Part shown: one piece after another, positions 1 to 64,000 of the stretch | How the letters are laid out: each line of letters starts with the position of its first letter | Numbering within the stretch: position 1 is the stretch's first letter | Assembly: GCA_024304985.1 (NCBI GenBank) | Contig: JAMWZC010000009.1 | Coordinates: 62,001 to 126,000 of the forward strand | From: Paracoccaceae bacterium | GTDB taxonomy: Bacteria > Pseudomonadota > Alphaproteobacteria > Rhodobacterales > Rhodobacteraceae | Direction of reading: 5' to 3' | DNA: 64,000 nt | Made by a program: the position numbers and the translations under genes | Notes under the pieces: generated by a model | Told to the model about the DNA's origin: nothing | Database searches by the model: none | Seen by the model: the letters and a program-made list of their open reading frames with translations, nothing else

Positions 1-1
1 A

Positions 2-178
2 GTGCTGGGGAAAAGCCGTCTGATGCGGCTGACGATGCGTGTCGCGGACGAGGTCTGGCTGCTGGCTACGGGCCTGATCGGCGCACTGGCGGCACTGCTG
101 GGACTGCTGCAATCGGCGCTGAGCACCGGCCTTTTGCGCCTGACCCGGCGACTGGCACAAGCGCCGAGCAGCCGATAG
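2..178 (+). CDS. 3' end of an unidentified membrane protein (partial)
   Basis: An open frame enters from the left edge and stops with TAG at 176-178. The last 58 codons encode one clearly hydrophobic helix rich in Leu, Ala and Gly, followed by a short basic tail with several Arg, as at the cytoplasmic end of an integral membrane protein. Too little remains to name a family; a transporter permease is possible. It runs in the same direction as phaC, 77 bases upstream of it. The alternative is that this is chance open frame in GC-rich DNA. Confidence 0.4.
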   Translation: MLGKSRLMRLTMRVADEVWLLATGLIGALAALLGLLQSALSTGLLRLTRRLAQAPSSR

Positions 179-255
179 AGCGCGTCACATGATGCAGGTC
201 AATCCAGAGCGGCGCGTGATCTGATAGGCTATGCCCCTCAACAAAGGGGAAGATC

Positions 256-2085
256 ATGGCGAGAAAAGCAGGAAAATCCGCGCGAACCGCATGGCAACCC
301 TCCGTCGAAAGCTTGCCTGCCGTCATACCCGTGTCCAATCCCGTCACGAAGGGGCGGACCAAACCTGTTCACCCGCATCAGAACCTTGACCGCAGCGTGA
401 TGGCGGCGATGGCGCGTGTGACGGGGGGTGTTTCGCCCCATGCCGTCGCAGACGCATGGACGGACTGGTGGCTGCACATGGCGCGTGCACCGGGCCGACA
501 GTTGGAATTGATCGAGCGCGCGCAACAAAGCGGCCTCAAGCTGATGAGCCACGCGCTACATGCCACGAGCGGCAGGACCGAGCCTGCGCCTTTCACACCC
601 AAGGCCCATGATACGCGCTGGACCCATTCCGATTGGGCGAAACCGCCCTTTAGTCTTTGGCAACAGGGTTTTCTGGCAATGCAGGACTGGTGGGACCATG
701 CGACCGACGATCTGCGCGGGCTTCGCCACAAAAGCGCGGAACGCACCGGTTTCATGATGCGGCAATTGCTGGATACCGTCTCGCCCTCGAACTTTCCGGG
801 CATGAACCCCGAGATCATTGCCAAGACGCTTGAGACCAGCGGCCGCAATCTGGCCGAGGGGGCAGCGCATTTCGCGACGGACGCGGTTCAGACACTGACG
901 CAAAGCCGCCGCGAGATCCCCGCGGCCTTTGCTTTGGGCGAGCATCTTGCCTGCACCCCTGGCAAGGTCGTCTATCGCAACGACATCATGGAGCTGATCC
1001 AGTATAGCCCGCAGACCGAAACCGTGCACCCCGAGCCGGTGTTGATCGTGCCGGCCTGGATCATGAAATATTACATCCTTGATCTGTCACCGGACAATTC
1101 GCTGATCAACTGGCTGGTCGGTCAGGGACATACCGTCTTTTGCATCTCGTGGTGCAATCCGACCGCCGATCAGGCCGATCTGTCTTTGGAGGATTACCGA
1201 AAGCGTGGTGTCATGGCCGCGCTTGAGGCGATCAACGCTATCGTGCCAGAGCAGAAAATCCATGCCAACGGCTACTGCCTGGGCGGCACGATGCTGGCCA
1301 TCGCGGCAGCGACCATGGCGCGGGACGGGGATGATCGCCTTGCCTCGGTCACGCTGATGGCGGCACAGGTCGATTTCGTGGAAGCGGGCGAATTGTTGCT
1401 GTTTCTGGACGAAAGCCAGGTGGCATATCTTGAGGACATGATGTGGGAACAGGGCTATCTGGACCGTCCCCAGATGGCGCGGACCTTTGCCGCGATCCGG
1501 TCCGAGGACCTGATCTATACCCGCGCCGTACGGCGGTATTTTCTGGGGGTCGAGGATTTGCCTTCGGACATCACTGTCTGGAACGGCGACACGACGCGGA
1601 TGCCCGCGCGGATGCATTCGGAATATCTGCGCGGCATTTTCCTTGAGAACCGCATCACGGCCGGACGCTTTGCCGTCGAAGGAAAGGTGATCGCCCTCAA
1701 GGATATCGCGGCGCCCATGTTTGTGGTGGCGACCGAAACCGATCACATCGCGCCGTGGCGCTCGGTCTACAAGACGCAACTGTTCACCGACAATGACCTG
1801 ACCTTCGTGCTGACGAAGGGGGGCCATAACGGTGGCATTCTGAGCGAACCCGGCCACAAGGGACGACATTACCGCATCAGCCACCGCCGCGCCGGGGCGC
1901 GCTATCTTGGGCCGGACAGCTGGATCTCCGGCCATGACCCACAGCCAGGCTCGTGGTGGGAGGAGTGGGGCTGCTGGCTGGCTGCGCAGAGCAGTGACAA
2001 GGCACGACCGCCCCGGATGGGGGCGACCGAGAAAGGGTATCCCCCGCTTTGTGATGCACCGGGGACCTATATCCATCAGACCTGA
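256..2085 (+). CDS. phaC: Class I poly(3-hydroxyalkanoate) synthase
   Basis: Polymerises (R)-3-hydroxyacyl-CoA, mainly 3-hydroxybutyryl-CoA, into polyhydroxyalkanoate at the surface of storage granules. The 609-residue product has the size of class I synthases. The lipase-like box GYCLGG carries the expected nucleophile Cys341, with the other triad members at about Asp496 (in TETDHIAPW) and His524 (in GGHNGG). The first 85 or so residues are basic and poorly conserved, as usual for the N-terminal domain. A purine-rich ribosome site (AAAGGGGAAG) precedes the ATG. No phasin, phaR or depolymerase gene lies in view, so the rest of the PHA machinery is elsewhere. The assignment is secure. Confidence 0.95.
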   Translation: MARKAGKSARTAWQPSVESLPAVIPVSNPVTKGRTKPVHPHQNLDRSVMAAMARVTGGVSPHAVADAWTDWWLHMARAPGRQLELIERAQQSGLKLMSHALHATSGRTEPAPFTPKAHDTRWTHSDWAKPPFSLWQQGFLAMQDWWDHATDDLRGLRHKSAERTGFMMRQLLDTVSPSNFPGMNPEIIAKTLETSGRNLAEGAAHFATDAVQTLTQSRREIPAAFALGEHLACTPGKVVYRNDIMELIQYSPQTETVHPEPVLIVPAWIMKYYILDLSPDNSLINWLVGQGHTVFCISWCNPTADQADLSLEDYRKRGVMAALEAINAIVPEQKIHANGYCLGGTMLAIAAATMARDGDDRLASVTLMAAQVDFVEAGELLLFLDESQVAYLEDMMWEQGYLDRPQMARTFAAIRSEDLIYTRAVRRYFLGVEDLPSDITVWNGDTTRMPARMHSEYLRGIFLENRITAGRFAVEGKVIALKDIAAPMFVVATETDHIAPWRSVYKTQLFTDNDLTFVLTKGGHNGGILSEPGHKGRHYRISHRRAGARYLGPDSWISGHDPQPGSWWEEWGCWLAAQSSDKARPPRMGATEKGYPPLCDAPGTYIHQT

Positions 2086-2092
2086 GGGACAG

Positions 2093-2112
2093 TCGATCCG
2101 GTGGCGGATCGA
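2093..2112. terminator. Hairpin between convergent phaC and L,D-transpeptidase genes
   Basis: TCGATCCG (2093-2100) pairs perfectly with CGGATCGA (2105-2112) around a 4-base loop. The stem fills almost exactly the gap between the two convergent stop codons. There is no T-run on either side, so a bidirectional termination or 3'-end protection role is inferred from position and symmetry only. Confidence 0.4.
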
Positions 2113-2688
2113 TCAGATCAGGCGAACCTGCGTTCCAACCTTTGCAAAGCCGAAAAGTTCTTCGATGTGATCGTTGTATAGTCCGATGCATCCATCCGAC
2201 GAAGCGCGCCCGATCTTGCGCGTGTCATGGGTGCCATGGATCAGGTAATACTGCCAGCTAAGGTAAAGCGCATGGGTCCCCAGCGGGTTTTCCGGCCCCG
2301 CGGCAATCGTCACCGGCAGGCTGGGATCGCGTTCGCGCATCGAAGGGGTCGGCGTCCATGTCGGCCCAATGCGGGTGCGTACAATCTTTGTGTATCCCAA
2401 TCGGGTCAGGTCATCACTTGCGGGAACCGAACTGGGATAGAGGCGGTAGATGCTTTCATCCTCGGACCAGAAATGCACCGCGCGCGAGCGGGTGTCGGCC
2501 AGAATCACGCCATTCTCCAGCGAGTCGAAATGGTCCTGCCAGCGCACCATGCGGAAAGAGGACAGGTTGTTGCGCACACCCGCACTATCGGGACGCTCCT
2601 GCGGCTCTTGCGCCGCGCCTGCCCGTCCGGCCAGAAGGCTTGCCACCCCCCCTGCCAGAAGTGTGCGCCTGCTCCAATGGTCTGCCAT
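2113..2688 (-). CDS. L,D-transpeptidase (YkuD fold), exported
   Basis: A periplasmic cross-linking or attachment enzyme acting on peptidoglycan peptides. The C-terminal half carries the YkuD signature: HGTHD, then about ten residues later S-D-G-C-I, with catalytic Cys near residue 167. The N-terminus MADHWSRRTLLAGG continues into an Ala/Gly-rich stretch that looks like a twin-Arg (Tat-type) signal peptide. I chose the ATG at 2688 because a strong AAGGAGG lies just before it; an in-frame ATG at 2733 would add 15 residues in front of the signal and would put the ribosome site inside the gene. It is convergent with phaC and stands alone. Whether it makes 3-3 cross-links or attaches a protein cannot be told from sequence. 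Confidence 0.88.
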   Translation of the reverse strand: MADHWSRRTLLAGGVASLLAGRAGAAQEPQERPDSAGVRNNLSSFRMVRWQDHFDSLENGVILADTRSRAVHFWSEDESIYRLYPSSVPASDDLTRLGYTKIVRTRIGPTWTPTPSMRERDPSLPVTIAAGPENPLGTHALYLSWQYYLIHGTHDTRKIGRASSDGCIGLYNDHIEELFGFAKVGTQVRLI

Positions 2689-2911
2689 CTTGCCTCCTTC
2701 GGGTCTGCTCGACCCCGGTCTGTCAACATTCATTTTGCGCCAATGCCCTGTGGCGCGTTGTTCGGCCCAAAAACCCTATCCGGGACACATGCTCAAATCA
2801 CGATGTCTTGTGATGCGCGTCATCTGCGCCGCTGCACAGCACCAGTGCAGCCATCCGCCTTAACGCAGCTTGCCGAAAAGCGCATATTGGCAGCACGAAG
2901 GAGACTCTGCC

Positions 2912-3412
2912 ATGACAAGCTATACCGCCCATCCAGAAACCCGCATCGGGCATGTCCATCTGAAGGTGTCAGACCTAGAACGTTCCATCGCGTTTTACCG
3001 CGATGTCATGGGGTTCGAACTGCAACAGCGCTATGGCGATCAGGCCGCTTTCCTGTCTGCCGGAGGGTATCACCACCATATCGGCCTGAACACATGGGAA
3101 AGTCGCGGGGGCAAGCCGGCACCACACGGCCACACCGGGCTTTACCACACCGCCTTTCTCTACCCCGACCGGGCATCACTCGGGGCAGCGTTGGCGCAGG
3201 TTCTGGCGGCAGGTGTCGAGCTGGACGGCGCGGCTGATCACGGCGTGTCGGAGGCGGTCTATTTCCGCGATCCTGACGGCAACGGGATCGAGATCTATCG
3301 CGACCGCGCAGCTCAGGACTGGCCACGCGATGCCTCAGGCGAGTTGTCGATGGTCAATCGCCGGCTTGATCTGGCAGCCCTGCTGGCCGAAGGGGCCGCA
3401 CAGGGAGATTGA
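2912..3412 (+). CDS. VOC-superfamily (glyoxalase/extradiol dioxygenase-like) protein
   Basis: A 166-residue protein with one full vicinal-oxygen-chelate unit. It opens with RIGHVHLKVSDLERSIAFYRDVMGF, contains a His-rich strand (GGYHHHIGLN) and ends with the typical RDPDGNGIEIYRDR. The His near the start, the His in the middle and the Glu of GIEIY are the usual metal ligands. The family includes glyoxalases, fosfomycin-type resistance enzymes and ring-cleavage dioxygenases; the similarity is to CatE-like members, but the substrate is not predictable. The ATG at 2912 follows AAGGAG at good spacing and is preferred to the upstream ATG at 2870. It is a single gene with no helpful neighbours. Confidence 0.8.
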   Translation: MTSYTAHPETRIGHVHLKVSDLERSIAFYRDVMGFELQQRYGDQAAFLSAGGYHHHIGLNTWESRGGKPAPHGHTGLYHTAFLYPDRASLGAALAQVLAAGVELDGAADHGVSEAVYFRDPDGNGIEIYRDRAAQDWPRDASGELSMVNRRLDLAALLAEGAAQGD

Positions 3413-3649
3413 TGAGAAGATCATGAGGTGGGCCCTGCTGTCCTGATCCTTTGGTGCCGATCCGGCCCAGAAATTGCGCCCTCCGCGTCACGAAAATGAC
3501 ACCCGACCCTGTCAATCTGGATTTACCACGTCGATGGTGAGGATGCGGTTCATCCCGTCGCAGCCCTCGTGCATTAAGGGTGACCAGTAATGCTGTATTT
3601 CCAGCCTTTCAGGGAAGACGTGTACCAACTGTATTTGAGTAGCTGCCAG
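3413..3649 (+). other. Gene-free stretch, possible small-RNA region ahead of a terminator
   Basis: About 410 bases separate the VOC gene from the DUF2157 gene. The part around 3530-3650 is visibly less GC-rich than its surroundings and holds no convincing reading frame on either strand. It ends in a strong intrinsic terminator some 240 bases past the VOC stop codon. That is far for a 3' untranslated region, so a small RNA or the remnant of a lost gene is possible. No known element is recognised. Confidence 0.3.
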
Positions 3650-3679
3650 CCCGGCCCGGATCTTCCGGGTCGGGTTTTT
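3650..3679 (+). terminator. Rho-independent terminator
   Basis: CCCGGCCCGGA (3650-3660) pairs with TCCGGGTCGGG (3664-3674), with one G-T wobble and a 3-base loop, followed directly by five T. This is a canonical intrinsic terminator for plus-strand transcription. It could end the VOC transcript or an unannotated small RNA. Confidence 0.75.
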
Positions 3680-3825
3680 CATGGCAAACCTGCATTTGGT
3701 CTGCCGGTCGTGCGGTGCGGATTTCCTGACTTTACCCTGTGAGCGGTTCCGGTGCAGGGTAAGTCCGGGGATGCCTGCCGGGCAATCCATGACGCGGGTA
3801 TGGCGGCGCAAGGAACAGGGTCGCG

Positions 3826-5103
3826 ATGCATATCAAAAGCAAGAATGCCGTGATCGGCGAGGCGCTGGAGGATTGGCGCGACCGTGGGCTTCTGGACACG
3901 GACACCGCCCTGCGTCTGCGCGCCGATCTGGACCGCGGCGGGCAAAGCTTCAGCTTCAACGCCTTTGTGATCACCGCCGGGGTCGTCTGCCTTTGCTTTG
4001 CCGCCATGACCTTCGTGGCGGCCAACTGGGACCAGATGAGCCGGCTGACACGGCTGATGCTGGTGGTGCTGGCGCTGTGGACAGCCTGGGGTGCCGCCCT
4101 TTGGACAGGGCTGCGCGGGCTGCATTGGTGGCACCAGGGGTCGATGCTGCTGGCCTGCGGCATGTTTGGCGCAGGCATCATGCTGGTCAGCCAAATCTAT
4201 CATATCCAAGGCAATGCCGCCGATGCGGTCTGGCTCTGGGCTGTGGGAACCATGCTGGGCGCAGCGCTGACACGCGGCAGGATGGTGCTTGTGCTGGCCA
4301 TCGGGTTATTCGCAGTCTGGCACGGGATGCAGATTGAAGGGTTTAGGCCGGACAGTGACCTGAACATGCCCTATCTGGGCTGGTGGGGGGCCGGGGCCAT
4401 GCTCGCGCTGTGGCTCCAAAGCCGGATCGCGGCCCACATGACCGTTCTGGCCCTGTGTTTCTGGCTGATCAGCGCGCTGACCACTGTCGCGTCACCCGTG
4501 CTGGCTGCATTGATCCTTGGCGGTCTGGCCCTGACGGCGATATCGGGGATGCTGGCCTCGTTGTCGGGACCCCGACTCCTGCGCGGGTTCGAGGGCGCAG
4601 CTCTGGCCTATGCCGTGCTGATGCTTGGTATCGTCACATTCTACCTGACACTCAGCCTGACCGAGGCGGGTTTTCGCGACCCGTTCGAGACCGAGACAGA
4701 CCCGCACGGCTGGATCATCCCGACCCTGTTGCTGATCCCGTCGCTGGCTCTGGCGATGTTGGGTCAGTTCCGCCGCTGGGCATTGCTCTATGATCTGTGG
4801 GTGACTGTGGCCGCGGGCGTGCTGATCCTTGGCGTGCATCTGGTGTTCCCCTTGCCTCTTCTGCCCGAAGCCTTGCTTCTGGCCGTCTTCATCTGGGTGA
4901 CGCGCATGGGCTGGCGGCTGGACCAACGCAGTCTTCGGGTCATCGGCATGGGAGGTTTTATTCTGGCCTTGCTGATGGTCTACGGCGTGACCGTGGGCAC
5001 GCTGATCGGCACTAGCGGTTTCTATCTTGGCGCAGGTGTGATCCTGCTGGGTGGAGCCTGGGTGGCGACGCGGCTGGATCCGAAACGAAAGACCGGATCA
5101 TGA
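3826..5103 (+). CDS. DUF2157 family integral membrane protein
   Basis: A 425-residue protein. A soluble start of about 45 residues (with EALEDWRDRGLLDTDTALRLRADL, a short helical domain) is followed by a long series of hydrophobic segments, about 11-13 membrane helices, reaching the C-terminus. This is the layout of the DUF2157 family, whose function is unknown. Its stop overlaps the start of the next gene by four bases (ATGA), and the next gene encodes a GDYXXLXY protein, the usual partner of DUF2157. The two are therefore expected to work as a membrane complex. The ATG is preceded by AAGGAACAGGG. Confidence 0.8.
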   Translation: MHIKSKNAVIGEALEDWRDRGLLDTDTALRLRADLDRGGQSFSFNAFVITAGVVCLCFAAMTFVAANWDQMSRLTRLMLVVLALWTAWGAALWTGLRGLHWWHQGSMLLACGMFGAGIMLVSQIYHIQGNAADAVWLWAVGTMLGAALTRGRMVLVLAIGLFAVWHGMQIEGFRPDSDLNMPYLGWWGAGAMLALWLQSRIAAHMTVLALCFWLISALTTVASPVLAALILGGLALTAISGMLASLSGPRLLRGFEGAALAYAVLMLGIVTFYLTLSLTEAGFRDPFETETDPHGWIIPTLLLIPSLALAMLGQFRRWALLYDLWVTVAAGVLILGVHLVFPLPLLPEALLLAVFIWVTRMGWRLDQRSLRVIGMGGFILALLMVYGVTVGTLIGTSGFYLGAGVILLGGAWVATRLDPKRKTGS

Positions 5104-5672
5104 CGCGCGTCGCTCCCCCGTCCAGACCGGCGGCCCGGTGGCTGATCCCAGGGATCGTTGCCGTTGCCCTGTTGCAAACCGCCGCTCTGGGAAAGATGGT
5201 GACAGATCGTGCCGCCCTGTTGCGCGATGGGTTCGAGGTGGTGCTGGAAACAGGCGCCATCGACCCGCGCGATTTGTTCCGCGGGCATTACGCCATCCTG
5301 AACCTTGCGATCACGCGCCTGGACAAAGGTGACGTGACCGTCGATCCCGCGCTTGCAAGCGGTGCCCCCGTCTATGTCACCCTGACCGCGGGCGAGGATG
5401 GCTACTGGCAGGCGCAGGGGCTGTTCGCGGCGCCTCCCGACAGCACCACGCCGGTCCTCAAAGGTGTTTTCGAATATGAGATCGACCAGCAGTTGATCCT
5501 GAGCTTTCCTTTCGACCGCTATTTTGCACCCGAAGACCGCGCCCTCGAGCTTGAGGCGCTGGACCGGGCCGACCGCATGGGCGTGATCCTTGCTCTGGAC
5601 GGCAAGGGCAATGGCGCCATCAAGGGCCTGATGATCGACGGCGCATTGGTCTATGAGGAACCTCTTTTCTGA
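5100..5672 (+). CDS. GDYXXLXY-domain membrane-anchored protein
   Basis: A 190-residue protein with one N-terminal membrane anchor (about residues 14-32, starting at the LIPGIVAVAL stretch) and an extracytoplasmic remainder. The family motif appears here in the variant form GHYAILNL at about residues 62-69 after PRDLFR: the Asp of GDY is replaced by His and the final Tyr by Leu. It overlaps the DUF2157 gene by four bases and is translationally coupled to it, the normal pairing for both families. No biochemical role is known. Confidence 0.75.
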   Translation: MTRVAPPSRPAARWLIPGIVAVALLQTAALGKMVTDRAALLRDGFEVVLETGAIDPRDLFRGHYAILNLAITRLDKGDVTVDPALASGAPVYVTLTAGEDGYWQAQGLFAAPPDSTTPVLKGVFEYEIDQQLILSFPFDRYFAPEDRALELEALDRADRMGVILALDGKGNGAIKGLMIDGALVYEEPLF

Positions 5673-5744
5673 CGGGCTGCGATCCGCGCTTTACCCTTCG
5701 GTGCGGGCTGGTAAAGTCGCAGGCTCACGGCAAGAGGACAGACC

Positions 5745-6608
5745 ATGGCGACCGGCACCGACATCCGCACCTATTTCAATGGACAGTGGCATGATGGCGA
5801 TGTCCCGATCATGCGCGCGGCGGATCACGGTGCATGGCTCGGCAGCACCGTGTTTGACGGCGCGCGCTATGTGGGCGGCATGGCCCCTGATCTTGAGGCG
5901 CATTGCGCCCGCGTGAACCGTTCGGCCGAAGCGCTGATGATCACACCCACGGTGGCCACGCAGGAGATGGTCGGGATCGTGCGTGAAGGACTGGCCGCCT
6001 ATCCCAAGGATGCCGCTGTCTACATCCGGCCGATGTATTGGGGGATCGACGGCGATCCAACCGCGATCGTCCCCTCGCCCGACCGGACCGGATTCGCGAT
6101 CTGCCTTGAGGCGATCCCGATGCCGCCCGAGGGCGCGACGACCACCTTGACGCGCACGCGCTTTCGCCGCCCCGTGCTGGAAAGCGCAGTGGTCAATGCC
6201 AAGGCGGGCTGTCTTTATCCCAATAACGCGCGGATGCTGGCCGAGGCGCGGGCCAAGGGATTCGGCAATGCGCTGGTGGCCGATGCCATGGGCAATGTGG
6301 CCGAAACCGCCACGGCCAATGTGTTCATGGTCAAGGACGGCGTGGTTTTCACCCCCATCCCCAACGGCACCTTTCTGGCGGGCATCACTCGCGCGCGGCA
6401 TATGGCCAACCTGCGCGCTGATGGCGTGGACGTGCGTGAGGCGGTGCTGACATTCGAGGATTTCCACACTGCGGACGAGGTCTTTCTGTCAGGCAACATG
6501 AGCAAGGTGACACCTGTCACGGCCTTTGACGACACGACCTATGCGGTGGGTCCGATCACACAGCGCGCACGGCAGCTTTACTGGGACTGGGCGGCGACGG
6601 CCGGGTGA
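5745..6608 (+). CDS. ilvE: Branched-chain-type amino acid aminotransferase (fold IV PLP enzyme)
   Basis: Transfers the amino group between branched-chain amino acids and 2-oxoglutarate using pyridoxal phosphate in the cytoplasm. The 287-residue product shows fold-type IV features: SAVVNAKAGCLYPNN with the PLP lysine, the phosphate-binding stretch AETATANVFMVKDG, and the late GITRARHM and SGNMSKVTPV segments. Length and motifs fit the short alphaproteobacterial branch often annotated as IlvE. D-amino-acid transaminases share the fold and cannot be fully excluded. It is the third gene in the same direction as the DUF2157 pair, separated from it by 72 bases. Confidence 0.8.
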   Translation: MATGTDIRTYFNGQWHDGDVPIMRAADHGAWLGSTVFDGARYVGGMAPDLEAHCARVNRSAEALMITPTVATQEMVGIVREGLAAYPKDAAVYIRPMYWGIDGDPTAIVPSPDRTGFAICLEAIPMPPEGATTTLTRTRFRRPVLESAVVNAKAGCLYPNNARMLAEARAKGFGNALVADAMGNVAETATANVFMVKDGVVFTPIPNGTFLAGITRARHMANLRADGVDVREAVLTFEDFHTADEVFLSGNMSKVTPVTAFDDTTYAVGPITQRARQLYWDWAATAG

Positions 6609-6655
6609 CCTTGCGGCGTTCCGGCGGCGGCGGCCTTGCCTGCGCTCCGTGCGGG

Positions 6656-6676
6656 GATATTTGAGGCAAGACGAAA
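6656..6676 (+). repeat. Dispersed intergenic motif, copy A
   Basis: This copy reads GATATTT, GA, GGCAAGA, C, GAAA, in the gap between the aminotransferase and usp genes, preceded by a GC-rich stretch from 6609. Near-identical cores occur at 29627-29647 and 33251-33270, all on the same strand. I recall similar GGGGATATTT...GCAAGA motifs as frequent between genes of Rhodobacteraceae, but could not verify this. Confidence 0.6.
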
Positions 6677-6754
6677 TGCAAGGTCAGGATGGCGCGCCAA
6701 CAGTTGCGCGCCTCTGCGCCATGGGCCATGATTGTGCCCAAGGGAGAATGCAGA

Positions 6755-7210
6755 ATGCGCAAGTTTCTGGTCGTGCTGGATGACAGCCGCGAATGTCTGA
6801 ACGCGATGCGCTTTGCCGCAATGCGGGCCGCGCGAACCGGCGGCGGGGTCGAGATCCTGTCAGTGATCCCGCCTGAGGAGTTCAACCACTGGATCGGCGT
6901 GGGCGACATCATGCGCGAAGAGGCGCGGGAGCGTATCCATGCCCATTTCGAGGTCTTTGCCAAATGGATGCGGGACAAGCAGGGGGTGGACCCCGAGCTT
7001 GTGATACGCGAGGGCGAACCTGTGACCGAAATTCTGGCCCAGATCAGCGAGGATAATGACATCGGTGTTCTGGTGCTTGGGGCGGGAACCGACAAGGGTG
7101 GCCCCGGACCGCTGGTCACGCAGTTGACGCGCAGCGCAGGCACACTGTCGGTGCCCATCACCATCGTGCCGGGGGACCTTTCCAAGGAGCGGCTGGAAGC
7201 CATCACCTGA
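6755..7210 (+). CDS. Universal stress protein (UspA family)
   Basis: A 151-residue single-domain Usp fold. It opens with the strand MRKFLVVLDDS and ends with the nucleotide-loop region VLVLGAGTDKGGPGPLVTQLTRSAGTLSVPITIVP; the G-x2-G-x9-G-S/T loop is only partly preserved. Such proteins bind ATP or AMP and help survival in stress; the target is unknown. The ATG at 6755 follows AAGGGAG, so the longer in-frame start at 6689 is rejected. It is convergent with the tct operon. Confidence 0.85.
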   Translation: MRKFLVVLDDSRECLNAMRFAAMRAARTGGGVEILSVIPPEEFNHWIGVGDIMREEARERIHAHFEVFAKWMRDKQGVDPELVIREGEPVTEILAQISEDNDIGVLVLGAGTDKGGPGPLVTQLTRSAGTLSVPITIVPGDLSKERLEAIT

Positions 7211-7220
7211 CGCAGAAAGA

Positions 7221-7253
7221 CGGGCAAGGGTTTACCCCTGCCCGCCTGTTTCA
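7221..7253. terminator. Bidirectional terminator between usp and tctA
   Basis: CGGGCAAGGG (7221-7230) pairs with CCCCTGCCCG (7235-7244) around a TTTA loop, with one internal mismatch. A CCTGTTT tract follows on the plus strand and a pyrimidine-rich TCTTTCTG tract on the minus strand. It lies between two convergent genes. Confidence 0.6.
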
Positions 7254-7263
7254 CTGACCGAAA

Positions 7264-8784
7264 TCAGGCGCGGTTCGTGCGCGCCACTCCACGATGGCGC
7301 AGGAAGGCCCAGATGCGCGGGCCGAAAACCGCAAGGATCGCGATGGCATAGATCGCAAGCGCGATCTTGGAGGTGACAAGAAAACTCCAGTCACCGCGAT
7401 TGATCATCAGGCCCCGCCGCAGTTGCTCTTCCGCCAAGGGTCCGAGAATTGCCCCCACCAATGCCGGTGCCAGCGGATAACCGAAGCGGCGCATCAGAAA
7501 GCCGATCAGACCGAAACCCAGAAGCAGGATCAAGGCAAAGGCCGAGCCCTGTGCCCCGACGATGCCCAGCGTGGCAAAGGTCAGGATCCCGGCATAAAGC
7601 CATGGGCGCGGAATGGTCAGCAGCTTCACCCAGATGCCGATGAAGGGCACGTTCAGCACCACCAGCATCAGGTTGGCGATGAACAGGCTGGCAACCAGAC
7701 CCCAGACCAGTTCGGCATTGTTGGTGAACAGCAAAGGTCCCGGTTGTAGACCGTATTGCTGGAACCCCGCCAACATCATCGCCGCCGTGGCCGAGGTCGG
7801 CAGCCCCAGCGTCAGCAGAGGAATCAGCGTGCCTGCGGCCGAGGCGTTGTTGGCGGCCTCAGGCCCGGCCACACCCTCGATGGCGCCGCGCCCCTCGTCG
7901 AAATCCCGCCGCCCCTCGCCCGTGGCCAGCCGTTTCTCGGTGGTGTAGGACAGGAAAGTCGGGATTTCCGCACCGCCCGTAGGCAGAGGGCCGAACAGGA
8001 AACCCAGCCCGGTGCCCCGGATATAGGGGCGGATGCAGCGTTTCAGATCGGTCCAGTTCAGCCAGACCGAGCCCTTGACTGCTTCGGCCTTGGTCTTGTG
8101 GTTGATATGTTGCGAGGCAAGGAACATCGTCTCGCCAATCGCGAACAGGCCCACGGCGACGATGGCGATCGAGATGTTGTCGCTCATTTCCGGCACGCCG
8201 AAGGCCAGACGCACCTGCCCGGTCAGCTTGTCCGTGCCGACCAGACCGATGGTCAGGCCGATGAAAAGCGCCGTCAGGCCGCGCGTGACCGATCCACCGA
8301 AAGCCGCCGAAACGGTCATGAAGGACAGCACCATCAGCGCGAAATACTCCGCCGTCCCGAAAGACAGGGCCACCGCAACCATCAGCGGTGCGATCAGGGC
8401 AAGGCCCATGGTGGCGAAGGTGCCGCCGAAGAACGAGCCGATGGCCGCCGCCCCCAGCGCCTTGCCACCCGCGCCGCGTTTGGCCATGCGGTTGCCCTCA
8501 ACCGCCGTCATGATCGAGGCCGTCTCGCCCGGTGTGTTGAGCAGGATCGACGAGATCGCGCCGCCATACATGCCGCCATAGTAGATGCCTGCAAACATGA
8601 TCATCGAGCCGGTGGCACCGAAAGACAGGCTGACCGGCAGAAGCAGTGCCACTGTCAAAGCAGGCCCGATCCCCGGCATCACGCCCACGGCGGTTCCCAG
8701 CATCACGCCAAGCAGCGCGAACATCAGGTTCATGGGTTGAGCAGCCGTAGCCAGACCGTCGAGAAGAAGAACGAATGTATCCAT
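7264..8784 (-). CDS. tctA: Tripartite tricarboxylate transporter, large permease TctA
   Basis: The 506-residue main membrane subunit of a TTT-family secondary transporter, which moves a carboxylate delivered by the periplasmic protein TctC. The sequence is almost all hydrophobic helices, with family-typical glycine-rich stretches such as [17 protein letters not shown] (residues about 38-54), [21 protein letters not shown] and [14 protein letters not shown]. It is the last gene of tctC-tctB-tctA, starting 6 bases after the tctB stop. The substrate is unknown: the family takes citrate, aromatic acids such as terephthalate, and other carboxylates. Confidence 0.92.
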
Positions 8785-8790
8785 GATGTC

Positions 8791-9369
8791 CTACCGCAGA
8801 AGAAGGTCGATGCTGCGCTCCAGCGGGCCGTTCGGCAGGGCAAGGCCCAGACCATAACGGAACAACAGAAACAGCAGGGTGGACATGACCGCGCCGATGG
8901 CGAAGTTCAGCAGATGGGTGGTCTGGCCAAAGGCACGCGCGGAAAAGGCGAACAGCACTGTCGAGGCGGCGATGAAGCCGGTTCCTGCGAACAGCATGAT
9001 GATTTCGGTGACGATGGCCGCGACGATCCAGAACAGACCGGAATAGTTCAGACGCGCCCGCGCTTCGAACCCGCCACGCCATGCGATCACGGCTGTGAAC
9101 CCCGCCAGAACAACGATGCCGAAGGCGATGATGTAGGGGAAAATCTCGGGGCCGAATTGCGCGTAAGAGCGGCGGACCGGATAGCTTGAGGCGTCGCCAT
9201 AGATCACGAGGGCCAGCGCGAACAGACCCGCCGCGATCCCCAGACCGGCAAGGTCACGCAGACCGCTGCCCTGACCCACCTCATCCTCGCCGTGCAGCCG
9301 CACCTCGGGCGCGGATTGATCGGCGGACAGCCGGGTTTCCCCGGCTGTCTCTTGTCTGTCGGCGGGCAT
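8791..9369 (-). CDS. tctB: Tripartite tricarboxylate transporter, small permease TctB
   Basis: A 192-residue small membrane subunit with an N-terminal hydrophilic stretch of about 35 residues and four hydrophobic helices, the normal TctB layout. I place the start at the ATG at 9369, where TGATG overlaps the tctC stop by one base; the longer in-frame version reaching 9498 would run deep into tctC and is unlikely. TctB is poorly conserved in sequence, so the call rests mainly on its place between tctC and tctA and on its topology. Confidence 0.85.
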   Translation of the reverse strand: MPADRQETAGETRLSADQSAPEVRLHGEDEVGQGSGLRDLAGLGIAAGLFALALVIYGDASSYPVRRSYAQFGPEIFPYIIAFGIVVLAGFTAVIAWRGGFEARARLNYSGLFWIVAAIVTEIIMLFAGTGFIAASTVLFAFSARAFGQTTHLLNFAIGAVMSTLLFLLFRYGLGLALPNGPLERSIDLLLR

Positions 9370-10322
9370 CACTCTGCGATCCCGAGGTCTTTCAGGATCT
9401 CGCCCGTCGCCGCGATTTCCTGCTCCAGATAGGCGGCGAAATCGTCGCCGGCGAGGAACGTGTTGACCCAGCCCTTGGTCGCCAGCGCCTCGGCCCATGT
9501 GTCCGAGGCGGCCATGGTTTCGATGGTGCCCAGAAGCGTCGCCTTCTGCTCGTCCGTGATGCCCGGAGCTGCGGCGATCATGCGCCAGTTCTGCACTTCG
9601 ACATCAAATCCCTGTTCAGTGAAGGTAGGCGCGTCCAGATAGTCCTGACGTTCGGGAGCGGTGATGCCGATGACCTTGAGGGCACCCGCTTCGATCTGGG
9701 CTGAAAACTCCGAGAAACCAGAGACACCGACGCTCACCTGACCGCCAAGGATCGCGGCCAATGCCTCGCCGCCACCAGCGTAGGGGATGTAGTTGATCTC
9801 CTCCGGAGCGACACCCGCCGCCTTGGCGAACTGACCGGCGGCGATGTGATCGACACCGCCTGCGGAACCACCGGCCCAAGTGACTGCACCGACATCTTCG
9901 CGCAGGGCATTGGCCAGATCCTCGGCCGTGTTGATCGGGCTGTCTGCGTTGGCGACAACCACCACATATTCACCGGTCAGACGTGCCAGCGGCGTGATGT
10001 CGGACAAACCGACGGGCGAGGCATTCGCGATGATAGCCCCCACCATCACATAGCCGCCCACGATGGTGGCCGTGGGATCGCCGCTGGAGCGGTTGACGAA
10101 TTGCTGCAGGCCGATGGTGCCACCCGCACCTGCCACGTTCTCGACCTGAATATTGGCCACCAGCCCTTCGGTTTGCAGCGTGGACTGGATGGTGCGCGCG
10201 GTCTGGTCCCAACCGCCGCCGGGGCCTGCCGGGGCCATGATCTTGAGTTCCGACATCTGGGCGAATGCGGTGGGGGCCAGCAGCGTGGCCGAGATGAGTG
10301 CTGCGATACCAAGTTTCTTCAT
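9369..10322 (-). CDS. tctC: Tripartite tricarboxylate transporter periplasmic binding protein TctC
   Basis: A 317-residue extracytoplasmic solute receptor that catches the carboxylate and hands it to TctBA. A cleavable signal peptide is clear (MKKLGIAALISATLLAPTAFA). The mature part starts with the Bug-family stretch LKIMAPAGPGGGWDQTART, followed by the conserved VENVAGAGGTIGLQQF and a late DAPTFTEQGFDVE region. The ATG at 10322 follows GGGAGG; the open frame extends upstream to 10493 but without signal-peptide character. First gene of its operon, downstream of a 250-base region with tandem repeats. Confidence 0.93.
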   Translation of the reverse strand: MKKLGIAALISATLLAPTAFAQMSELKIMAPAGPGGGWDQTARTIQSTLQTEGLVANIQVENVAGAGGTIGLQQFVNRSSGDPTATIVGGYVMVGAIIANASPVGLSDITPLARLTGEYVVVVANADSPINTAEDLANALREDVGAVTWAGGSAGGVDHIAAGQFAKAAGVAPEEINYIPYAGGGEALAAILGGQVSVGVSGFSEFSAQIEAGALKVIGITAPERQDYLDAPTFTEQGFDVEVQNWRMIAAAPGITDEQKATLLGTIETMAASDTWAEALATKGWVNTFLAGDDFAAYLEQEIAATGEILKDLGIAE

Positions 10323-10480
10323 GATGTCCTCCCGTGACAATCTGTGCGGCGCGGTGGCCGGAAGTGGACAGGGAAGGATGGGGTTCAGTCTGTCACGGGA
10401 TGGGCCAAAGCGCGGCGTGAGCCCAAGGGCAGCACCAAACGCGCGGCTTTCTCCCTGCCTGCAGAGGAACCGGACACCTC

Positions 10481-10495
10481 CCATGTCCGGCATGG
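10481..10495. promoter_or_regulatory. Inverted repeat upstream of tctC
   Basis: CCATG (10481-10485) and CATGG (10491-10495) form an inverted repeat around 5 bases, 19 bases from the tandem repeats that share the CATGG core. It may be a further half-site arrangement for the same regulator. The evidence is symmetry and position only. Confidence 0.3.
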
Positions 10496-10513
10496 ACCGA
10501 GAATAGCCGTGTT

Positions 10514-10546
10514 TCCTGTCATGGTCCTGTCATGGTCCTGTCATGG
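10514..10546. promoter_or_regulatory. Three perfect tandem 11-bp repeats, candidate TctD operator
   Basis: The unit TCCTGTCATGG occurs three times head to tail without any change (10514-10524, 10525-10535, 10536-10546); read towards tctC the unit is CCATGACAGGA. A period of 11 bp places each copy on the same DNA face. OmpR-type response regulators typically bind direct repeats of this spacing, and one is encoded in this cluster (13034-13732). The array lies about 190 bases upstream of tctC, just past the end of the kinase gene. Confidence 0.55.
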
Positions 10547-10572
10547 GCAGATCTGGCGGCACAGGTGCCGGA

Positions 10573-13074
10573 TCAGGGCGCACCGGGCGAGACAATTTCG
10601 CGCCATGTCGCCAGAAAGCGGCTGCGGCGTTGCGGGTCGAGTGCCACCATCAGGACCGGACCAAGGGCGATGGGCTGAATGGTGCCACGTCCCATGGCCG
10701 AGATCCGTTCCTGCGTCCAATAGCCCTGCGCCGCGGGCATCACCGCACCCAAGGCTGCCTGGCCTGCGGCGACGGATTGCCCCGCAGGCGACAGGGCGAA
10801 ATCCACGAAAGCGCGTGCCAGATCGGCGTTTGCCGCCTTGCGCGGGATCACCATCGTCCGGGTCAGAACCAGCACATAGTCATCCGGCACGATGATCCCG
10901 ATCGGCGCGCCTGCCGCTTGCCTTGCAAAGGCATAGGAGCCAAGCACGTTGTAACCCAGCGCCAGATCGCCCGCCGCCACGCGATCAAGGATCGCAGGGC
11001 TGGAATCGCTCAGCCATGCCCCCACCCGCCCGAAGGCCGCCGCAAGACGCCAGAATTGCGATGAGATCTGCTGATCCTGCGCTGCGAGCAGATAGCCCAC
11101 ACCGCTGCGCGAGATGTCATAGGTGGCGATGCGCCCCCGGAACCTGTCCGGATCACGTTCCAGCATCTCGGCCAGTTCCAGATGGCTGCGCGGCTGCGTA
11201 CCGGGGGGAAGCCATGCAGGGCTGTAGATGATGACCGCGGGTTCGTAGGTGAAGCCGATCACCTCGTCGCGCCAACTGGCCCAGGGCGGCAGACTGTCAC
11301 TCCAGTTCGACGTATGGGCCAGCGCATGGCCATCATTGGCCAGTTTCAGTTGCAGATCCGAGGCCGAACTGATCAGCAGATCCGGAGCTACGGGCAGATT
11401 GCCGGCCAGAAACCCCTCGTAAAGGGCGATACTGTCGGTCTCGACATAGGTCACGGCGACCGAAGGGTTCTGCGCCTGAAAGGCGGTGATGAAACCCGCG
11501 AAAAGCTGCGTGTCAGTGGTGCCCGCGATATGCAGCCGCCGCGTTTCGGGCTGGTGCGACGGGTAGACGAGAGGTTCATTGGCCACTGACAGGTCAGGCA
11601 TAAACAGCAGTGTGCCCAGCAGCACCATCGTGCGGCCCGCGCGGTTTCGTTTTTGTGCCGCGGCCGCATGGGTTTGCATCGGAAGTTCCAGCACGACGCG
11701 CAGACCGCCCCCCACCCGATCCGACAGGGTCAAGGTGCCGCCATGTGTCTGCGCCACCCGGCTTGCGATATCCAGACCCAGCCCCGAGCCGACCTTGTCC
11801 TCGTCTGTTGTGCCCCGCACGAAACGCTGGATCACGCGCGGCTTGTCAGCGTCGGGAATGCCGGGGCCACGATCCAGCACCGAAAGGACGATCCGGCCAG
11901 CTTGTGACAGGCGAAGGTCAATCTCGACAGGTCCGTCGGAATAGATCAGCGCATTGCCGATCACGTTGGCCAACGCTTCGCGCAGGGCGATCCTGTCACC
12001 CTGCACAACGGCGGTCTCGGCCCCCGCCGCCAAGGTCACAGACACCCGTGGTGCCAGATCAGGATCAAGCCGGCCGACCACCTCTTCGACAACCGCAGCC
12101 ACCGAAAGCGGACGCGTTTCGCTCTTATCCATCCGATGCGAGATCGTGGCATCCATCAAAAGCTGTGACACCAGATGGCTGGATTGCACCGCCAGCGTGT
12201 TGATCCGCGCGACCCTTGCGCGCAAACGGGCCTCGTCCGGTTCGGTCAAGGCCATGTCAGATTGTGCCCTGAGCGCCGCCAGCGGGTTACGCACCTGATG
12301 CGCGGCCTCGGCCACCAGTTCGCCCATGCGACCCATGGACACGCCCAGCCGGGCCATGAAGCCATTCAACCCCTCGACCAGACGCTGCACCTCGATGGGA
12401 ACCGGCACATCCAGTGGCGACAGATCATCGGGGCGGCGCTGCCGCAAGGCACGGTCTATCGTGGCCAGCGGCGCGAAGGCCCGTCCGATCACGACCCAGA
12501 CCATGCCAAGGGCCAGAAGGGTCAGCACCGCCACCGGCACAAGCGCATTGCGCTGGATCTCGGTCGCAAGCGTCGTCCGGGCGCCCCGCGTTTCGGCCAC
12601 GCGCACGGTGACCCAGCCGGTTTCCTCGGCGGTCGAGATCAGGCGGCCGACGGTCACCAGCCGCACGTCCTCGCCGTTATGGGCGGTGTCGGCGAATTGC
12701 GGCACGGTCGAGGCGGCCAGAGGCGCGTCGCGCGCAAGATCGGAATAACCTGTCACATGCGCGCCGTCCGGGCCTAGCACGCTGTAGAAAACCCGTTCCT
12801 GCCCCGAAACCATGGCAAAGGCCGCCACCGGCAGTTCCAATGCCACCGCCCCATCTTCGACCTGCACCGCCCCCGCGATGGAAAGGGCCGAGGCTGACAG
12901 AAGCCGGTCAAAGGCGCGATCCGCCGCCTGAAAGGCATAGTCGCGGATGAATGTGATCAGCAGCGCCGCTGCCATCAGCAGCATGACCGCCGCCAGCACC
13001 AGAATACGGCGGCGCAACGACAGTGACGAAGACCTAGACCCGGTCATCCCGGCCATTCTCCCCGGTTCTGCCAT
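10573..13074 (-). CDS. TctE-type sensor histidine kinase fused to a periplasmic solute-binding domain
   Basis: An 833-residue hybrid. Residues about 20-45 are a first membrane helix, then a periplasmic sensor region, a second helix near 180-200 and a HAMP-like linker. HisKA follows with EAAHQVRNPLAA (His259), then an ATPase domain with NVIGNALIYSDG, DRGPGIPD and GSGLGLDIA. This much is a complete TctE-like kinase. Instead of stopping, the frame continues through a third hydrophobic segment (about 480-498, MVLLGTLLFMPDLSVA, like a signal peptide) into some 330 residues resembling iron-type or PgtC-type extracellular binding proteins (e.g. RRLHIAGTTDTQLFAGF, SRSGVGYLLAAQD, NVLGSYAFARQ). If the third segment spans the membrane, this domain is periplasmic. 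The start overlaps the regulator gene; ATG 13047 is an alternative. Confidence 0.9.
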   Translation of the reverse strand: MAEPGRMAGMTGSRSSSLSLRRRILVLAAVMLLMAAALLITFIRDYAFQAADRAFDRLLSASALSIAGAVQVEDGAVALELPVAAFAMVSGQERVFYSVLGPDGAHVTGYSDLARDAPLAASTVPQFADTAHNGEDVRLVTVGRLISTAEETGWVTVRVAETRGARTTLATEIQRNALVPVAVLTLLALGMVWVVIGRAFAPLATIDRALRQRRPDDLSPLDVPVPIEVQRLVEGLNGFMARLGVSMGRMGELVAEAAHQVRNPLAALRAQSDMALTEPDEARLRARVARINTLAVQSSHLVSQLLMDATISHRMDKSETRPLSVAAVVEEVVGRLDPDLAPRVSVTLAAGAETAVVQGDRIALREALANVIGNALIYSDGPVEIDLRLSQAGRIVLSVLDRGPGIPDADKPRVIQRFVRGTTDEDKVGSGLGLDIASRVAQTHGGTLTLSDRVGGGLRVVLELPMQTHAAAAQKRNRAGRTMVLLGTLLFMPDLSVANEPLVYPSHQPETRRLHIAGTTDTQLFAGFITAFQAQNPSVAVTYVETDSIALYEGFLAGNLPVAPDLLISSASDLQLKLANDGHALAHTSNWSDSLPPWASWRDEVIGFTYEPAVIIYSPAWLPPGTQPRSHLELAEMLERDPDRFRGRIATYDISRSGVGYLLAAQDQQISSQFWRLAAAFGRVGAWLSDSSPAILDRVAAGDLALGYNVLGSYAFARQAAGAPIGIIVPDDYVLVLTRTMVIPRKAANADLARAFVDFALSPAGQSVAAGQAALGAVMPAAQGYWTQERISAMGRGTIQPIALGPVLMVALDPQRRSRFLATWREIVSPGAP

Positions 13075-13732
13075 CCCGCGCCAGATAACCCACCCCCCGC
13101 ACCGTCACGATGTCGACCCCGGCCCCGGCGATCTTGCGCCGCACACGCGAGACCAGCAGTTCCAGTGCGTTTTCGGACCCGCCATCCTCCAGATCGAAAA
13201 GCCGCGACATCAGACGCTCGCGCGTGACCACCCGCCCGGCCATCCCCATCAGGGTTTCCAGCAGGCGAAACTCGCGCAGGCCCAGATCGACCAGACGCCC
13301 TTCCAACCAGAGAACCTTGCCCGCAGGTTCCAGTTCCAGCAGCCCCAGTTCCAGCCGAGAGGCCACATGCCCGGCTGGACGCCGCGTCAGGGCGCGCAAC
13401 CGCGCCTCAAGCTCTCGCATGTCGAAGGGTTTGACCAGGTAATCGTCCGCCCCCTGATCCAGAAGGCTGACCTTGTCGTCGATTTCTGCCTTGGCGGTGA
13501 TGACCAGCACCGGCAGATCGCGTCGGTTGCGTCTGAGTTGCCTCAGGATGGTCAACCCGTCCGCTTCCGGCAGGGTCAGATCAAGAATGATCGCGTCGGG
13601 CTCGTCCAGCAAGACCTCGTCCAGAACGCCCTGACCATCGGTATTCCATGTGACCAGATGACCGGCCGCACGCAGGCGACGCTCGATCGCCTCACCCAGA
13701 TCATGATTATCCTCGACCAGCATGATGTTCAT
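13034..13732 (-). CDS. OmpR-family response regulator (TctD-like)
   Basis: A 232-residue DNA-binding response regulator. The receiver domain starts MNIMLVEDNHDLGEAIE, with acidic residues at 8-9, phosphate-accepting Asp51 in DAIILDLTLPEADG and the conserved Lys in DYLVKPFD. A winged-helix output domain follows (LREFRLLETLMG, SRVRRKIAGAGVDIVTVRGVGYLA). It precedes and overlaps the fused kinase gene, so the pair is co-translated. By analogy with TctDE it should control tctCBA, transcribed in the same direction downstream. I prefer the ATG at 13732, where homology begins; upstream starts to 13810 add residues not typical of the family. Confidence 0.9.
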   Translation of the reverse strand: MNIMLVEDNHDLGEAIERRLRAAGHLVTWNTDGQGVLDEVLLDEPDAIILDLTLPEADGLTILRQLRRNRRDLPVLVITAKAEIDDKVSLLDQGADDYLVKPFDMRELEARLRALTRRPAGHVASRLELGLLELEPAGKVLWLEGRLVDLGLREFRLLETLMGMAGRVVTRERLMSRLFDLEDGGSENALELLVSRVRRKIAGAGVDIVTVRGVGYLARDGRTGENGRDDRV

Positions 13733-13950
13733 GAGACCCATGCAAACAACAGCCCGGTGCATTTGTATAGTGCGAACTGTACCTGACTGACCGTTGCGCC
13801 TTGGACACACACAACCTAAGGACGGCTCATCTCTCTTAAGATACCGCCATTTACGAGATCTTGCCTCATTTTTGCTCTGATTCCCGGATTGAAATGTTCC
13901 CAGACCATAACGGCACGGGACAGCGCCGGATGATCAAGAAGGACAGAAGA

Positions 13951-14070
13951 ATGAGCGCAGGATTTGTCGCATTGATCGTATACCTTGCCATCGCCTTTGT
14001 GGCGATGCTGGCCTTTTGCCGTGCCGCAGCGCGCGGTGATCGACCGATGGACAAACAGCGCGCCGCGTGA
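13951..14070 (+). CDS. Possible 39-residue single-helix membrane protein
   Basis: The reading frame encodes MSAGFVALIVYLAIAFVAML and continues to a basic, polar tail (RAAARGDRPMDKQRAA). That is one membrane helix with a positively charged cytoplasmic end, in the size range of small regulatory membrane proteins. A weak GGACAGAAG ribosome site precedes the ATG. It is divergent from the tctD-like gene, 218 bases away. No family is recognised, and a chance frame is possible. Confidence 0.4.
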   Translation: MSAGFVALIVYLAIAFVAMLAFCRAAARGDRPMDKQRAA

Positions 14071-14460
14071 CTGTTGCAGCAGGGTGCCTGGACGTTCTGT
14101 TCGGACATCCATGCGGCGACCTCAATCCCGCCCACCGCATCCCCCGCAGCACCTTCGGCGGATTGACGCGACTGTGACCGTTACCCGGCACAAGTGACGT
14201 GCCGCCATATCCAGAAAGCATGTCGCATCAGGTTGACTCCAAACTGCGATCCAGCGGCGCCCCCTCAGAGGACGAAACACTGATGACCCCGTGGACGTCA
14301 CGGGCAACCCGATTGCCCGGCGTGAGACTCTGAAAAGTGGATTGCAGCAAGTCGACCTGACAAGAGCCGAGTAGCCACTGTCTGTCCGGGAAAGCGCTCT
14401 CTACGGGCGCTCAGATACTCCCTTCGAGTCGATCAGCGATTGCCTCTTCGCCCTCCTCGG
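14071..14460. other. Gene-free stretch between the small membrane ORF and nrdJ
   Basis: About 390 bases with no convincing protein or tRNA. Two hairpins can be drawn. CGGGCAA (14301-14307) pairs with TTGCCCG (14313-14319). A weaker GAGCGC/GCGCT stem on the minus strand around 14393-14412, followed by TTT, could end the nrdJ transcript. Otherwise I see nothing specific. Confidence 0.3.
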
Positions 14461-16722
14461 TCAGCCGCACTTGGAATGGCCGCAACTCGCGCAGGTCATG
14501 CAGCCTTCGACCATCCGCATCTCGTATTGCCCGCAGGAGGGGCATGCTTTGCCGCGTGGGGTGTCAAAGCCCACCACATTGGCCTGCGGGTCGGTTTTCA
14601 GTCCCATCCCCTCACCCTCGATGAAACCGATCGAGATCATGTGACGCTCGATCACACCGCCGATGGCCGCAAGGATCGACGGGATGTATTTCCCCCCCAT
14701 CCAGGCCCCGCCGCGCGGATCGAAGACGGCTTTCAACTCTTCGACCACAAAGGACACATCCCCGCCACGCCGGAACACCGCCGAAATCATCCGCGTCAAC
14801 GCCACGGTCCAGGCGAAATGCTCCATATTTTTCGAGTTTATGAACACCTCAAAGGGGCGACGATGCCCATTGATGATGATGTCGTTCACGGTCAGGTAAA
14901 TCGCATGCTCGCTGTCGGGCCATTTCAGCTTGTAGGTATTGCCCTCCAGAGCCTGCGGACGGTCCAGCGGTTCCGACATGTAGATCACATCCGCACCCTG
15001 ATCGGCTTCGGGTGTCTTTTCGGTCGTCTCGGACACGCTGAGGACGGACCCCGTGACATCATTGGGGCGGTAGGTGGTGCAGCCCTTGCAGCCCGATTCA
15101 TAGGCCGCCATGTAAACCTCCTTGAAATCATCAAAGCTGATGTCTTCGGGGCAGTTGATTGTTTTCGAGATCGAACTGTCCACCCATTTCTGTGCTGCCG
15201 CCTGCATGCGCACGTGATCCAGCGGGGCCAGCGTCTGGGCGTTGACAAAGTAGTCCGGCAAGGGCGCATCACCGAACGTCTCGCGCCACATCTGCACGGC
15301 GTAATCGACGACCTCTTCCTCGGTCCGGCTGCCATCCTTTTGCAGAACCTTGCGCTTATAGGCATAGGCGAAGACCGGTTCGATCCCGGATGACACATTG
15401 CCCGCATAGAGGCTGATCGTGCCCGTGGGCGCGATCGAGGTCAGAAGCGCGTTACGGATGCCGTGTGTGCGGATCGCCTCGCGCACGTCATCGTCCATCA
15501 TCTGCATGTTGCCGGAGGCCAGATACCTGTCGGCATCAAACAGCGGGAAAGCACCCTTTTCCTTGGCCAAGTCCACCGAAGCCAGATAGGCGGCGCGGGC
15601 GATCGCGTGCAGCCATTCCTCGGTCTGACGCGCCGCCTCCTCGGACCCATAGCGCAGCCCCACCATCAACAGGGCATCGGCAAGACCCGTGACACCCAGA
15701 CCGATGCGGCGCTTGGCCTGCGCCTCCTGCGCTTGGGCATCCAGCGGGAACCGGCTGGCATCCACCACATTGTCCATCATCCGCACGGCCACGGCGACCA
15801 GATCGGTCAACGCCTTGGGGTCCAACCGGGCCTTTTTCCCAAAGGGATCCGCCACCAGCCGCGCCATGTTGATCGAGCCCAGCAGGCAGGCACCATAGGG
15901 CGGCAAGGGTTGCTCGCCGCAGGGGTTGGTGGCCGCAATGGTCTCCACGTAGTTGAGGTTGTTGGCCGCGTTGATCCGGTCGATGAAGATCACGCCGGGT
16001 TCTGCGAAATCATAGGTGCTTTTCATGATCTTGTTCCACAGATCGCGCGCCTGGACCGTGTGATAGACCTTTCCGTCGAATTGCAGATCCCAAGCCGCGT
16101 CTGCCTTGACCGCTTCCATGAAGGGATCGGTGATCAGCACCGACAGGTTGAACATGCGCAGACGGGCCGCATCCGATTTGGCGGTGATGAAGGCCTCGAT
16201 ATCGGGATGATCGCAGCGCATCGTTGCCATCATCGCGCCCCGACGGCTGCCCGCCGACATGATCGTCCGGCACATCGCATCCCAGACATCCATGAAGGAC
16301 AGCGGCCCCGACGCATCGGCGGCCACGCCCAGAACATCCGCCCCGCGCGGCCGGATGGTCGAGAAATCATAGCCGATCCCCCCGCCCTGCTGCATGGTCA
16401 GCGCGGCTTCCTTCAGCATGTCGAAGATGCCGGCCATGCTGTCGGGGATCGTGCCCATCACGAAGCAATTGAACAGCGTCACCCGCCGCCCGGTGCCCGC
16501 CCCTGCGGTGATGCGGCCGGCGGGCAGGTATTTGAAATCCTCCAAAGCCGCGTAAAACTTGTCCTCCCACAGGGCGCTGTCCTGTTCGACCTGCGCCAGC
16601 GACCGCGCGATGCGGCGCCAGGTATCCTCGACCGAGCGGTCGATGGGCGTGCCATCCGCCTGCTTGAACCGGTACTTCATGTCCCAGATCTGTTCGGAAA
16701 TGGGGGCTGCAAAACGGGTCAT
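14461..16722 (-). CDS. nrdJ: Adenosylcobalamin-dependent ribonucleoside-diphosphate reductase (class II)
   Basis: Reduces ribonucleotides to deoxyribonucleotides with coenzyme B12 as radical source, so it works with or without oxygen. The 753-residue protein matches the shorter class II form. Visible features are the substrate-site Cys in TLFNCFVMGT, GGGIGYDFSTIRP, the radical-site stretch NPCGEQPLPPYGACLLGSINM, the late IAPTGTISLYAGN, and a C-terminal Cys cluster (CPSCGQ, CASCGHSKCG) that passes electrons to the active site or binds metal. It is a lone gene divergent from a DUF1489 gene. No cobalamin riboswitch was recognised in its 190-base upstream region. Confidence 0.95.
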   Translation of the reverse strand: MTRFAAPISEQIWDMKYRFKQADGTPIDRSVEDTWRRIARSLAQVEQDSALWEDKFYAALEDFKYLPAGRITAGAGTGRRVTLFNCFVMGTIPDSMAGIFDMLKEAALTMQQGGGIGYDFSTIRPRGADVLGVAADASGPLSFMDVWDAMCRTIMSAGSRRGAMMATMRCDHPDIEAFITAKSDAARLRMFNLSVLITDPFMEAVKADAAWDLQFDGKVYHTVQARDLWNKIMKSTYDFAEPGVIFIDRINAANNLNYVETIAATNPCGEQPLPPYGACLLGSINMARLVADPFGKKARLDPKALTDLVAVAVRMMDNVVDASRFPLDAQAQEAQAKRRIGLGVTGLADALLMVGLRYGSEEAARQTEEWLHAIARAAYLASVDLAKEKGAFPLFDADRYLASGNMQMMDDDVREAIRTHGIRNALLTSIAPTGTISLYAGNVSSGIEPVFAYAYKRKVLQKDGSRTEEEVVDYAVQMWRETFGDAPLPDYFVNAQTLAPLDHVRMQAAAQKWVDSSISKTINCPEDISFDDFKEVYMAAYESGCKGCTTYRPNDVTGSVLSVSETTEKTPEADQGADVIYMSEPLDRPQALEGNTYKLKWPDSEHAIYLTVNDIIINGHRRPFEVFINSKNMEHFAWTVALTRMISAVFRRGGDVSFVVEELKAVFDPRGGAWMGGKYIPSILAAIGGVIERHMISIGFIEGEGMGLKTDPQANVVGFDTPRGKACPSCGQYEMRMVEGCMTCASCGHSKCG

Positions 16723-16915
16723 GGCGGCGTCCTCGGATCATCGGAATGGGGTATTGCAGGGCGGTCACGCCGAAGGCGTTGCGTCCCGTGACAGGACGTC
16801 GAGAATAGGCCGGGGGTGGGTCCGGGTCAACGGCAGAGAGAACGGAATGAGGCCAACCGATCCCCTTGATCTCGGGGTCAGTCCCGCTATGCTCCACAAC
16901 CACTGGGGAAAACAC

Positions 16916-17347
16916 ATGCCGGAACCGTTACATCTGATCAAGCTGTCTGTCGGCACCGAAGGGGTCGAGGATCTGGCCGAATGGCAGGCCTCTGCACGGG
17001 CCAAGGGGCCGGATGGCCTGCCCCGTCACATCACCCGCATGTGGCCCAAGCGCGAGGCGGAAATCCTTGACGGCGGCTCGATCTATTGGGTCATCAAGGG
17101 TGTTCTGCAATGCCGCCAGCGCATCTTGCGGCTGGATGAGGTGACAGGCGGCGACGGCATCCGCCGCTGCGCCATCGTGCTGGACCCTGAACTGGTCCGC
17201 ACGACACAGGCCCTGAAGAAACCGTTTCAGGGATGGCGCTATCTGGCGGCCAAGGATGCCCCTGCCGATCTGGCCAAGGGTCGCGCCCATGAGGATGCGC
17301 TGCCCAGCAGCCTGAGCGCGGCATTGGCCGACTTGGGTGTGCTTTAG
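16916..17347 (+). CDS. DUF1489 family protein
   Basis: A 143-residue soluble protein. The opening MPEPLHLIKLSVGTEGVEDL followed by AEWQ, the middle THITRMWPKR-like segment (RHITRMWPKREAEILDGGSIYWVIKG) and the GWRYLAAKDAPADL end match the alphaproteobacterial DUF1489 family, which has no known function. GGGGAAAA precedes the ATG. It is divergent from nrdJ and followed 110 bases later by a SulP transporter. Confidence 0.8.
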   Translation: MPEPLHLIKLSVGTEGVEDLAEWQASARAKGPDGLPRHITRMWPKREAEILDGGSIYWVIKGVLQCRQRILRLDEVTGGDGIRRCAIVLDPELVRTTQALKKPFQGWRYLAAKDAPADLAKGRAHEDALPSSLSAALADLGVL

Positions 17348-17456
17348 ATCAGCGCCGCAACGCGGCTTGAACATCCCGGCATAAACCTCTGAAATCCAGC
17401 TTGAATGCATCCGGTTGCGGACGCATGCTGCACTCATCCTTTTCAGGACAGGTGCC

Positions 17457-18722
17457 ATGCTTCGCCCCCAATTGTTGACCAGTCTTTCCGCCTACTCCTC
17501 CGCAACCTTCCGCGCCGATCTTTTCGCAGGCATCACCGTTGCGATGGTCGCCCTGCCGCTGTCGCTGGCCATCGCCATCGCCTCGGGAGCAACCCCGGCT
17601 CAGGGGCTCATCACGGCGATTATCGCGGGCTTCATCATCTCGGCGCTTGGTGGCAGCACGGTGCAGATCGGCGGGCCCACGGGCGCGTTCATCGTGGTCG
17701 TGGCAGGCGTGATCACGCAACATGGCTATGACGGGCTGCTGCTGGCCACGGCCATGGCGGGGGTGATCCTTCTGGTGGCAGGATGGCTGCGTGCAGGCAG
17801 TCTGATCGCCCATGTGCCCGAAGCCGTGGTGAATGGCTTTACCATCGGAATCGCGGTGCTGATCGCGTCAAGCCAGCTCAAGGATCTGATGGGGCTGTCG
17901 CTGCTGAACGAGCCTGCGGAACTGCTTCACAAGATCCCCGCACTATGGGCGGCCCGTGAGACCTTCAGCATGGCAGCCTTTGGCGTCGGGGTTGCGACGA
18001 TGGTCCTGATCATCGTCTTTCGCCGTGCGGCGCCCCGCCTCCCGGGCCTCATCGTGGCGCTGGCGCTGACCTCGGGGGCGGCTGTGCTGCTGTCGCTGCC
18101 GGTCGAGACGATCGAGGCACGTTTCGGAGCTTTGCCCAATACGCTGCCCATGCCCAGCCTGCCCGAGATCACAGTGGCCCGGATGATCGAGGTGCTGCCC
18201 TCGGCGCTGGTGATCGCATTTCTGGCGGGCATCGAATCGCTGCTCTCGGCCGTGGTGGCCGACCGCATGACAGGGGCGCGGCACAAGCCCAATGCCGAAG
18301 TCGTAGCCCAGGGCGCGGCCAACCTCGCCTCGGCGGCTTTCGGGGGCTTGCCGGCAACAGGAGCCATCGCCCGCACGGCCACCAATGTGCGCGCGGGTGG
18401 GCAGACACCGGTGGCAGGCATGATCCATGCCGTCGCCATTCTGGCCATGATGATGCTGGCGGCGGGACCGACAGGCATGCTGGCTATGCCCGCCATGGCG
18501 GGGCTGCTGATCCTGACCGCTTGGAACATGGCCGAGCCGCATAAATGGGGCGCGTGGATGCGCGAGCGCCCATCCGACAGGTTGCTCTTGCTGCTGACGA
18601 TGGCCTTGACCGTGCTGGTCGATCTGACCGTCGCCATCGGCGTGGGTGTCGGGTTGGGTCTGGCCCTCAAGCTGCGCGAAGGGCGGGTGAAGCCCGATCC
18701 CTTCGATCCGCGTGAGGACTGA
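17457..18722 (+). CDS. SulP-family anion transporter lacking a STAS domain
   Basis: A 421-residue inner-membrane transporter of the SLC26/SulP family (sulfate, bicarbonate or other anions). The N-terminus FRADLFAGITVAMVALPLSLAIAIASGATPAQGL and the QIGGPTGAFIVVV segment are family hallmarks, as is FGGLPATGAIARTATNVRAG in the second half. The protein ends right after the last helix with a short basic tail (KLREGRVKPDPFDPRED) and has no STAS domain, which most bacterial SulP proteins carry. The substrate is not predictable. The ATG at 17457 is preferred to a TTG at 17415. Its stop is only six bases from the convergent hisG stop. Confidence 0.9.
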   Translation: MLRPQLLTSLSAYSSATFRADLFAGITVAMVALPLSLAIAIASGATPAQGLITAIIAGFIISALGGSTVQIGGPTGAFIVVVAGVITQHGYDGLLLATAMAGVILLVAGWLRAGSLIAHVPEAVVNGFTIGIAVLIASSQLKDLMGLSLLNEPAELLHKIPALWAARETFSMAAFGVGVATMVLIIVFRRAAPRLPGLIVALALTSGAAVLLSLPVETIEARFGALPNTLPMPSLPEITVARMIEVLPSALVIAFLAGIESLLSAVVADRMTGARHKPNAEVVAQGAANLASAAFGGLPATGAIARTATNVRAGGQTPVAGMIHAVAILAMMMLAAGPTGMLAMPAMAGLLILTAWNMAEPHKWGAWMRERPSDRLLLLLTMALTVLVDLTVAIGVGVGLGLALKLREGRVKPDPFDPRED

Positions 18723-18728
18723 AGCCGC

Positions 18729-19424
18729 TCAGTCTACCCCGATCATCTGGCAGAGCTGTTGAAGCGTGGCACGGTCTGCCTCGGTCATGTCGGCGGCGCG
18801 GCTACGGAAAAGCGTCGCCTGCGAGCGCAGGATCATGCCGTCCTGCAAAAGCTTGAGGTGATTGGCCCGCAGCGTCTCGCCCGTCGAGGTGATGTCGGCC
18901 ACAGCTTCGGCGGTTTCGAATTTGACGGTGCCCTCGGTCGCGCCCTGGCTGTCTACGAGCGCATAATCCGCGACCCCCGCATGACGCAGGAAATCGCGCA
19001 CCAGACGGTGGTATTTCGTGGCGATCCGCATCCGGAACCCGTGGCGCGCGCGGAAAGCGGCGGCGGCGGCGTCCAGATCGTCCAATGTGTCCACATCAAC
19101 CCAAGCCGCAGGGACGGCGATGATCAGATCGGCATGACCAAAACCCAGTTCGGCCAGTTCCTGCACCTGCTGATCCCATTGGCCCAGCTTTTCACGCACC
19201 AGATCGGTGCCAGTGACGCCCAGATGGATGCGTCCTGCCGCCAGTTCGCGCGGGATTTCACCGGCGGACAGTAGCACCAGTTCGACATTGTCGATCCCGT
19301 CCACAGCGCCGGCATATTCGCGCTCGGATGCACTGCGCGACAGGGTGATCCCGCGGGCGGCGAACCATTCGAAGGTTTTTTCCATCAGCCGCCCCTTGGA
19401 CGGCACCCCCAGCTTGATCGTCAT
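18729..19424 (-). CDS. hisG: ATP phosphoribosyltransferase catalytic subunit, short form
   Basis: First step of histidine synthesis: ATP plus PRPP to phosphoribosyl-ATP. The 231-residue length is that of the short HisG, which lacks the C-terminal regulatory domain and needs HisZ. It starts TIKLGVPSKGRLMEKT and carries the PRPP-loop region SQGATEGTVKFETAEAVADITSTGETLRAN. The ATG overlaps the hisZ stop by four bases, so the catalytic and regulatory subunits are made together. Confidence 0.95.
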   Translation of the reverse strand: MTIKLGVPSKGRLMEKTFEWFAARGITLSRSASEREYAGAVDGIDNVELVLLSAGEIPRELAAGRIHLGVTGTDLVREKLGQWDQQVQELAELGFGHADLIIAVPAAWVDVDTLDDLDAAAAAFRARHGFRMRIATKYHRLVRDFLRHAGVADYALVDSQGATEGTVKFETAEAVADITSTGETLRANHLKLLQDGMILRSQATLFRSRAADMTEADRATLQQLCQMIGVD

Positions 19425-20530
19425 GGTGCGGCCCTCAAATCCAGCAGCAGACCGGGACGGATCACGCCGCCCACGGCAGGGATCTCTGCCCCCTGCCCCA
19501 GCACGCGCGTCAGCGCGTCATAGCGCCCGCCGGTGGCCACGGGCGGCAGGTCGCTGCGCCCTTCTGCGTAGAAGCCAAAGACAAAGCCGTCGTAATATTC
19601 CATAGACGTGCGGCCATAGCTGGCTTCGAATTCCAACGTGTCGATGTCGATGCCACGCGCGGACAAAGCCTCTACACGGGCAGCCAGCCGCTCCACCGCG
19701 GGGGCGATAGCCGGCAGATCGACCGAGATGTCCCGCAGGTGGTCCAGCGCGAAGGGCAGTGTTTCGCGCACGCTCAGGATCGCATCCAGCAACGCCACGG
19801 CATTTTCGCTGATCGGCGGGGCGGCGGCATCGTCACGCAACCGCTCGATCCGCGCCGCGATTTCGGCCCGGTCCCGCAGACCGATCAAGGGCGCGCAATC
19901 GGCCAAAGGATCAGCCGATGCCAGCAGCGCGGCCCTCGTCTCGGGGACGGGGGTGCGGCCCGCATAACGATCCAAAAGCGCGCGGAAACGGCGCGGCCGC
20001 CAGATGTGGCGGCGCAGCGCAGCCTTACGCGCGGGCGTCGTCTCCAACCCGTCCACAGCCGCCGTCAGAATACCGATATCGCCCATGGCGGCGCGCAGCG
20101 GCAGATCGCCAAGGGCTTCACGGATCAGTGCAAAAACTTCGGCATCCGCCGCCGCCGGGTCGGTGCGGTCGAAGACCTCATATCCTGTCTGGAAATACTC
20201 GTTGGCGCGATCAGGGAAATCCTCCTGCCGCCGGAACACCTCTCCGGCATAGGTATAGCGCGCGGGTTCCGCCCCGTGCGCCATGTGCATCTGCACCACG
20301 GGCACGGTGAAATCGGGGCGCAACATCTGTTCGCCGCGCACGGCGTCGGATGTGACATAGGCGCGGGCGCGAATATCCTCGCCGTAAAGGTCCAGCAGCG
20401 TGTCGGCGGGTTGCAGCACGGGCGGGTCCACGACCTGCGCGCCCGCGGCTTCAAACAGCGCGCGCAAACGTGTGGCTTCGTCCCGTATGGCGGTGCGCGC
20501 TGCGGTGCGGTCGGCTGGGCTTTGTGGCAT
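19421..20530 (-). CDS. hisZ: ATP phosphoribosyltransferase regulatory subunit HisZ
   Basis: A 369-residue paralogue of histidyl-tRNA synthetase without aminoacylation activity; it forms an octamer with short HisG and gives feedback control by histidine. Synthetase-like segments are visible (VDPPVLQPADTLLDLYGEDI, RPDFTVPVVQMH, QTGYEVFDR, GGRYDALTRVLG), but there is no anticodon-binding C-terminal domain. The start is the ATG at 20530, which overlaps the hisS stop as TGATG; a GTG one codon upstream is also in frame. It sits between hisS and hisG in a single coupled operon. Confidence 0.93.
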   Translation of the reverse strand: MPQSPADRTAARTAIRDEATRLRALFEAAGAQVVDPPVLQPADTLLDLYGEDIRARAYVTSDAVRGEQMLRPDFTVPVVQMHMAHGAEPARYTYAGEVFRRQEDFPDRANEYFQTGYEVFDRTDPAAADAEVFALIREALGDLPLRAAMGDIGILTAAVDGLETTPARKAALRRHIWRPRRFRALLDRYAGRTPVPETRAALLASADPLADCAPLIGLRDRAEIAARIERLRDDAAAPPISENAVALLDAILSVRETLPFALDHLRDISVDLPAIAPAVERLAARVEALSARGIDIDTLEFEASYGRTSMEYYDGFVFGFYAEGRSDLPPVATGGRYDALTRVLGQGAEIPAVGGVIRPGLLLDLRAAP

Positions 20531-22029
20531 CACCCCTGCCCTTGCAGAATCTCAAGAACCTTCGAGACCATCTGGTCACGCGGCACCTCGTATTGGCTGG
20601 GGCGACTTTGCCATTCCTCCAGCGTCGCATTGGCGGCGATCTGGGCACCAAGGATCAGATCCTTGATCTGCACCACACCCCGCGCCTTTTCATCGCCACC
20701 CTCGATGATGGCCACGGGGGATGCGCGTTTGTCCGCATATTTCAACTGGTTGCCGAACTGCTTGGGGTTGCCCAGATAAACCTCGGCCCTGATACCCGCG
20801 CGGCGCAATTCGCCTGCCATAGCCTGATAATCCGCCATCCGGTCGCGGTCCATCACGGTCACGACCACAGGCCCCTGTTCGCTGGCCTGCATCCGGCCCT
20901 TTTCACGCAGGGCGGCCAGCAGACGGTCCACACCAATCGAGACACCCGTGGCCGGCACTTCCTGCCCGGTGAAGCGCTTGACCAGATCGTCGTAGCGCCC
21001 ACCACCCGCCACCGAGCCGAATTGCCGCTTGCGGCCCTTCTCGTCGAAAATCTCGAATGTTAGTTCGGCCTCGAACACGGGTCCGGTGTAATAGCCCAAG
21101 CCACGCACAACAGATGGGTCGATCACGATGCGGTCGGGGCCATAGCCTTGCGCCGCGACCAGATCCGCCATCTGTTCCAGTTCGGAAACACCTTCCACAC
21201 CGATGGCAGAGCCGCCCACGGCGGCACGCAGGTTGGTCAGGGTTTCGGACACCGTGTCAGCCTTTGACGTCAGGAAGGCAATGACAGGATCCGCCTGCGC
21301 GGCCTCCAGCCCCACCCCGTCGATAAACGCGCCCGAGGCATCCAGCCGGCCTTTGGTGAGCAACTCGCGCACACCCGCCTCGCCCACCTTGTCAAACTTG
21401 TCGATGGTGCGCAGCACGGCCTCGCGCGCGTCACCCTCGGGCAGACCCATGACCTCCAGAATACCGTTCAGAACCTTGCGGTTGTTGATCCGCACTATGT
21501 AATCGCCGCGGGGGATGCCCACCTCCTCCAGCGTGTCGGCCAGCATGGCGCAAATCTCGGCATCCGCCGCCACACTTGCCGCGCCCACCGTATCTGCATC
21601 ACATTGATAGAACTGACGGAACCGACCCGGCCCCGGCTTTTCATTGCGCCAGACAGGCCCCATCGCATAGCGGCGATAAGGCAGCGGCAGATCGTTGCGG
21701 TGCTGGGCATAGACGCGGGCCAAGGGTGCTGTCAGGTCATAGCGCAGCGCCAGCCAATCGCCGGGTTTCGCATTCTCGCCCTCATGCTCGGGCGCTTCCT
21801 GCCATGCGAAAACACCCGCATTCGGGCGGTCCACATCGGGCAGGAACTTGCCCAGCGCCTCGACAGTTTCGACGGCCGAGGATTCAAGCGCGTCAAAGCC
21901 GTAGCGATGATAGACCCCGGCGATGGTCGCCAGCATCGCGCTGCGCATCGTGACATCTGCACCGAAATAGTCGCGGAACCCTTTCGGGGTTTCGGCACGC
22001 GGGCGCGGGGTCTTCTTGTCCTTGGCCAT
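20530..22029 (-). CDS. hisS: Histidyl-tRNA synthetase
   Basis: Charges tRNA-His in the cytoplasm. The 499-residue protein shows class II motifs: [12 protein letters not shown] at the start, [13 protein letters not shown] and [26 protein letters not shown] (motif 2 region), the histidine-specific [15 protein letters not shown], and [12 protein letters not shown] with the late [13 protein letters not shown] (motif 3). The anticodon-binding domain follows. GGGAG precedes the ATG. Being first in hisS-hisZ-hisG puts the synthetase and its catalytically dead paralogue side by side, an arrangement I recall from other Rhodobacteraceae. Confidence 0.96.
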
Positions 22030-22195
22030 GGCTGGCTCCCTCAGTCTTGATCGGGGCGGTCGTCGGCGGGTGGTCTCTTGTCCGGCTTGCCTCTAGCGGA
22101 TGCGGGGCAAGGGGGCAAGCGGGGCGCGCCCGATCAGGCCGCGCGACGGGCGCGGGCGGCGCAATGCGTATGTGGGGAGCAATGAAAGGGAAGGG

Positions 22196-22999
22196 TCAGA
22201 GATCGTCGAAACGGCCGGCGCGTCCATGGCCATGAGAGAAGCGCGTGGCACCCGCCCGGCCCTCTGCGGCGAACATCGCCGATGAGTCCCATTCGCGGCG
22301 CAAGGCATCCGCCAGTTCGCTGGGCTGTATCCGCGCAGACAGGAAATCGGCGCGCATACAGCCCTGCGGAAAACGGGTCAGGCTTTCGGCAAGTTCCAAC
22401 GCTGCGGCCAGCGCCTGCCCCTGCGGCACGACGCGGTCGGCAAGGCCGATCCGATAAGCCTCCTCGGCATCCACGGGTCGGCCCGTCAGGATCAGGTCAT
22501 TGGCGCGGCCCTGCCCCACGACACGCGGCAACCGGAAGGTGCCCCCGTCGATCAGGGGCACGCCCCAGCGTCGGCAATAGATTCCCATCACGGCGCCCAG
22601 CGCCATCACGCGCATGTCGCACCATGCGGCCAACTCCATTCCACCCGCGACCGCCGGGCCTTCAATGGCGGCAATGATGGGTTTGGACAGCATCAGACGC
22701 GATGGCCCCATCGGTCCGGGGATGGGTTGGGCCACCGGGTCAGTCCAGTCATCGGGGATATTGACCGCCTCGATCCAGCTGGCCGCAGACCCATCGGCGG
22801 CGGTTTTCAGATCGAATCCTGCGCAAAAGGCCCCGTCCGCCCCGGTCAGGATCATCACGTCGATACCTGCATCCTCTTCAAGGACAAGAAACGCGTCGAA
22901 CAAAGCCTGCGCCGTCTCAGGGTTTACCGCATTGCGCGCCTGTGGCCGGTCGATCGTGACCACCGCCACCCGGTCCTGCCTGTCGATCCTGACTGTCAT
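22196..22999 (-). CDS. Enoyl-CoA hydratase/isomerase family protein
   Basis: A 267-residue crotonase-fold protein acting on an acyl-CoA thioester. The early RVAVVTIDRPQARNAVN, the oxyanion-hole segments GAFCAGFDLK and IEGPAVAGGMELAAWCDMRV, and RRWGVPLIDGGTFRLPRVVG are typical. The first catalytic Glu of classical hydratases seems replaced in the RWGVPLIDGGT region, so the reaction (hydration, isomerisation or other) is unclear. The ATG at 22999 follows GGAAGGACAGGG; the open frame reaches 23248 but overlaps slyX upstream. It is divergent from slyX and not part of an obvious fatty-acid operon. Confidence 0.85.
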   Translation of the reverse strand: MTVRIDRQDRVAVVTIDRPQARNAVNPETAQALFDAFLVLEEDAGIDVMILTGADGAFCAGFDLKTAADGSAASWIEAVNIPDDWTDPVAQPIPGPMGPSRLMLSKPIIAAIEGPAVAGGMELAAWCDMRVMALGAVMGIYCRRWGVPLIDGGTFRLPRVVGQGRANDLILTGRPVDAEEAYRIGLADRVVPQGQALAAALELAESLTRFPQGCMRADFLSARIQPSELADALRREWDSSAMFAAEGRAGATRFSHGHGRAGRFDDL

Positions 23000-23059
23000 G
23001 CCCTGTCCTTCCCTGTGATCTGCCTGCATGCTATCAACACCACCGCAAAAGGAGGCGTC

Positions 23060-23254
23060 ATGCAACATCTGGAAGAGAAACTGGCCCATCTGATCCGCAC
23101 GGTGGATGACCTCTCGGATGTGGTGGCAGCCCAGCAGACCGAGATTGACCGCCTGACCCGGCGAGTCGAGATGTTGATGCAGCGCGAGGCCGAGCGCGAA
23201 AGCACCGCGGGCGACAGCGTTGTACTGACAGACCAGCGCCCGCCGCATTGGTAA
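23060..23254 (+). CDS. slyX: SlyX family small coiled-coil protein
   Basis: A 64-residue protein that is nearly all heptad-like helix (EEKLAHLIRTVDDLSDVVAAQ, EIDRLTRRVEMLMQREAE) ending with the SlyX hallmark DQRPPHW (DxxPPHY/W). AGGAGG lies just before the ATG. SlyX proteins have no settled function despite the link of the name to lysis. It is convergent with dnaE, with six bases between the two stops. Confidence 0.88.
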   Translation: MQHLEEKLAHLIRTVDDLSDVVAAQQTEIDRLTRRVEMLMQREAERESTAGDSVVLTDQRPPHW

Positions 23255-23260
23255 TGCAGT

Positions 23261-26200
23261 TCAGACTTCCTGCACTTCCATCACACCGGGCAAGGAGCGG
23301 ATCGCCCCTTTGATCTGCGGGTTCATCGGGAATTCCTGCCCGGTGTCAATCTCGGTCTCGCCGGGCAGGCCGGGGTCCATGAGACAGAGCATCACAGGCC
23401 CACGTGGCAGGTTGCGTTGCGCCTCACCGGCCTGCGCCAGAACCGAGGCTACGGTAGCGATCGCGCTGGCATCCTCGATGAAGATCCTCAGGCCCGTGGC
23501 CCCCGCTTCCGCCACCACACCGTCCATCGCGACCACAGACCGACCGACGGGGTCAAACTGCCCTTCGTTGAAACGCGCCTCCAGAGTCATCACCACCTGA
23601 TGGGTCTGATCAAAGACGCGCCGCGCGGCGTCGAAATCATCACAGAACATCGCGATGCCCGAGACCTGTGACGTCGGATCCGAGATGTTCATGCGGAAGA
23701 ACCGCGTGCCGCGTCCGGATTTACGTTCCTGCAAAGCCGAGACCAGAACCCCCACCTTGCCGATGGCCCCACCCGCCTGTTCCGCCCGGGCCTGCAATTC
23801 GGCCAGGGTCATCACGTTGCGCCGCTTCAGGGCGGGCAGGTAATCGTCCAGCGGATGGCCGGACAGGTAGAACCCGATCGCCTTGTGCTCTTCGTCCAGC
23901 CGCTCCAGCGCTTGCCAGTCGGACACCGGCATCAGGCGGGGTTCGGGCAGGTCCTCACCCGCATCGCCGAAAAGCGAAACCTGATTGGAGGCTTTCTGCT
24001 CGTGGATCGCAGCAGAATAGCCGACCAGCGCATCCAGCGCCTCGAAGACGCGGCGGCGGTTGGTGTCCAGCATGTCAAAGGCACCTGCGCGGGCCAGCAT
24101 CTCCAGCGGTCGCTTGCCCACCCGTTTCAGATCCACCCGTCGGGCGAAATCAAACAGCGTGACAAAGGGCTTCTCGCGCCCCGCCTCGTCGCGACGCGCG
24201 GCGGTGATCATCCGCATCGCATCCATGCCCACGTTCTTCAGCGCGCCCAGCGCATAGACCAGTTTGCCCTCGCGCACCGTGAACCCGGCATCTGAACGGT
24301 TGACACAAGGGGGTACGATCTCGATCCCCATGCCCCGCCGGACTTCCTCGGCATAGGTCGACAGCTTGTCGGTCAGATGGCTGTCGCAGTTCATCACCCC
24401 GGCCATGAATTCGACAGGATGGTTCGCCTTTAGCCATGCTGTTTGATAGCTGACCACGGCATAGGCGGCGGCGTGCGATTTGTTGAAGCCGTAATTGGCG
24501 AATTTCTCCAGAAGGTCGAAGACCTCGGAGGCTTTCTTCTTGTCCACCCCATTGGCCATGGCGCCCTTTTCGAACTTGGGGCGTTCCTTGGCCATCTCCT
24601 CGGCGATCTTCTTGCCCATGGCGCGGCGCAACAGGTCGGCGCCACCAAGGCTGTAGCCTGCCATCTCCTGCGCGATCTGCATCACCTGTTCCTGATAGAC
24701 GATGATGCCCTGGGTTTCCTCAAGGATATGGTCGATCAACGGATGGATCGACGCGCGCTCTTTCAGCCCGTTCTTGACCTCGCAATAGGTGGGAATGTTC
24801 TCCATCGGGCCCGGACGATAAAGGGCGACCAGCGCCACGATATCCTCGATGCAGGTGGGCTTCATGCGGCGCAGCGCGTCCATCATGCCGCTGGATTCCA
24901 CCTGAAACACGGCTACGGTCTTGGCGCTGGCATAGAGTTTATAGGTCGCTTCATCATCCAGAGGGATGGCCCCGATATCATCCACGGCCCCATCTGGCGG
25001 ATCGTAAAGCTGCACCCCGTCGGCGCGGATATGCAGATGCCGCCCCTGCCCCTTGATCAGATCGACCGCATTCTGGATCACCGTCAGGGTCTTGAGTCCC
25101 AGAAAGTCGAACTTCACCAGACCCGCCTGTTCCACCCATTTCATGTTGAATTGGGTCGCCGGCATATCCGAACGCGGGTCCTGATACAGCGGCACAAGGC
25201 GGTCCAGCGGACGGTCGCCAATCACCACACCGGCAGCGTGGGTTGACGCGTTGCGCAGCAGGCCTTCGACCTGCTGGCCGTAGTCGAGAAGGCGCTTCAC
25301 GACTTCTTCCGATCGCGCCGCCTCGCGCAGACGTTCTTCCTGCGCCAGCGCCTGCTCGATGCTGACAGGCTTGACGCCCTCGACCGGGATCAGCTTGGAC
25401 AGCCGGTCCACCTGCCCATAGGGCATCTGCAACACCCGACCGATATCGCGCACCGCCGCCTTGGACAGCAGCGCACCGAAGGTGATGATCTGCCCCACCT
25501 TGTCGCGGCCATAGCGGTCCTGCACATAGCGGATCACCTCCTCGCGGCGATCCATGCAGAAGTCGATGTCGAAGTCGGGCATCGAGACACGTTCGGGATT
25601 CAGGAACCGCTCGAACAGCAGGGAGTAGCGCAAGGGGTCAAGATCGGTGATCGTCAGGGCATACGCCACCAGAGAGCCCGCCCCCGACCCGCGCCCCGGT
25701 CCCACGGGAATGTCGTGATCCTTGGCCCATTTGATAAAATCGGCCACGATCAGGAAATAACCGGGAAAGCCCATGCCCTCGATGATGCCCAGTTCGAAAT
25801 CGAGGCGTTTTTCATAGTCCTCGACCGTGGCAGCATGGGGGATCACGGCAAGACGCGCGGCCAGACCTTCTTTTGCCTGACGGCGCAATTCCTGCACCTC
25901 GTCATCGGCGAATTTGGGCAGGATCGGATCGCGCTTATAGGCGCGAAATGCGCATCGCCGGGCAATTTCAACCGTATTTTCAATCGCCTCAGGCAAATCG
26001 GCGAAAAGCGTCGCCATTTCCTGCGGCGATTTGAAATAGTGCTGCGCCGTCAGGCGACGGCGGGGACCCTGCTGATCGACATAGGCCCCCTCGGCAATGC
26101 AGATCAGCGCATCATGCGCCTCGTACATGTCGGATTTGGGGAAATACACATCATTGGTTGCCACCAGCGGCAGGTCCATCGCATAGGCCATCTCGACAAA

Positions 26201-26782
26201 ACCGCGCTCGGACAGGCGCTCTGCCTCTGGCAAGCCGCCACCTTCGGGGTGGCGCTGCAGTTCCACATAAAGCCGATCAGGATAGATCGCGGCCAGACGG
26301 CGCATCAGATCCTCGGCCGCCGGGCGCTGACCCGCGCGCAACAGCCGCCCCACCGGGCCATCAGGGCCACCGGACAGGCAGATCAGACCAGCGCTGAATT
26401 CGGACAACTCCTCCATCGTGACCTGCGGCAACTGTCCCGCCTTGTCCAGATAGAGGCAACTGTTCAGCCGCATCAGGTTTTCATACCCGGTCTCGTTCTG
26501 CGCCAGAAGCACGACCCCGGCCGGATCACGCGGCCGCTCTCCCGGTTGGGTAGGCAGATAGGCAAGCGACACCTGACATCCCATGATGGGCTGCACGCCT
26601 GCACCGTTTGCGCCGACCGAAAACTCCAGTGCGGCGAACATGTTGTTGGTGTCTGTCACAGCGACGGCAGGCATCCCCGCCGCCGCGCAAAGGCCCGGCA
26701 GTTTTTTCAGCCGCACCGCGCCTTCCAGCAGGGAATATTCGGTGTGTACGCGGAGATGGATGAATCGGGGGAAACTGCTCAT
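23261..26782 (-). CDS. dnaE: DNA polymerase III alpha subunit
   Basis: The replicative polymerase, 1173 residues, the normal size for DnaE1. In order: PHP domain beginning SSFPRFIHLRVHTEYSLLEGA, polymerase core with the catalytic acidic motif PDFDIDFCMDRR (Asp403/405/407), GPGRGSGAGSLVAYAL, the finger region with MKPTCIEDIVALVALYRPGPM, then tandem HhH and OB-fold regions (VLVSALQERKSGRGTRFFRM). The ATG at 26782 is where homology starts; the frame extends 33 codons upstream without similarity. It is divergent from the xdh operon. Confidence 0.97.
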   Translation of the reverse strand: MSSFPRFIHLRVHTEYSLLEGAVRLKKLPGLCAAAGMPAVAVTDTNNMFAALEFSVGANGAGVQPIMGCQVSLAYLPTQPGERPRDPAGVVLLAQNETGYENLMRLNSCLYLDKAGQLPQVTMEELSEFSAGLICLSGGPDGPVGRLLRAGQRPAAEDLMRRLAAIYPDRLYVELQRHPEGGGLPEAERLSERGFVEMAYAMDLPLVATNDVYFPKSDMYEAHDALICIAEGAYVDQQGPRRRLTAQHYFKSPQEMATLFADLPEAIENTVEIARRCAFRAYKRDPILPKFADDEVQELRRQAKEGLAARLAVIPHAATVEDYEKRLDFELGIIEGMGFPGYFLIVADFIKWAKDHDIPVGPGRGSGAGSLVAYALTITDLDPLRYSLLFERFLNPERVSMPDFDIDFCMDRREEVIRYVQDRYGRDKVGQIITFGALLSKAAVRDIGRVLQMPYGQVDRLSKLIPVEGVKPVSIEQALAQEERLREAARSEEVVKRLLDYGQQVEGLLRNASTHAAGVVIGDRPLDRLVPLYQDPRSDMPATQFNMKWVEQAGLVKFDFLGLKTLTVIQNAVDLIKGQGRHLHIRADGVQLYDPPDGAVDDIGAIPLDDEATYKLYASAKTVAVFQVESSGMMDALRRMKPTCIEDIVALVALYRPGPMENIPTYCEVKNGLKERASIHPLIDHILEETQGIIVYQEQVMQIAQEMAGYSLGGADLLRRAMGKKIAEEMAKERPKFEKGAMANGVDKKKASEVFDLLEKFANYGFNKSHAAAYAVVSYQTAWLKANHPVEFMAGVMNCDSHLTDKLSTYAEEVRRGMGIEIVPPCVNRSDAGFTVREGKLVYALGALKNVGMDAMRMITAARRDEAGREKPFVTLFDFARRVDLKRVGKRPLEMLARAGAFDMLDTNRRRVFEALDALVGYSAAIHEQKASNQVSLFGDAGEDLPEPRLMPVSDWQALERLDEEHKAIGFYLSGHPLDDYLPALKRRNVMTLAELQARAEQAGGAIGKVGVLVSALQERKSGRGTRFFRMNISDPTSQVSGIAMFCDDFDAARRVFDQTHQVVMTLEARFNEGQFDPVGRSVVAMDGVVAEAGATGLRIFIEDASAIATVASVLAQAGEAQRNLPRGPVMLCLMDPGLPGETEIDTGQEFPMNPQIKGAIRSLPGVMEVQEV

Positions 26783-26996
26783 GAGGCCAAAGCTACCCCA
26801 AGCCCTGCCCCTCTGGAAGCGCAGAAAATCCCCGCCTCTTGCCCTTGGGTCATGCCCCGCGCCGAAGCTTTCGCTTGCCAAGTGATCGAATCCACGCTTT
26901 TCTGGAGGGAACCAACAGGGGCCCGCGCTGCTCTACGCCGCATCGAGACAGCGCATCCACGGGCAAACAACGGGTAAGGCGGCAGGCTTTTTCAAC

Positions 26997-28418
26997 ATGG
27001 ATATCTCCTTTCGTCTGAACGGGGAACACGTGGTGCTGACCGATGTCGCACCCACGGCCACCACTCTGGATTGGCTGCGCGATACGCGTGGCCTGACCGC
27101 GACCAAGGAAGGATGCAACGAGGGCGACTGCGGGGCCTGCACGGTGATGGTCACCGACCCGGATGGCACGACACAGGCGCTCAACGCCTGCATCCTGTTT
27201 TTGCCGCAACTTGACGGCCGCGCCCTGCGCACGGTTGAGGGAATCACCGGCCCTGACAACGCCCTGCATCCTGTGCAGCAGGCGATGGTGGACCATCACG
27301 GCAGCCAGTGCGGGTTCTGCACACCTGGATTCGTGGCGTCCATGGCCGTGGCGCATCTGAATGGCGCGACGGATCACGACACCGCGCTTGCGGGCAATCT
27401 GTGCCGCTGCACCGGCTATGCCCCCATCATCCGCGCAGCCAAGGCGGCCGAAAGCGCGCCCGTTCCCGAATGGATGAATGCGGATCGGCGCTTCTTTCTG
27501 GCAGAGGTATCTGCAGCGGGATCCTCAAACCAAGGGTTCGACGTGGGGGGCGGCAATCCCCCCGCAGCCCTGCAGCCAAGAACATTGGACGAACTGGCCA
27601 CCGCCTATGCCGACAACCCCGACGCCACGCTTGTGGCAGGTGCCACCGATGTGGGGCTGTGGGTGACCAAGCAGATGCGCGAGCTGGGGCAGATGATCTT
27701 TCTCAATCGCTGCGACGACCTCAAGCAGATCGAGCAAGAGGCGGACGGGTTGACCATCGGTGCAGGAGTCACCATTGCGCGGCTGATCCCGCTGATGGAG
27801 GAAATGCACCCTTCCTTTGCCGCGATGCTGCGGCGCTATGGCTCGGCGCAGGTTCGCGCGGCGTCGACCATCGGCGGCAATATCGCCAATGGCTCGCCCA
27901 TCGGGGATGGTCCACCCGCGCTCATCGCGTTGGGGGCGACTCTCCATCTGCGACAGGGTAAGGACAGGCGGTCCATGCCCCTTGAGGACTTCTTCCTCGA
28001 TTACGGCAAGCAAGACCGACGCCGCGGCGAATTCGTCGAAAGCATCACCCTTCCACGCCAACCCGACCGCCTGCGTTGCTACAAACTCAGCAAGCGCTTC
28101 GATCAGGATATCTCGGCCCTCTGCGGCTGCTTCAACATCACCGTGGCGGATGGCCGCGTGACCGCTGCCCGTATCGCCTACGGCGGGATGGCCGGAACGC
28201 CCAAGCGGGCCGCGCATGTCGAGGCGGCACTTCTCGGTCACCCATGGACCGATGCCACTGTCGCGAAAGCGATGCAGGCTTTCTCGCGGGATTACACTCC
28301 GCTGTCGGACATGCGCGCCTCGGCCGCCTACCGGCTGCAAACAGCGGCAAACATGCTGCACCGCTATTTTCTTGAGGACACGGGTCAATCGACATCGATC
28401 ATGGAGGTGCAGCCATGA
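26997..28418 (+). CDS. xdhA: Xanthine dehydrogenase small subunit (FeS and FAD)
   Basis: Electron-transfer subunit of xanthine dehydrogenase, oxidising hypoxanthine and xanthine to urate with NAD. Of 473 residues, the first 160 or so hold two [2Fe-2S] clusters: CNEGDCGACTVM for the plant-type cluster, and CGFCTPGF with CRCTGY for the second. The FAD domain follows (VAGATDVGLWVTKQ, RAASTIGGNIANGSPIGDGPPALIALGA) and a CO-dehydrogenase-type C-terminal domain. It is the first gene of a run of seven in the same direction, and its TGA overlaps the xdhB ATG. Confidence 0.95.
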   Translation: MDISFRLNGEHVVLTDVAPTATTLDWLRDTRGLTATKEGCNEGDCGACTVMVTDPDGTTQALNACILFLPQLDGRALRTVEGITGPDNALHPVQQAMVDHHGSQCGFCTPGFVASMAVAHLNGATDHDTALAGNLCRCTGYAPIIRAAKAAESAPVPEWMNADRRFFLAEVSAAGSSNQGFDVGGGNPPAALQPRTLDELATAYADNPDATLVAGATDVGLWVTKQMRELGQMIFLNRCDDLKQIEQEADGLTIGAGVTIARLIPLMEEMHPSFAAMLRRYGSAQVRAASTIGGNIANGSPIGDGPPALIALGATLHLRQGKDRRSMPLEDFFLDYGKQDRRRGEFVESITLPRQPDRLRCYKLSKRFDQDISALCGCFNITVADGRVTAARIAYGGMAGTPKRAAHVEAALLGHPWTDATVAKAMQAFSRDYTPLSDMRASAAYRLQTAANMLHRYFLEDTGQSTSIMEVQP

Positions 28419-30781
28419 GTGTCGCCAAACCGCTGCCTCATGACGCGGCCCGCCTGCATGTGACGGGGCAGGCCCGCTATGTGGATGATATCCCCGTTCC
28501 CGCCGATACGCTGCATCTGGCCTTCGGCTTGTCCAGCATTGCGCGGGGCCGGATCACGGGGATGGATCTTGCAGATGTGCGCGCCGCCCCCGGCGTGGTC
28601 ATGGTGCTGACGGCGGAAGACCTGCCTTTCGCCAATGACGTCTCGCCTTCGGCCCATGACGAGCCGCTTCTGGCCACAGGTCAGGTGCATTATCTGGGTC
28701 AGCCTGTCTTTGCGGTGGTGGCCGACAGCCATCTGGCCGCGCGGCAGGCGGCACGACTGGGCCGGATCGACTATGCCGAGGAAGATCCGATCCTCACCAT
28801 TGATCAGGCCATGGCCGCGAACAGCCGCTTCGAGGATGGACCGCGCATCTATGCCAAGGGCGATGCCGAGTCCGCGATCGCCGCAGCACCCCATCGCGTC
28901 GAAGGGCGTTTCGAAATCGGCGGTCAGGAACATTTCTATCTGGAAGGACAAGCCGCATTGGCCATGCCGCAGGAGGGCGGGGATATGGTCGTGCACAGTT
29001 CCACCCAGCACCCGACCGAGATCCAGCACAAGGTGGCCGAGGCCTTGGGCGTGCCGATGCATGCCGTCCGGGTCGAAGTGCGCCGCATGGGCGGCGGCTT
29101 CGGTGGCAAGGAAAGTCAGGGCAACGCGCTGGCTGTCGCCTGTGCCGTGGCCGCGTCGCTGACCGGACGGCCCTGCAAGATGCGCTATGACCGCGACGAT
29201 GACATGGTTATCACCGGCAAGCGGCATGATTTCCGCATCGACTATGTGGCAGGGTTCGATGACACTGGCCGCATCACTGGCGTGGAGTTTGTGCACTATG
29301 CCCGTTGCGGCTGGGCGCAGGACCTGTCCTTGCCGGTGGCGGATCGTGCCATGCTGCATGCGGACAATGCCTATCTGCTTGAAAATGCGCGGATCGAAAG
29401 TCACCGGCTGAAGACCAACACCCAAAGCGCCACGGCCTTTCGCGGCTTTGGCGGCCCTCAGGGCATGGTCGGGATCGAACGGGTGATGGATCACATCGCC
29501 CATCATCTGGGCCGCGACCCGCTGGCGGTGCGGCGGGCGAATTACTATGCCGAGGCCACGCCTGCGGCGGGCGGCGCAGGGGGGCTGTCTGCCCCCCGGT
29601 TCACCTTCGGTGAACACCCCCCCGAGGATATTTCCGGCAAGAGGAAACAGACCACGCCCTACGGGATGGAGGTCGATGATTTCATCCTGCACGCCCTGAC
29701 CGGCCGTCTGGCCGAAACGGCAGAATATGACCAGCGGCGGCAGGCCGTGGCGGACTGGAATGCTGCGAACCCGGTGCTCAAACGCGGGCTGGCGCTGACT
29801 CCGGTGAAATTCGGGATCTCCTTCACGCTGACGCATCTCAATCAGGCGGGGGCATTGGTACATGTTTATCAGGACGGATCGGTACATCTGAACCATGGCG
29901 GCACCGAAATGGGACAGGGCCTGTTCCAGAAGGTGGCGCAGGTGGCCGCGGCGCGGTTCGGACTGGATGTGGGGGCGGTGAAAATCACCGCGACCGATAC
30001 GGGCAAGGTGCCCAACACCTCGGCCACCGCGGCATCATCCGGGTCGGACCTGAACGGCATGGCGGTGAAGGCCGCCTGTGACACGATCCGCGACCGGATG
30101 GCCGCGCATCTGGCGGGGTTGCATCAGGTGGATGCTGGAGCGGTCCGGTTCGAAGGCGGGCGGGTCATCGTGGCCGAGGCCAGCTACAGCTTTGCCGAAG
30201 CCGCACAGATGGCCTATGCCGCGCGGGTCAGCCTGTCATCGACCGGGTTCTATGCCACGCCCAAGGTGCAATGGGACCGCATCAAGGGCCATGGGCGACC
30301 ATTCTTCTACTTCGCCTATGGTGCGGCGCTGACCGAGGTGGTGATCGACACCCTGACCGGCGAGAACCGCATCCTGCGCGCGGACCTTTTGCACGACGCG
30401 GGTAACAGCCTGAACCCCGCTCTGGATATCGGCCAGATCGAGGGCGGCTATGTGCAGGGTGCAGGCTGGCTGACGATGGAGGAACTGGTCTGGGATGACA
30501 AAGGTCGGCTGCGCACCCATGCGCCCTCGACCTACAAGATCCCGGCTGTGTCGGATCGGCCGGCCATTTTCAACGTGGCGCTCTGGGACGGCGCGAACCG
30601 CGAGGACACGATCTATCGGTCCAAGGCGGTGGGCGAGCCCCCCCTTATGCTAGGTATTTCGGCGTTGATGGCGATCTCGGACGCGGTGGCGGCCTGCGGG
30701 CCGGGCTATCCCGCGCTGGACGCTCCGGCCACGCCCGAGCGTATCCTGGCCGCAGTGCAGAGCGTGCGCGATGGGCTTTGA
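28415..30781 (+). CDS. xdhB: Xanthine dehydrogenase large (molybdopterin) subunit, carrying a repeat-derived insert
   Basis: The catalytic molybdenum subunit, 788 residues. It shows GKARYVDDIP-like GQARYVDDIPVP near the start, RRMGGGFGGKESQ, FRGFGGPQGM and the C-terminal AVGEPPLML with the active-site Glu. Between RRANYYAEA and TTPYGMEVDDF (about residues 384-412) lies an insert rich in Gly, Ala and Pro (AAGGAGGLSAPRFTFGEHPP, then EDISGKRKQ). Its DNA consists of two perfect hairpins plus a copy of a dispersed motif found twice more in this window. Homologues I know go nearly straight from the NYY segment to TPYG, so a mobile repeat seems to have entered in frame. Activity is probably kept because the frame is intact. 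Confidence 0.95.
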   Translation: MSVAKPLPHDAARLHVTGQARYVDDIPVPADTLHLAFGLSSIARGRITGMDLADVRAAPGVVMVLTAEDLPFANDVSPSAHDEPLLATGQVHYLGQPVFAVVADSHLAARQAARLGRIDYAEEDPILTIDQAMAANSRFEDGPRIYAKGDAESAIAAAPHRVEGRFEIGGQEHFYLEGQAALAMPQEGGDMVVHSSTQHPTEIQHKVAEALGVPMHAVRVEVRRMGGGFGGKESQGNALAVACAVAASLTGRPCKMRYDRDDDMVITGKRHDFRIDYVAGFDDTGRITGVEFVHYARCGWAQDLSLPVADRAMLHADNAYLLENARIESHRLKTNTQSATAFRGFGGPQGMVGIERVMDHIAHHLGRDPLAVRRANYYAEATPAAGGAGGLSAPRFTFGEHPPEDISGKRKQTTPYGMEVDDFILHALTGRLAETAEYDQRRQAVADWNAANPVLKRGLALTPVKFGISFTLTHLNQAGALVHVYQDGSVHLNHGGTEMGQGLFQKVAQVAAARFGLDVGAVKITATDTGKVPNTSATAASSGSDLNGMAVKAACDTIRDRMAAHLAGLHQVDAGAVRFEGGRVIVAEASYSFAEAAQMAYAARVSLSSTGFYATPKVQWDRIKGHGRPFFYFAYGAALTEVVIDTLTGENRILRADLLHDAGNSLNPALDIGQIEGGYVQGAGWLTMEELVWDDKGRLRTHAPSTYKIPAVSDRPAIFNVALWDGANREDTIYRSKAVGEPPLMLGISALMAISDAVAACGPGYPALDAPATPERILAAVQSVRDGL
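29579..29647 (+). repeat. Dispersed motif copy B with two hairpins, inside xdhB
   Basis: The element has three parts. GGGGGGC (29579-29585) pairs with GCCCCCC (29591-29597). GTTCACC (29599-29605) pairs with GGTGAAC (29609-29615). The core at 29627-29647 then reads GATATTT, CC, GGCAAGA, G, GAAA. The core matches copy A outside the variable bases. Here the element is translated as part of XdhB. Confidence 0.7.
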
Positions 30782-31721
30782 TCTGGACACCCTGCGCGCA
30801 GCCGTCGCGCAACATGGCCGTGTCGTGCGGGTGGTAATCGCCGACGTGCGCGGATCATCCCCGCGCGAGGTTGGTGCAGCCATGTTGGTCTGGCCAAACG
30901 GCCAGTCCGGCACGATCGGAGGGGGCGCGCTGGAGTATCAGGCCGCCCAGGCGGCGCGAGCGATGGTGGCGGGCGGTCCGGCCATGCGGCTGTCGCGCCA
31001 TGCGCTTGGACCCGATCTGGGACAATGCTGTGGGGGTTCGGTGCAGCTTCTGGCCGAAGTGCACGACGCCGCATCCGTCGCAGATCTTGAAGGTTTGGAG
31101 GTGATCGCCCGCCCCGTGCTGGCCGAGGCCCGGATGCCATTGGCAGTGCAACGGATTCGGACGCAGGCGCGTGGACAGGGGCGGTGCCCCGCGCCGCAAC
31201 TGGTAGAAGGCTGGATGGTGGAACCCGTGACGCGGGCGTCCATCCCTCTGTGGATCTGGGGGGCGGGCCATGTGGGGCGCGCGCTGGTCGATGTCATGGC
31301 ACCCCTGCCCGATCTGGCGATCACATGGATCGACACAGGCCCGGCCCGTTTCCCCGCGCATGTGCCCGACAGCGTGACGGTACTTCCCGCCACAGATCCC
31401 GCACGTGTGGTGCGCCATGCGCCGCATGACGCGCATCACCTGATCCTGACCTATTCCCATGCGCTGGACCTTGCCCTGTGCCACGGGTTGCTGGGCCATG
31501 GCTTTGCCAGCGTCGGGTTGATCGGATCAGCGACGAAGTGGGCGCGGTTCAAGTCACGCTTGGCAGCTTTGGACCATGCGCCCGCCCAAATCGCGCGCAT
31601 CCGCTGTCCCATCGGGCTGCCGGCACTGGGCAAGCACCCACAGGCAATTGCCATCGGCGTCGCCTCCGGCTTATTGAGCGATATCATGGTCAGATCCGCA
31701 CAGAAGGAACGCAGCGCATGA
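30771..31721 (+). CDS. xdhC: XdhC, molybdenum cofactor insertion chaperone for xanthine dehydrogenase
   Basis: A 316-residue chaperone that binds molybdenum cofactor, promotes its sulfuration and delivers it to XdhB. The N-terminal XdhC/CoxI domain has VVIADVRGSSPREVGAAMLV and GGGALEYQAA; the Rossmann-like C-terminal domain has WIWGAGHVGRALVDVM and VGLIGSATKWARFKSRL. The gene starts inside the end of xdhB (11-base overlap) and its stop overlaps the next ATG. It is needed for active enzyme but is not a subunit. Confidence 0.93.
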   Translation: MGFDLDTLRAAVAQHGRVVRVVIADVRGSSPREVGAAMLVWPNGQSGTIGGGALEYQAAQAARAMVAGGPAMRLSRHALGPDLGQCCGGSVQLLAEVHDAASVADLEGLEVIARPVLAEARMPLAVQRIRTQARGQGRCPAPQLVEGWMVEPVTRASIPLWIWGAGHVGRALVDVMAPLPDLAITWIDTGPARFPAHVPDSVTVLPATDPARVVRHAPHDAHHLILTYSHALDLALCHGLLGHGFASVGLIGSATKWARFKSRLAALDHAPAQIARIRCPIGLPALGKHPQAIAIGVASGLLSDIMVRSAQKERSA

Positions 31722-33235
31722 CGGCACCGGTTCTGAGTATTCACGGTCTGACAAAGGCCTACCCCGGTGTGGTGGCGAATTCCGACGTGTCCTTCGACGT
31801 GAGGCAAGGCGAGGTTCACGCCCTCTTGGGCGAGAATGGCGCTGGCAAGTCGACGCTGGTCAAGATGATCTACGGTCTGGTCAAACCCGACCACGGCAGC
31901 ATGACCTTTCAGGGCACTCCCTATGCGCCAGCAGAACCGCGCGCGGCGCGCGCTGCCGGTGTCGCCATGGTGTTTCAGCATTTCTCGCTGTTCGACGCGC
32001 TGAACGTGGCGGAAAACGTGGCGCTTGGAATGGAGGACCCGCCGCGTCTGGCCGATCTGGCCGGACGTATCCGCGAGGTGTCGGAAACCTATGGCCTGCC
32101 GCTGGACCCGTTCCGCACCGTGGGGGATCTGTCAGCCGGTGAACGCCAGCGGGTCGAGATCATCCGCTGCCTGTTGCAGGACCCGCGCCTGCTGATCATG
32201 GACGAACCGACATCGGTGCTGACCCCGCAGGAGGTCGAGATCCTGTTCCAGACCCTGCGCAAGCTGACGGCCGAAGGGGTGGCGATCCTCTATATCAGTC
32301 ACAAGCTGGAGGAGATCCGCGCTCTGTGCGATACCGCCACGATCCTGCGGCTGGGCAAGAAGGTCGCGACATGCACCCCTGCCGACACGACCGCGCGGCA
32401 ACTGGCCGAGATGATGGTGGGCACGGTGCTGCACACACCGGAACGCAGCGGACGGGCCCTTGGCGATGTGGCACTGGAGCTGAGCGAATTGTCCGTACGC
32501 TCGCCCTCGGCTTTTGGCTGTTCGCTGAAGGGGGTCAGTCTGGCCGTCCGGCAGGGCGAAGTGCTGGGTCTGGGCGGTGTCGCGGGTAATGGGCAGGACG
32601 AACTTCTGGGGGCGCTGTCGGGTGAATTGCGATCCGCCCCCGATATGGTGCGGATGCACGGCACCCCCGTTGGCGCGCTGGGGCCGATGGAGCGACGGCG
32701 GATCGGTTTGCTCTGCGCGCCCGAGGAGCGATTGGGCCATGCGGCGGCCCCTGATATGAGCCTGACCGAAAACGCCATGCTGACAGGGTCGCTGCGCGAG
32801 GGGCTGGAGCGGCGCGGTTTTCTGGACTGGACCAAGGCGAAGGGTTTCGCCGAGGCGATCATCGCGCGCTTCGATGTGCGCACACCGGGGCCAGGCAATG
32901 CTGCGCGGTCCTTGTCGGGTGGCAACCTGCAGAAATTCGTGATCGGCCGCGAAGTGATGCAGCGCCCCGAAGTGCTGGTCGTGAACCAACCGACTTGGGG
33001 TGTCGATGCGTCCGCCGCCGCCGCAATCCGACAGGCGCTGCTGGATCTTGCGGCAGGGGGCACGGCGGTGGTTGTGATCAGTCAGGATCTGGACGAATTG
33101 ATGGAGATTTCGGACAGGTTCGGTGCACTGAACGAGGGGCGGTTGTCGCGCATCAGGCCCACATCCGAACTGAATATCGAAGAGATCGGACTGATGATGG
33201 GTGGAGCCCATGACATGGAGGTGGCGCATGTCTGA
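31718..33235 (+). CDS. Purine/nucleoside-type ABC transporter ATPase (two ABC modules)
   Basis: A 505-residue protein with two ATPase halves, as in the sugar and nucleoside importers that pair with BMP-family receptors. The first half has Walker A GENGAGKSTL, signature LSAGERQRVEI and Walker B LLIMDEPTSVL. The second half has a degenerate Walker A (GVAGNGQDELL) and the signature LSGGNLQKFVIGRE, typical of this family. The ATG at 31718 overlaps the xdhC stop. Its place between xdhC and the permeases suggests a purine base or nucleoside as substrate. Confidence 0.92.
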   Translation: MTAPVLSIHGLTKAYPGVVANSDVSFDVRQGEVHALLGENGAGKSTLVKMIYGLVKPDHGSMTFQGTPYAPAEPRAARAAGVAMVFQHFSLFDALNVAENVALGMEDPPRLADLAGRIREVSETYGLPLDPFRTVGDLSAGERQRVEIIRCLLQDPRLLIMDEPTSVLTPQEVEILFQTLRKLTAEGVAILYISHKLEEIRALCDTATILRLGKKVATCTPADTTARQLAEMMVGTVLHTPERSGRALGDVALELSELSVRSPSAFGCSLKGVSLAVRQGEVLGLGGVAGNGQDELLGALSGELRSAPDMVRMHGTPVGALGPMERRRIGLLCAPEERLGHAAAPDMSLTENAMLTGSLREGLERRGFLDWTKAKGFAEAIIARFDVRTPGPGNAARSLSGGNLQKFVIGREVMQRPEVLVVNQPTWGVDASAAAAIRQALLDLAAGGTAVVVISQDLDELMEISDRFGALNEGRLSRIRPTSELNIEEIGLMMGGAHDMEVAHV

Positions 33236-33248
33236 GGCGTTGACGTTC

Positions 33249-33270
33249 GAGTATTTTTGGCAAGATGAAA
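33249..33270 (+). repeat. Dispersed motif copy C
   Basis: Reads CGA, GTATTT, TT, GGCAAGA, T, GAAA, between the ATPase stop and the first permease start of the transporter. It lacks one A relative to copies A and B and has no obvious flanking hairpin. It is the only sizeable gap between the genes here that otherwise overlap. Confidence 0.55.
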
Positions 33271-33283
33271 CGGGGGCCGCGCC

Positions 33284-34366
33284 ATGCTGAAGCTGGAAAA
33301 ACGGCCACAGCCGTCGAAAGCCTGGGTCTGGCTGGCCCCTGTCGTGGCTGTGATCGCCACGATGATCGCGGGCGGGGCGCTCTTCGCGCTTCTGGGCAAG
33401 GACCCTTTGGTGGCGATCCGTACGATTTTCTGGGACCCGCTGTTTTCGGAATTCGCGTTCTTCTACCGTCCGCAGCTTCTGGTGAAGGGCGCGCCACTGA
33501 TCCTGATCGCCATTGGTCTGAGCCTTGGATTCAGGGCAGGCATCTGGAATATCGGGGCCGAGGGGCAATATATCGTCGGCGCACTGACCGGTGCGGGCGT
33601 GGGCCTGATGTTCTATCCGATGGAAGGCTGGTTCATCTTTCCGTTGATGGTGATGGCCGGGGCCTTGGGCGGCTGGGCCTGGGCGACGATCCCCGCGGTG
33701 TTGAAGGTCAAGTTCGGCACGAACGAAATCCTTGTCTCGCTCATGCTGGTTTATGTGGCCGAGCAATTGTTGGCCTCGATGTCATTGGGACTGATGAAGA
33801 ACCCCGAAGGGTTCGGATTTCCCGGCTCGCGCAACCTGCAACAGTATCCCAGCGCCCATAACGCTGAACTGATCGCTGGATCGGGGATGCATTGGGGCGT
33901 GGTCGCGGCGCTGATCGCGGTGATCTTCGCCTATGTGATGTTGACGCGGCATATTCTGGGCTTCCATATCCGCCTGACCGGCGAGGCGCCGCGCGCGGCG
34001 CGTTTCGCGGGCGTCAATCCCGCCCGGCTCGTGCTGATCTGTCTGGGTCTGGCCGGCGCGCTGGCGGGACTTGCCGGCATGTTCGAGGTCTCGGGTCCCG
34101 CGGGGCGCGTCAGCATCGACTTCAACGTAGGCTATGGTTTCACCGCAATCATCGTGGCCTTCCTCGGGCGCCTGCATCCGCTTGGCATTGCCTTGGCGGG
34201 GCTGCTGATGGCGCTGACCTATATTGGCGGCGAGATTGCACAATCGCGGCTGGGCCTGCCCGCGGCGGCGATCCAGATGTTCCAGGGAATGCTTCTGTTC
34301 TTCCTTCTGGCTGTCGATGTGATGACAAATTACCGGCTGCGGCTGACATGGCGTGAGGTGGCATGA
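33284..34366 (+). CDS. Purine/nucleoside-type ABC transporter permease 1
   Basis: A 360-residue membrane subunit of the branched-chain/ribose-type permease fold, with about 9-10 helices. It has KGAPLILIAIGLSLGFRAGIWNIGAEGQYIVGAL, typical of the YufP/BmpC side of nucleoside importers, and the cytoplasmic loop GEAPRAARFAGVNPARLV, which docks on the ATPase. It overlaps the second permease gene by four bases (ATGA). The first ATG of the frame comes 48 bases after the ATPase stop, just after motif copy C. Confidence 0.9.
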   Translation: MLKLEKRPQPSKAWVWLAPVVAVIATMIAGGALFALLGKDPLVAIRTIFWDPLFSEFAFFYRPQLLVKGAPLILIAIGLSLGFRAGIWNIGAEGQYIVGALTGAGVGLMFYPMEGWFIFPLMVMAGALGGWAWATIPAVLKVKFGTNEILVSLMLVYVAEQLLASMSLGLMKNPEGFGFPGSRNLQQYPSAHNAELIAGSGMHWGVVAALIAVIFAYVMLTRHILGFHIRLTGEAPRAARFAGVNPARLVLICLGLAGALAGLAGMFEVSGPAGRVSIDFNVGYGFTAIIVAFLGRLHPLGIALAGLLMALTYIGGEIAQSRLGLPAAAIQMFQGMLLFFLLAVDVMTNYRLRLTWREVA

Positions 34367-35286
34367 TGGATCTGTCGTCAATCAATCCGATCCTTCTGCT
34401 GGCCTCGTTGATGGTCGCGGCAACACCACTCTTGCTGGCGGCGGTCGGAGAACTGGTCGTGGAAAAGGCAGGCGTTCTGAACCTTGGTGTCGAAGGGATG
34501 ATGATCACCGGTGCCATCTGCGGCTTTGCCATTGCGGTCAACACCGGCAATCCGCTGTTGGGTGTTCTGGCGGCAGCGGCGGGCGGTGCGGTACTGTCGC
34601 TGCTTTTCGCGCTGCTCACGCAGGTGGCACTGGCCAATCAGGTGGCTTCGGGCCTTGGACTGACCCTGTTCGGGCTTGGTCTGTCCTCGCTCATCGGGCA
34701 GGGCTATCAGGGCATCCGGCCACCGTCCTTTCCGCGACTGAACATCCCCGGCCTGTCGGACATGCCCGTTCTGGGGCGGATCCTGTTCTCGCATGACCTG
34801 ATGGTCTATCTGGGCCTGATCATCGTCACGGCAGTCTGGTTCATGCTGAAATACACGCGCGCGGGACTGATCCTGCGGGCGGTCGGCGAGAATCACGAGG
34901 CGGCCCATGCGCTGGGTTACAAGGTCGTGCGCATCCGCATCATGGCAATCCTGTTCGGCGGGGCCTGCGCGGGCATGGGCGGAGCCTATATCAGCCTGAT
35001 CCGCGTGCCCCAATGGACCGAGGGGATGACCGCCGGAATCGGCTGGATTGCCCTGGCGCTGGTGGTCTTTGCCAGTTGGAAACCGTGGCGCGTGCTACTG
35101 GGTGCCTATCTTTTCGGCGGGGTTACCGTAATACAGCTGAATCTACAGGCGGCAGGCGTTGCGATTCCCGTCGAGTATCTGGCAATGTCGCCCTATCTGA
35201 TCACCATCCTCGTGCTGGTCATCATGTCGGCCGACAAAAGCAGCGCGCCTGCCTCGTTGGGCCGTGTTTTCCATGCCTCGCGATGA
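34363..35286 (+). CDS. Purine/nucleoside-type ABC transporter permease 2
   Basis: A 307-residue second membrane subunit. The start ATPLLLAAVGELVVEKAGVLNLGVEGMM is the hallmark of the YufQ-type permease, and the loop VGENHEAAHALGYKVVRIR is the ATPase contact. It forms a heterodimer with the product of the preceding gene. Thirty-nine bases separate it from the binding-protein gene. Confidence 0.9.
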   Translation: MMDLSSINPILLLASLMVAATPLLLAAVGELVVEKAGVLNLGVEGMMITGAICGFAIAVNTGNPLLGVLAAAAGGAVLSLLFALLTQVALANQVASGLGLTLFGLGLSSLIGQGYQGIRPPSFPRLNIPGLSDMPVLGRILFSHDLMVYLGLIIVTAVWFMLKYTRAGLILRAVGENHEAAHALGYKVVRIRIMAILFGGACAGMGGAYISLIRVPQWTEGMTAGIGWIALALVVFASWKPWRVLLGAYLFGGVTVIQLNLQAAGVAIPVEYLAMSPYLITILVLVIMSADKSSAPASLGRVFHASR

Positions 35287-35325
35287 GGCCAATACCGCGT
35301 TCGTCACTAACAGGGGGATACCCGT

Positions 35326-36399
35326 ATGAAACTATCGAAACTCTTGACCACCGCAGCCTTTGCGCTGGGTCTGGCCACCGGTGCCATGGCGCAGGACAAG
35401 CTGAAAGTGGGCTTTGTCTATGTCGGCCCCGTCGGTGACGGCGGCTGGACCTATGAGCATGACAAGGGCCGTCAGGCTGTCGAAGCCGAATTCGGCGACA
35501 AGGTCGAAACCGTCTTCGTCGAATCCGTGCCCGAAGGCCCGGACGCAGAGCGCGTGATGACCCAGATGGCGCTGGATGGTGCCAAACTGATCTTCACGAC
35601 ATCTTTCGGCTTCATGGACCCGACGATCAACGTCGCGGCCAAGTTTCCCGATGTGAAGTTCGAGCATGCGACCGGTTACAAGCGCGCGGACAACGTGTCC
35701 ACCTATTCGGCACGCTTCTATGAGGGCCGCGCCATTCAGGGCCATATCGCTGGCAAGATGACGGAATCCAACATCGTGGGCTACATCGGCTCCTACCCGA
35801 TCCCCGAAGTGATCCGCGGCATCAACTCGGCCTTCATCCATGCACGCAAGGTGAACCCGGACGTGCAGTTCAAGATCGTCTGGGCCTATACCTGGTTCGA
35901 TCCCGCGAAAGAGGCTGACGCGGCCAAGGTCCTGATCGAACAGGGTGCCGACGTGATCCTGCAGCACACCGATTCCACCGCACCGCTGGCCGCTGCCGCA
36001 GAAGCCGGCAACATCATCGGCTTCGGTCAGGCGTCCGACATGAGCGAATACGCAGATGGTCCGCGCGTGTCGTCGATCATCGACAACTGGGCACCCTACT
36101 ACATCGCCCGCGTTAAGGCGGTGATGGACGGGACCTGGACCTCGACCGACACATGGGACGGCATCGGGCCGGGCATGGTCGGCATTGGCGAGATCACCGA
36201 CAAGGTCCCCGCCGATGTAAAGGCCGAAGCGCTGGCGCTGAAGGATGCGATTGCCAAGGGCGATTATCACCCCTTCACCGGTCCGCTGAACAAGCAGGAT
36301 GGCTCGGTCTGGCTGGCTGACGGCGAAGTGGCTGACGATGGCACACTGCTGGGCATGGACTTCTACGTCGAAGGCATCGAAGGCACGATCCCGAACTGA
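35326..36399 (+). CDS. BMP-family periplasmic binding protein, purine/nucleoside uptake
   Basis: A 357-residue receptor of the BMP/PnrA family. The signal peptide ends at AMA-Q without a lipobox, so it is a soluble periplasmic protein rather than a lipoprotein. The mature part has VGFVYVGPVGDGGWTYEHDKGR, TTSFGFMDPTINVAAKFPDVKFEH and TYSARFYEGRAIQGHIAG, matching family members that bind nucleosides or purine bases. Being downstream of xdhABC, hypoxanthine, xanthine or a related purine is the likely ligand. A strong terminator follows. Confidence 0.92.
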   Translation: MKLSKLLTTAAFALGLATGAMAQDKLKVGFVYVGPVGDGGWTYEHDKGRQAVEAEFGDKVETVFVESVPEGPDAERVMTQMALDGAKLIFTTSFGFMDPTINVAAKFPDVKFEHATGYKRADNVSTYSARFYEGRAIQGHIAGKMTESNIVGYIGSYPIPEVIRGINSAFIHARKVNPDVQFKIVWAYTWFDPAKEADAAKVLIEQGADVILQHTDSTAPLAAAAEAGNIIGFGQASDMSEYADGPRVSSIIDNWAPYYIARVKAVMDGTWTSTDTWDGIGPGMVGIGEITDKVPADVKAEALALKDAIAKGDYHPFTGPLNKQDGSVWLADGEVADDGTLLGMDFYVEGIEGTIPN

Positions 36400-36427
36400 T
36401 CGGCCCGATCTGAACGAAATGAAAAAT

Positions 36428-36451
36428 CCCGCCTTCGGGCGGGGTTTTTTT
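36428..36451 (+). terminator. Rho-independent terminator of the xdh/purine-uptake operon
   Basis: CCCGCC (36428-36433), a TTCG tetraloop and GGCGGG (36438-36443) are followed by G and seven T. This canonical terminator lies 29 bases after the binding-protein stop codon and closes the run of seven genes that starts with xdhA. Confidence 0.92.
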
Positions 36452-36492
36452 CATGTCGGTTGCCGCCATGGCAGCCTTGTGTGGCGCAGCGC

Positions 36493-37797
36493 TCAGATCT
36501 GCTGTTTCGTCGTTTCGGACCTGTCCTCGACCGCAGCGGACCGTTCCGGCGCACCTGGGTCCTTATGACCTGCCGCAGCGCGGATCGCCTCCAGATCGGC
36601 GGGAAGAAGAGAGGCCGCTTCGGCGCGCGCCAAGGCATCACGAGACATGGAGGCGGCGGGCTCGTCAAACACATCGGGTGCGATGGCACGCAGCGAAGCA
36701 AGCGTTTTCTGCAAGCGGATCTGCACCTCGACCAGACCGGCCCCGTCGCGGGCCAGCGGCCGGAACGCATCCTCCATGGCGTCCTGTACCGTCAGGGGCG
36801 GGATGAACACCCGGTCAAAACGCACCTCCGGCTCGGATCTGTCCTTCCAAAGGGACAATATCCGCACAAACCGGCCCAGGATGTCGATCGCCGTGCCGGG
36901 ATCATTCACAGCAGGCGACAGCGCGCGCGACGCGATCTCGGACAGGACGATCAGCCCGAAACGCGGGTCTTCCTCGAAGGTGCGGCGGGTCCCGATGGCG
37001 ATGGCATCGACCAGTGTATCGACATGATTGTCCTCAACATGCTGACGGCCTATCCACAGGATCGGTTCCCCCGATGCGACGAACCGGCCCGGCAGACTGT
37101 TCAGATAGACGACCGCGTTCAGCTCCGTCGCACATTCCTGCAACGACTCCATGTCGATATGCTGCACATAGCCGGACGTGCGGTTATGGACTGCAAAAAG
37201 AGGCGCGGGCGGTGTCTCACCCAGTTTTCGTCCCCCCAGATAAGGATCGCTCAGGCGCAGGGTCCAGGCCTCGGTCGCGGCCGTCTCGACCCGGTTCAAC
37301 GTGTCGCCCATGCGCCCGAAGCTCATCAGGTGGTCGATCCAGCGGATCAGCGCCAACACCACAAGCCCGATGACCGTCACCGTAAACACGAACAACACAA
37401 CCCGACCGGATTCATTGTAAAGTTCCGCATTGAGCGCCACCAACCCCACCAACCCGAACAGGAAAGCCCCCAGAAATGTGGCCAGCACGTTCTGCGTCGT
37501 GCGGTCTTCCTGCAGCAGGACGGCGGCGCGGGGCGTGGCCGTGCTGGCAGCGGCGGCGAAGGCCGACACGGCGATCGACAGCGAGAATGTCGTGACCGCC
37601 AGCATCGAGGTCGTCAGCACCTCCAACAGTTGCTCGACAGCATCGGCCCCGGCCTTGAGGGTCTCATTCCCTTCCAGCAAAGGAGAAAGCAGCCGCGCCA
37701 AGCCGATAGACAGCATCGCCAGAAGGGCGAAACCGGCCACGCGAACCCAGACTTTCTTGAGCACCTCACGCAGGTACCATGCATATTTCGAGATCAT
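36493..37797 (-). CDS. DUF2254 family membrane protein
   Basis: A 434-residue protein with four or so helices in the first 150 residues (KKVWVRVAGFALLAMLSIGLARL, MLAVTTFSLSIAVSAFAAAAS, FLGAFLFGLVGLVALNA, VVLFVFTVTVIGLVVLALIRWIDHL) and a soluble C-terminal half. Family signals are QNVLATFLGAFLF and the later DPRFGLIVLSEIASRALSPAVNDPGTA. The function of DUF2254 is unknown; it resembles a small channel-like membrane domain with a cytoplasmic regulatory part. It is convergent with the purine operon. Confidence 0.85.
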   Translation of the reverse strand: MISKYAWYLREVLKKVWVRVAGFALLAMLSIGLARLLSPLLEGNETLKAGADAVEQLLEVLTTSMLAVTTFSLSIAVSAFAAAASTATPRAAVLLQEDRTTQNVLATFLGAFLFGLVGLVALNAELYNESGRVVLFVFTVTVIGLVVLALIRWIDHLMSFGRMGDTLNRVETAATEAWTLRLSDPYLGGRKLGETPPAPLFAVHNRTSGYVQHIDMESLQECATELNAVVYLNSLPGRFVASGEPILWIGRQHVEDNHVDTLVDAIAIGTRRTFEEDPRFGLIVLSEIASRALSPAVNDPGTAIDILGRFVRILSLWKDRSEPEVRFDRVFIPPLTVQDAMEDAFRPLARDGAGLVEVQIRLQKTLASLRAIAPDVFDEPAASMSRDALARAEAASLLPADLEAIRAAAGHKDPGAPERSAAVEDRSETTKQQI

Positions 37798-37911
37798 CTG
37801 CTTCCTGCCCTGCCGTTCCGCGTGCTGTCAGGCCCGGAAATGGGCCCACCAGGACAGGTCACGATAGACCGGCAGGGCCGGGGTGTCGATCAGTTGCGGG
37901 TCATGCACAGG

Positions 37912-39198
37912 TCAGCTCGCGTCGCTCGCACTGTCGTGCAGGGCCACGCGGCTGGCCAGTGCCGCCAGCCCGCTGGCCAGCAGGAAATAGACCGCAATGC
38001 CATAGCCCTGCGTTGGAAAATCTAGCCCCAGATCAATGACGGTGCCAGTCACGCCGGGACCGATCGCCGTGCCCAGCACCATGACCGCCCCCATCATCGC
38101 CCTGATGGCGCCCAGATGACGAGTGCCGAATACCTCGGCCCAGAAGGTCGCCATCATCGTCATGTGCATCCCCTGTCCGGCCCCGATCAGCATCATCGCC
38201 AGCGCACCCGCCGGCACCGATCCGGCCAGCGCGACAACCATGTAGCCTGCCGCCAGCGGCAGAAGATATACCGCCCCCAGCCGCAGACTGCCGAACCGGT
38301 CCACCAGCCATCCCGCTGTCAGCATCGCTCCGACACTGGCCGCAGTATAGAGCGGGAACAGCGCCACAAGGCTGACATGCGCCCAACCCTTGGCCTCTGC
38401 CAGATGCACCTGATGGAAGAAATAGGCGGTGTTCCACGCAGCAGGCCCCATCAGGGCAGGCACCATCAGCCAGAAGACCGGATGCCGCAGCACCTCGGCC
38501 CGCGTCCACATCCGTCCCTTCAATCCGGCGCTGCCATCAGTTGCCAGAAAGGATTGCGGCGTCCGCTCTTGCGACAGAAGCAGCCAGAGCACCGGCGTCA
38601 GCGCCGCCATGATCACCGCCGCGCCGATCCAGAGCATGCGCCAGTCGAACACGCCCAGCAGCGCCACAAAGGTGATCGGCAACATCGCCTCGCCCAGCGC
38701 GACGCCAAGGCCCGCGATGGACACCGCGCGCCCCCGCGTCGCCACGAACCAGCGCGCCATGGCCACCATCGCGCTATGGCTCATCAATCCCTGCCCGAAC
38801 AGCCGCAGCAGAAAGATCGTGATCGCCAGCATCCAGACCTCGGTGATCAGGCTCATCAGGAGAGCCGCACAGATCAGCCCGATCAGCACAACCAGCCCGA
38901 TATGGCGCACCCGGAAACGGTCCGTCAGCACACCGGCATAGACCATGACCGCCGCCGAGGCCGTGGTGGCCAAGGCATAAAGCCCACCCCAAGCCCCATG
39001 CGACAGGCCGAAAGCCTCGCGGATCTCGCCCGCGAAAACCGAAACGAAAAAGGTCTGTCCGAAACTCGATGTGAATGTCAGCAGAAGCCCGGCGGCAAGC
39101 CACGGGGCATTGAAACGCAGGAAATCCGACAAACGATCCGGGCGCGGCGTGTCAGCCAGCACGATTGAAACAACCCGTGCCGATCTGTCCCGGCGCAT
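37912..39198 (-). CDS. MFS transporter
   Basis: A 428-residue major facilitator with about 12 helices. The motif-A-like loop VYAGVLTDRFRVRHIG after helix 2 and the RWFVATRGRAVSIAGLGVALGEA segment resemble monocarboxylate/oxalate-type MFS proteins. The substrate is unknown. The start at 39198 is uncertain: no good ribosome site is visible and the first 25 residues are polar. It is divergent from the GntR gene, across a 426-base gap. Confidence 0.82.
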   Translation of the reverse strand: MRRDRSARVVSIVLADTPRPDRLSDFLRFNAPWLAAGLLLTFTSSFGQTFFVSVFAGEIREAFGLSHGAWGGLYALATTASAAVMVYAGVLTDRFRVRHIGLVVLIGLICAALLMSLITEVWMLAITIFLLRLFGQGLMSHSAMVAMARWFVATRGRAVSIAGLGVALGEAMLPITFVALLGVFDWRMLWIGAAVIMAALTPVLWLLLSQERTPQSFLATDGSAGLKGRMWTRAEVLRHPVFWLMVPALMGPAAWNTAYFFHQVHLAEAKGWAHVSLVALFPLYTAASVGAMLTAGWLVDRFGSLRLGAVYLLPLAAGYMVVALAGSVPAGALAMMLIGAGQGMHMTMMATFWAEVFGTRHLGAIRAMMGAVMVLGTAIGPGVTGTVIDLGLDFPTQGYGIAVYFLLASGLAALASRVALHDSASDAS

Positions 39199-39624
39199 TG
39201 CAGCGGGACGGGGTGAAAGCTTGTGTCAAATGGCGGCTGATCCGGGGCGTCATGCGCGCATCGCATCAGAACCGTGACCGCCTTGCAAGGGCTGATCATT
39301 CGCATACTCAAGGATTCTGAAAGATGAGTCCACGCGGGTCACAGGTGCACTCATTGCGGGTGCGCCCGCCGGGCAATCCACCACGTCGCCCGACCGCGCC
39401 GAGGGTGAACCAAATGCCGACTCATCGCCGTCACAGACGATTCGCGAGGCAGATCATCACATGTGGGCCATTGGCACCGGGCGGCACCTTGCCCGTTATG
39501 ATTATAAAACACGCTTTTTTCTTGCGTGATCTTACAAATCTGACGGCGATTTGCATTTTTTCTTGCCACGGCGCTGACTTTACCGATGATGAACCCATTT
39601 CAAATTGGTTCGCAAAGGTCCCAG
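39199..39624. other. Long divergent regulatory region between MFS and GntR genes
   Basis: This gap holds no credible gene. The part nearest the GntR gene is unusually T-rich. TTTTTTCTTGC occurs twice (39515-39525 and 39556-39566), 41 bases or about four helical turns apart, and the first copy lies inside an inverted repeat CACGC (39510-39514)/GCGTG (39524-39528). These could be operator or promoter elements for the GntR-led operon. Confidence 0.4.
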
Positions 39625-40326
39625 ATGCCCGCCCGAGATCGCGACAACTCTTCCCTAGCGCTGGAACGTCTGCGCCAGATGCTGCGCGACATTCCCGCGA
39701 CAGGGGACAGCCGTCTGCCCACGGAACGCCAATTGGCAGAAAGCCTTGGCATCAGCCGGCGTTCGGTGCGCCGCGCACTTGAAGTGCTCGAGGCCGAGGG
39801 GTTGGTCTGGCGGCGGCAAGGCGCAGGCACTTTTGCAGGCCCCCGCCCCGACACGCTCACCGAACACGAAGGGCTCGAGGCGAACTTCTCGGAGGTGATG
39901 GAGGTCCGTCTGCGCCTTGAGCCGCAATTGGCCCAACTGGCGGCCCTGCGCGCCTCTCCTGGTGCCATAGCCCGGATGCGCGACCTTATCATTCGGCTTG
40001 AGGACAGCGATGATGCCGACGGGCGCGAGTTGTGGGATTCCGCCCTGCACCGCGAAATCGCGCGGGCGGCGGGCAATCGTTTCTTCCTGATGATCTTCGA
40101 TTCCATGGACCGCGCCCGTCATGACGAAGCTTGGCGCGCGCTGCGCGAACGTGCCCGCAATCGCGCCAATCTGGCCCAGACCATGCGCCAGCACCGCGAC
40201 ATCGTGGATGCCATCGCCGCCCATGATCCGGTCCGAGCCGGGGCCGCGATGCGAACGCATCTGATGTCTGTCCATGACGGTATCCTGCGTCTGACATCCT
40301 TGGAGGCGCTGGAAGATGCATCCTGA
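39625..40326 (+). CDS. GntR-family regulator, FadR/FCD subfamily
   Basis: A 233-residue ligand-responsive DNA-binding protein. The winged-helix part reads LPTERQLAESLGISRRSVRRALEVLEAEGLVWRRQGAGTF. The all-helical FCD domain has the His-rich metal/ligand pocket (WDSALHREIARAAGN, RQHRDIVDAIAAHDPVRAGAAMRTHL). The ATG at 39625 follows AAAGG; an upstream ATG at 39586 lacks a ribosome site. It overlaps the first transporter gene by 11 bases, so it probably controls that operon, with a transported compound or its product as effector. Confidence 0.9.
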   Translation: MPARDRDNSSLALERLRQMLRDIPATGDSRLPTERQLAESLGISRRSVRRALEVLEAEGLVWRRQGAGTFAGPRPDTLTEHEGLEANFSEVMEVRLRLEPQLAQLAALRASPGAIARMRDLIIRLEDSDDADGRELWDSALHREIARAAGNRFFLMIFDSMDRARHDEAWRALRERARNRANLAQTMRQHRDIVDAIAAHDPVRAGAAMRTHLMSVHDGILRLTSLEALEDAS

Positions 40327-41305
40327 TCCCGTCCTTGAGGTCACGGATCTGTCGATCCGCTTCCGCGGTCAACCCATCGACCTGATCGACGGCGTAGGCT
40401 TCGCCATCGAAAGGGGCAAAACGCTCTGTCTGGTCGGCGAATCCGGTTGCGGGAAATCGGTAACCTCGCTCGCGATCATGGGACTTCTGCCCAAGCGCGC
40501 GGCCACGGTCACGCGCGGTGCCGTCCGCTTCAACGGGCGCGATCTGCTGGGACTGGACGACGCGGCGATCGAAGACCTGCGTGGCAATCGCATGGCGATG
40601 ATCTTTCAGGAACCGATGACCAGCCTGAACCCCGCTTTTACTGTGGGCCATCAAGTGGCCGAGGCGGTGCGCCGCCACAAGAACTGCACCGAGGCCGAGG
40701 CACGGGAGCGCGCGCTCGAAATGTTCCGCAAGGTGCGGATGCCAGCCGCAGAGAAGCGGCTGGATGATTATCCGCACCAGATGTCGGGCGGGATGCGCCA
40801 GCGGGTGATGATCGCCATGGCACTGGCCAATGACCCGGCGCTGCTGATCGCGGACGAGCCGACCACGGCGCTGGATGTGACCATTCAGGCGCAGATCCTT
40901 GACCTGATGCGCGAGTTGCAGGAGGACACAGGGGCCGCCCTGCTGATGATTACCCATGATCTTGGTGTCGTGGCCGAAATCGCCGACGACGTGGCGGTCA
41001 TGTATGCGGGACGCGTGGTGGAAAGCGGCCCCGTGGGCCAGATCTTTGCGGAACCGCAGCATCCCTACACGCTGGGGCTTATGGGCTCGATGCCCGCCAT
41101 TGCCGGGCGGCAAGGACGGCTGATGACAATACCCGGCGCCGTGCCCGCACCCGAAGCGATGCCCGCAGGGTGCCGTTTTGCCACACGCTGCCCCTTTGTG
41201 ATCGAGGCGTGCCAGACCACCCGCCCCGATCTGATCCCGGATGGGCGCGGGCAATCCGTGGCCTGTCTGCGGGCTCCTCTGGAATCCATGGTGGCCGCGG
41301 AATGA
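40316..41305 (+). CDS. Peptide-type ABC transporter ATPase (DppD/OppD-like)
   Basis: A 329-residue ATPase: Walker [17 protein letters not shown], signature [15 protein letters not shown], Walker [15 protein letters not shown], followed by the C-terminal Cys-containing oligopeptide-transporter domain ([18 protein letters not shown]) that binds an iron-sulfur cluster in relatives. It pairs with the next gene as a heterodimer. The GntR gene overlaps its start and the next ATG overlaps its stop. Confidence 0.93.
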
Positions 41306-42384
41306 CCGATATCATCCTTGAAACCCGCGACCTGCACCGCCGCTTTACCCAAGGTGGTGGGCTGTTCGCCAAGACCACAACGATCCATGCCGTCAACGGT
41401 GTCTCGCTTCAGGTCCGGCGCGGGGAAACCTTTGCCATCGTGGGTGAATCCGGTTGTGGGAAATCTACCCTCGCCCGGCTGTTGCTGCGCCTGATAGATC
41501 CCAGCGAAGGGCAGGTGATCTATGAGGGGCAGGACCTGACCGATTTGAGCGGCGGACAGATGCGTGCGCTCAGATCGGACCTGCAATTCATCTTTCAGGA
41601 CCCGTTCTCATCGCTGAACCCGCGCATGAGCGTTGAGGCGATCATCGCGGAACCGCTAAGGGTGCATACCGCCCTCTCGGCGTCAGAGCGACGCGCCAAG
41701 GTCGCGGATCTGATGAAACGGGTCGGGCTTCGCCCCGAGATGGCGGACCGCTATCCACACGAGTTTTCCGGCGGACAGCGCCAGCGGATTTGCATCGCCC
41801 GCGCGCTGGCCTCCGGGCCGAAACTTCTGATCGGGGATGAGCCGGTGTCGGCGCTGGATGTGTCGGTGCAGGCGCAGATCGTGAACCTGCTGGAGGATCT
41901 GAAACAGGAATTCGGCCTTACGCTGGTGGTCATCGCCCATGATCTGGCCGTGATCCGCCACATGAGCGACCGTATCGCCGTGATGTATCTGGGCGAAGTG
42001 GTCGAACTGGCCGATACCGAGACCCTTTTCACGGCGCCGCGCCATCCCTATACACAGGCGCTTTTGTCGGCAATCCCGGTGCCGGTCCCCGGTGCCGCGC
42101 GTGCCCGCAGCACGCTGGGTGGTGATATTCCCTCGCCCGCCAACCCGCCATCGGGGTGCAAATTCCACACACGCTGCCCGCATGCCACCGACCTGTGCCG
42201 CAGCACCCGCCCCGTCTTGCAGGGCGAGGGGCACCAGATCGCCTGCCATCACCACGCCAGCTTGCCCAGCCCGGCCCTGCCCATCACCAGTGCCAGTTCC
42301 CGAAGCCCATCCGCCGAGGCGCGCTTCGCGCTGTATCGCGCGGCCACCCAGACCAGAACCACCAACAAGGAGACCACCCCATGA
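41302..42384 (+). CDS. Peptide-type ABC transporter ATPase (DppF/OppF-like)
   Basis: A 360-residue partner ATPase with Walker [17 protein letters not shown], the [14 protein letters not shown]-loop, signature [15 protein letters not shown] and Walker [13 protein letters not shown], then the Cys-containing tail domain ([16 protein letters not shown]). The first 130 bases of the open frame before 41302 are the end of the previous gene. The last 40 or so residues after the family domain are an unusual Ser/Ala/Arg/Thr-rich extension. Confidence 0.92.
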
Positions 42385-43886
42385 CGATTAGAAAGCTGAT
42401 GACCGCGCTTTTGGCGTCGGTCGCGATGACCACGACGGCCTTTGCCGCCGATCTGCGTATCGGTCTGCAAGAGGACCCGGATGCACTGGACACCGATCAG
42501 GCGCGCACCTTCGTAGGCCGGATCGTGTTCGAATCCCTCTGCGACAAGCTTGTGAACATCACGCCCGAGCTGGAATTCGTGCCCGAACTGGCGACAAGCT
42601 GGAGCTGGTCCGAGGATGCCAAGACACTAACCATGCAACTACGCGAGGATGCCACGTTCCACGACGGCACCCCCTTCAACGCCGAAGCCGTTGTGGCCAA
42701 CATCACCCGCTCGCAGACCCTCGCCGAAAGCCGCCGCAAGTCCGAGCTGTCTTCGGTGGAAACCGTCACCGCGACCGGCCCGTTCGAGGTGCAGTTCACT
42801 CTCAAGAACCCCGACGCCACGTTGATCGCGCAGTTGTCCGACCGCGCCGGCATGATGCTCTCGCCCACGGCCGCTGCGGAAAAGGGGCTGGAACTGGCCA
42901 ATGAGCCGGTCTGCTCAGGCCCCTACAAATTCGTGGAACGCATCCAGCAGGACCGGATCGTGCTGGAGAAATTCGCCGAACATTACGACGCGGACAGCTA
43001 CAGCTTTGATCGCGTGATCTTCCTGCCGATCCCGGACACCACCGTGCGTCTTGCGAACCTGCGTTCAGGCGATCTGGACATGCTGGAGCGTCTGGCGCCC
43101 TCCGACGTGGCGGGTGTGCAGGCCGATGGCAACCTGACCTTCGCCTCCGCGATCAGTCAGGGTTATCAGGGCATCACCGTGAACGTGAACAACGGCGCGC
43201 GCTCTGAAACGCCCTTCGGTCAGGATGCCCGCGTGCGCCGCGCGCTGTCGCTGGCCATTGATCGCGAAGTGATCAATCAGGTCGTGTTCGAGGGCACCTA
43301 TGCCGCCGGCAACCAGCCCTTCCCGCCGAACTCGCCCTTCTATGACCAGACCAACCCGGTCGAGGCGCGTGATGTGGATGCCGCCAAAGCCCTTCTGGCC
43401 GAGGCCGGGGTCGAGCGTATTGCCGTCGAAATTCAGGCCGCCAACAACCCGGTCCAGTTGCAGCTGATGCAGGTGATTCAGGCGATGGCAGCGGAAGCAG
43501 GGTTCGACATCTCGATCAAGGCGACCGAATTCGCGACCATGCTGCAGGAACAGACCGCCGGCAATTATGACGCGACACAGGTGGGTTGGTCGGGCCGCAC
43601 GGACCCCGATGGAAATATCCACGCCTTCATGACCTGCGAAGGTGGCCTGAACGACAGCAAGTTCTGCTCGCCCGAGGTGGATACCCTTCTGAACGAGGCC
43701 CGCAGCGCCATCGACCCTGCTGTACGCAAGGAAAAGTATGACGCGGCCAATGCGATCCTGCGGGAAGAACTGCCGATCATCTATCTTTATCACCAGACAT
43801 GGCTCTGGGCGATGTCGAACAAGGTCAAGGGCTTCACCGCCTATCCCGACGGCATGATCCGCCTGTCCGGCGTGACGATGGAATGA
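42381..43886 (+). CDS. Peptide/glutathione-type ABC transporter binding protein
   Basis: A 501-residue periplasmic receptor of the DppA/GsiB family (SBP family 5). The signal peptide is clear ([23 protein letters not shown]), followed by DLRIGLQEDPDALDTDQARTFVGR. Family stretches include LATSWSWSEDAKTLTMQLREDATFHDGTPFNAEAV and RRALSLAIDREVINQVVFEG. AAGGAG precedes the ATG, which overlaps the ATPase stop. The neighbouring gamma-glutamyltransferase gene suggests glutathione or gamma-glutamyl peptides as ligand, but dipeptides or opine-like compounds are possible. Confidence 0.92.
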   Translation: MTIRKLMTALLASVAMTTTAFAADLRIGLQEDPDALDTDQARTFVGRIVFESLCDKLVNITPELEFVPELATSWSWSEDAKTLTMQLREDATFHDGTPFNAEAVVANITRSQTLAESRRKSELSSVETVTATGPFEVQFTLKNPDATLIAQLSDRAGMMLSPTAAAEKGLELANEPVCSGPYKFVERIQQDRIVLEKFAEHYDADSYSFDRVIFLPIPDTTVRLANLRSGDLDMLERLAPSDVAGVQADGNLTFASAISQGYQGITVNVNNGARSETPFGQDARVRRALSLAIDREVINQVVFEGTYAAGNQPFPPNSPFYDQTNPVEARDVDAAKALLAEAGVERIAVEIQAANNPVQLQLMQVIQAMAAEAGFDISIKATEFATMLQEQTAGNYDATQVGWSGRTDPDGNIHAFMTCEGGLNDSKFCSPEVDTLLNEARSAIDPAVRKEKYDAANAILREELPIIYLYHQTWLWAMSNKVKGFTAYPDGMIRLSGVTME

Positions 43887-43932
43887 CCCGGCAAACGCGC
43901 AGCCTGCACAAGCGGGCCGCGTGACGGACAAG

Positions 43933-43956
43933 GTGCGGGGCCGCGTGGCCCTGCAC
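43933..43956 (+). promoter_or_regulatory. Intercistronic hairpin between binding-protein and permease genes
   Basis: GTGCGGGGCC (43933-43942) pairs with GGCCCTGCAC (43947-43956) around GCGT, with one G-T wobble; no T-run follows. Hairpins at this place in ABC-importer operons stabilise the upstream mRNA and give more receptor than permease. That role is inferred here from position. Confidence 0.5.
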
Positions 43957-43982
43957 ATCCTCTGGACCCAACGGGCTGACCC

Positions 43983-44930
43983 ATGCTGCTGTTCATCCTT
44001 CGCCGCATCCTCATCGCGATCCCGACACTGATCCTTGTGTCGATGTTCGTCTTTGCGCTGCAAAAACTGCTGCCGGGCGATCCCATCCTCGTGATGGCAG
44101 GCGAAGACCGTGACCCCGAGGTGATCGCGCTGCTGCGCGAGAAATATCACATGAACGAGCCCATCGTGGTGCAATACCTCTATTGGGCGGGGGACGTGCT
44201 GCGCGGGGATCTGGGGATTTCGCTGCGCACCAACGAGCCTGTTCTGGATCTGATCGCCTCCAAACTGCCGGTGACGATCCAACTGGCATTGATGTCGATG
44301 GTTTTCGCCTTCCTGATCGGGATACCCGCGGGCATCCTGTCAGCAGTGCGCAAGGGGACCTGGGTCGATTGGCTGGCCAATCTTGTGGCGCTGTCTGGCC
44401 TGTCGATCCCGAATTTCTGGCTGGGGATCATGCTGATCCTGCTGGTGTCGGTCAATCTGGGCTGGCTGCCCGCCTCGGGCTATGAAAGCCCCTGGGTCGA
44501 TCCGTGGAAATCGCTGACCACGATGATCATGCCCGCCTTCGTGCTGGGCACCGCGCTGGCGGCCACATTGATGCGGCACACACGGTCCGCCATGCTGGGC
44601 GTGCTGCAGGCCGATTACGTCCGCACCGCGCGCGCCAAAGGACTGCGGGGCCGCGTCGTGATCCTGAAACACGCCTTCCGCAACGCCGTGCTGCCGGTCG
44701 TGACCCTGTCGGCGCTGCTGTTCGGCGAGTTGCTGGCAGGCGCGGTGCTGACCGAACAGATCTTCACCATCCCCGGTTTCGGCAAGCTGATCGTGGATGC
44801 CGTTTTCAACCGTGATTATGCCGTCGTGCAGGGTGTGGTCCTGTGCACGGCTGTGGGCTTCATCTTCATGAACCTCGTGGCGGATGTGCTTTACGTCATC
44901 CTGAACCCCAGACTGAGGACCGCACAATGA
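43983..44930 (+). CDS. Peptide-type ABC transporter permease (DppB-like)
   Basis: A 315-residue membrane subunit with six helices. It has the classic start LLFILRRILIAIPTLILVSMFVF, LLPGDPILVMAGED, and the EAA loop DYVRTARAKGLRGRVVILKHAFRNAVLPVVT that contacts the ATPase. It begins 96 bases after the receptor gene and overlaps the next permease gene by four bases. Confidence 0.93.
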   Translation: MLLFILRRILIAIPTLILVSMFVFALQKLLPGDPILVMAGEDRDPEVIALLREKYHMNEPIVVQYLYWAGDVLRGDLGISLRTNEPVLDLIASKLPVTIQLALMSMVFAFLIGIPAGILSAVRKGTWVDWLANLVALSGLSIPNFWLGIMLILLVSVNLGWLPASGYESPWVDPWKSLTTMIMPAFVLGTALAATLMRHTRSAMLGVLQADYVRTARAKGLRGRVVILKHAFRNAVLPVVTLSALLFGELLAGAVLTEQIFTIPGFGKLIVDAVFNRDYAVVQGVVLCTAVGFIFMNLVADVLYVILNPRLRTAQ

Positions 44931-45787
44931 CGGCCGTGGCTGACACTCCCGCCCGCCCCGTAAACCGGACATGGCGCAAGCTGCGCGCCAACAAAAGCGC
45001 GCTGATCGGTGCCGCCGTGGTGACCGTTTTCGTGGCTCTCGCCCTGCTGGCACCGGTGCTGCCGATTGCCGATCCCAATGCCACCGACTGGGGCGCGATC
45101 CGCAAGGCGCCCTCGGCCGCTGCATGGATGGGCACGGACGAGATTGGCCGCGATGTGCTGGCCCGGATGATCTGGGGCGCGCAAGCCTCGCTTCTGGCGG
45201 GTGTCGTGTCTGTGCTGATCGCGGTCGCCATCGGCGTGCCCTTCGGCCTGATCTCGGGCTATTTCGGCGGCTGGACCGACAGCATCATCAGCCGTATCAC
45301 CGACGCGCTGCTGGCGATGCCTTTCCTGATCATGGCGATTGCGCTGGCGGCCTTTCTGGGGCCATCGCTGACGAATGCGATGATCGCCATCGGCCTGTCC
45401 GCCGTGCCGATTTTCATCCGCCTGACACGTGGTCAGGTTCTGGCCGTCAAGACCGAGGATTACGTCGAAGGGGCCCGCGCCATCGGTCTGGGGCATATCC
45501 CGATCATGACGCGCTACATCCTGCCCAATGTCTTTCCACCCATTCTGGTGCAGGCCACGCTGACCATCGCCACCGCGATCATCGCCGAGGCGTCGCTGTC
45601 CTTCCTCGGTCTGGGACAGCAACCGCCCGCGCCAAGCTGGGGCTCGATGTTGAACACCGCCAAGAACTTTTTGTCCCAAGCACCCTGGATGGCGATCTGG
45701 CCGGGGGCCGGAATCTTTCTGGTGGTGATGGGCTTCAACCTGATGGGCGACGGGCTGCGCGATGCGCTGGACCCGCGCGAACATTGA
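44927..45787 (+). CDS. Peptide-type ABC transporter permease (DppC-like)
   Basis: A 286-residue partner permease. The N-terminal cytoplasmic part (RTWRKLRANKSALIGAAVV) and the stretch WMGTDEIGRDVLARMIWGAQASLLAG are typical of DppC/OppC, and the EAA loop reads DYVEGARAIGLGHIPIMTRYILPNV. The ATG at 44927 sits in the ATGA overlap, so the longer open frame reaching back to 44843 is not used. Confidence 0.93.
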   Translation: MTAVADTPARPVNRTWRKLRANKSALIGAAVVTVFVALALLAPVLPIADPNATDWGAIRKAPSAAAWMGTDEIGRDVLARMIWGAQASLLAGVVSVLIAVAIGVPFGLISGYFGGWTDSIISRITDALLAMPFLIMAIALAAFLGPSLTNAMIAIGLSAVPIFIRLTRGQVLAVKTEDYVEGARAIGLGHIPIMTRYILPNVFPPILVQATLTIATAIIAEASLSFLGLGQQPPAPSWGSMLNTAKNFLSQAPWMAIWPGAGIFLVVMGFNLMGDGLRDALDPREH

Positions 45788-45805
45788 CGTAATCGGAGGA
45801 ATTAC

Positions 45806-47593
45806 ATGTCTGGTTTTACCACCCGCCCCGAGATTCTGGGCCGGTTCGGGGTTGTCACCTCGACCCATTGGATCGCTTCGGCCGTGGGAATGAAGATTCT
45901 TGAGCAGGGCGGGAATGCCTTTGACGCCGCTGTGGCCACGGGTCTGGCGCTGCAAGTGTTGGAGCCGCATCTGAACGGACCCGGCGGCGACATGCCCGCG
46001 ATCCTCTATTCCAAGGCCCGCGGCAAGGTCGAGGTGATCTGCGCCCAAGCCCCCACACCTGCGGGCGCGACGATTGATCATTACCGGTCCGAAGGTTTGG
46101 AGGTGATCCCCGGTGACGGGTTGCTCGCCACTGTCATTCCCGGCGCATGGGACGGCTGGATGCTGATGCTGCGCGACTATGGCCGCTTGTCCCTGCGTGA
46201 TGTGCTGGAGCCCGCGATCTTCTACGCTGAAAAAGGCCATCCCGTGCTACCGCGCGTGGCCGCCACCATCGAGGGACTGGGCGATTTCTTTGCCAAGGAA
46301 TGGCCGACGTCCCACGCCACATGGCTGCCCGGCGGGTCCGCCCCCGCCCCTTGGGCCAATGTCACGAACCCGGCGCTGGCCGCCACATGGTCGCGTATTC
46401 TGGCCGAGGCGGAAAGCAAACAGGGCCGCGAGGCACAGATTGATGCGGCCCGTGACGCCTTCTATCGCGGGTTCGTGGCCGAAGGGATTGCAAACTACCT
46501 TGCCAAGGCCGAGGTCATGGATGCCTCGGGCACCCGTCACCGGGCGGTGCTGACCGCCGACGATCTGGCGGGCTATGCCGCCCATGTGGAAGAACCGCTC
46601 ACCTATGACTACCACGGCTGGACGGTCGCCAAATGCGGGCCATGGACGCAAGGGCCCGTGTTCCTGCAAACGCTCGCCCTCCTGAAAGGCTTCGACCTTT
46701 CTGCCATGGACCCGATGGGGGCCGATTTCATTCATCATGTGGTCGAAGCCAAGAAACTGGCCTATGCGGATCGCGAGGTCTATTACGGCGATCCCGACTT
46801 CGCCAAGGTGCCCCTGGATGTGCTGTTATCCGACGATTACAACGCCGCCCGCGCCAAGCTGATCGGCGCGAAAGCCAACCTTGATCTGCGCCCCGGTACA
46901 GTGCCGGGCTATGAGGATCAGCTGAACCGCACGATGGAATTGCTGGGTCGCCTCAGCCGCACGGATCAGGCGGTCTATGAGCCGACGATGGCACATCTGT
47001 CGGAAAAGAAGGGCGATACCGTCCATATCGACGTGATCGACGCGGAAGGCAACATGGTTGCCATCACTCCGTCTGGTGGCTGGCTGCAATCCTCGCCCAC
47101 GATCCCCGGTCTGGGATTCTGCCTGAACAGCCGGGCACAGATGTTCTGGCTGGAGCCGGGCCTGCCCACCTCCTTGGAGCCGGGCAAACGGCCACGCACC
47201 ACGCTCACGCCCTCGCTGGCGCTCAAAGATGGGGTCCCGCAACTGGTATTCGGCACACCGGGCGGCGATCAGCAGGATCAGTGGCAACTGGCCTTCTTCC
47301 TGCGCTATGTCCATCACCCGATGAACCTGCAGGAAGCCATTGACGCGCCGTTGTTCCATTCCACACATTTCCCCTCCAGCTTCTTCCCCCGCTCGCGCGA
47401 GCCGGGGATGATCATGGCCGAAACCAGTTTCGGCAAGGCCGTGCTGGACGATCTGCGCGCGCGCGGGCACCGGATCACCGAGGCCGAGCCTTGGACCGTG
47501 GGCCGCATGACCGCCGCGCGGCGCGATCCGGACGGGCTGCTGCGTGCGGCGGCCACGCCGCGCCTGATGCAAGCCTATGCCGTGGGGCGCTGA
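45806..47593 (+). CDS. Gamma-glutamyltransferase-family Ntn hydrolase, cytoplasmic
   Basis: A 595-residue enzyme of the gamma-glutamyltranspeptidase family, made as a precursor that cleaves itself at a Thr. The start TSTHWIASAVGMKILEQGGNAFDAAVATGLALQVLEPHLNGPGGD is family-typical. The nucleophile is probably Thr405 in KKGDTVHIDVIDAEGNMVA, followed by GTPGGDQQDQW. There is no signal peptide, unlike periplasmic GGT, so it should act on imported substrate in the cytoplasm. Position after the peptide-type importer suggests hydrolysis of glutathione or gamma-glutamyl amides. Oxamate-hydrolase-like relatives are an alternative. Confidence 0.88.
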   Translation: MSGFTTRPEILGRFGVVTSTHWIASAVGMKILEQGGNAFDAAVATGLALQVLEPHLNGPGGDMPAILYSKARGKVEVICAQAPTPAGATIDHYRSEGLEVIPGDGLLATVIPGAWDGWMLMLRDYGRLSLRDVLEPAIFYAEKGHPVLPRVAATIEGLGDFFAKEWPTSHATWLPGGSAPAPWANVTNPALAATWSRILAEAESKQGREAQIDAARDAFYRGFVAEGIANYLAKAEVMDASGTRHRAVLTADDLAGYAAHVEEPLTYDYHGWTVAKCGPWTQGPVFLQTLALLKGFDLSAMDPMGADFIHHVVEAKKLAYADREVYYGDPDFAKVPLDVLLSDDYNAARAKLIGAKANLDLRPGTVPGYEDQLNRTMELLGRLSRTDQAVYEPTMAHLSEKKGDTVHIDVIDAEGNMVAITPSGGWLQSSPTIPGLGFCLNSRAQMFWLEPGLPTSLEPGKRPRTTLTPSLALKDGVPQLVFGTPGGDQQDQWQLAFFLRYVHHPMNLQEAIDAPLFHSTHFPSSFFPRSREPGMIMAETSFGKAVLDDLRARGHRITEAEPWTVGRMTAARRDPDGLLRAAATPRLMQAYAVGR

Positions 47594-47596
47594 GCC

Positions 47597-48349
47597 ATGA
47601 CCTGGTCCATCGTCGCACGAGACCCCGCTACCGGCCATCTGGGCATTGCCGTGGCCAGCCGCTTTTTCGCCGTGGGCTGCGCCGTTCCCTTCATCAAGGC
47701 GGGTGTCGGTGCTGTCGCCACGCAGGCTTTCGTCAACCCGACCTATGGCAGCAACGGCCTGCGCCTGCTTGAGGCGGGCGCGCCGCCTGACGCCATCATC
47801 CCGATCCTGACGGGCCGCGATGATGGCCACCCGAACCGGCAGTTCCACCTGATCGACGCCAGCGGGCAAAACGCCGCCTTCACCGGGGCCAACTGCGTGG
47901 ATTGGTGCGGGCATCTGCTGGCTGAAGGCGTGTCGGTCGCAGGCAACATGCTGGAAGGCCCCGCCGTGATTGCCGACACTCTGGCCGCCTATCAGTCCGC
48001 GATGGACAAACCCTTGGCCGAACGCCTTCTGATCGCCATGCAAGCGGGCGAGGATGCAGGCGGCGACAAACGGGGCAAGCAATCCGCCTGCCTGATCATC
48101 CACCGCGATCAGGATTACCCGTGGCTCGACATCCGCGCCGATGACCATGGCGATCCGCTCGCGGAATTGCGCCGCCTTTATGCCGTGGCGCAGGAACGCT
48201 ATCTCCATGTGGCCGAAACCATGCCGACGCGCGAAAATCCCCACGGCATGACCGACCGGAGCGAGATCGACGCCACCATCGCCCGGCTTGAGGCAGAGCG
48301 TATCGCGGCGGGCCGCCCCACCGCCTCGCATATGGTAAACAAGGCCTAG
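47597..48349 (+). CDS. DUF1028 family protein (Ntn-hydrolase-like)
   Basis: A 250-residue protein opening with TWSIVARDPATGHLGIAVASRFFAVGCAVPFIKAGVGAVATQA, then GLRLLEAGAPPDAIIPIL, and the late GKQSACLIIHRD, all typical of DUF1028. The family is thought to have an Ntn-like fold and to act as a hydrolase, but no reaction is firmly known to me. It follows the GGT-like gene by three bases and belongs to the same operon, so a second hydrolytic step on the same compound is likely. Confidence 0.85.
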   Translation: MTWSIVARDPATGHLGIAVASRFFAVGCAVPFIKAGVGAVATQAFVNPTYGSNGLRLLEAGAPPDAIIPILTGRDDGHPNRQFHLIDASGQNAAFTGANCVDWCGHLLAEGVSVAGNMLEGPAVIADTLAAYQSAMDKPLAERLLIAMQAGEDAGGDKRGKQSACLIIHRDQDYPWLDIRADDHGDPLAELRRLYAVAQERYLHVAETMPTRENPHGMTDRSEIDATIARLEAERIAAGRPTASHMVNKA

Positions 48350-48368
48350 GTCACGCCTCTGTCTCCCG

Positions 48369-48393
48369 CGCTGGCCCGTGGCGCGGGCCAGCG
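48369..48393 (+). terminator. Strong hairpin at the end of the peptide-uptake operon
   Basis: CGCTGGCCCG (48369-48378) pairs perfectly with CGGGCCAGCG (48384-48393), starting 20 bases after the DUF1028 stop. There is no T-run, so it may be a Rho-assisted or mRNA-stabilising end rather than an intrinsic terminator. Confidence 0.45.
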
Positions 48394-48559
48394 GCACGTC
48401 GCCGGGTATGCGGTCCGACGCCCCGCCACGTGTCGGCAGCAGCAAGACGCCGTTCGATCGGAAATGCCCTTTAAGCCGCCTGCCATGTCCGATACTGCGG
48501 GGATGTGCCGTGCCTTGCCGCGTTGCCCGCCCCTTTCCCCAGACACAGGCAGAACCATC

Positions 48560-49339
48560 ATGCGCATGCAAATCGACGTCATCATGGATTATCAGCTTCC
48601 GCAGGCCGAACCTGTCCTGCTGACCCTGGCCGCCGCCCAGACCAAAGGGCAGACGATCGAGGAGAGTCTGCTGGAAGTCGAAGGTGCCCGCCTGCACTGG
48701 GTCGAAGCCGAAGGCATGGTGGGTCAGCGGGTCTGGGCCTTCCTGACGGGCGACCGGTTCAAACTGCACTATCGCGCACGAGTGGCCGTAACGCGCCCTG
48801 ATGTGGCCTTGCACGCGCTGCCGGCGACACATTTCCACGATCTGCCCGGCCCTGTGCTGCGCTATCTTCGCCCGTCACGCTTCTGTCAGTCCGACCTCTT
48901 CACCGATTTCGTGGCCGAGGCCTTCGGCCATCTGACGGGCGGTGCAAAGATCGCCGCGATGCGAGACTGGATCGCAGCCAAAATCGCCTATGTCTCCGGC
49001 AGTTCCAACCCCGCGACCACCGCCACCGACACGTTCGGCGCGCGCGAGGGGGTGTGCCGCGACTACGCGCATCTGATGTGCTCATTGGCCCGCGCCGCGA
49101 ATATCCCGGCGCGCTATACCTCGGTCTACGGGGCCGAAGTCGATCCGCCGGATTTCCACGCCGTCGCACAGGTCTGGCTGGATGGGGGATGGCATCTGGT
49201 CGACGCAACCGGCATGGGAACACCCGCGCGACTGGCGGTGATCGCATCGGGCCGCGATGCCGTTGACGTGGCTTTCATGGAAAACGAAAGCGGCGCACAG
49301 CCGATCAATCAGGTCATACAGGTCTCGGATTGTGACTGA
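48560..49339 (+). CDS. Transglutaminase-like domain protein
   Basis: A 259-residue cytoplasmic protein. After an N-terminal beta-rich region it has a papain-like transglutaminase core: FGAREGVCRDYAHLMCSLARAANIPARYTSVY with the catalytic Cys, then DFHAVAQVWLDGGWHLVDATG with His and Asp. Such proteins often act as peptidases or amidases. It lies 210 bases past the DUF1028 gene and has no signal peptide; whether it belongs functionally to the peptide-uptake cluster is unclear. Starts at 48560 and 48566 (both ATG) are possible. Confidence 0.85.
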   Translation: MRMQIDVIMDYQLPQAEPVLLTLAAAQTKGQTIEESLLEVEGARLHWVEAEGMVGQRVWAFLTGDRFKLHYRARVAVTRPDVALHALPATHFHDLPGPVLRYLRPSRFCQSDLFTDFVAEAFGHLTGGAKIAAMRDWIAAKIAYVSGSSNPATTATDTFGAREGVCRDYAHLMCSLARAANIPARYTSVYGAEVDPPDFHAVAQVWLDGGWHLVDATGMGTPARLAVIASGRDAVDVAFMENESGAQPINQVIQVSDCD

Positions 49340-49365
49340 AGTCACTGTAAGCTGATCGTCGGCCC

Positions 49366-50289
49366 TCAGACCAGCCGCGCCTCCCAGGCACCTGACGCGA
49401 CAGCATCGCGCACCAGATCAAGGATCAAACCGCGCACCGTTTCCAGCGCGATGGTCGGCGGGCGGTCGGCCAGATCGCACAGATGCAGCGTCCGTGTCAG
49501 TACCGGGTCCATGATGGGCCGCCAATGCAGCGCGCCCGATTCCAGATGCTCGCGCATGAACAGCTTGGTCCCGATGGCGCAACCCAGCCCCGCCGTCAGC
49601 GACCCTGCAATCGCCTGCACCGAATTCATATGAAGCCGCGCGCGCGCCTCCAGCTTGCGCAGCAATTGCGCATCCTCCAGCAGGGCGCGCGCCGACACGC
49701 CCTGTCGCAGCAGGATGATCGGCAAGCCCATCAGCTCAGCCACGGGAATGGGTGCGTCCGTATCGCCGATGATGTCGCGCCGCCCGACCAGCACCATCGT
49801 CTCCTCCAACAAAGGCCGTGTCCGCAGGTTCGGGGTCTGTGGCGGATTGTAGACCAGCGCCAGATCCACATCGGTGGCATTGAGATGCATCAGTGTGGTG
49901 CCCGACAGGCTTTCGGTCAGGGTCAGTTTCAGATCGGGATAATCCGTCAAGACACGTCGCGCCAGTTCAACCCCGATGGCCTTGACCGCCGAATAGGCCA
50001 GACCCACCGCAATCTCGCCCGAAATCGTGTCACGGATCGAGGACAGGTCGCGCGATGCCGTCTCCATCGCCTTCAGAATCGCGCGGGCATGGGTGTTCAA
50101 GCGCTCCCCCGCCGCTGTGGGTTGCAAGCCGCGCGGCTTGCGCTCGAACAGGGCGGTGCCCAGTTCCGCCTCAAGGTTGGCAAGGTGATAGCTGAGGGCC
50201 GAGACCGCCACACGCTCGGTTTCTGCGGCCCCCGACAGGCTGCCACGATCATAGATTGCCGCGAAGTATCGCAATTGGCGCGAGTCCAT
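49366..50289 (-). CDS. LysR-family regulator
   Basis: A 307-residue LTTR. The winged helix begins MDSRQLRYFAAIYDRGSLSGAAE and runs through LSYHLANLEAELGTALFERKPRGLQPT; the ligand-binding domain follows. It is divergent from the CoA-transferase gene across an 88-base gap that contains a palindrome, so it probably controls that operon. The effector is likely the imported acid or its CoA ester. Confidence 0.93.
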   Translation of the reverse strand: MDSRQLRYFAAIYDRGSLSGAAETERVAVSALSYHLANLEAELGTALFERKPRGLQPTAAGERLNTHARAILKAMETASRDLSSIRDTISGEIAVGLAYSAVKAIGVELARRVLTDYPDLKLTLTESLSGTTLMHLNATDVDLALVYNPPQTPNLRTRPLLEETMVLVGRRDIIGDTDAPIPVAELMGLPIILLRQGVSARALLEDAQLLRKLEARARLHMNSVQAIAGSLTAGLGCAIGTKLFMREHLESGALHWRPIMDPVLTRTLHLCDLADRPPTIALETVRGLILDLVRDAVASGAWEARLV

Positions 50290-50303
50290 GAGTTCTAATT
50301 CCT

Positions 50304-50313
50304 ATAAGCTTAT
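50304..50313. promoter_or_regulatory. Palindrome in the LysR/CoA-transferase divergent region
   Basis: ATAAGCTTAT is a perfect 10-bp palindrome 15 bases upstream of the LysR start. CTTTAT, a partial half-site match, follows at 50322-50327. It fits a LysR-type recognition site shared by the divergent promoters; no experimental match is known to me. Confidence 0.4.
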
Positions 50314-50377
50314 CTTCAAAACTTTATGATTTTCAGGAAGCTCTCACAAGCCTAACCTGTCCCAAAGGGAGGACAGC

Positions 50378-51553
50378 ATGGATAACGCTTTTGCGCCACT
50401 TGCCGGTGTGCGGGTGATCGAGATGAGCCATATGATCATGGGTCCATCCTGCGGGATGTTCCTTGGTTTTCTGGGCGCTGAAGTGATCAAGGTCGAACCC
50501 CCCGAAGGCGACAAGACCCGCGCCCTGACCGGGATGGGCCGTCCGTTCTTTCCGCTGTTCAATCGTGGCAAGAAATCCGTGCGGCTTGACCTCAAGACTG
50601 ACGCAGGACGTGCTGCGCTGGACCGTTTGCTGGCCACCGCCGATGTCTTTGTCGAAAACTTTCGCGATCAGGCGCTAGCCCGCATGGGGGCCGATCCCGC
50701 CGACCTGCGCGCGCGCTTTCCCCGCCTGATCCTTGCCAGCCATAAAGGGTTCCTCTCCGGCCCCTATGAGAACCGCACCGCGCTGGACGAGGTGGTCCAG
50801 ATGATGACGGGTCTGGCTTACATGACGGGCCCGACAGGCCGCCCCTTGCGGGTGGGATCATCGGCCAATGACATCATGGGCGGGCTGTTCGGAGCACTTT
50901 CCGTCGTGGCCGCATTGCGCGAACGCGATCAGACCGGCGCGGGCCGGTCCATCCGTATCGGGTTGTTCGAGAACTGCTTGCTACTGGTGGCACAGCACAT
51001 GGTCCAGTTCGAGTTGGAAGGCCGCAGCCCCCCGCCCATGCCGGAACGCGATTTCAGCTGGCCGGTCTATGACATCTTCGACACGTCCGACGGCGAGCAG
51101 GTCTTTGTCGGGGCCGTGTCCGAAAACCAATGGGTGACGCTATGTACATGGCTGGGGCTGGAGGGGCTTCTGGCCGATCCGGGTCTGCAAAAGCGGATGG
51201 ATCAGATCAACGCCCGCAACCGGACGATTCCGGTCTTCGCGGCGGCCCTGCGCCGCTATGACCGGGCCACGCTGGTGGCGGAACTGGAACGGCTGGGCCT
51301 GCCCTTCTCGCCGATCTCGAAACCGGCAGATATGTACGATGATCCCCATGTGATGCGCGACGGCGGCATGGCCACGTCGCATCTGTGGACAGGTGAGGCG
51401 TTCCGCGCCCCCGCCCTGCCTTTCGAGGTGGACGGCACCATGCTGACCGGCGGCGGCGATGTCGACGCCATCGGCGCGCACAGCGCCGAAGTGCTAGGCG
51501 CCTTGGGGATGAGCGAGGCGGACATCGCCGATGCCATGGGGATCGCCGCATGA
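50378..51553 (+). CDS. Class III (CaiB/BaiF family) CoA-transferase
   Basis: A 391-residue enzyme that moves CoA between carboxylic acids. The start PLAGVRVIEMSHMIMGPSCGMFLGFLGAEVIKVEPPEGDKTRAL, the NRGKKSVRLDLKTDAGRAAL stretch and the catalytic Asp165 in GSSANDIMGGLFGAL are typical. GGGAGG precedes the ATG, and the stop overlaps the lyase gene. Family members include succinyl-CoA:glutarate/HMG, formyl-CoA and itaconate transferases; the downstream lyase points to a 3-hydroxy-3-methyl dicarboxylate. Confidence 0.9.
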   Translation: MDNAFAPLAGVRVIEMSHMIMGPSCGMFLGFLGAEVIKVEPPEGDKTRALTGMGRPFFPLFNRGKKSVRLDLKTDAGRAALDRLLATADVFVENFRDQALARMGADPADLRARFPRLILASHKGFLSGPYENRTALDEVVQMMTGLAYMTGPTGRPLRVGSSANDIMGGLFGALSVVAALRERDQTGAGRSIRIGLFENCLLLVAQHMVQFELEGRSPPPMPERDFSWPVYDIFDTSDGEQVFVGAVSENQWVTLCTWLGLEGLLADPGLQKRMDQINARNRTIPVFAAALRRYDRATLVAELERLGLPFSPISKPADMYDDPHVMRDGGMATSHLWTGEAFRAPALPFEVDGTMLTGGGDVDAIGAHSAEVLGALGMSEADIADAMGIAA

Positions 51554-52503
51554 CACGCCCGGACCGCATGGCTGCCTATCCCGCCGACCGCGTCACCTTG
51601 CGCGAAGTGGGCCTGCGCGACGGGTTGCAGATGGTCAAGTCCTGGCCCTCGACCGCTGCAAAGATCGACTGGTTGACCCGCGAACATGGCGCTGGCGTGC
51701 GTCATTTCGAACTGGGCTCTTTCCTGCCCGCCGCGCGCTTTCCGCAATTCGCGGACCTGCCCGCGCTGATCGACGCCGCAGGCACCCTGCCCGGTCTGCA
51801 TGCCGCTGTCCTGACTCTCAACGAACGCGCGATGGACGCAGCCTTCGCCAGCAGCATCTCCGAGGTGGTCTGCGTTGTCTCCGCGACCGAGGCGCACAGC
51901 CTTGCCAATATCCGCCGCAGCCGCGCGGACTCGGTCGCCCTCGTGCGCCGCGCAGCGGACATGCGCGACGCGCAGGCCCCTGATGTGCTGGTCAATGCCG
52001 GAATCGCCATGGCGCTGGGATGTTCCATTACCGGGGCAGTGGACCCGTCCGAGGTGCTACGTCTGGCCGAATCCTGCCTTGACGCAGGTGCCGATATCGT
52101 GGGCATCGCCGATACCGTGGGCTATGCCGGCCCGCGCGAGGTGGCGACGCTCTGCGATGGCATGACCCGGCTCTGCGGCGAGAAACCCTTCATCGTGCAT
52201 CTGCACGACACCCGCGGCACCGGCATCGCCAACGCCGCCGCCGCCCTTGATCACGGTGCGCGCGTTCTGGACGGCGCACTGGCCGGTCTGGGCGGCTGCC
52301 CTTTTGCCCCCGGCGCCACCGGCAATGTGGTGTTCGAGGATCTGGTCTATCTCAGCGAGCGTATGGGTTTCACCACGGGTATCGACATTGCCGCATTGAC
52401 CGGGATCCGGCGGATTCTGGAAACCGAAATTCCGGACGAGACGCTCTATGGCGCGCTTGCCCGGTCTGGCCCCCCGTCCAATCTGGACTGGCGGGCGCAC
52501 TGA
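51550..52503 (+). CDS. HMG-CoA-lyase-like enzyme
   Basis: A 317-residue TIM-barrel aldolase of the HMG-CoA lyase family, cleaving 3-hydroxy-3-methylglutaryl-CoA to acetyl-CoA and acetoacetate, or a close relative. REVGLRDGLQ carries the catalytic Arg, VHLHDTRGTG supplies the metal-binding His pair, and GLGGCPFAPGATGN holds the active-site Cys (Cys250). All key residues of true lyases are present. It is translationally coupled to the CoA-transferase and followed by a TRAP transporter. Confidence 0.9.
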   Translation: MTRPDRMAAYPADRVTLREVGLRDGLQMVKSWPSTAAKIDWLTREHGAGVRHFELGSFLPAARFPQFADLPALIDAAGTLPGLHAAVLTLNERAMDAAFASSISEVVCVVSATEAHSLANIRRSRADSVALVRRAADMRDAQAPDVLVNAGIAMALGCSITGAVDPSEVLRLAESCLDAGADIVGIADTVGYAGPREVATLCDGMTRLCGEKPFIVHLHDTRGTGIANAAAALDHGARVLDGALAGLGGCPFAPGATGNVVFEDLVYLSERMGFTTGIDIAALTGIRRILETEIPDETLYGALARSGPPSNLDWRAH

Positions 52504-52524
52504 TCTTTTTTGGGAGGAGAAGAC

Positions 52525-53511
52525 ATGAACAAGACACTCATCACAGCCCTGCTGGCCACCACGGCCAGCGTCACCGCCGCACAGGCGCAAACCGTCATGC
52601 GGTGCAGCCACCAGCTGCCCCCGGCGCATCATATCGCCGGGGTGGTCGATCAATGGGCCGCCGAAGTGGAAAGCCAGTCCGGCGGGTCCATCGACGTGCA
52701 GGTCTTCGGGGCGGACAGCCTTGTGAAGGCCAATGACAACATCCTCGCCGTCGCCAAGGGCGAGATCGAGTGCGCCTTTTCGCTGAACTTCCAGTGGGGC
52801 AAGACGCTGCCGATCATGAACGTCACCGTCGGCCCCTACACCATGTCCTCGATCGAGGCGTGGAAGAAGTGGCCCACATCGGAAGCGGCGGCCTATCTGG
52901 AGGACAAATTGCTGGAAAAAGGCGTGCGCAACGTCGCCTGGATGTTCCAGACCAACTCGTCGGTCTTCACCTCCAAGGGCAAGTTCCTGCAAACCCCTGC
53001 GGATTTCGCAGGCATCAAGATGCGTGGTCTGGGGCCAGCCTTTGACCGCGGGCTTGAGGCAATGGGCGCCACCACCGTCTCGATGCCCGGCTCCGAAGTC
53101 TATCAGGCGCTGGCCACCGGCGTGATCGACGCGGCCGTGACCGATGTGGCTGCCGCATGGTCGCGCAAATACTATGAAGTGCAGGACCATTTCGTCGTGG
53201 TCCCGGTGCTGGCCGCCTATCTGCATGGCTATGTCACACCGTCCTTCTATGACGGTCTTGATGACGCCCAGAAGGAAGCGCTGAAGGTTGCCGGCGAGAA
53301 AGCTGCCGGATGGGCGCTTGAAGCCTCGATCGAGGCTTCTGCTTCTGCCCCGGATCAGCTCCGCTCGGCAGGTGTGCAGGTGCATGTCGCCACGGACGAG
53401 GAGAACGCCGCCTTCAAGGCCGTGATGCAGCCTGCCTTCGCCGAGGGTTTCGAGGCCGAAACCGGGGCCGAAGGCAAGGAATTGCTGGACCTGATCGCAA
53501 AGATCCAGTGA
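52525..53511 (+). CDS. TRAP transporter solute-binding protein (DctP family)
   Basis: A 328-residue periplasmic receptor. Signal peptide MNKTLITALLATTASVTAAQA-Q; mature start TVMRCSHQLPPAHH. The stretch GIKMRGLGPAFDRGLEAMGATTVSMPGSEVYQAL carries the Arg that pairs with the ligand carboxylate in DctP proteins. GGGAGGAG precedes the ATG at 52525. Given its operon partners, it should bind the acid that the CoA-transferase activates. Confidence 0.93.
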   Translation: MNKTLITALLATTASVTAAQAQTVMRCSHQLPPAHHIAGVVDQWAAEVESQSGGSIDVQVFGADSLVKANDNILAVAKGEIECAFSLNFQWGKTLPIMNVTVGPYTMSSIEAWKKWPTSEAAAYLEDKLLEKGVRNVAWMFQTNSSVFTSKGKFLQTPADFAGIKMRGLGPAFDRGLEAMGATTVSMPGSEVYQALATGVIDAAVTDVAAAWSRKYYEVQDHFVVVPVLAAYLHGYVTPSFYDGLDDAQKEALKVAGEKAAGWALEASIEASASAPDQLRSAGVQVHVATDEENAAFKAVMQPAFAEGFEAETGAEGKELLDLIAKIQ

Positions 53512-53514
53512 CCG

Positions 53515-54051
53515 ATGGCGCATGACACGAAAGATACGGCGGCACCGCAAGGTGCCGTCGGCTGGTTGGCGGCCCTGATCGGTCGCGGATTTGGCATATT
53601 CGCGGCGCTGGCCATTCTGGCGGTGCTGGTGCTGACCGCGATCAACGTCACGGGCCGCTATCTGTTCACTGCCCCCCTGCGCGGTGCCGAAGAAATGACA
53701 GGCTTTCTGGTCGTCGCCATGGTGATGCTGGGCGCAGCCGAAGCCTATCGGCGCGGCGATCACATCCGCATCGACCTGTTGACCGAACGGCTGGGACCGA
53801 CAGGCGCGCGCTGGGTGGATGTTCTGTCGCATGTGGCCGTCGGGGCCTTTGCCGCGAACCTGTTGCGGACCGGCCTGCATACGGTCGAATTCTCGCACAG
53901 CTTCGGGGCCTATTCGCCCGGTTATCTGCAAATCCCGATGTGGATTCCGCAATCCGCGCTGGTCATCGGCGGGGCGCTTCTGCTGGCGATGGCCGTGCTC
54001 AAACTGATCGAGAGCCTTCTCGCCTTCGTCCGCAAGGAGGACCGCCCATGA
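53515..54051 (+). CDS. TRAP transporter small permease (DctQ family)
   Basis: A 178-residue small membrane subunit with four helices, including AVLVLTAINVTGRYLFTAPLRGAEEMTGFLVVAMVMLG, whose NVxxRY...EE pattern is the DctQ signature. Its stop overlaps the large permease start by four bases. Confidence 0.9.
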   Translation: MAHDTKDTAAPQGAVGWLAALIGRGFGIFAALAILAVLVLTAINVTGRYLFTAPLRGAEEMTGFLVVAMVMLGAAEAYRRGDHIRIDLLTERLGPTGARWVDVLSHVAVGAFAANLLRTGLHTVEFSHSFGAYSPGYLQIPMWIPQSALVIGGALLLAMAVLKLIESLLAFVRKEDRP

Positions 54052-55337
54052 CAACCCTGCTGATTTTCGGCGCGCTGATCATTCTGCTTCTGACGGGCAT
54101 GCCGATCTTTGCCGCCCTTGGCCTGACCTCCCTCGCCGTGCTGTGGGTCATGGAGGGAAAGATCGACGCGATGGCCGATACGGTCTTTGCCAGCCTCAAC
54201 AATCCACTGCTGGCCGCAATCCCGATGTTCGCTTTCATGGCCCATGTGATGATCCGCGCGCGGGTCGTGGATGACCTTTTTGACTTCGCGAACAAGCTGG
54301 TCGGCCATGTCAAAGGCGGTCTTGGCTTTGCCACCATCCTGTCCTGCACGGTCTTTGCGTCGATCTCGGGTTCTTCCGTGGCCACCGCGCTGACCATCGG
54401 ATCAACCGCCATCCCGCAGATGCAGAAATATGGCTACCGGCCCCGCGATACTTACGGGATCATCGCGGCAGGCGGCACTCTGGGAATTCTCATCCCGCCC
54501 TCCGGACCGATGATCCTCTATGCCATCGTATCCGACGCCTCGATCGGCGCGCTGTTTCTGGCAGGTCTGATCCCCGGCCTGATCATCGCTGCGATCTTCG
54601 CGGTCTTCAGCTGGGTGCAGGCCAACGCGCATGGCGAAACACAGAAACAGGATTGGGTCGGCGGCGCGGACGTCCTGCGCGCCCTGCGTAGATCCATCTG
54701 GGCGGTGCTGATGCCCCCTGTTGTCATGGGCGGCATCTATCTGGGCATCTTCACCGCGACCGAGGCTGCGGCCATCGGTGCCGTCTATGCCGTGGCCGTC
54801 GCCCTTCTGGCCTATCGCAACCTCAGCGCCCGCGACCTCTGGGAATGTCTGTGGGAGACGATGCGCACCACCGCGATGCTTTTCATGATCATCGCCGCCG
54901 CCGCCATCTTCGGCCATGCGATCACCCTGATCCGCCTGCCTGCCCAGATCGTCGAGGCGGTCACCGCGCTCGGACTCGGTCAGACAGCCTTCATCCTGCT
55001 CGTGATGCTGGCGGTTTTCGTGCTGGGCATGTTTCTGGAAACCATCGCGATCATCCTGATCACCACCCCCATTGTCCTGCCCTCGCTGATCGCGTTGGAG
55101 ATCAACCCGATCTGGTATGGCGTGATGCTGATGATCAATCTGGAACTGGCGCTGATCACACCGCCTGTGGGGATGAATCTCTTTGTCCTTAAGGGGATCA
55201 CCGGCGCGCCGCTGGCGCAGATCATGTGGGGGGCCGCGCCTTATGTGGTGTTGCTGATGGTCGGGCTTTTCCTGATCTGGGCCTTTCCGGCGCTGTCGCT
55301 GTGGCTGCCGACGCTGGCCGGCTTCGGGCGGTTCTGA
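54048..55337 (+). CDS. TRAP transporter large permease (DctM family)
   Basis: A 429-residue sodium-coupled transport subunit with about 11-12 helices. It has LLLTGMPIFAALGLTSLAVLWV, the ASISGSSVATALTIGSTAIPQMQKYGY segment, GGTLGILIPPSGPMILYAIVSDASIGALFLAG and the late NLELALITPPVGMNLFVLKGI, all conserved in DctM. The ATG at 54048 is in the ATGA overlap; the open frame extends back into dctQ. Last gene of the LysR-controlled operon. Confidence 0.93.
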   Translation: MTTLLIFGALIILLLTGMPIFAALGLTSLAVLWVMEGKIDAMADTVFASLNNPLLAAIPMFAFMAHVMIRARVVDDLFDFANKLVGHVKGGLGFATILSCTVFASISGSSVATALTIGSTAIPQMQKYGYRPRDTYGIIAAGGTLGILIPPSGPMILYAIVSDASIGALFLAGLIPGLIIAAIFAVFSWVQANAHGETQKQDWVGGADVLRALRRSIWAVLMPPVVMGGIYLGIFTATEAAAIGAVYAVAVALLAYRNLSARDLWECLWETMRTTAMLFMIIAAAAIFGHAITLIRLPAQIVEAVTALGLGQTAFILLVMLAVFVLGMFLETIAIILITTPIVLPSLIALEINPIWYGVMLMINLELALITPPVGMNLFVLKGITGAPLAQIMWGAAPYVVLLMVGLFLIWAFPALSLWLPTLAGFGRF

Positions 55338-55361
55338 CGCACGCGGCAGGGCCGCTGCGTC
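55336..55361 (+). terminator. Hairpin at the end of the TRAP operon
   Basis: GACGCA plus GCGGC (55336-55347, with one bulged C) pairs with GCCGC plus TGCGTC (55351-55361). It starts within the dctM stop codon. There is no T-run, so an intrinsic terminator is not certain. Confidence 0.4.
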
Positions 55362-55438
55362 AGATGCGCCACGCGACACAGGAACCATCCTCTTGCAAAT
55401 GAAACAGATATATTGAATGTGTTCCACAAGGGTCCCTA

Positions 55439-55468
55439 TCAGCCTGAGCGGCTGAGGGTGTCATCCCT
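55439..55468 (+). promoter_or_regulatory. Two consecutive hairpins in the phosphoesterase leader
   Basis: TCAGCC (55439-55444) pairs with GGCTGA (55450-55455), followed directly by AGGG (55455-55458) with CCCT (55465-55468). Together they end three bases before the ribosome site of the phosphoesterase gene. They may affect translation; nothing more specific can be said. Confidence 0.3.
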
Positions 55469-55485
55469 ATGTGAAGGACGTATCA

Positions 55486-56580
55486 ATGACAGCGCGTGCA
55501 TTGCTGGCAAGGGTTCTCAAGGTGTCGGCGAGGGTGTTGGCAGCGGTCACGCTGCTTGCCGCTATGGAAGGACAGGTCTTCGCCTATGGTGTCTTCCTTC
55601 TGCGCCATAAGGTCGAAGCCATCACCCAGACACAGGTCAGCGCCCCGACACCAGAGTCTGTTCTGGCAGCCCTGCATCAAACCGATGAAAGCAACCTGAC
55701 CTTTCTGGCCGTCGGTGACATCGCACGCTGCGCCCGGACCGACCTGCCGGGCCGGTTGCTGCCTGCAACCAGCGACCGGTTGGGATGGCATCGGCCGATG
55801 GTGGCCGATCATGCCGATCCCACGGCCAGCGCCTCACTGGCAAGACAATGGCCCGACGCCCCGATCCTGGCCGTGGGCGATCTGGTCTATGCTCGCGGCA
55901 CGCCCGGCGAATTCGCGGATTGCTATGAGAGGGCTTGGGGCGATTTGCGCGCGCGTATCCTGCCAGCGCCGGGCAACCACGAATATGGCACTCCGGGTGC
56001 CTTTGGCTACTTCGACTATTGGGGCGCGCAGGCAGGTCCGGACCAGCGGGGCTATTACGCGCTGCGCTGGCGCAACTGGCTGATCCTGTCGCTCAACAGC
56101 GAGGTGGACGCATCAGCAGGTTCACCCCAGGAGGCGTGGTTGACGCAGGAACTGGCCAAGGCGCCGGGGGCCTGCATCATGGCCTTCTTCCACAAACCGG
56201 CCCATTCTCTGCAAGGCCCGCGCCGCGACCAACACAATGCGGAACGGCTTTTCGCTCAGGTGCAACAGGCCGGAGCCAGCTTTGTCATCAATGGACATAA
56301 CCACTTCTACGAACGCACGCGCCCACTGGACAGCAGCGGGGCCGTGGTCGCCGCAGGTGGAACGATCGGCTTCACGGTCGGGACAGGCGGAATCGAAGGC
56401 CCCGCGACACATGCGGCCGCCCTGCCCGCCCAGACAGCCGCAGCCATATTCGGCAGCATAGGTCTGCTTCGGGTGCAATTGTCGGACAGCGGTTTCGCAT
56501 GGTGGTTCCATCAGGCCCAAGACAGGGCCGTGATGGATCACGGCACAGCCCCCTGCGGAGCGCAGTATACGGCCCTTTAA
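55486..56580 (+). CDS. Exported metallophosphoesterase (purple-acid-phosphatase-like)
   Basis: A 364-residue calcineurin-like phosphoesterase. The metal-binding blocks occur in order: VGDIAR, VGDLVYARG, APGNHEYG, then FFHKPAHS and NGHNHFYER. A hydrophobic stretch near residues 8-33 is a signal peptide or membrane anchor, so the enzyme is extracytoplasmic. The order and the WLTQELAKAPGACIMAFFHKP segment resemble small bacterial acid phosphatases; the substrate is unknown. The ATG at 55486 follows GAAGGA; a GTG at 55471 is in frame. A lone gene. Confidence 0.85.
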   Translation: MTARALLARVLKVSARVLAAVTLLAAMEGQVFAYGVFLLRHKVEAITQTQVSAPTPESVLAALHQTDESNLTFLAVGDIARCARTDLPGRLLPATSDRLGWHRPMVADHADPTASASLARQWPDAPILAVGDLVYARGTPGEFADCYERAWGDLRARILPAPGNHEYGTPGAFGYFDYWGAQAGPDQRGYYALRWRNWLILSLNSEVDASAGSPQEAWLTQELAKAPGACIMAFFHKPAHSLQGPRRDQHNAERLFAQVQQAGASFVINGHNHFYERTRPLDSSGAVVAAGGTIGFTVGTGGIEGPATHAAALPAQTAAAIFGSIGLLRVQLSDSGFAWWFHQAQDRAVMDHGTAPCGAQYTAL

Positions 56581-56725
56581 CCAAGCGCGGCCCGGTCGGC
56601 TGGCCCCGAACCCTTCATATCAATTTTTTTGAATATACAACCTAAAGCTGATTGAATCGCGGCCCGTTTCGTGTCCAAGATTATGGACGGATCGGAAACG
56701 CGCTGTCTCGATCTGGAGTGGGAAG

Positions 56726-57133
56726 ATGAGAACTTTTACTGTCGTGAAAGTGATTGCCTTGACGAGTGCGCTTGGTGTGACCGCCGCACAGGCCCAAGAC
56801 ACAGACATCGGCGCAGATCTCTACACCGATTACTGTGCCGCCTGCCACGGCGCATCTGGCAAAGGGGATGGCGACATGGCCAATGTCATGACGATCCCAT
56901 CGCCCAACCTGACCCTGCTGGCAAAGGACAATGACGGCGCCTTTCCGATGCTTCAGGTGATCCATGTGATTGACGGGCGCACAGGCGTCCGCGCGCATGG
57001 CGGCGTGATGCCGGTATTTGGAAAGGTCTTCCAGACACAAGCCGACAAGGATACCGGCGGCTATGGGGCGGTGCTGGAAAGTCGCGGGCGCGTGCTGTCG
57101 CTTGCGATGTATCTGGAATCCATTCAGGAATAA
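56726..57133 (+). CDS. Periplasmic c-type cytochrome
   Basis: A 135-residue monoheme cytochrome c. A signal peptide ends at AAQA-Q; the heme site CAACH follows at about residues 37-41 (DYCAACHGASGKGDGD). A distal Met ligand is probably in GGVMPVFGKVF. It resembles small class I cytochromes that pass electrons to oxidases or accept them from dehydrogenases. No partner is next to it: it is alone, convergent with cynS. AT-rich DNA (56620-56645) upstream may hold its promoter. Confidence 0.85.
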   Translation: MRTFTVVKVIALTSALGVTAAQAQDTDIGADLYTDYCAACHGASGKGDGDMANVMTIPSPNLTLLAKDNDGAFPMLQVIHVIDGRTGVRAHGGVMPVFGKVFQTQADKDTGGYGAVLESRGRVLSLAMYLESIQE

Positions 57134-57158
57134 GCCTGCGGCAGCCCGCAGAAATCAA

Positions 57159-57187
57159 CCTTGCCCGGCAAAGACAGCCGGGCAAGG
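57159..57187. terminator. Perfect 11-bp hairpin between cytochrome c and cynS
   Basis: CCTTGCCCGGC (57159-57169) pairs perfectly with GCCGGGCAAGG (57177-57187) around a 7-base loop, midway between two convergent stop codons. No T-run follows on either strand. A two-way transcription end is the likely role. Confidence 0.5.
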
Positions 57188-57207
57188 CATGTGCGGAATG
57201 GCTTCGC

Positions 57208-57678
57208 TTACCAGCTGTTATAGCCTAGGAATTTGCCCGACATTTCGACCTTGACGCGGTCGCCCTTGGGGTTGGCCACACGGGTGATCTTCATGTCGAA
57301 GTCGATGGCGGACATGATGCCGTCACCGAATTCTTCCTGAATCAGCGCCTTCATCGTGGGACCGTAGACGCCCACGATTTCATACAGGCGATAGATGCAG
57401 GGATCGGTCGGCACAGCCTGTTCCCAGATCTTCGTCGGATATTCCTCCAGCACCGAGACTGCCTCGGCGGGCAGGTCCAGCAGGGCCACCAGCGCCTCGG
57501 CCTTGGCTTTCGGCATGGCGTTCAGACCCATGCAGGCAGAGTGGGTCCAGACCGGGGACATGCCGATGCCCGCTGCAATCTCTTCCCATTTCATCCCGGT
57601 CTTCTTCTTGGCGATCAGGATGAGCGTGGTCACGTCTTCCTTGGTCATCAATGCGGGCATGTCCAGATTGTCCTTCAT
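57208..57678 (-). CDS. cynS: Cyanate hydratase (cyanase)
   Basis: Turns cyanate plus bicarbonate into carbamate, which decays to ammonia and CO2. The 156-residue protein has the N-terminal helical domain and the unique C-terminal fold with the catalytic trio Arg97, Glu100 and Ser123 (in CIYRLYEIVGVYG and GDGIMSAIDFDM), one place shifted from the E. coli numbering. It ends GKFLGYNSW. It is the last gene of cynA-cynB-cynD-cynS, the same order as the cyanobacterial cyanate operon, and gives the transporter its likely substrate. Confidence 0.96.
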   Translation of the reverse strand: MKDNLDMPALMTKEDVTTLILIAKKKTGMKWEEIAAGIGMSPVWTHSACMGLNAMPKAKAEALVALLDLPAEAVSVLEEYPTKIWEQAVPTDPCIYRLYEIVGVYGPTMKALIQEEFGDGIMSAIDFDMKITRVANPKGDRVKVEMSGKFLGYNSW

Positions 57679-57708
57679 GTCGTCCTCCAGTTATTCAAAG
57701 TAATGGTG

Positions 57709-58620
57709 TCAGGTGTTCACAGCCCGCAGACGCGGCTCGGGTGTTGGGTCTTCGGCGGTGCCGGTCAGGTCGATCCGCACGGTCTCGGGCCGCTGCGCCG
57801 CCCCGTCAGAGGCTTGCCCGGCAAGATCCTTGGACCGCTTGCCAAGGAACTGCACCAGATGATTGCGGATCGCGTAATAGTTGGGATGCTCGACAATGGC
57901 CGTCCTGTTGCGCGGACGGGGGATCGTGATGTCGACCGATTCCGCGACACGGGCAAAGGGGCCGTTGGTCATCAGCAGGATGCGGTCCGCCAGCAGGATT
58001 GCCTCATCTATGTCATGGGTGATCATGAACACCGTCTGACCGGAATCGCCCCAAATCTTGAGCAATTTATCCTGAATCGTGCCCCGCGTCAGCGCATCCA
58101 GCGCGCCGAAGGGTTCATCCAGCAGCAGCAGCTTGGGATGATTGGCAAAGGCGCGCGCGATGGACACACGCTGCCGCATGCCGCCCGACAACTGGCTGGG
58201 TTTGCGGTGGATCACATCACCCTCCAGCCCGACCATCGCCAGATATTGCCGCGAATGGTCCAACACCTTGGCTTTGGACCAGTCCGGGTGCCGCGCGACC
58301 ACACCGAAGCTGACGTTTTTCAGCGTGCTGAGCCATGGCAGAAGCGAGTAGTTCTGAAACACCACGCCACGGTCAAGGCTGGGGCCCGACACCTCGCGCC
58401 CGTCCATTGTCACGACACCACTTGTCGGCTCGGCTAGCCCAGCAAGAATGTTCATGATCGTGGATTTGCCACAGCCGGAATGGCCAAGGATGCAGACGAA
58501 CTCGCCCTTTTCCACCCCGAAGGTGGCATTCTCGAACACGGTCATCATGCCGCCCTGCCCGTCCGGGTATTGCTGGGTCAGGTTCTCGATCGACAGAAAC
58601 GGTTTACTCATCGGGGACAC
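57709..58620 (-). CDS. cynD: Cyanate/nitrate-type ABC transporter ATPase
   Basis: A 303-residue ATPase of the nitrate/sulfonate/taurine group: Walker [18 protein letters not shown]-loop [10 protein letters not shown], signature [15 protein letters not shown], Walker [16 protein letters not shown]. The C-terminal 45 residues are a polar extension. It starts four bases after the permease stop. The gene name is by synteny with cynS. Confidence 0.88.
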
Positions 58621-58623
58621 TCC

Positions 58624-59457
58624 TTATTCCACATAGGCCACGGCGCGCTGGAGCGAGGCGAAGGCCGCGTCCAGCATCATGCCGACAATGCCGATCATCA
58701 GGATCGAGAAGATGACCGAGGTGAGGTCGAGGTTGTTCCACTCGTTCCAGACGTAGTAGCCAATGCCTGTCCCGCCCACGAGCATCTCGGCCGCGACAAT
58801 GACCAGCCACGCGATCCCGATCGAGATGCGCATCCCCGTCACGATGGTCGGGGCCGCCGCAGGCAGGATCACGGTGAAGGCGGTCTTGAAATGCCCCAAC
58901 TCATGCGTGCGGGCCACATTGACCCAATCCTGCCGGACACCCGCCACGCCAAAGGCCGTGTTGATCAGCATGGGCCAGATCGAACAGATGAAGATCACGA
59001 AGATCGCGCTCGCCTCGCTGTCCTGAATGATGAACAGGGCCAGCGGCATCCACGCCAGTGGCGAGATTGGGCGCAACACCTGAATGAACGGGTTCAGCGC
59101 CTTGTAGGCCACCGGCGACATGCCGATCAGAAAACCCAGCGGAATGGCGATCAGCGCGGCCATCGCATAGCCCGTCAGAACGCGGTAGATCGAATAGCCG
59201 ATCTGGATGCCGATCCCCTTGTCATTGGGGCCCGCGTCATAGAAGGGGTTCGACAACTCCTCCCACGCCTTGACGAAAACCTGACTGGGCGGCGGCACAC
59301 CGGCCTTGGCCGCGCCGCCTCCGGTCAGACGCTCGTATTCGGTCAACTCGCCCACTGCCTGCTGCGCGGGGATCGCAGCCTCCCAGATCAGAAGGCCGAC
59401 GACAAGGATGACCACCGACAGCAGCAACGCGCGTTGGTTCAGCGACAGGATCGGCAC
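58624..59457 (-). CDS. cynB: Cyanate/nitrate-type ABC transporter permease
   Basis: A 277-residue membrane subunit with about six helices. It resembles NrtB/CynB, with the family-typical RPISPLAWMPLALFIIQDSEASAIFVIFICSIWPMLINTAFGV and the GIGYYVWNEWNNLDLTSVIFSILMIG region. The ATPase contact loop is near VARTHELGHFKTAFTVILPAAAPTIVTGMRI. Two bases separate it from the binding-protein gene. Confidence 0.88.
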   Translation of the reverse strand: MPILSLNQRALLLSVVILVVGLLIWEAAIPAQQAVGELTEYERLTGGGAAKAGVPPPSQVFVKAWEELSNPFYDAGPNDKGIGIQIGYSIYRVLTGYAMAALIAIPLGFLIGMSPVAYKALNPFIQVLRPISPLAWMPLALFIIQDSEASAIFVIFICSIWPMLINTAFGVAGVRQDWVNVARTHELGHFKTAFTVILPAAAPTIVTGMRISIGIAWLVIVAAEMLVGGTGIGYYVWNEWNNLDLTSVIFSILMIGIVGMMLDAAFASLQRAVAYVE

Positions 59458-59459
59458 GA

Positions 59460-60836
59460 TCAGCCCCTCCCGATGGCGAAGCTTTTGACATAGGCTTCGG
59501 GCTGCGCGGGATCGAAGGTCTTGCCCATGATGACATGGGACTTGTAGGTCACGTCCGGTGCCGCGTAGCCCAGATCGTTCATCACCTTCTTGGCGTCAGC
59601 CGCCAAATAGACCTGCTCGGCCACGGCCTTGTAGTCGATCTCATTCTCGATATAGCCCCAGCGTTTCATCTGGGTCAGGATCCAGACTCCCATCGAGTGC
59701 CATGGGAAGGGATCGAAATCGATCCGGTCAGGCACGGTCTTCACCTCGCCCAGACCGTCGGCATAGACACCGGTCAGCACCTGCTCGATCACTTCGACCG
59801 GTTGGTTGAGATAGTTGGTCGGCGCGATAGCCGCCGAAATCTCTTTGCGGTTTTCGGGATTGGACGCGTATTGCGTCGCATCCACGATGGATTTCAGCAA
59901 CGCGCCATAGGTGTTGGGCAGTTGCTCGGCAAAGGACAGCGGTGCTGCAAAGGCACAGCAGGGATGACCTTCCCAGATCTCCTTGGTCAGCATATGGATG
60001 AAACCGATTCCTTCCCAGACCGCGCGCTGGTTGAACGGATCGGGCGACAGATAGCCGTCAAGGTTCCCGGCACGCAGGTTGGCCACCATCTCGGGCGGCG
60101 GCACGACGCGGATCTGGATGTCCTTGTCGGGGTCCAGACCGAATTCCGCCACGTAATAGCGCAGCAGGAAGTTATGCATCGAATACTCAAACGGCACGCC
60201 GAAGGTCATGCCCTTCCACATCGTGGGATCGCGTTTATCCAGATGCTGGTTCGACAGGACGATGGCCTGCCCGTTGATGTTCTCGACCGCGGGCATGATA
60301 TAGGGCTGCGCCACGGACCCCGCTCCCAGCGTCATGGCCAACGGCATGGGTGTCAGCATGTGGCTGGCGTCATATTCCCCCGAAAGCGACTTGTCCCGCG
60401 CCACGGCCCAGCCTGCGGTCTTGATCACGCTGGCGTTCAGGCCATAGCGTTCATAAAAGCCCATCGGCTGCGCCATGATGATCGGCGTGGCGCAAGTGAT
60501 CGGGACGAAACCGATGTTGAGATCGGTCTTTTCCGGCGTGCCGAGGTTGTCGAGGATCGCGGCCTTGGCCTTGTCGATCGGAAACACCGAAGCCAGCGCC
60601 GCCGCGACCGTGCCGCCCCCCAGCATGCCCATGAAAGACCGCCGTCCGATATCGCTATGCCCGAAGACCGAGCGCACGATGGCGCTTTCCACGGCCCGCT
60701 CCATCATCGCTTCCGAGGACATCACCTCGGTCGCGTGGTGGTGGTGTCCTGCCTTGCAGGTGTCGCACCCGCAAGCCGCGCCATGGCGCAGGTCGGAATT
60801 TTCGGAAAAGGGATTGCCCAGGCTTTTCATCGTCAT
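59460..60836 (-). CDS. cynA: Cyanate/nitrate-type binding protein with Cys/His N-terminal extension and Tat signal
   Basis: A 458-residue receptor of the NrtA/CmpA/CynA family, with LNIGFVPITCATPIIMAQPMGFYERYGL, PPPEMVANLRAGNLDGYLSPDPFNQRAVW and GHPCCAFAAPLSFAEQLPNTYGALLKSI. The export signal is of Tat type (GRRSFMGMLGGGTVAAALASVF), but the twin Arg lies at residues 65-66 instead of near the start. Before it is a hydrophilic stretch with C-x-C-x2-C (Cys22, 24, 27) and four His (31-34), which looks metal-binding and would be removed or remain cytoplasmic on export. In-frame ATGs at residues 3, 39, 44 and 45 exist, of which the later ones would shorten or omit this stretch. Confidence 0.88.
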   Translation of the reverse strand: MTMKSLGNPFSENSDLRHGAACGCDTCKAGHHHHATEVMSSEAMMERAVESAIVRSVFGHSDIGRRSFMGMLGGGTVAAALASVFPIDKAKAAILDNLGTPEKTDLNIGFVPITCATPIIMAQPMGFYERYGLNASVIKTAGWAVARDKSLSGEYDASHMLTPMPLAMTLGAGSVAQPYIMPAVENINGQAIVLSNQHLDKRDPTMWKGMTFGVPFEYSMHNFLLRYYVAEFGLDPDKDIQIRVVPPPEMVANLRAGNLDGYLSPDPFNQRAVWEGIGFIHMLTKEIWEGHPCCAFAAPLSFAEQLPNTYGALLKSIVDATQYASNPENRKEISAAIAPTNYLNQPVEVIEQVLTGVYADGLGEVKTVPDRIDFDPFPWHSMGVWILTQMKRWGYIENEIDYKAVAEQVYLAADAKKVMNDLGYAAPDVTYKSHVIMGKTFDPAQPEAYVKSFAIGRG

Positions 60837-60937
60837 GTCATGTCCTCTCGCACAGATCTTGTTGCACCCATCATCTGACGGGACGGGATCATGGCGAAAG
60901 GGGCGTGCCTAAAATTTAAGCAACACTTTTTATATCA

Positions 60938-60954
60938 TTAAATCATATATTTAA
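60938..60954. promoter_or_regulatory. AT-rich inverted repeat in the cyn divergent region
   Basis: TTAAAT (60938-60943) and ATTTAA (60949-60954) form an inverted repeat around 5 bases, within the most AT-rich part of the gap between cynA and the regulator. It may be a second regulator site or a promoter -10-rich region. Confidence 0.3.
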
Positions 60955-60979
60955 CCTCTGCACCAACCATCCCCGCTTG

Positions 60980-61008
60980 ACGATATTTCGTAATTTACGA
61001 AATGTCGT
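60980..61008. promoter_or_regulatory. 29-bp palindrome, candidate operator of the cyn regulator
   Basis: The core ATTTCGTAA (60985-60993), T, TTACGAAAT (60995-61003) is a perfect palindrome. It extends to ACGA (60980-60983) and TCGT (61005-61008) with one mismatched pair in between. It lies 37 bases before the regulator ATG at 61046 and about 145 bases upstream of cynA, a typical distance for an enhancer-binding regulator. A TTG at 60977 could in principle start the gene, which would place the palindrome in coding sequence; the palindrome argues against that start. Confidence 0.6.
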
Positions 61009-61045
61009 ATTGCCATGCCGCGATGCAGCGGTTTCTTCTGATCCC

Positions 61046-62902
61046 ATGCTGGACTTGCCCACACGCTCCGATTCCCTGCTCAATGCGCTGGCCGAAGCCG
61101 CGCTCCTCATCGACCTTGTCGAAGACAGGATCAGGGCCGCGAACAGCCGTGCACGCCGTCTGCTGGACCTGCCCGACGCCGACGGCACAGCCTTCTCACC
61201 CCTTGTGGGGGCAACGCTGCCGCAATTCATCGTCTTCGTGGATGAAATCGCCCATCGCAGCGAGGCGTGGAGCCGCGACATCACCCTTGCCACCGCCAAA
61301 TCCGCCCCCCTGCGCTGCGAGATCAGGGGCAGGCTGGTCGAGGACTCGCCCTCACTTCTTCTGCTGACCGTTCTCGATCTGGATGAAATGGACCGCCATG
61401 ACCGCATCACCGAAGCGGCGGAACTTCACCGCTCCGGCCTGCTGGAATGGCGGCGCGCGCAGGGCTTCTTCTCCGAACTGGAACGCCAGAACCAGTTGAT
61501 CCTGAACGCGGCGGGGGAAGGCATCTACGGCGTCAATGCCGACGGCAAAACCACCTTCCTGAACCGCGCCGCGCAGGAAATGCTGGGCTGGACCGCAGAA
61601 GACCTCTTGGGTCATGACATCCATTCGGTGATCCACCATCACCACCTGAATGGCGAAACCTACCATTCGCATGATTGCCCGATCTACCAATCCTTCCGCT
61701 TCGAACAGGTCGCCCGGATCGAGGATGAGGTGTTCTGGCGCAAGGATGGCAAACCGATCCGTGTCGAATATGTCTCGACCCCGATCTATGACCAGAAAGT
61801 GCTGGCCGGGGCCGTGGTGATCTTCCGCGACATCACCGAGCGCAAGGAAAACGAACGCAAACTGCGCGAGGCGATGGAGGAAGTGGCCGCCCTGCGCGAC
61901 CGGCTGGAGCAGGAGAACGCCTATCTGCAAGAGGCGATCACCTCGGAACGTGCGCATCACGACATCATCGGGCGATCCCCGGCGATCCGGCAACTTCTGA
62001 CCAAGATCGGGCTCGTCGCCCCCACGGATGCCACCGTCCTCATCACGGGCGAGGCGGGCACAGGCAAGGCACTGGTCGCCACGGCCATTCACAGCGACAG
62101 TCCGCGCCGCCGCCGTCCGCTGATCCATTTCAAATGTGGCGCCGTCACCGCCGACGCGACCGAGGCGGAACTTTTCGGTCAGATGCGCGGCGCCTTTCCG
62201 GGCGCCCTGCGCGACAAGCCCGGCAAGCTGGAACTGGCGCATGGCGGCACGCTGTTTCTGGACGATGTCTCGGAGCTGCCGCTGGAACAACAGGGCCGCC
62301 TGCTGCATGCCCTGCAAGCGGGCGAGGTCACGCGCCTTGGCGACACACGCACCCGCCAGATCGACATCCGCGTCATCGCCGCCACAACCAAGAACCTTGA
62401 ACACGAGGTCGCCGCAGGCCGCATGCGCGAGGATCTCTGGCTGTTCCTGAATGTCTTTCCGGTCACCTGCACCCCCCTGCGCGACCGACGCGACGATATC
62501 CCCGAACTGGCGGCGCATCTTCTGGACATCGCCTGCAAACGAATGAACCGTCCACGCACGGTGATCACCGAACGGATGATGGAAAGGCTTTGTGCCTATC
62601 CCTGGCCCGGCAATGTCCGCGAGCTGAAGAACGTCATCGAACGCGCCGCGATCCTGTCCACGGGCGGCAAGCTGATGGTGGAACTGGGCACCGACACGCC
62701 CGTGCGCGGATCGTCGGCCCAAACGATCCGGACCGAAGCCGAAATCCAGCAGGCGATCCGCGACAATATCGTGGCCTGCCTGCGCGAGACGAACGGCAAG
62801 GTCTCCGGCCCCGACGGCGCTGCCGCATTGCTGGGCGTGCAGCCGACGACGCTTTATTCCCGTATCCGCAAATTCAGGATCAGCGCGCGCGAGATTGGCT
62901 GA
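61046..62902 (+). CDS. PAS-AAA+-Fis regulator with altered GAFTGA loop
   Basis: A 618-residue enhancer-binding-type regulator. The first 130 or so residues are a weak PAS-like domain. A clear PAS domain follows (LILNAAGEGIYGVNADGKTTFLNRAAQEMLGW, ending FRDITERKENERKL), then a coiled linker. The AAA+ domain has Walker A GEAGTGKA and Walker B GGTLFLDDVSELP, and a Fis-type helix-turn-helix closes the protein (AAALLGVQPTTLYSRIRKF). The loop that touches sigma-54 reads GAFPGA (residues 382-387) instead of GAFTGA, and Walker A lacks the usual Ser and final Glu. It may therefore not be a standard sigma-54 activator. It is divergent from cynABDS and probably controls it. The ATG at 61046 is preferred to a TTG at 60977. 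Confidence 0.88.
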   Translation: MLDLPTRSDSLLNALAEAALLIDLVEDRIRAANSRARRLLDLPDADGTAFSPLVGATLPQFIVFVDEIAHRSEAWSRDITLATAKSAPLRCEIRGRLVEDSPSLLLLTVLDLDEMDRHDRITEAAELHRSGLLEWRRAQGFFSELERQNQLILNAAGEGIYGVNADGKTTFLNRAAQEMLGWTAEDLLGHDIHSVIHHHHLNGETYHSHDCPIYQSFRFEQVARIEDEVFWRKDGKPIRVEYVSTPIYDQKVLAGAVVIFRDITERKENERKLREAMEEVAALRDRLEQENAYLQEAITSERAHHDIIGRSPAIRQLLTKIGLVAPTDATVLITGEAGTGKALVATAIHSDSPRRRRPLIHFKCGAVTADATEAELFGQMRGAFPGALRDKPGKLELAHGGTLFLDDVSELPLEQQGRLLHALQAGEVTRLGDTRTRQIDIRVIAATTKNLEHEVAAGRMREDLWLFLNVFPVTCTPLRDRRDDIPELAAHLLDIACKRMNRPRTVITERMMERLCAYPWPGNVRELKNVIERAAILSTGGKLMVELGTDTPVRGSSAQTIRTEAEIQQAIRDNIVACLRETNGKVSGPDGAAALLGVQPTTLYSRIRKFRISAREIG

Positions 62903-63032
62903 ACACCCAAACGCGCTGCGGGCAAATCGTCGTCAAGTCGGCCAAATGACCGGCAATCATTCACTCTCTGAATGGAATGACAATTTTTTCTTCGATAAAC
63001 TTAGCTTTTTTCAGCAGTTTCTTCCAAAAACA

Positions 63033-63047
63033 GATGTCTGATACATC
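63033..63047. promoter_or_regulatory. 15-bp near-palindrome upstream of dadA
   Basis: GATGT (63033-63037) and ACATC (63043-63047) flank CTGAT; the whole is symmetric except for one pair. The TGTCTGATACA core resembles FadR-type GntR operators. It lies 76 bases before the dadA start, next to several T-tracts (62981-63024), and may control that gene. Confidence 0.4.
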
Positions 63048-63123
63048 ACAATTGCCAGAACATTCGCGGGCACAAGCGATACACATCGCCACATTCGTTT
63101 GTCCCATCTGAAAGGGGTCTGGC

Positions 63124-64000
63124 ATGAAGGTCGTGGTTCTGGGTTCCGGCGTCATCGGCGTCACTTCCGCGTGGTATCTGGCGCAGGCGGGGCATGAGGT
63201 GACGGTGATCGACCGTCAGCCTGCAGCAGCACTGGAAACCTCCTTCGCCAACGCGGGCGAGATCAGCCCCGGCTATTCCTCGCCATGGGCCGCGCCCGGT
63301 ATTCCGCTCAAGGCGCTGAAATGGATGTTCATGGAACATGCGCCGTTGATCATCCAGCCCAAGATGGACATGGCCAAGCTGCGCTGGATGGCGCAGATGC
63401 TGGGCAATTGCACCACCGCCGCTTATGCGGTGAACAAGGCGCGCATGGTGCGACTGGCCGAATACTCCCGCGATTGCCTGACCGATCTGCGCGCCGAGAC
63501 GGGCTTGCATTTCGATGAACGCCAGCAGGGCACGCTGCAAATGTTCCGCACGCAGCAACAGATGGACGCCGCTGCCAAGGATATCGAAGTGCTGCGCGCC
63601 GGTGGCGTCGCCTTTGAATTGCTGGACCGTGCCGGATGCCTGGCCGCGGAACCCGGCCTGCGCGGATCGGCCGACCGGATCGTCGGAGGTTTGCGCCTGC
63701 CGGGGGACGAGACCGGCGATTGCTTCAAATTTACCCAAGGGCTGGCCGCACGCGCGGCTGCGATAGGCGTGACCTTCTGCCATGGGATATCCATCGACCG
63801 GCTGAACATGACAGGTGGAAGGATCGCATCCGTGACCACCTCGATGGGGGATGTGACCGCAGATTCCTTCGTGCTGGCCCTCGGCAGCTATTCCCCCGCC
63901 TTGGTGGCACCCTTGGGGATGCGCCTGCCTGTTTATCCGGTGAAGGGTTATTCCATCACCCTGCCCATCATCGACGAAGCCCGCGCGCCCCTGTCGACCG
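63124..64000 (+). CDS. dadA: D-amino-acid dehydrogenase small subunit (3' end outside the window)
   Basis: The first 292 codons of an FAD-dependent D-amino-acid dehydrogenase of the DadA type, which oxidises D-amino acids such as D-alanine to oxo acids and feeds electrons to the respiratory chain. The start [20 protein letters not shown] is the FAD-binding GxGxxG fold, then [37 protein letters not shown], the DadA hallmark; later [18 protein letters not shown] and [17 protein letters not shown] precedes the ATG. The frame is open to the window edge. It runs in the same direction as the cyn regulator but 221 bases after it. Confidence 0.93.

Follow-up and report, generated by a model that had tools for sequence, protein, structure and literature searches.

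Binding proteins that carry their ligand can drive sensor kinases, as two described bacterial systems reveal. In the HptASR system of Staphylococcus aureus, the receptor HptA docks on the outer domain of the kinase HptS (PMC8774646). In Bordetella pertussis, the citrate-loaded binding protein BctC activates the kinase BctE (PMC5812351).

The window analyzed here is a 64,000-nucleotide stretch of a Paracoccaceae genome, in which a TctE-like sensor kinase and a solute-binding protein (SBP) are encoded by one gene beside tctCBA. Like HptASR, which controls a nearby transporter (PMC8774646), the locus combines a regulator, a kinase and a receptor of the periplasmic-binding type that lies outside the transporter. 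Unlike the locus in the window, HptASR consists of three separate genes, responds to glucose-6-phosphate, and involves another type of kinase and of transporter. BctDE/BctC, and TctDE systems generally, share with the window a two-component system located beside tctCBA. However, BctC is a transport receptor that itself signals, whereas the window encodes a second receptor that belongs to another family and is tied to the kinase. The system in the window is a variant of known three-component sensing of the HptASR type, not a new kind of system. An earlier, sequence-only reading of this DNA had likened it to PgtB/PgtC; the comparison to a three-component system with a separate receptor is apt, but HptASR is the better documented parallel. 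Searches of open-access papers turned up no account of either the fusion or the third component.

The fused gene and its cluster

The features of the cluster, with residue numbers counted from the start of the open frame, are as follows.

13034..13810, minus strand: tctD-like OmpR-family response regulator (Pfam Response_reg and Trans_reg_C; adjacency)
10573..13074, minus strand: fused gene, TctE-like sensor kinase followed by SBP (open frame, Pfam, same frame in relatives)
12556..12981, minus strand: 2CSK_N periplasmic sensor region with flanking TM1 and TM2, residues 32-173 (Pfam PF08521, E 2.7e-33)
12142..12327, minus strand: HisKA dimerization domain, residues 250-311 (Pfam PF00512)
11674..12000, minus strand: HATPase_c catalytic domain, residues 359-467 (Pfam PF02518, E 2.1e-22)
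11581..11652, minus strand: third hydrophobic segment, signal-peptide-like, residues 475-498 (hydropathy, Ala at -1, weak matrix score)
10573..11580, minus strand: SBP of the MctA/3C9H type, residues 499-833 (AlphaFold2 model, MctA match, residue mapping)
9369..10322, minus strand: tctC, transport receptor (Pfam PF03401)
8791..9372, minus strand: tctB, start codon uncertain (Pfam PF07331)
7264..8784, minus strand: tctA (Pfam PF01970, E 2.2e-140)

The frame runs for 833 codons without interruption, and the Pfam domains follow one another in a single chain in the order listed, with the SBP families matched at residues 522-783. These results bear out the initial claim that one open frame encodes a TctE-like kinase and a complete SBP. 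The kinase is of the TctE type, with 2CSK_N, HisKA and HATPase_c in order and an OmpR-type regulator alongside. The phospho-acceptor H259 lies within the sequence AAHQVRNPL of HisKA, and the histidine is invariant across the alignment. The N-termini of relatives correspond to residue 10, so the true start of the fused gene is probably ATG 13047, which overlaps the stop of the regulator gene by 14 nt. The regulator probably starts further in than the listed frame, at about 13732. The regulator gene is upstream of the fused gene, and tctC, tctB and tctA, which are adjacent and constitute a tripartite tricarboxylate transporter cluster, are downstream, all on one strand. The fused gene is present as a single copy in its genome. 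A gene encoding a universal stress protein (6689-7210, plus strand) adjoins tctA.

Kinases of the BvgS type, whose binding-protein sensor domains are inserted between TM1 and TM2, likewise join a kinase to a binding-protein fold within a single chain. The BvgS domain precedes the kinase, on the periplasmic side, whereas the SBP in the window follows the catalytic domain.

The receptor domain and its likely ligand

The AlphaFold2 model of the SBP domain has a pLDDT of 94.6. It matches MctA at Z 44.6. The closest structures are those of MctA with Mg2+-citrate or citrate (Z 44-45; rmsd 1.8-1.9; 32% identity) and 3C9H from A. tumefaciens (Z 43.9; 36% identity), whereas binding proteins for hexose phosphates and ferric iron score much lower (Z about 30). 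Profile matches extend over the whole domain, with E-values of 7e-109 (3C9H) and 1e-77. MctA (7F6E and relatives) and 3C9H therefore share a family with the SBP in the window by both fold and sequence, and the residues of the ligand site are retained. Structure 6lkg, which we take to be HptA, is a distant profile match to the SBP, and a PHROGs search of the SBP returned no match.

Six residues mutated in deposited MctA structures map to T519, D521, S570, S657, S692 and Y714, and all six are kept or conservatively replaced in the SBP. D521, S657 and Y714 are invariant among 34 fused and separate SBPs, and S570 is found in 33 of them. These six positions are candidate ligand residues. Given the MctA-type family and the retained residues, the ligand is likely a tricarboxylate, perhaps with Mg2+, which fits the adjacent tctCBA. 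The suggestion that the kinase senses a ligand-metal complex is plausible because the closest solved relatives include Mg2+-citrate-bound MctA.

MctA and 3C9H, unlike the SBP in the window, are free proteins described as receptors of ABC transporters. This annotation is what speaks for a role of the SBP in transport, as a second receptor for TctAB or for an ABC importer, instead of in signaling. Such a role is improbable, given that the SBP sits with the regulator and kinase and not with permease genes, that its gene is either joined to that of the kinase or overlaps it, and that a separate tctC is already present in the same cluster. The analysis instead supports the proposal that a receptor distinct from TctC belongs to the kinase.

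A widespread third component

Far from being exotic, the SBP has a relative in 160 of 296 genomes of the family, and the regulator-kinase-SBP cassette adjoins tctCBA, in line or divergently, in most of 47 regions, whether fused or not. On the basis of this arrangement, the TctDE-type citrate switch has, across the Alphaproteobacteria, the SBP as its standard third component, which appears to have gone unremarked. As in HptASR, the gene for the SBP sits with those for the kinase and regulator, apart from the transport receptor. Among the 47 regions, tct genes were not found near L135, L142, L147, L153 and L160. In L142 and L162, an SBP of the MctA/3C9H-type family is encoded divergently from the regulator-kinase pair. 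In Azospirillum brasilense, tctA is separated from the regulator gene by genes for a TerC-family protein and a universal stress protein.

The start of the SBP gene overlaps the stop of the kinase gene in 64 of 67 separate pairs, typically by 4, 22, 28 or 31 nt, and the SBP frame differs from the kinase frame. Fusion of such neighbors is to be expected from this overlap. No fewer than 27 different fused proteins were read. Among GTDB genomes, a scan revealed seven full-length fused relatives with 67-86% identity, from Yoonia, Loktanella, Paracoccus gahaiensis and an unclassified Rhodobacteraceae bacterium. Within the family of the window, a full-length match in one frame occurs in six of 395 genomes scanned (its own included), and most other genomes with matches have the kinase and SBP as two neighboring matches. 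In f16, a second family of the class, six of 17 genomes encode the full-length fusion. Thus, to the question raised at the outset of how widespread the fusion is, the answer is that the pair is widespread as overlapping genes, and that the fusion is rarer but recurrent.

Plasmid records with the fusion come from Peteryoungia desertarenae, Azospirillum species, Sulfitobacter, Palleronia and Salipiger. In these records the fused protein is annotated only as "extracellular solute-binding protein", Azospirillum included. By contrast, kinase and SBP are annotated as two genes in Bradyrhizobium, Bosea, Microvirga, Shinella and others. The P. desertarenae plasmid (L163) is a Rhizobiaceae megaplasmid that harbors the whole cluster, with 70% identity to the window protein, which suggests horizontal transfer. 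Genome G107 contains both a fused and a separate copy (loci L124 and L125), each with its own regulator and tct genes.

A sequencing or assembly error that hides a stop codon would make the fusion an artefact. Many genomes, some of them sequenced in independent projects, have the same unbroken frame, which rules out such an error as the source of the fusion and leaves an artefact with a negligible probability.

Repeated origin of the fusion

A tree was built from the kinase and SBP domains, concatenated without the join. The fused proteins split into group I (the window, Yoonia, Loktanella, Paracoccus, Peteryoungia and four f16 genomes), Azospirillum, L080 alone, and group III (L049-L052 and L081). 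The plasmid clusters of group III at L169, L170 and L171 have an "AbrB family" gene after tctA. A single origin, with all fused proteins as one clade, was rejected (p-AU 1.55e-54), as was the union of group I with Azospirillum and L080 (p-AU 0.0003). Branches with good support require three or more changes of state, which the tree alone does not assign to gain or loss of the fusion. The separate form is widespread and overlapping; hence repeated fusion would be a simpler reading than fission, although fission of an old fusion may have occurred on single branches. On this reading the fusion is derived, and it arose at least twice, probably three or four times; the placement of L080, which bears on three versus four origins, is poorly supported.

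The join between kinase and receptor

The join in the window reads KRNRAGR-TMVLLGTLLFM-PDLSVA-NEP, with a positive n-region, a short hydrophobic core, and SVA before N499. The earlier reading counted this stretch as a third hydrophobic segment, and it is present, at about residues 482-492. As a transmembrane helix it does not hold up as well: its longest hydrophobic run is 11 residues, short and weak, and its mean Kyte-Doolittle hydropathy over 19 residues is 1.2, compared to 2.9 for TM1 and 2.7 for TM2. Across 20 fused proteins, the median maximal 19-residue hydropathy is 1.83 for the third segment, versus 2.82 for TM1 and 2.44 for TM2. The signal peptides of free SBPs have a median maximal value of 1.71, near that of the third segment. 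The segment looks like the retained signal peptide of the SBP.

Signal peptidase I would probably cut between A498 and N499. The -1 position is Ala in 19 of 19 fused proteins, an invariance that is partly by construction because the sites were aligned by eye on the Ala, and the -3 position is A, S, V or L in all 19; most other positions vary freely. Within clade I, the conserved residues that follow the Ala lie at distances from it that vary by at most two. A similar site, with A, T or G at -3, is readable by eye in eight further fused proteins. Conservation within a clade reflects shared descent, and so only the few independent origins count. By a matrix trained on separate signal peptides, fused joins score roughly 9 against a median of 20.4 for free signal peptides, and 14 of 20 fused joins beat shuffles at p<0.05. 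The join in the window scores a weak 3.8 (p 0.04), and another site within the same protein scores higher.

The alternative is that the chain stays whole, with the third segment as a membrane anchor that permanently tethers the receptor to the kinase. Longer hydrophobic stretches occur at the join in some fused members (L004, L007, L105 and L106). The scores of fused joins, below those of free signal peptides, are as expected if cutting were no longer selected, and tethering would supply a selective reason for repeated fusion. In addition, a cut kinase would keep a hydrophobic tail, which counts against cutting; in the short-linker group L049-L052 this tail would hold the ATPase domain near the membrane. 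However, the segment in the window would make a poor anchor, being too short and too polar, and the cleavage motif is found in all fused proteins even though the linker is otherwise free to drift. AlphaFold2 results on 18 fused sequences contain long helices for TM1 and TM2 but a disordered join (pLDDT about 35); the full-length model is modest (pLDDT 75, pTM 0.55) and does not decide topology, so the missing helix is weak evidence against a third transmembrane segment. A permanently tethered chain thus seems unlikely, though well short of negligible, and a polyprotein cut into a kinase and a free receptor is favored from the sequence features of the join. Accordingly, the topology first proposed, with sensor outside, kinase inside and SBP outside in one joined chain, is doubtful in its final element, that the parts stay joined.

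A further alternative is separate synthesis of kinase and receptor from the fused frame, by internal translation starts. In-frame ATG codons are present near the join in the window, and the arrangement that appears ancestral is one of overlapping genes with their own starts. However, no start codon is conserved at the join, several other joins have only one or two weak candidates, and those of A. brasilense and A. thermophilum are devoid of ATG, GTG and TTG. The two Azospirillum joins rule out internal starts as a general rule, and this explanation is very improbable for the window.

A model for citrate sensing

Processing of a precursor at an internal signal peptide has precedent in FbcH, the cytochrome b/c1 precursor of Bradyrhizobium japonicum. 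There, a membrane protein and a periplasmic protein are linked through an internal signal peptide, and the precursor is cut in two. The fused protein of the window resembles FbcH in having one gene, one precursor and, at the join, a candidate internal signal peptide. However, FbcH is a respiratory enzyme for which cleavage has been shown, whereas the cut in the window protein is a presumed one.

In the proposed model, the merged kinase and receptor gene would give rise to one polypeptide. TM1 and TM2 would place 2CSK_N on the periplasmic side and the kinase on the cytoplasmic side, and the third segment, the old signal peptide of the receptor, would act as an internal export signal that takes the SBP across the membrane. 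Signal peptidase I would probably then cut after A498. Released receptor and kinase would stand in a fixed 1:1 ratio, and the kinase would keep a short hydrophobic tail at its C-terminus. SBP loaded with citrate, perhaps as Mg-citrate, may dock on the 2CSK_N domain and change kinase activity, and the phosphorylated regulator would act at direct repeats before tctC. We consider this model as a whole, a three-component citrate or tricarboxylate sensor that controls tctCBA, with merged kinase and receptor genes and a chain that is probably cut, to be somewhat more probable than its negation. The chances are evenly balanced for the narrower proposal of a signaling polyprotein, in which histidine kinase and co-receptor are made as one chain, cut by signal peptidase to a 1:1 ratio with a membrane-bound tail on the kinase, and derived by several fusions from an overlapping pair.

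If the chain is cut, it is a bacterial signaling polyprotein; if not, it is a receptor-tethered kinase. The presence of the fused form in Azospirillum, a genetically tractable plant-associated genus, makes this question testable. The natural fused and unfused versions are also suited to testing how a binding protein drives a kinase, and the two copies in G107 provide a natural test pair.

The control region before tctC

The region between the fused gene and tctC contains the repeat stretch ATGACAGGACC, with the following feature.

10515..10544, minus strand: three 11-bp direct repeats (R)TGACAGGAC, candidate response-regulator box upstream of tctC

The repeat pattern exceeds chance in the window and has no other site in the 3.76-Mb genome. 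Every clade I locus examined has two or three copies of TGACAGG at 11-bp spacing in the equivalent position, and L158, a system with separate genes, has the pattern in its divergent tctC promoter. Direct repeats at 11-bp spacing suit an OmpR-family regulator, and for this reason the repeats are a candidate box for the regulator of the cassette.

A small hairpin, CCGGACA-TGGGAGG-TGTCCGG (10470-10490, minus strand), lies approximately 38 nt downstream from where the last repeat starts and is a possible leader element of tctC. Rfam returned no family within 7000-14500, the hairpin included. In 10 relatives the loop is invariant and the stem changes on both sides at two pairs; 92.9% of cells are paired, a value reached by 15 of 500 shuffles.
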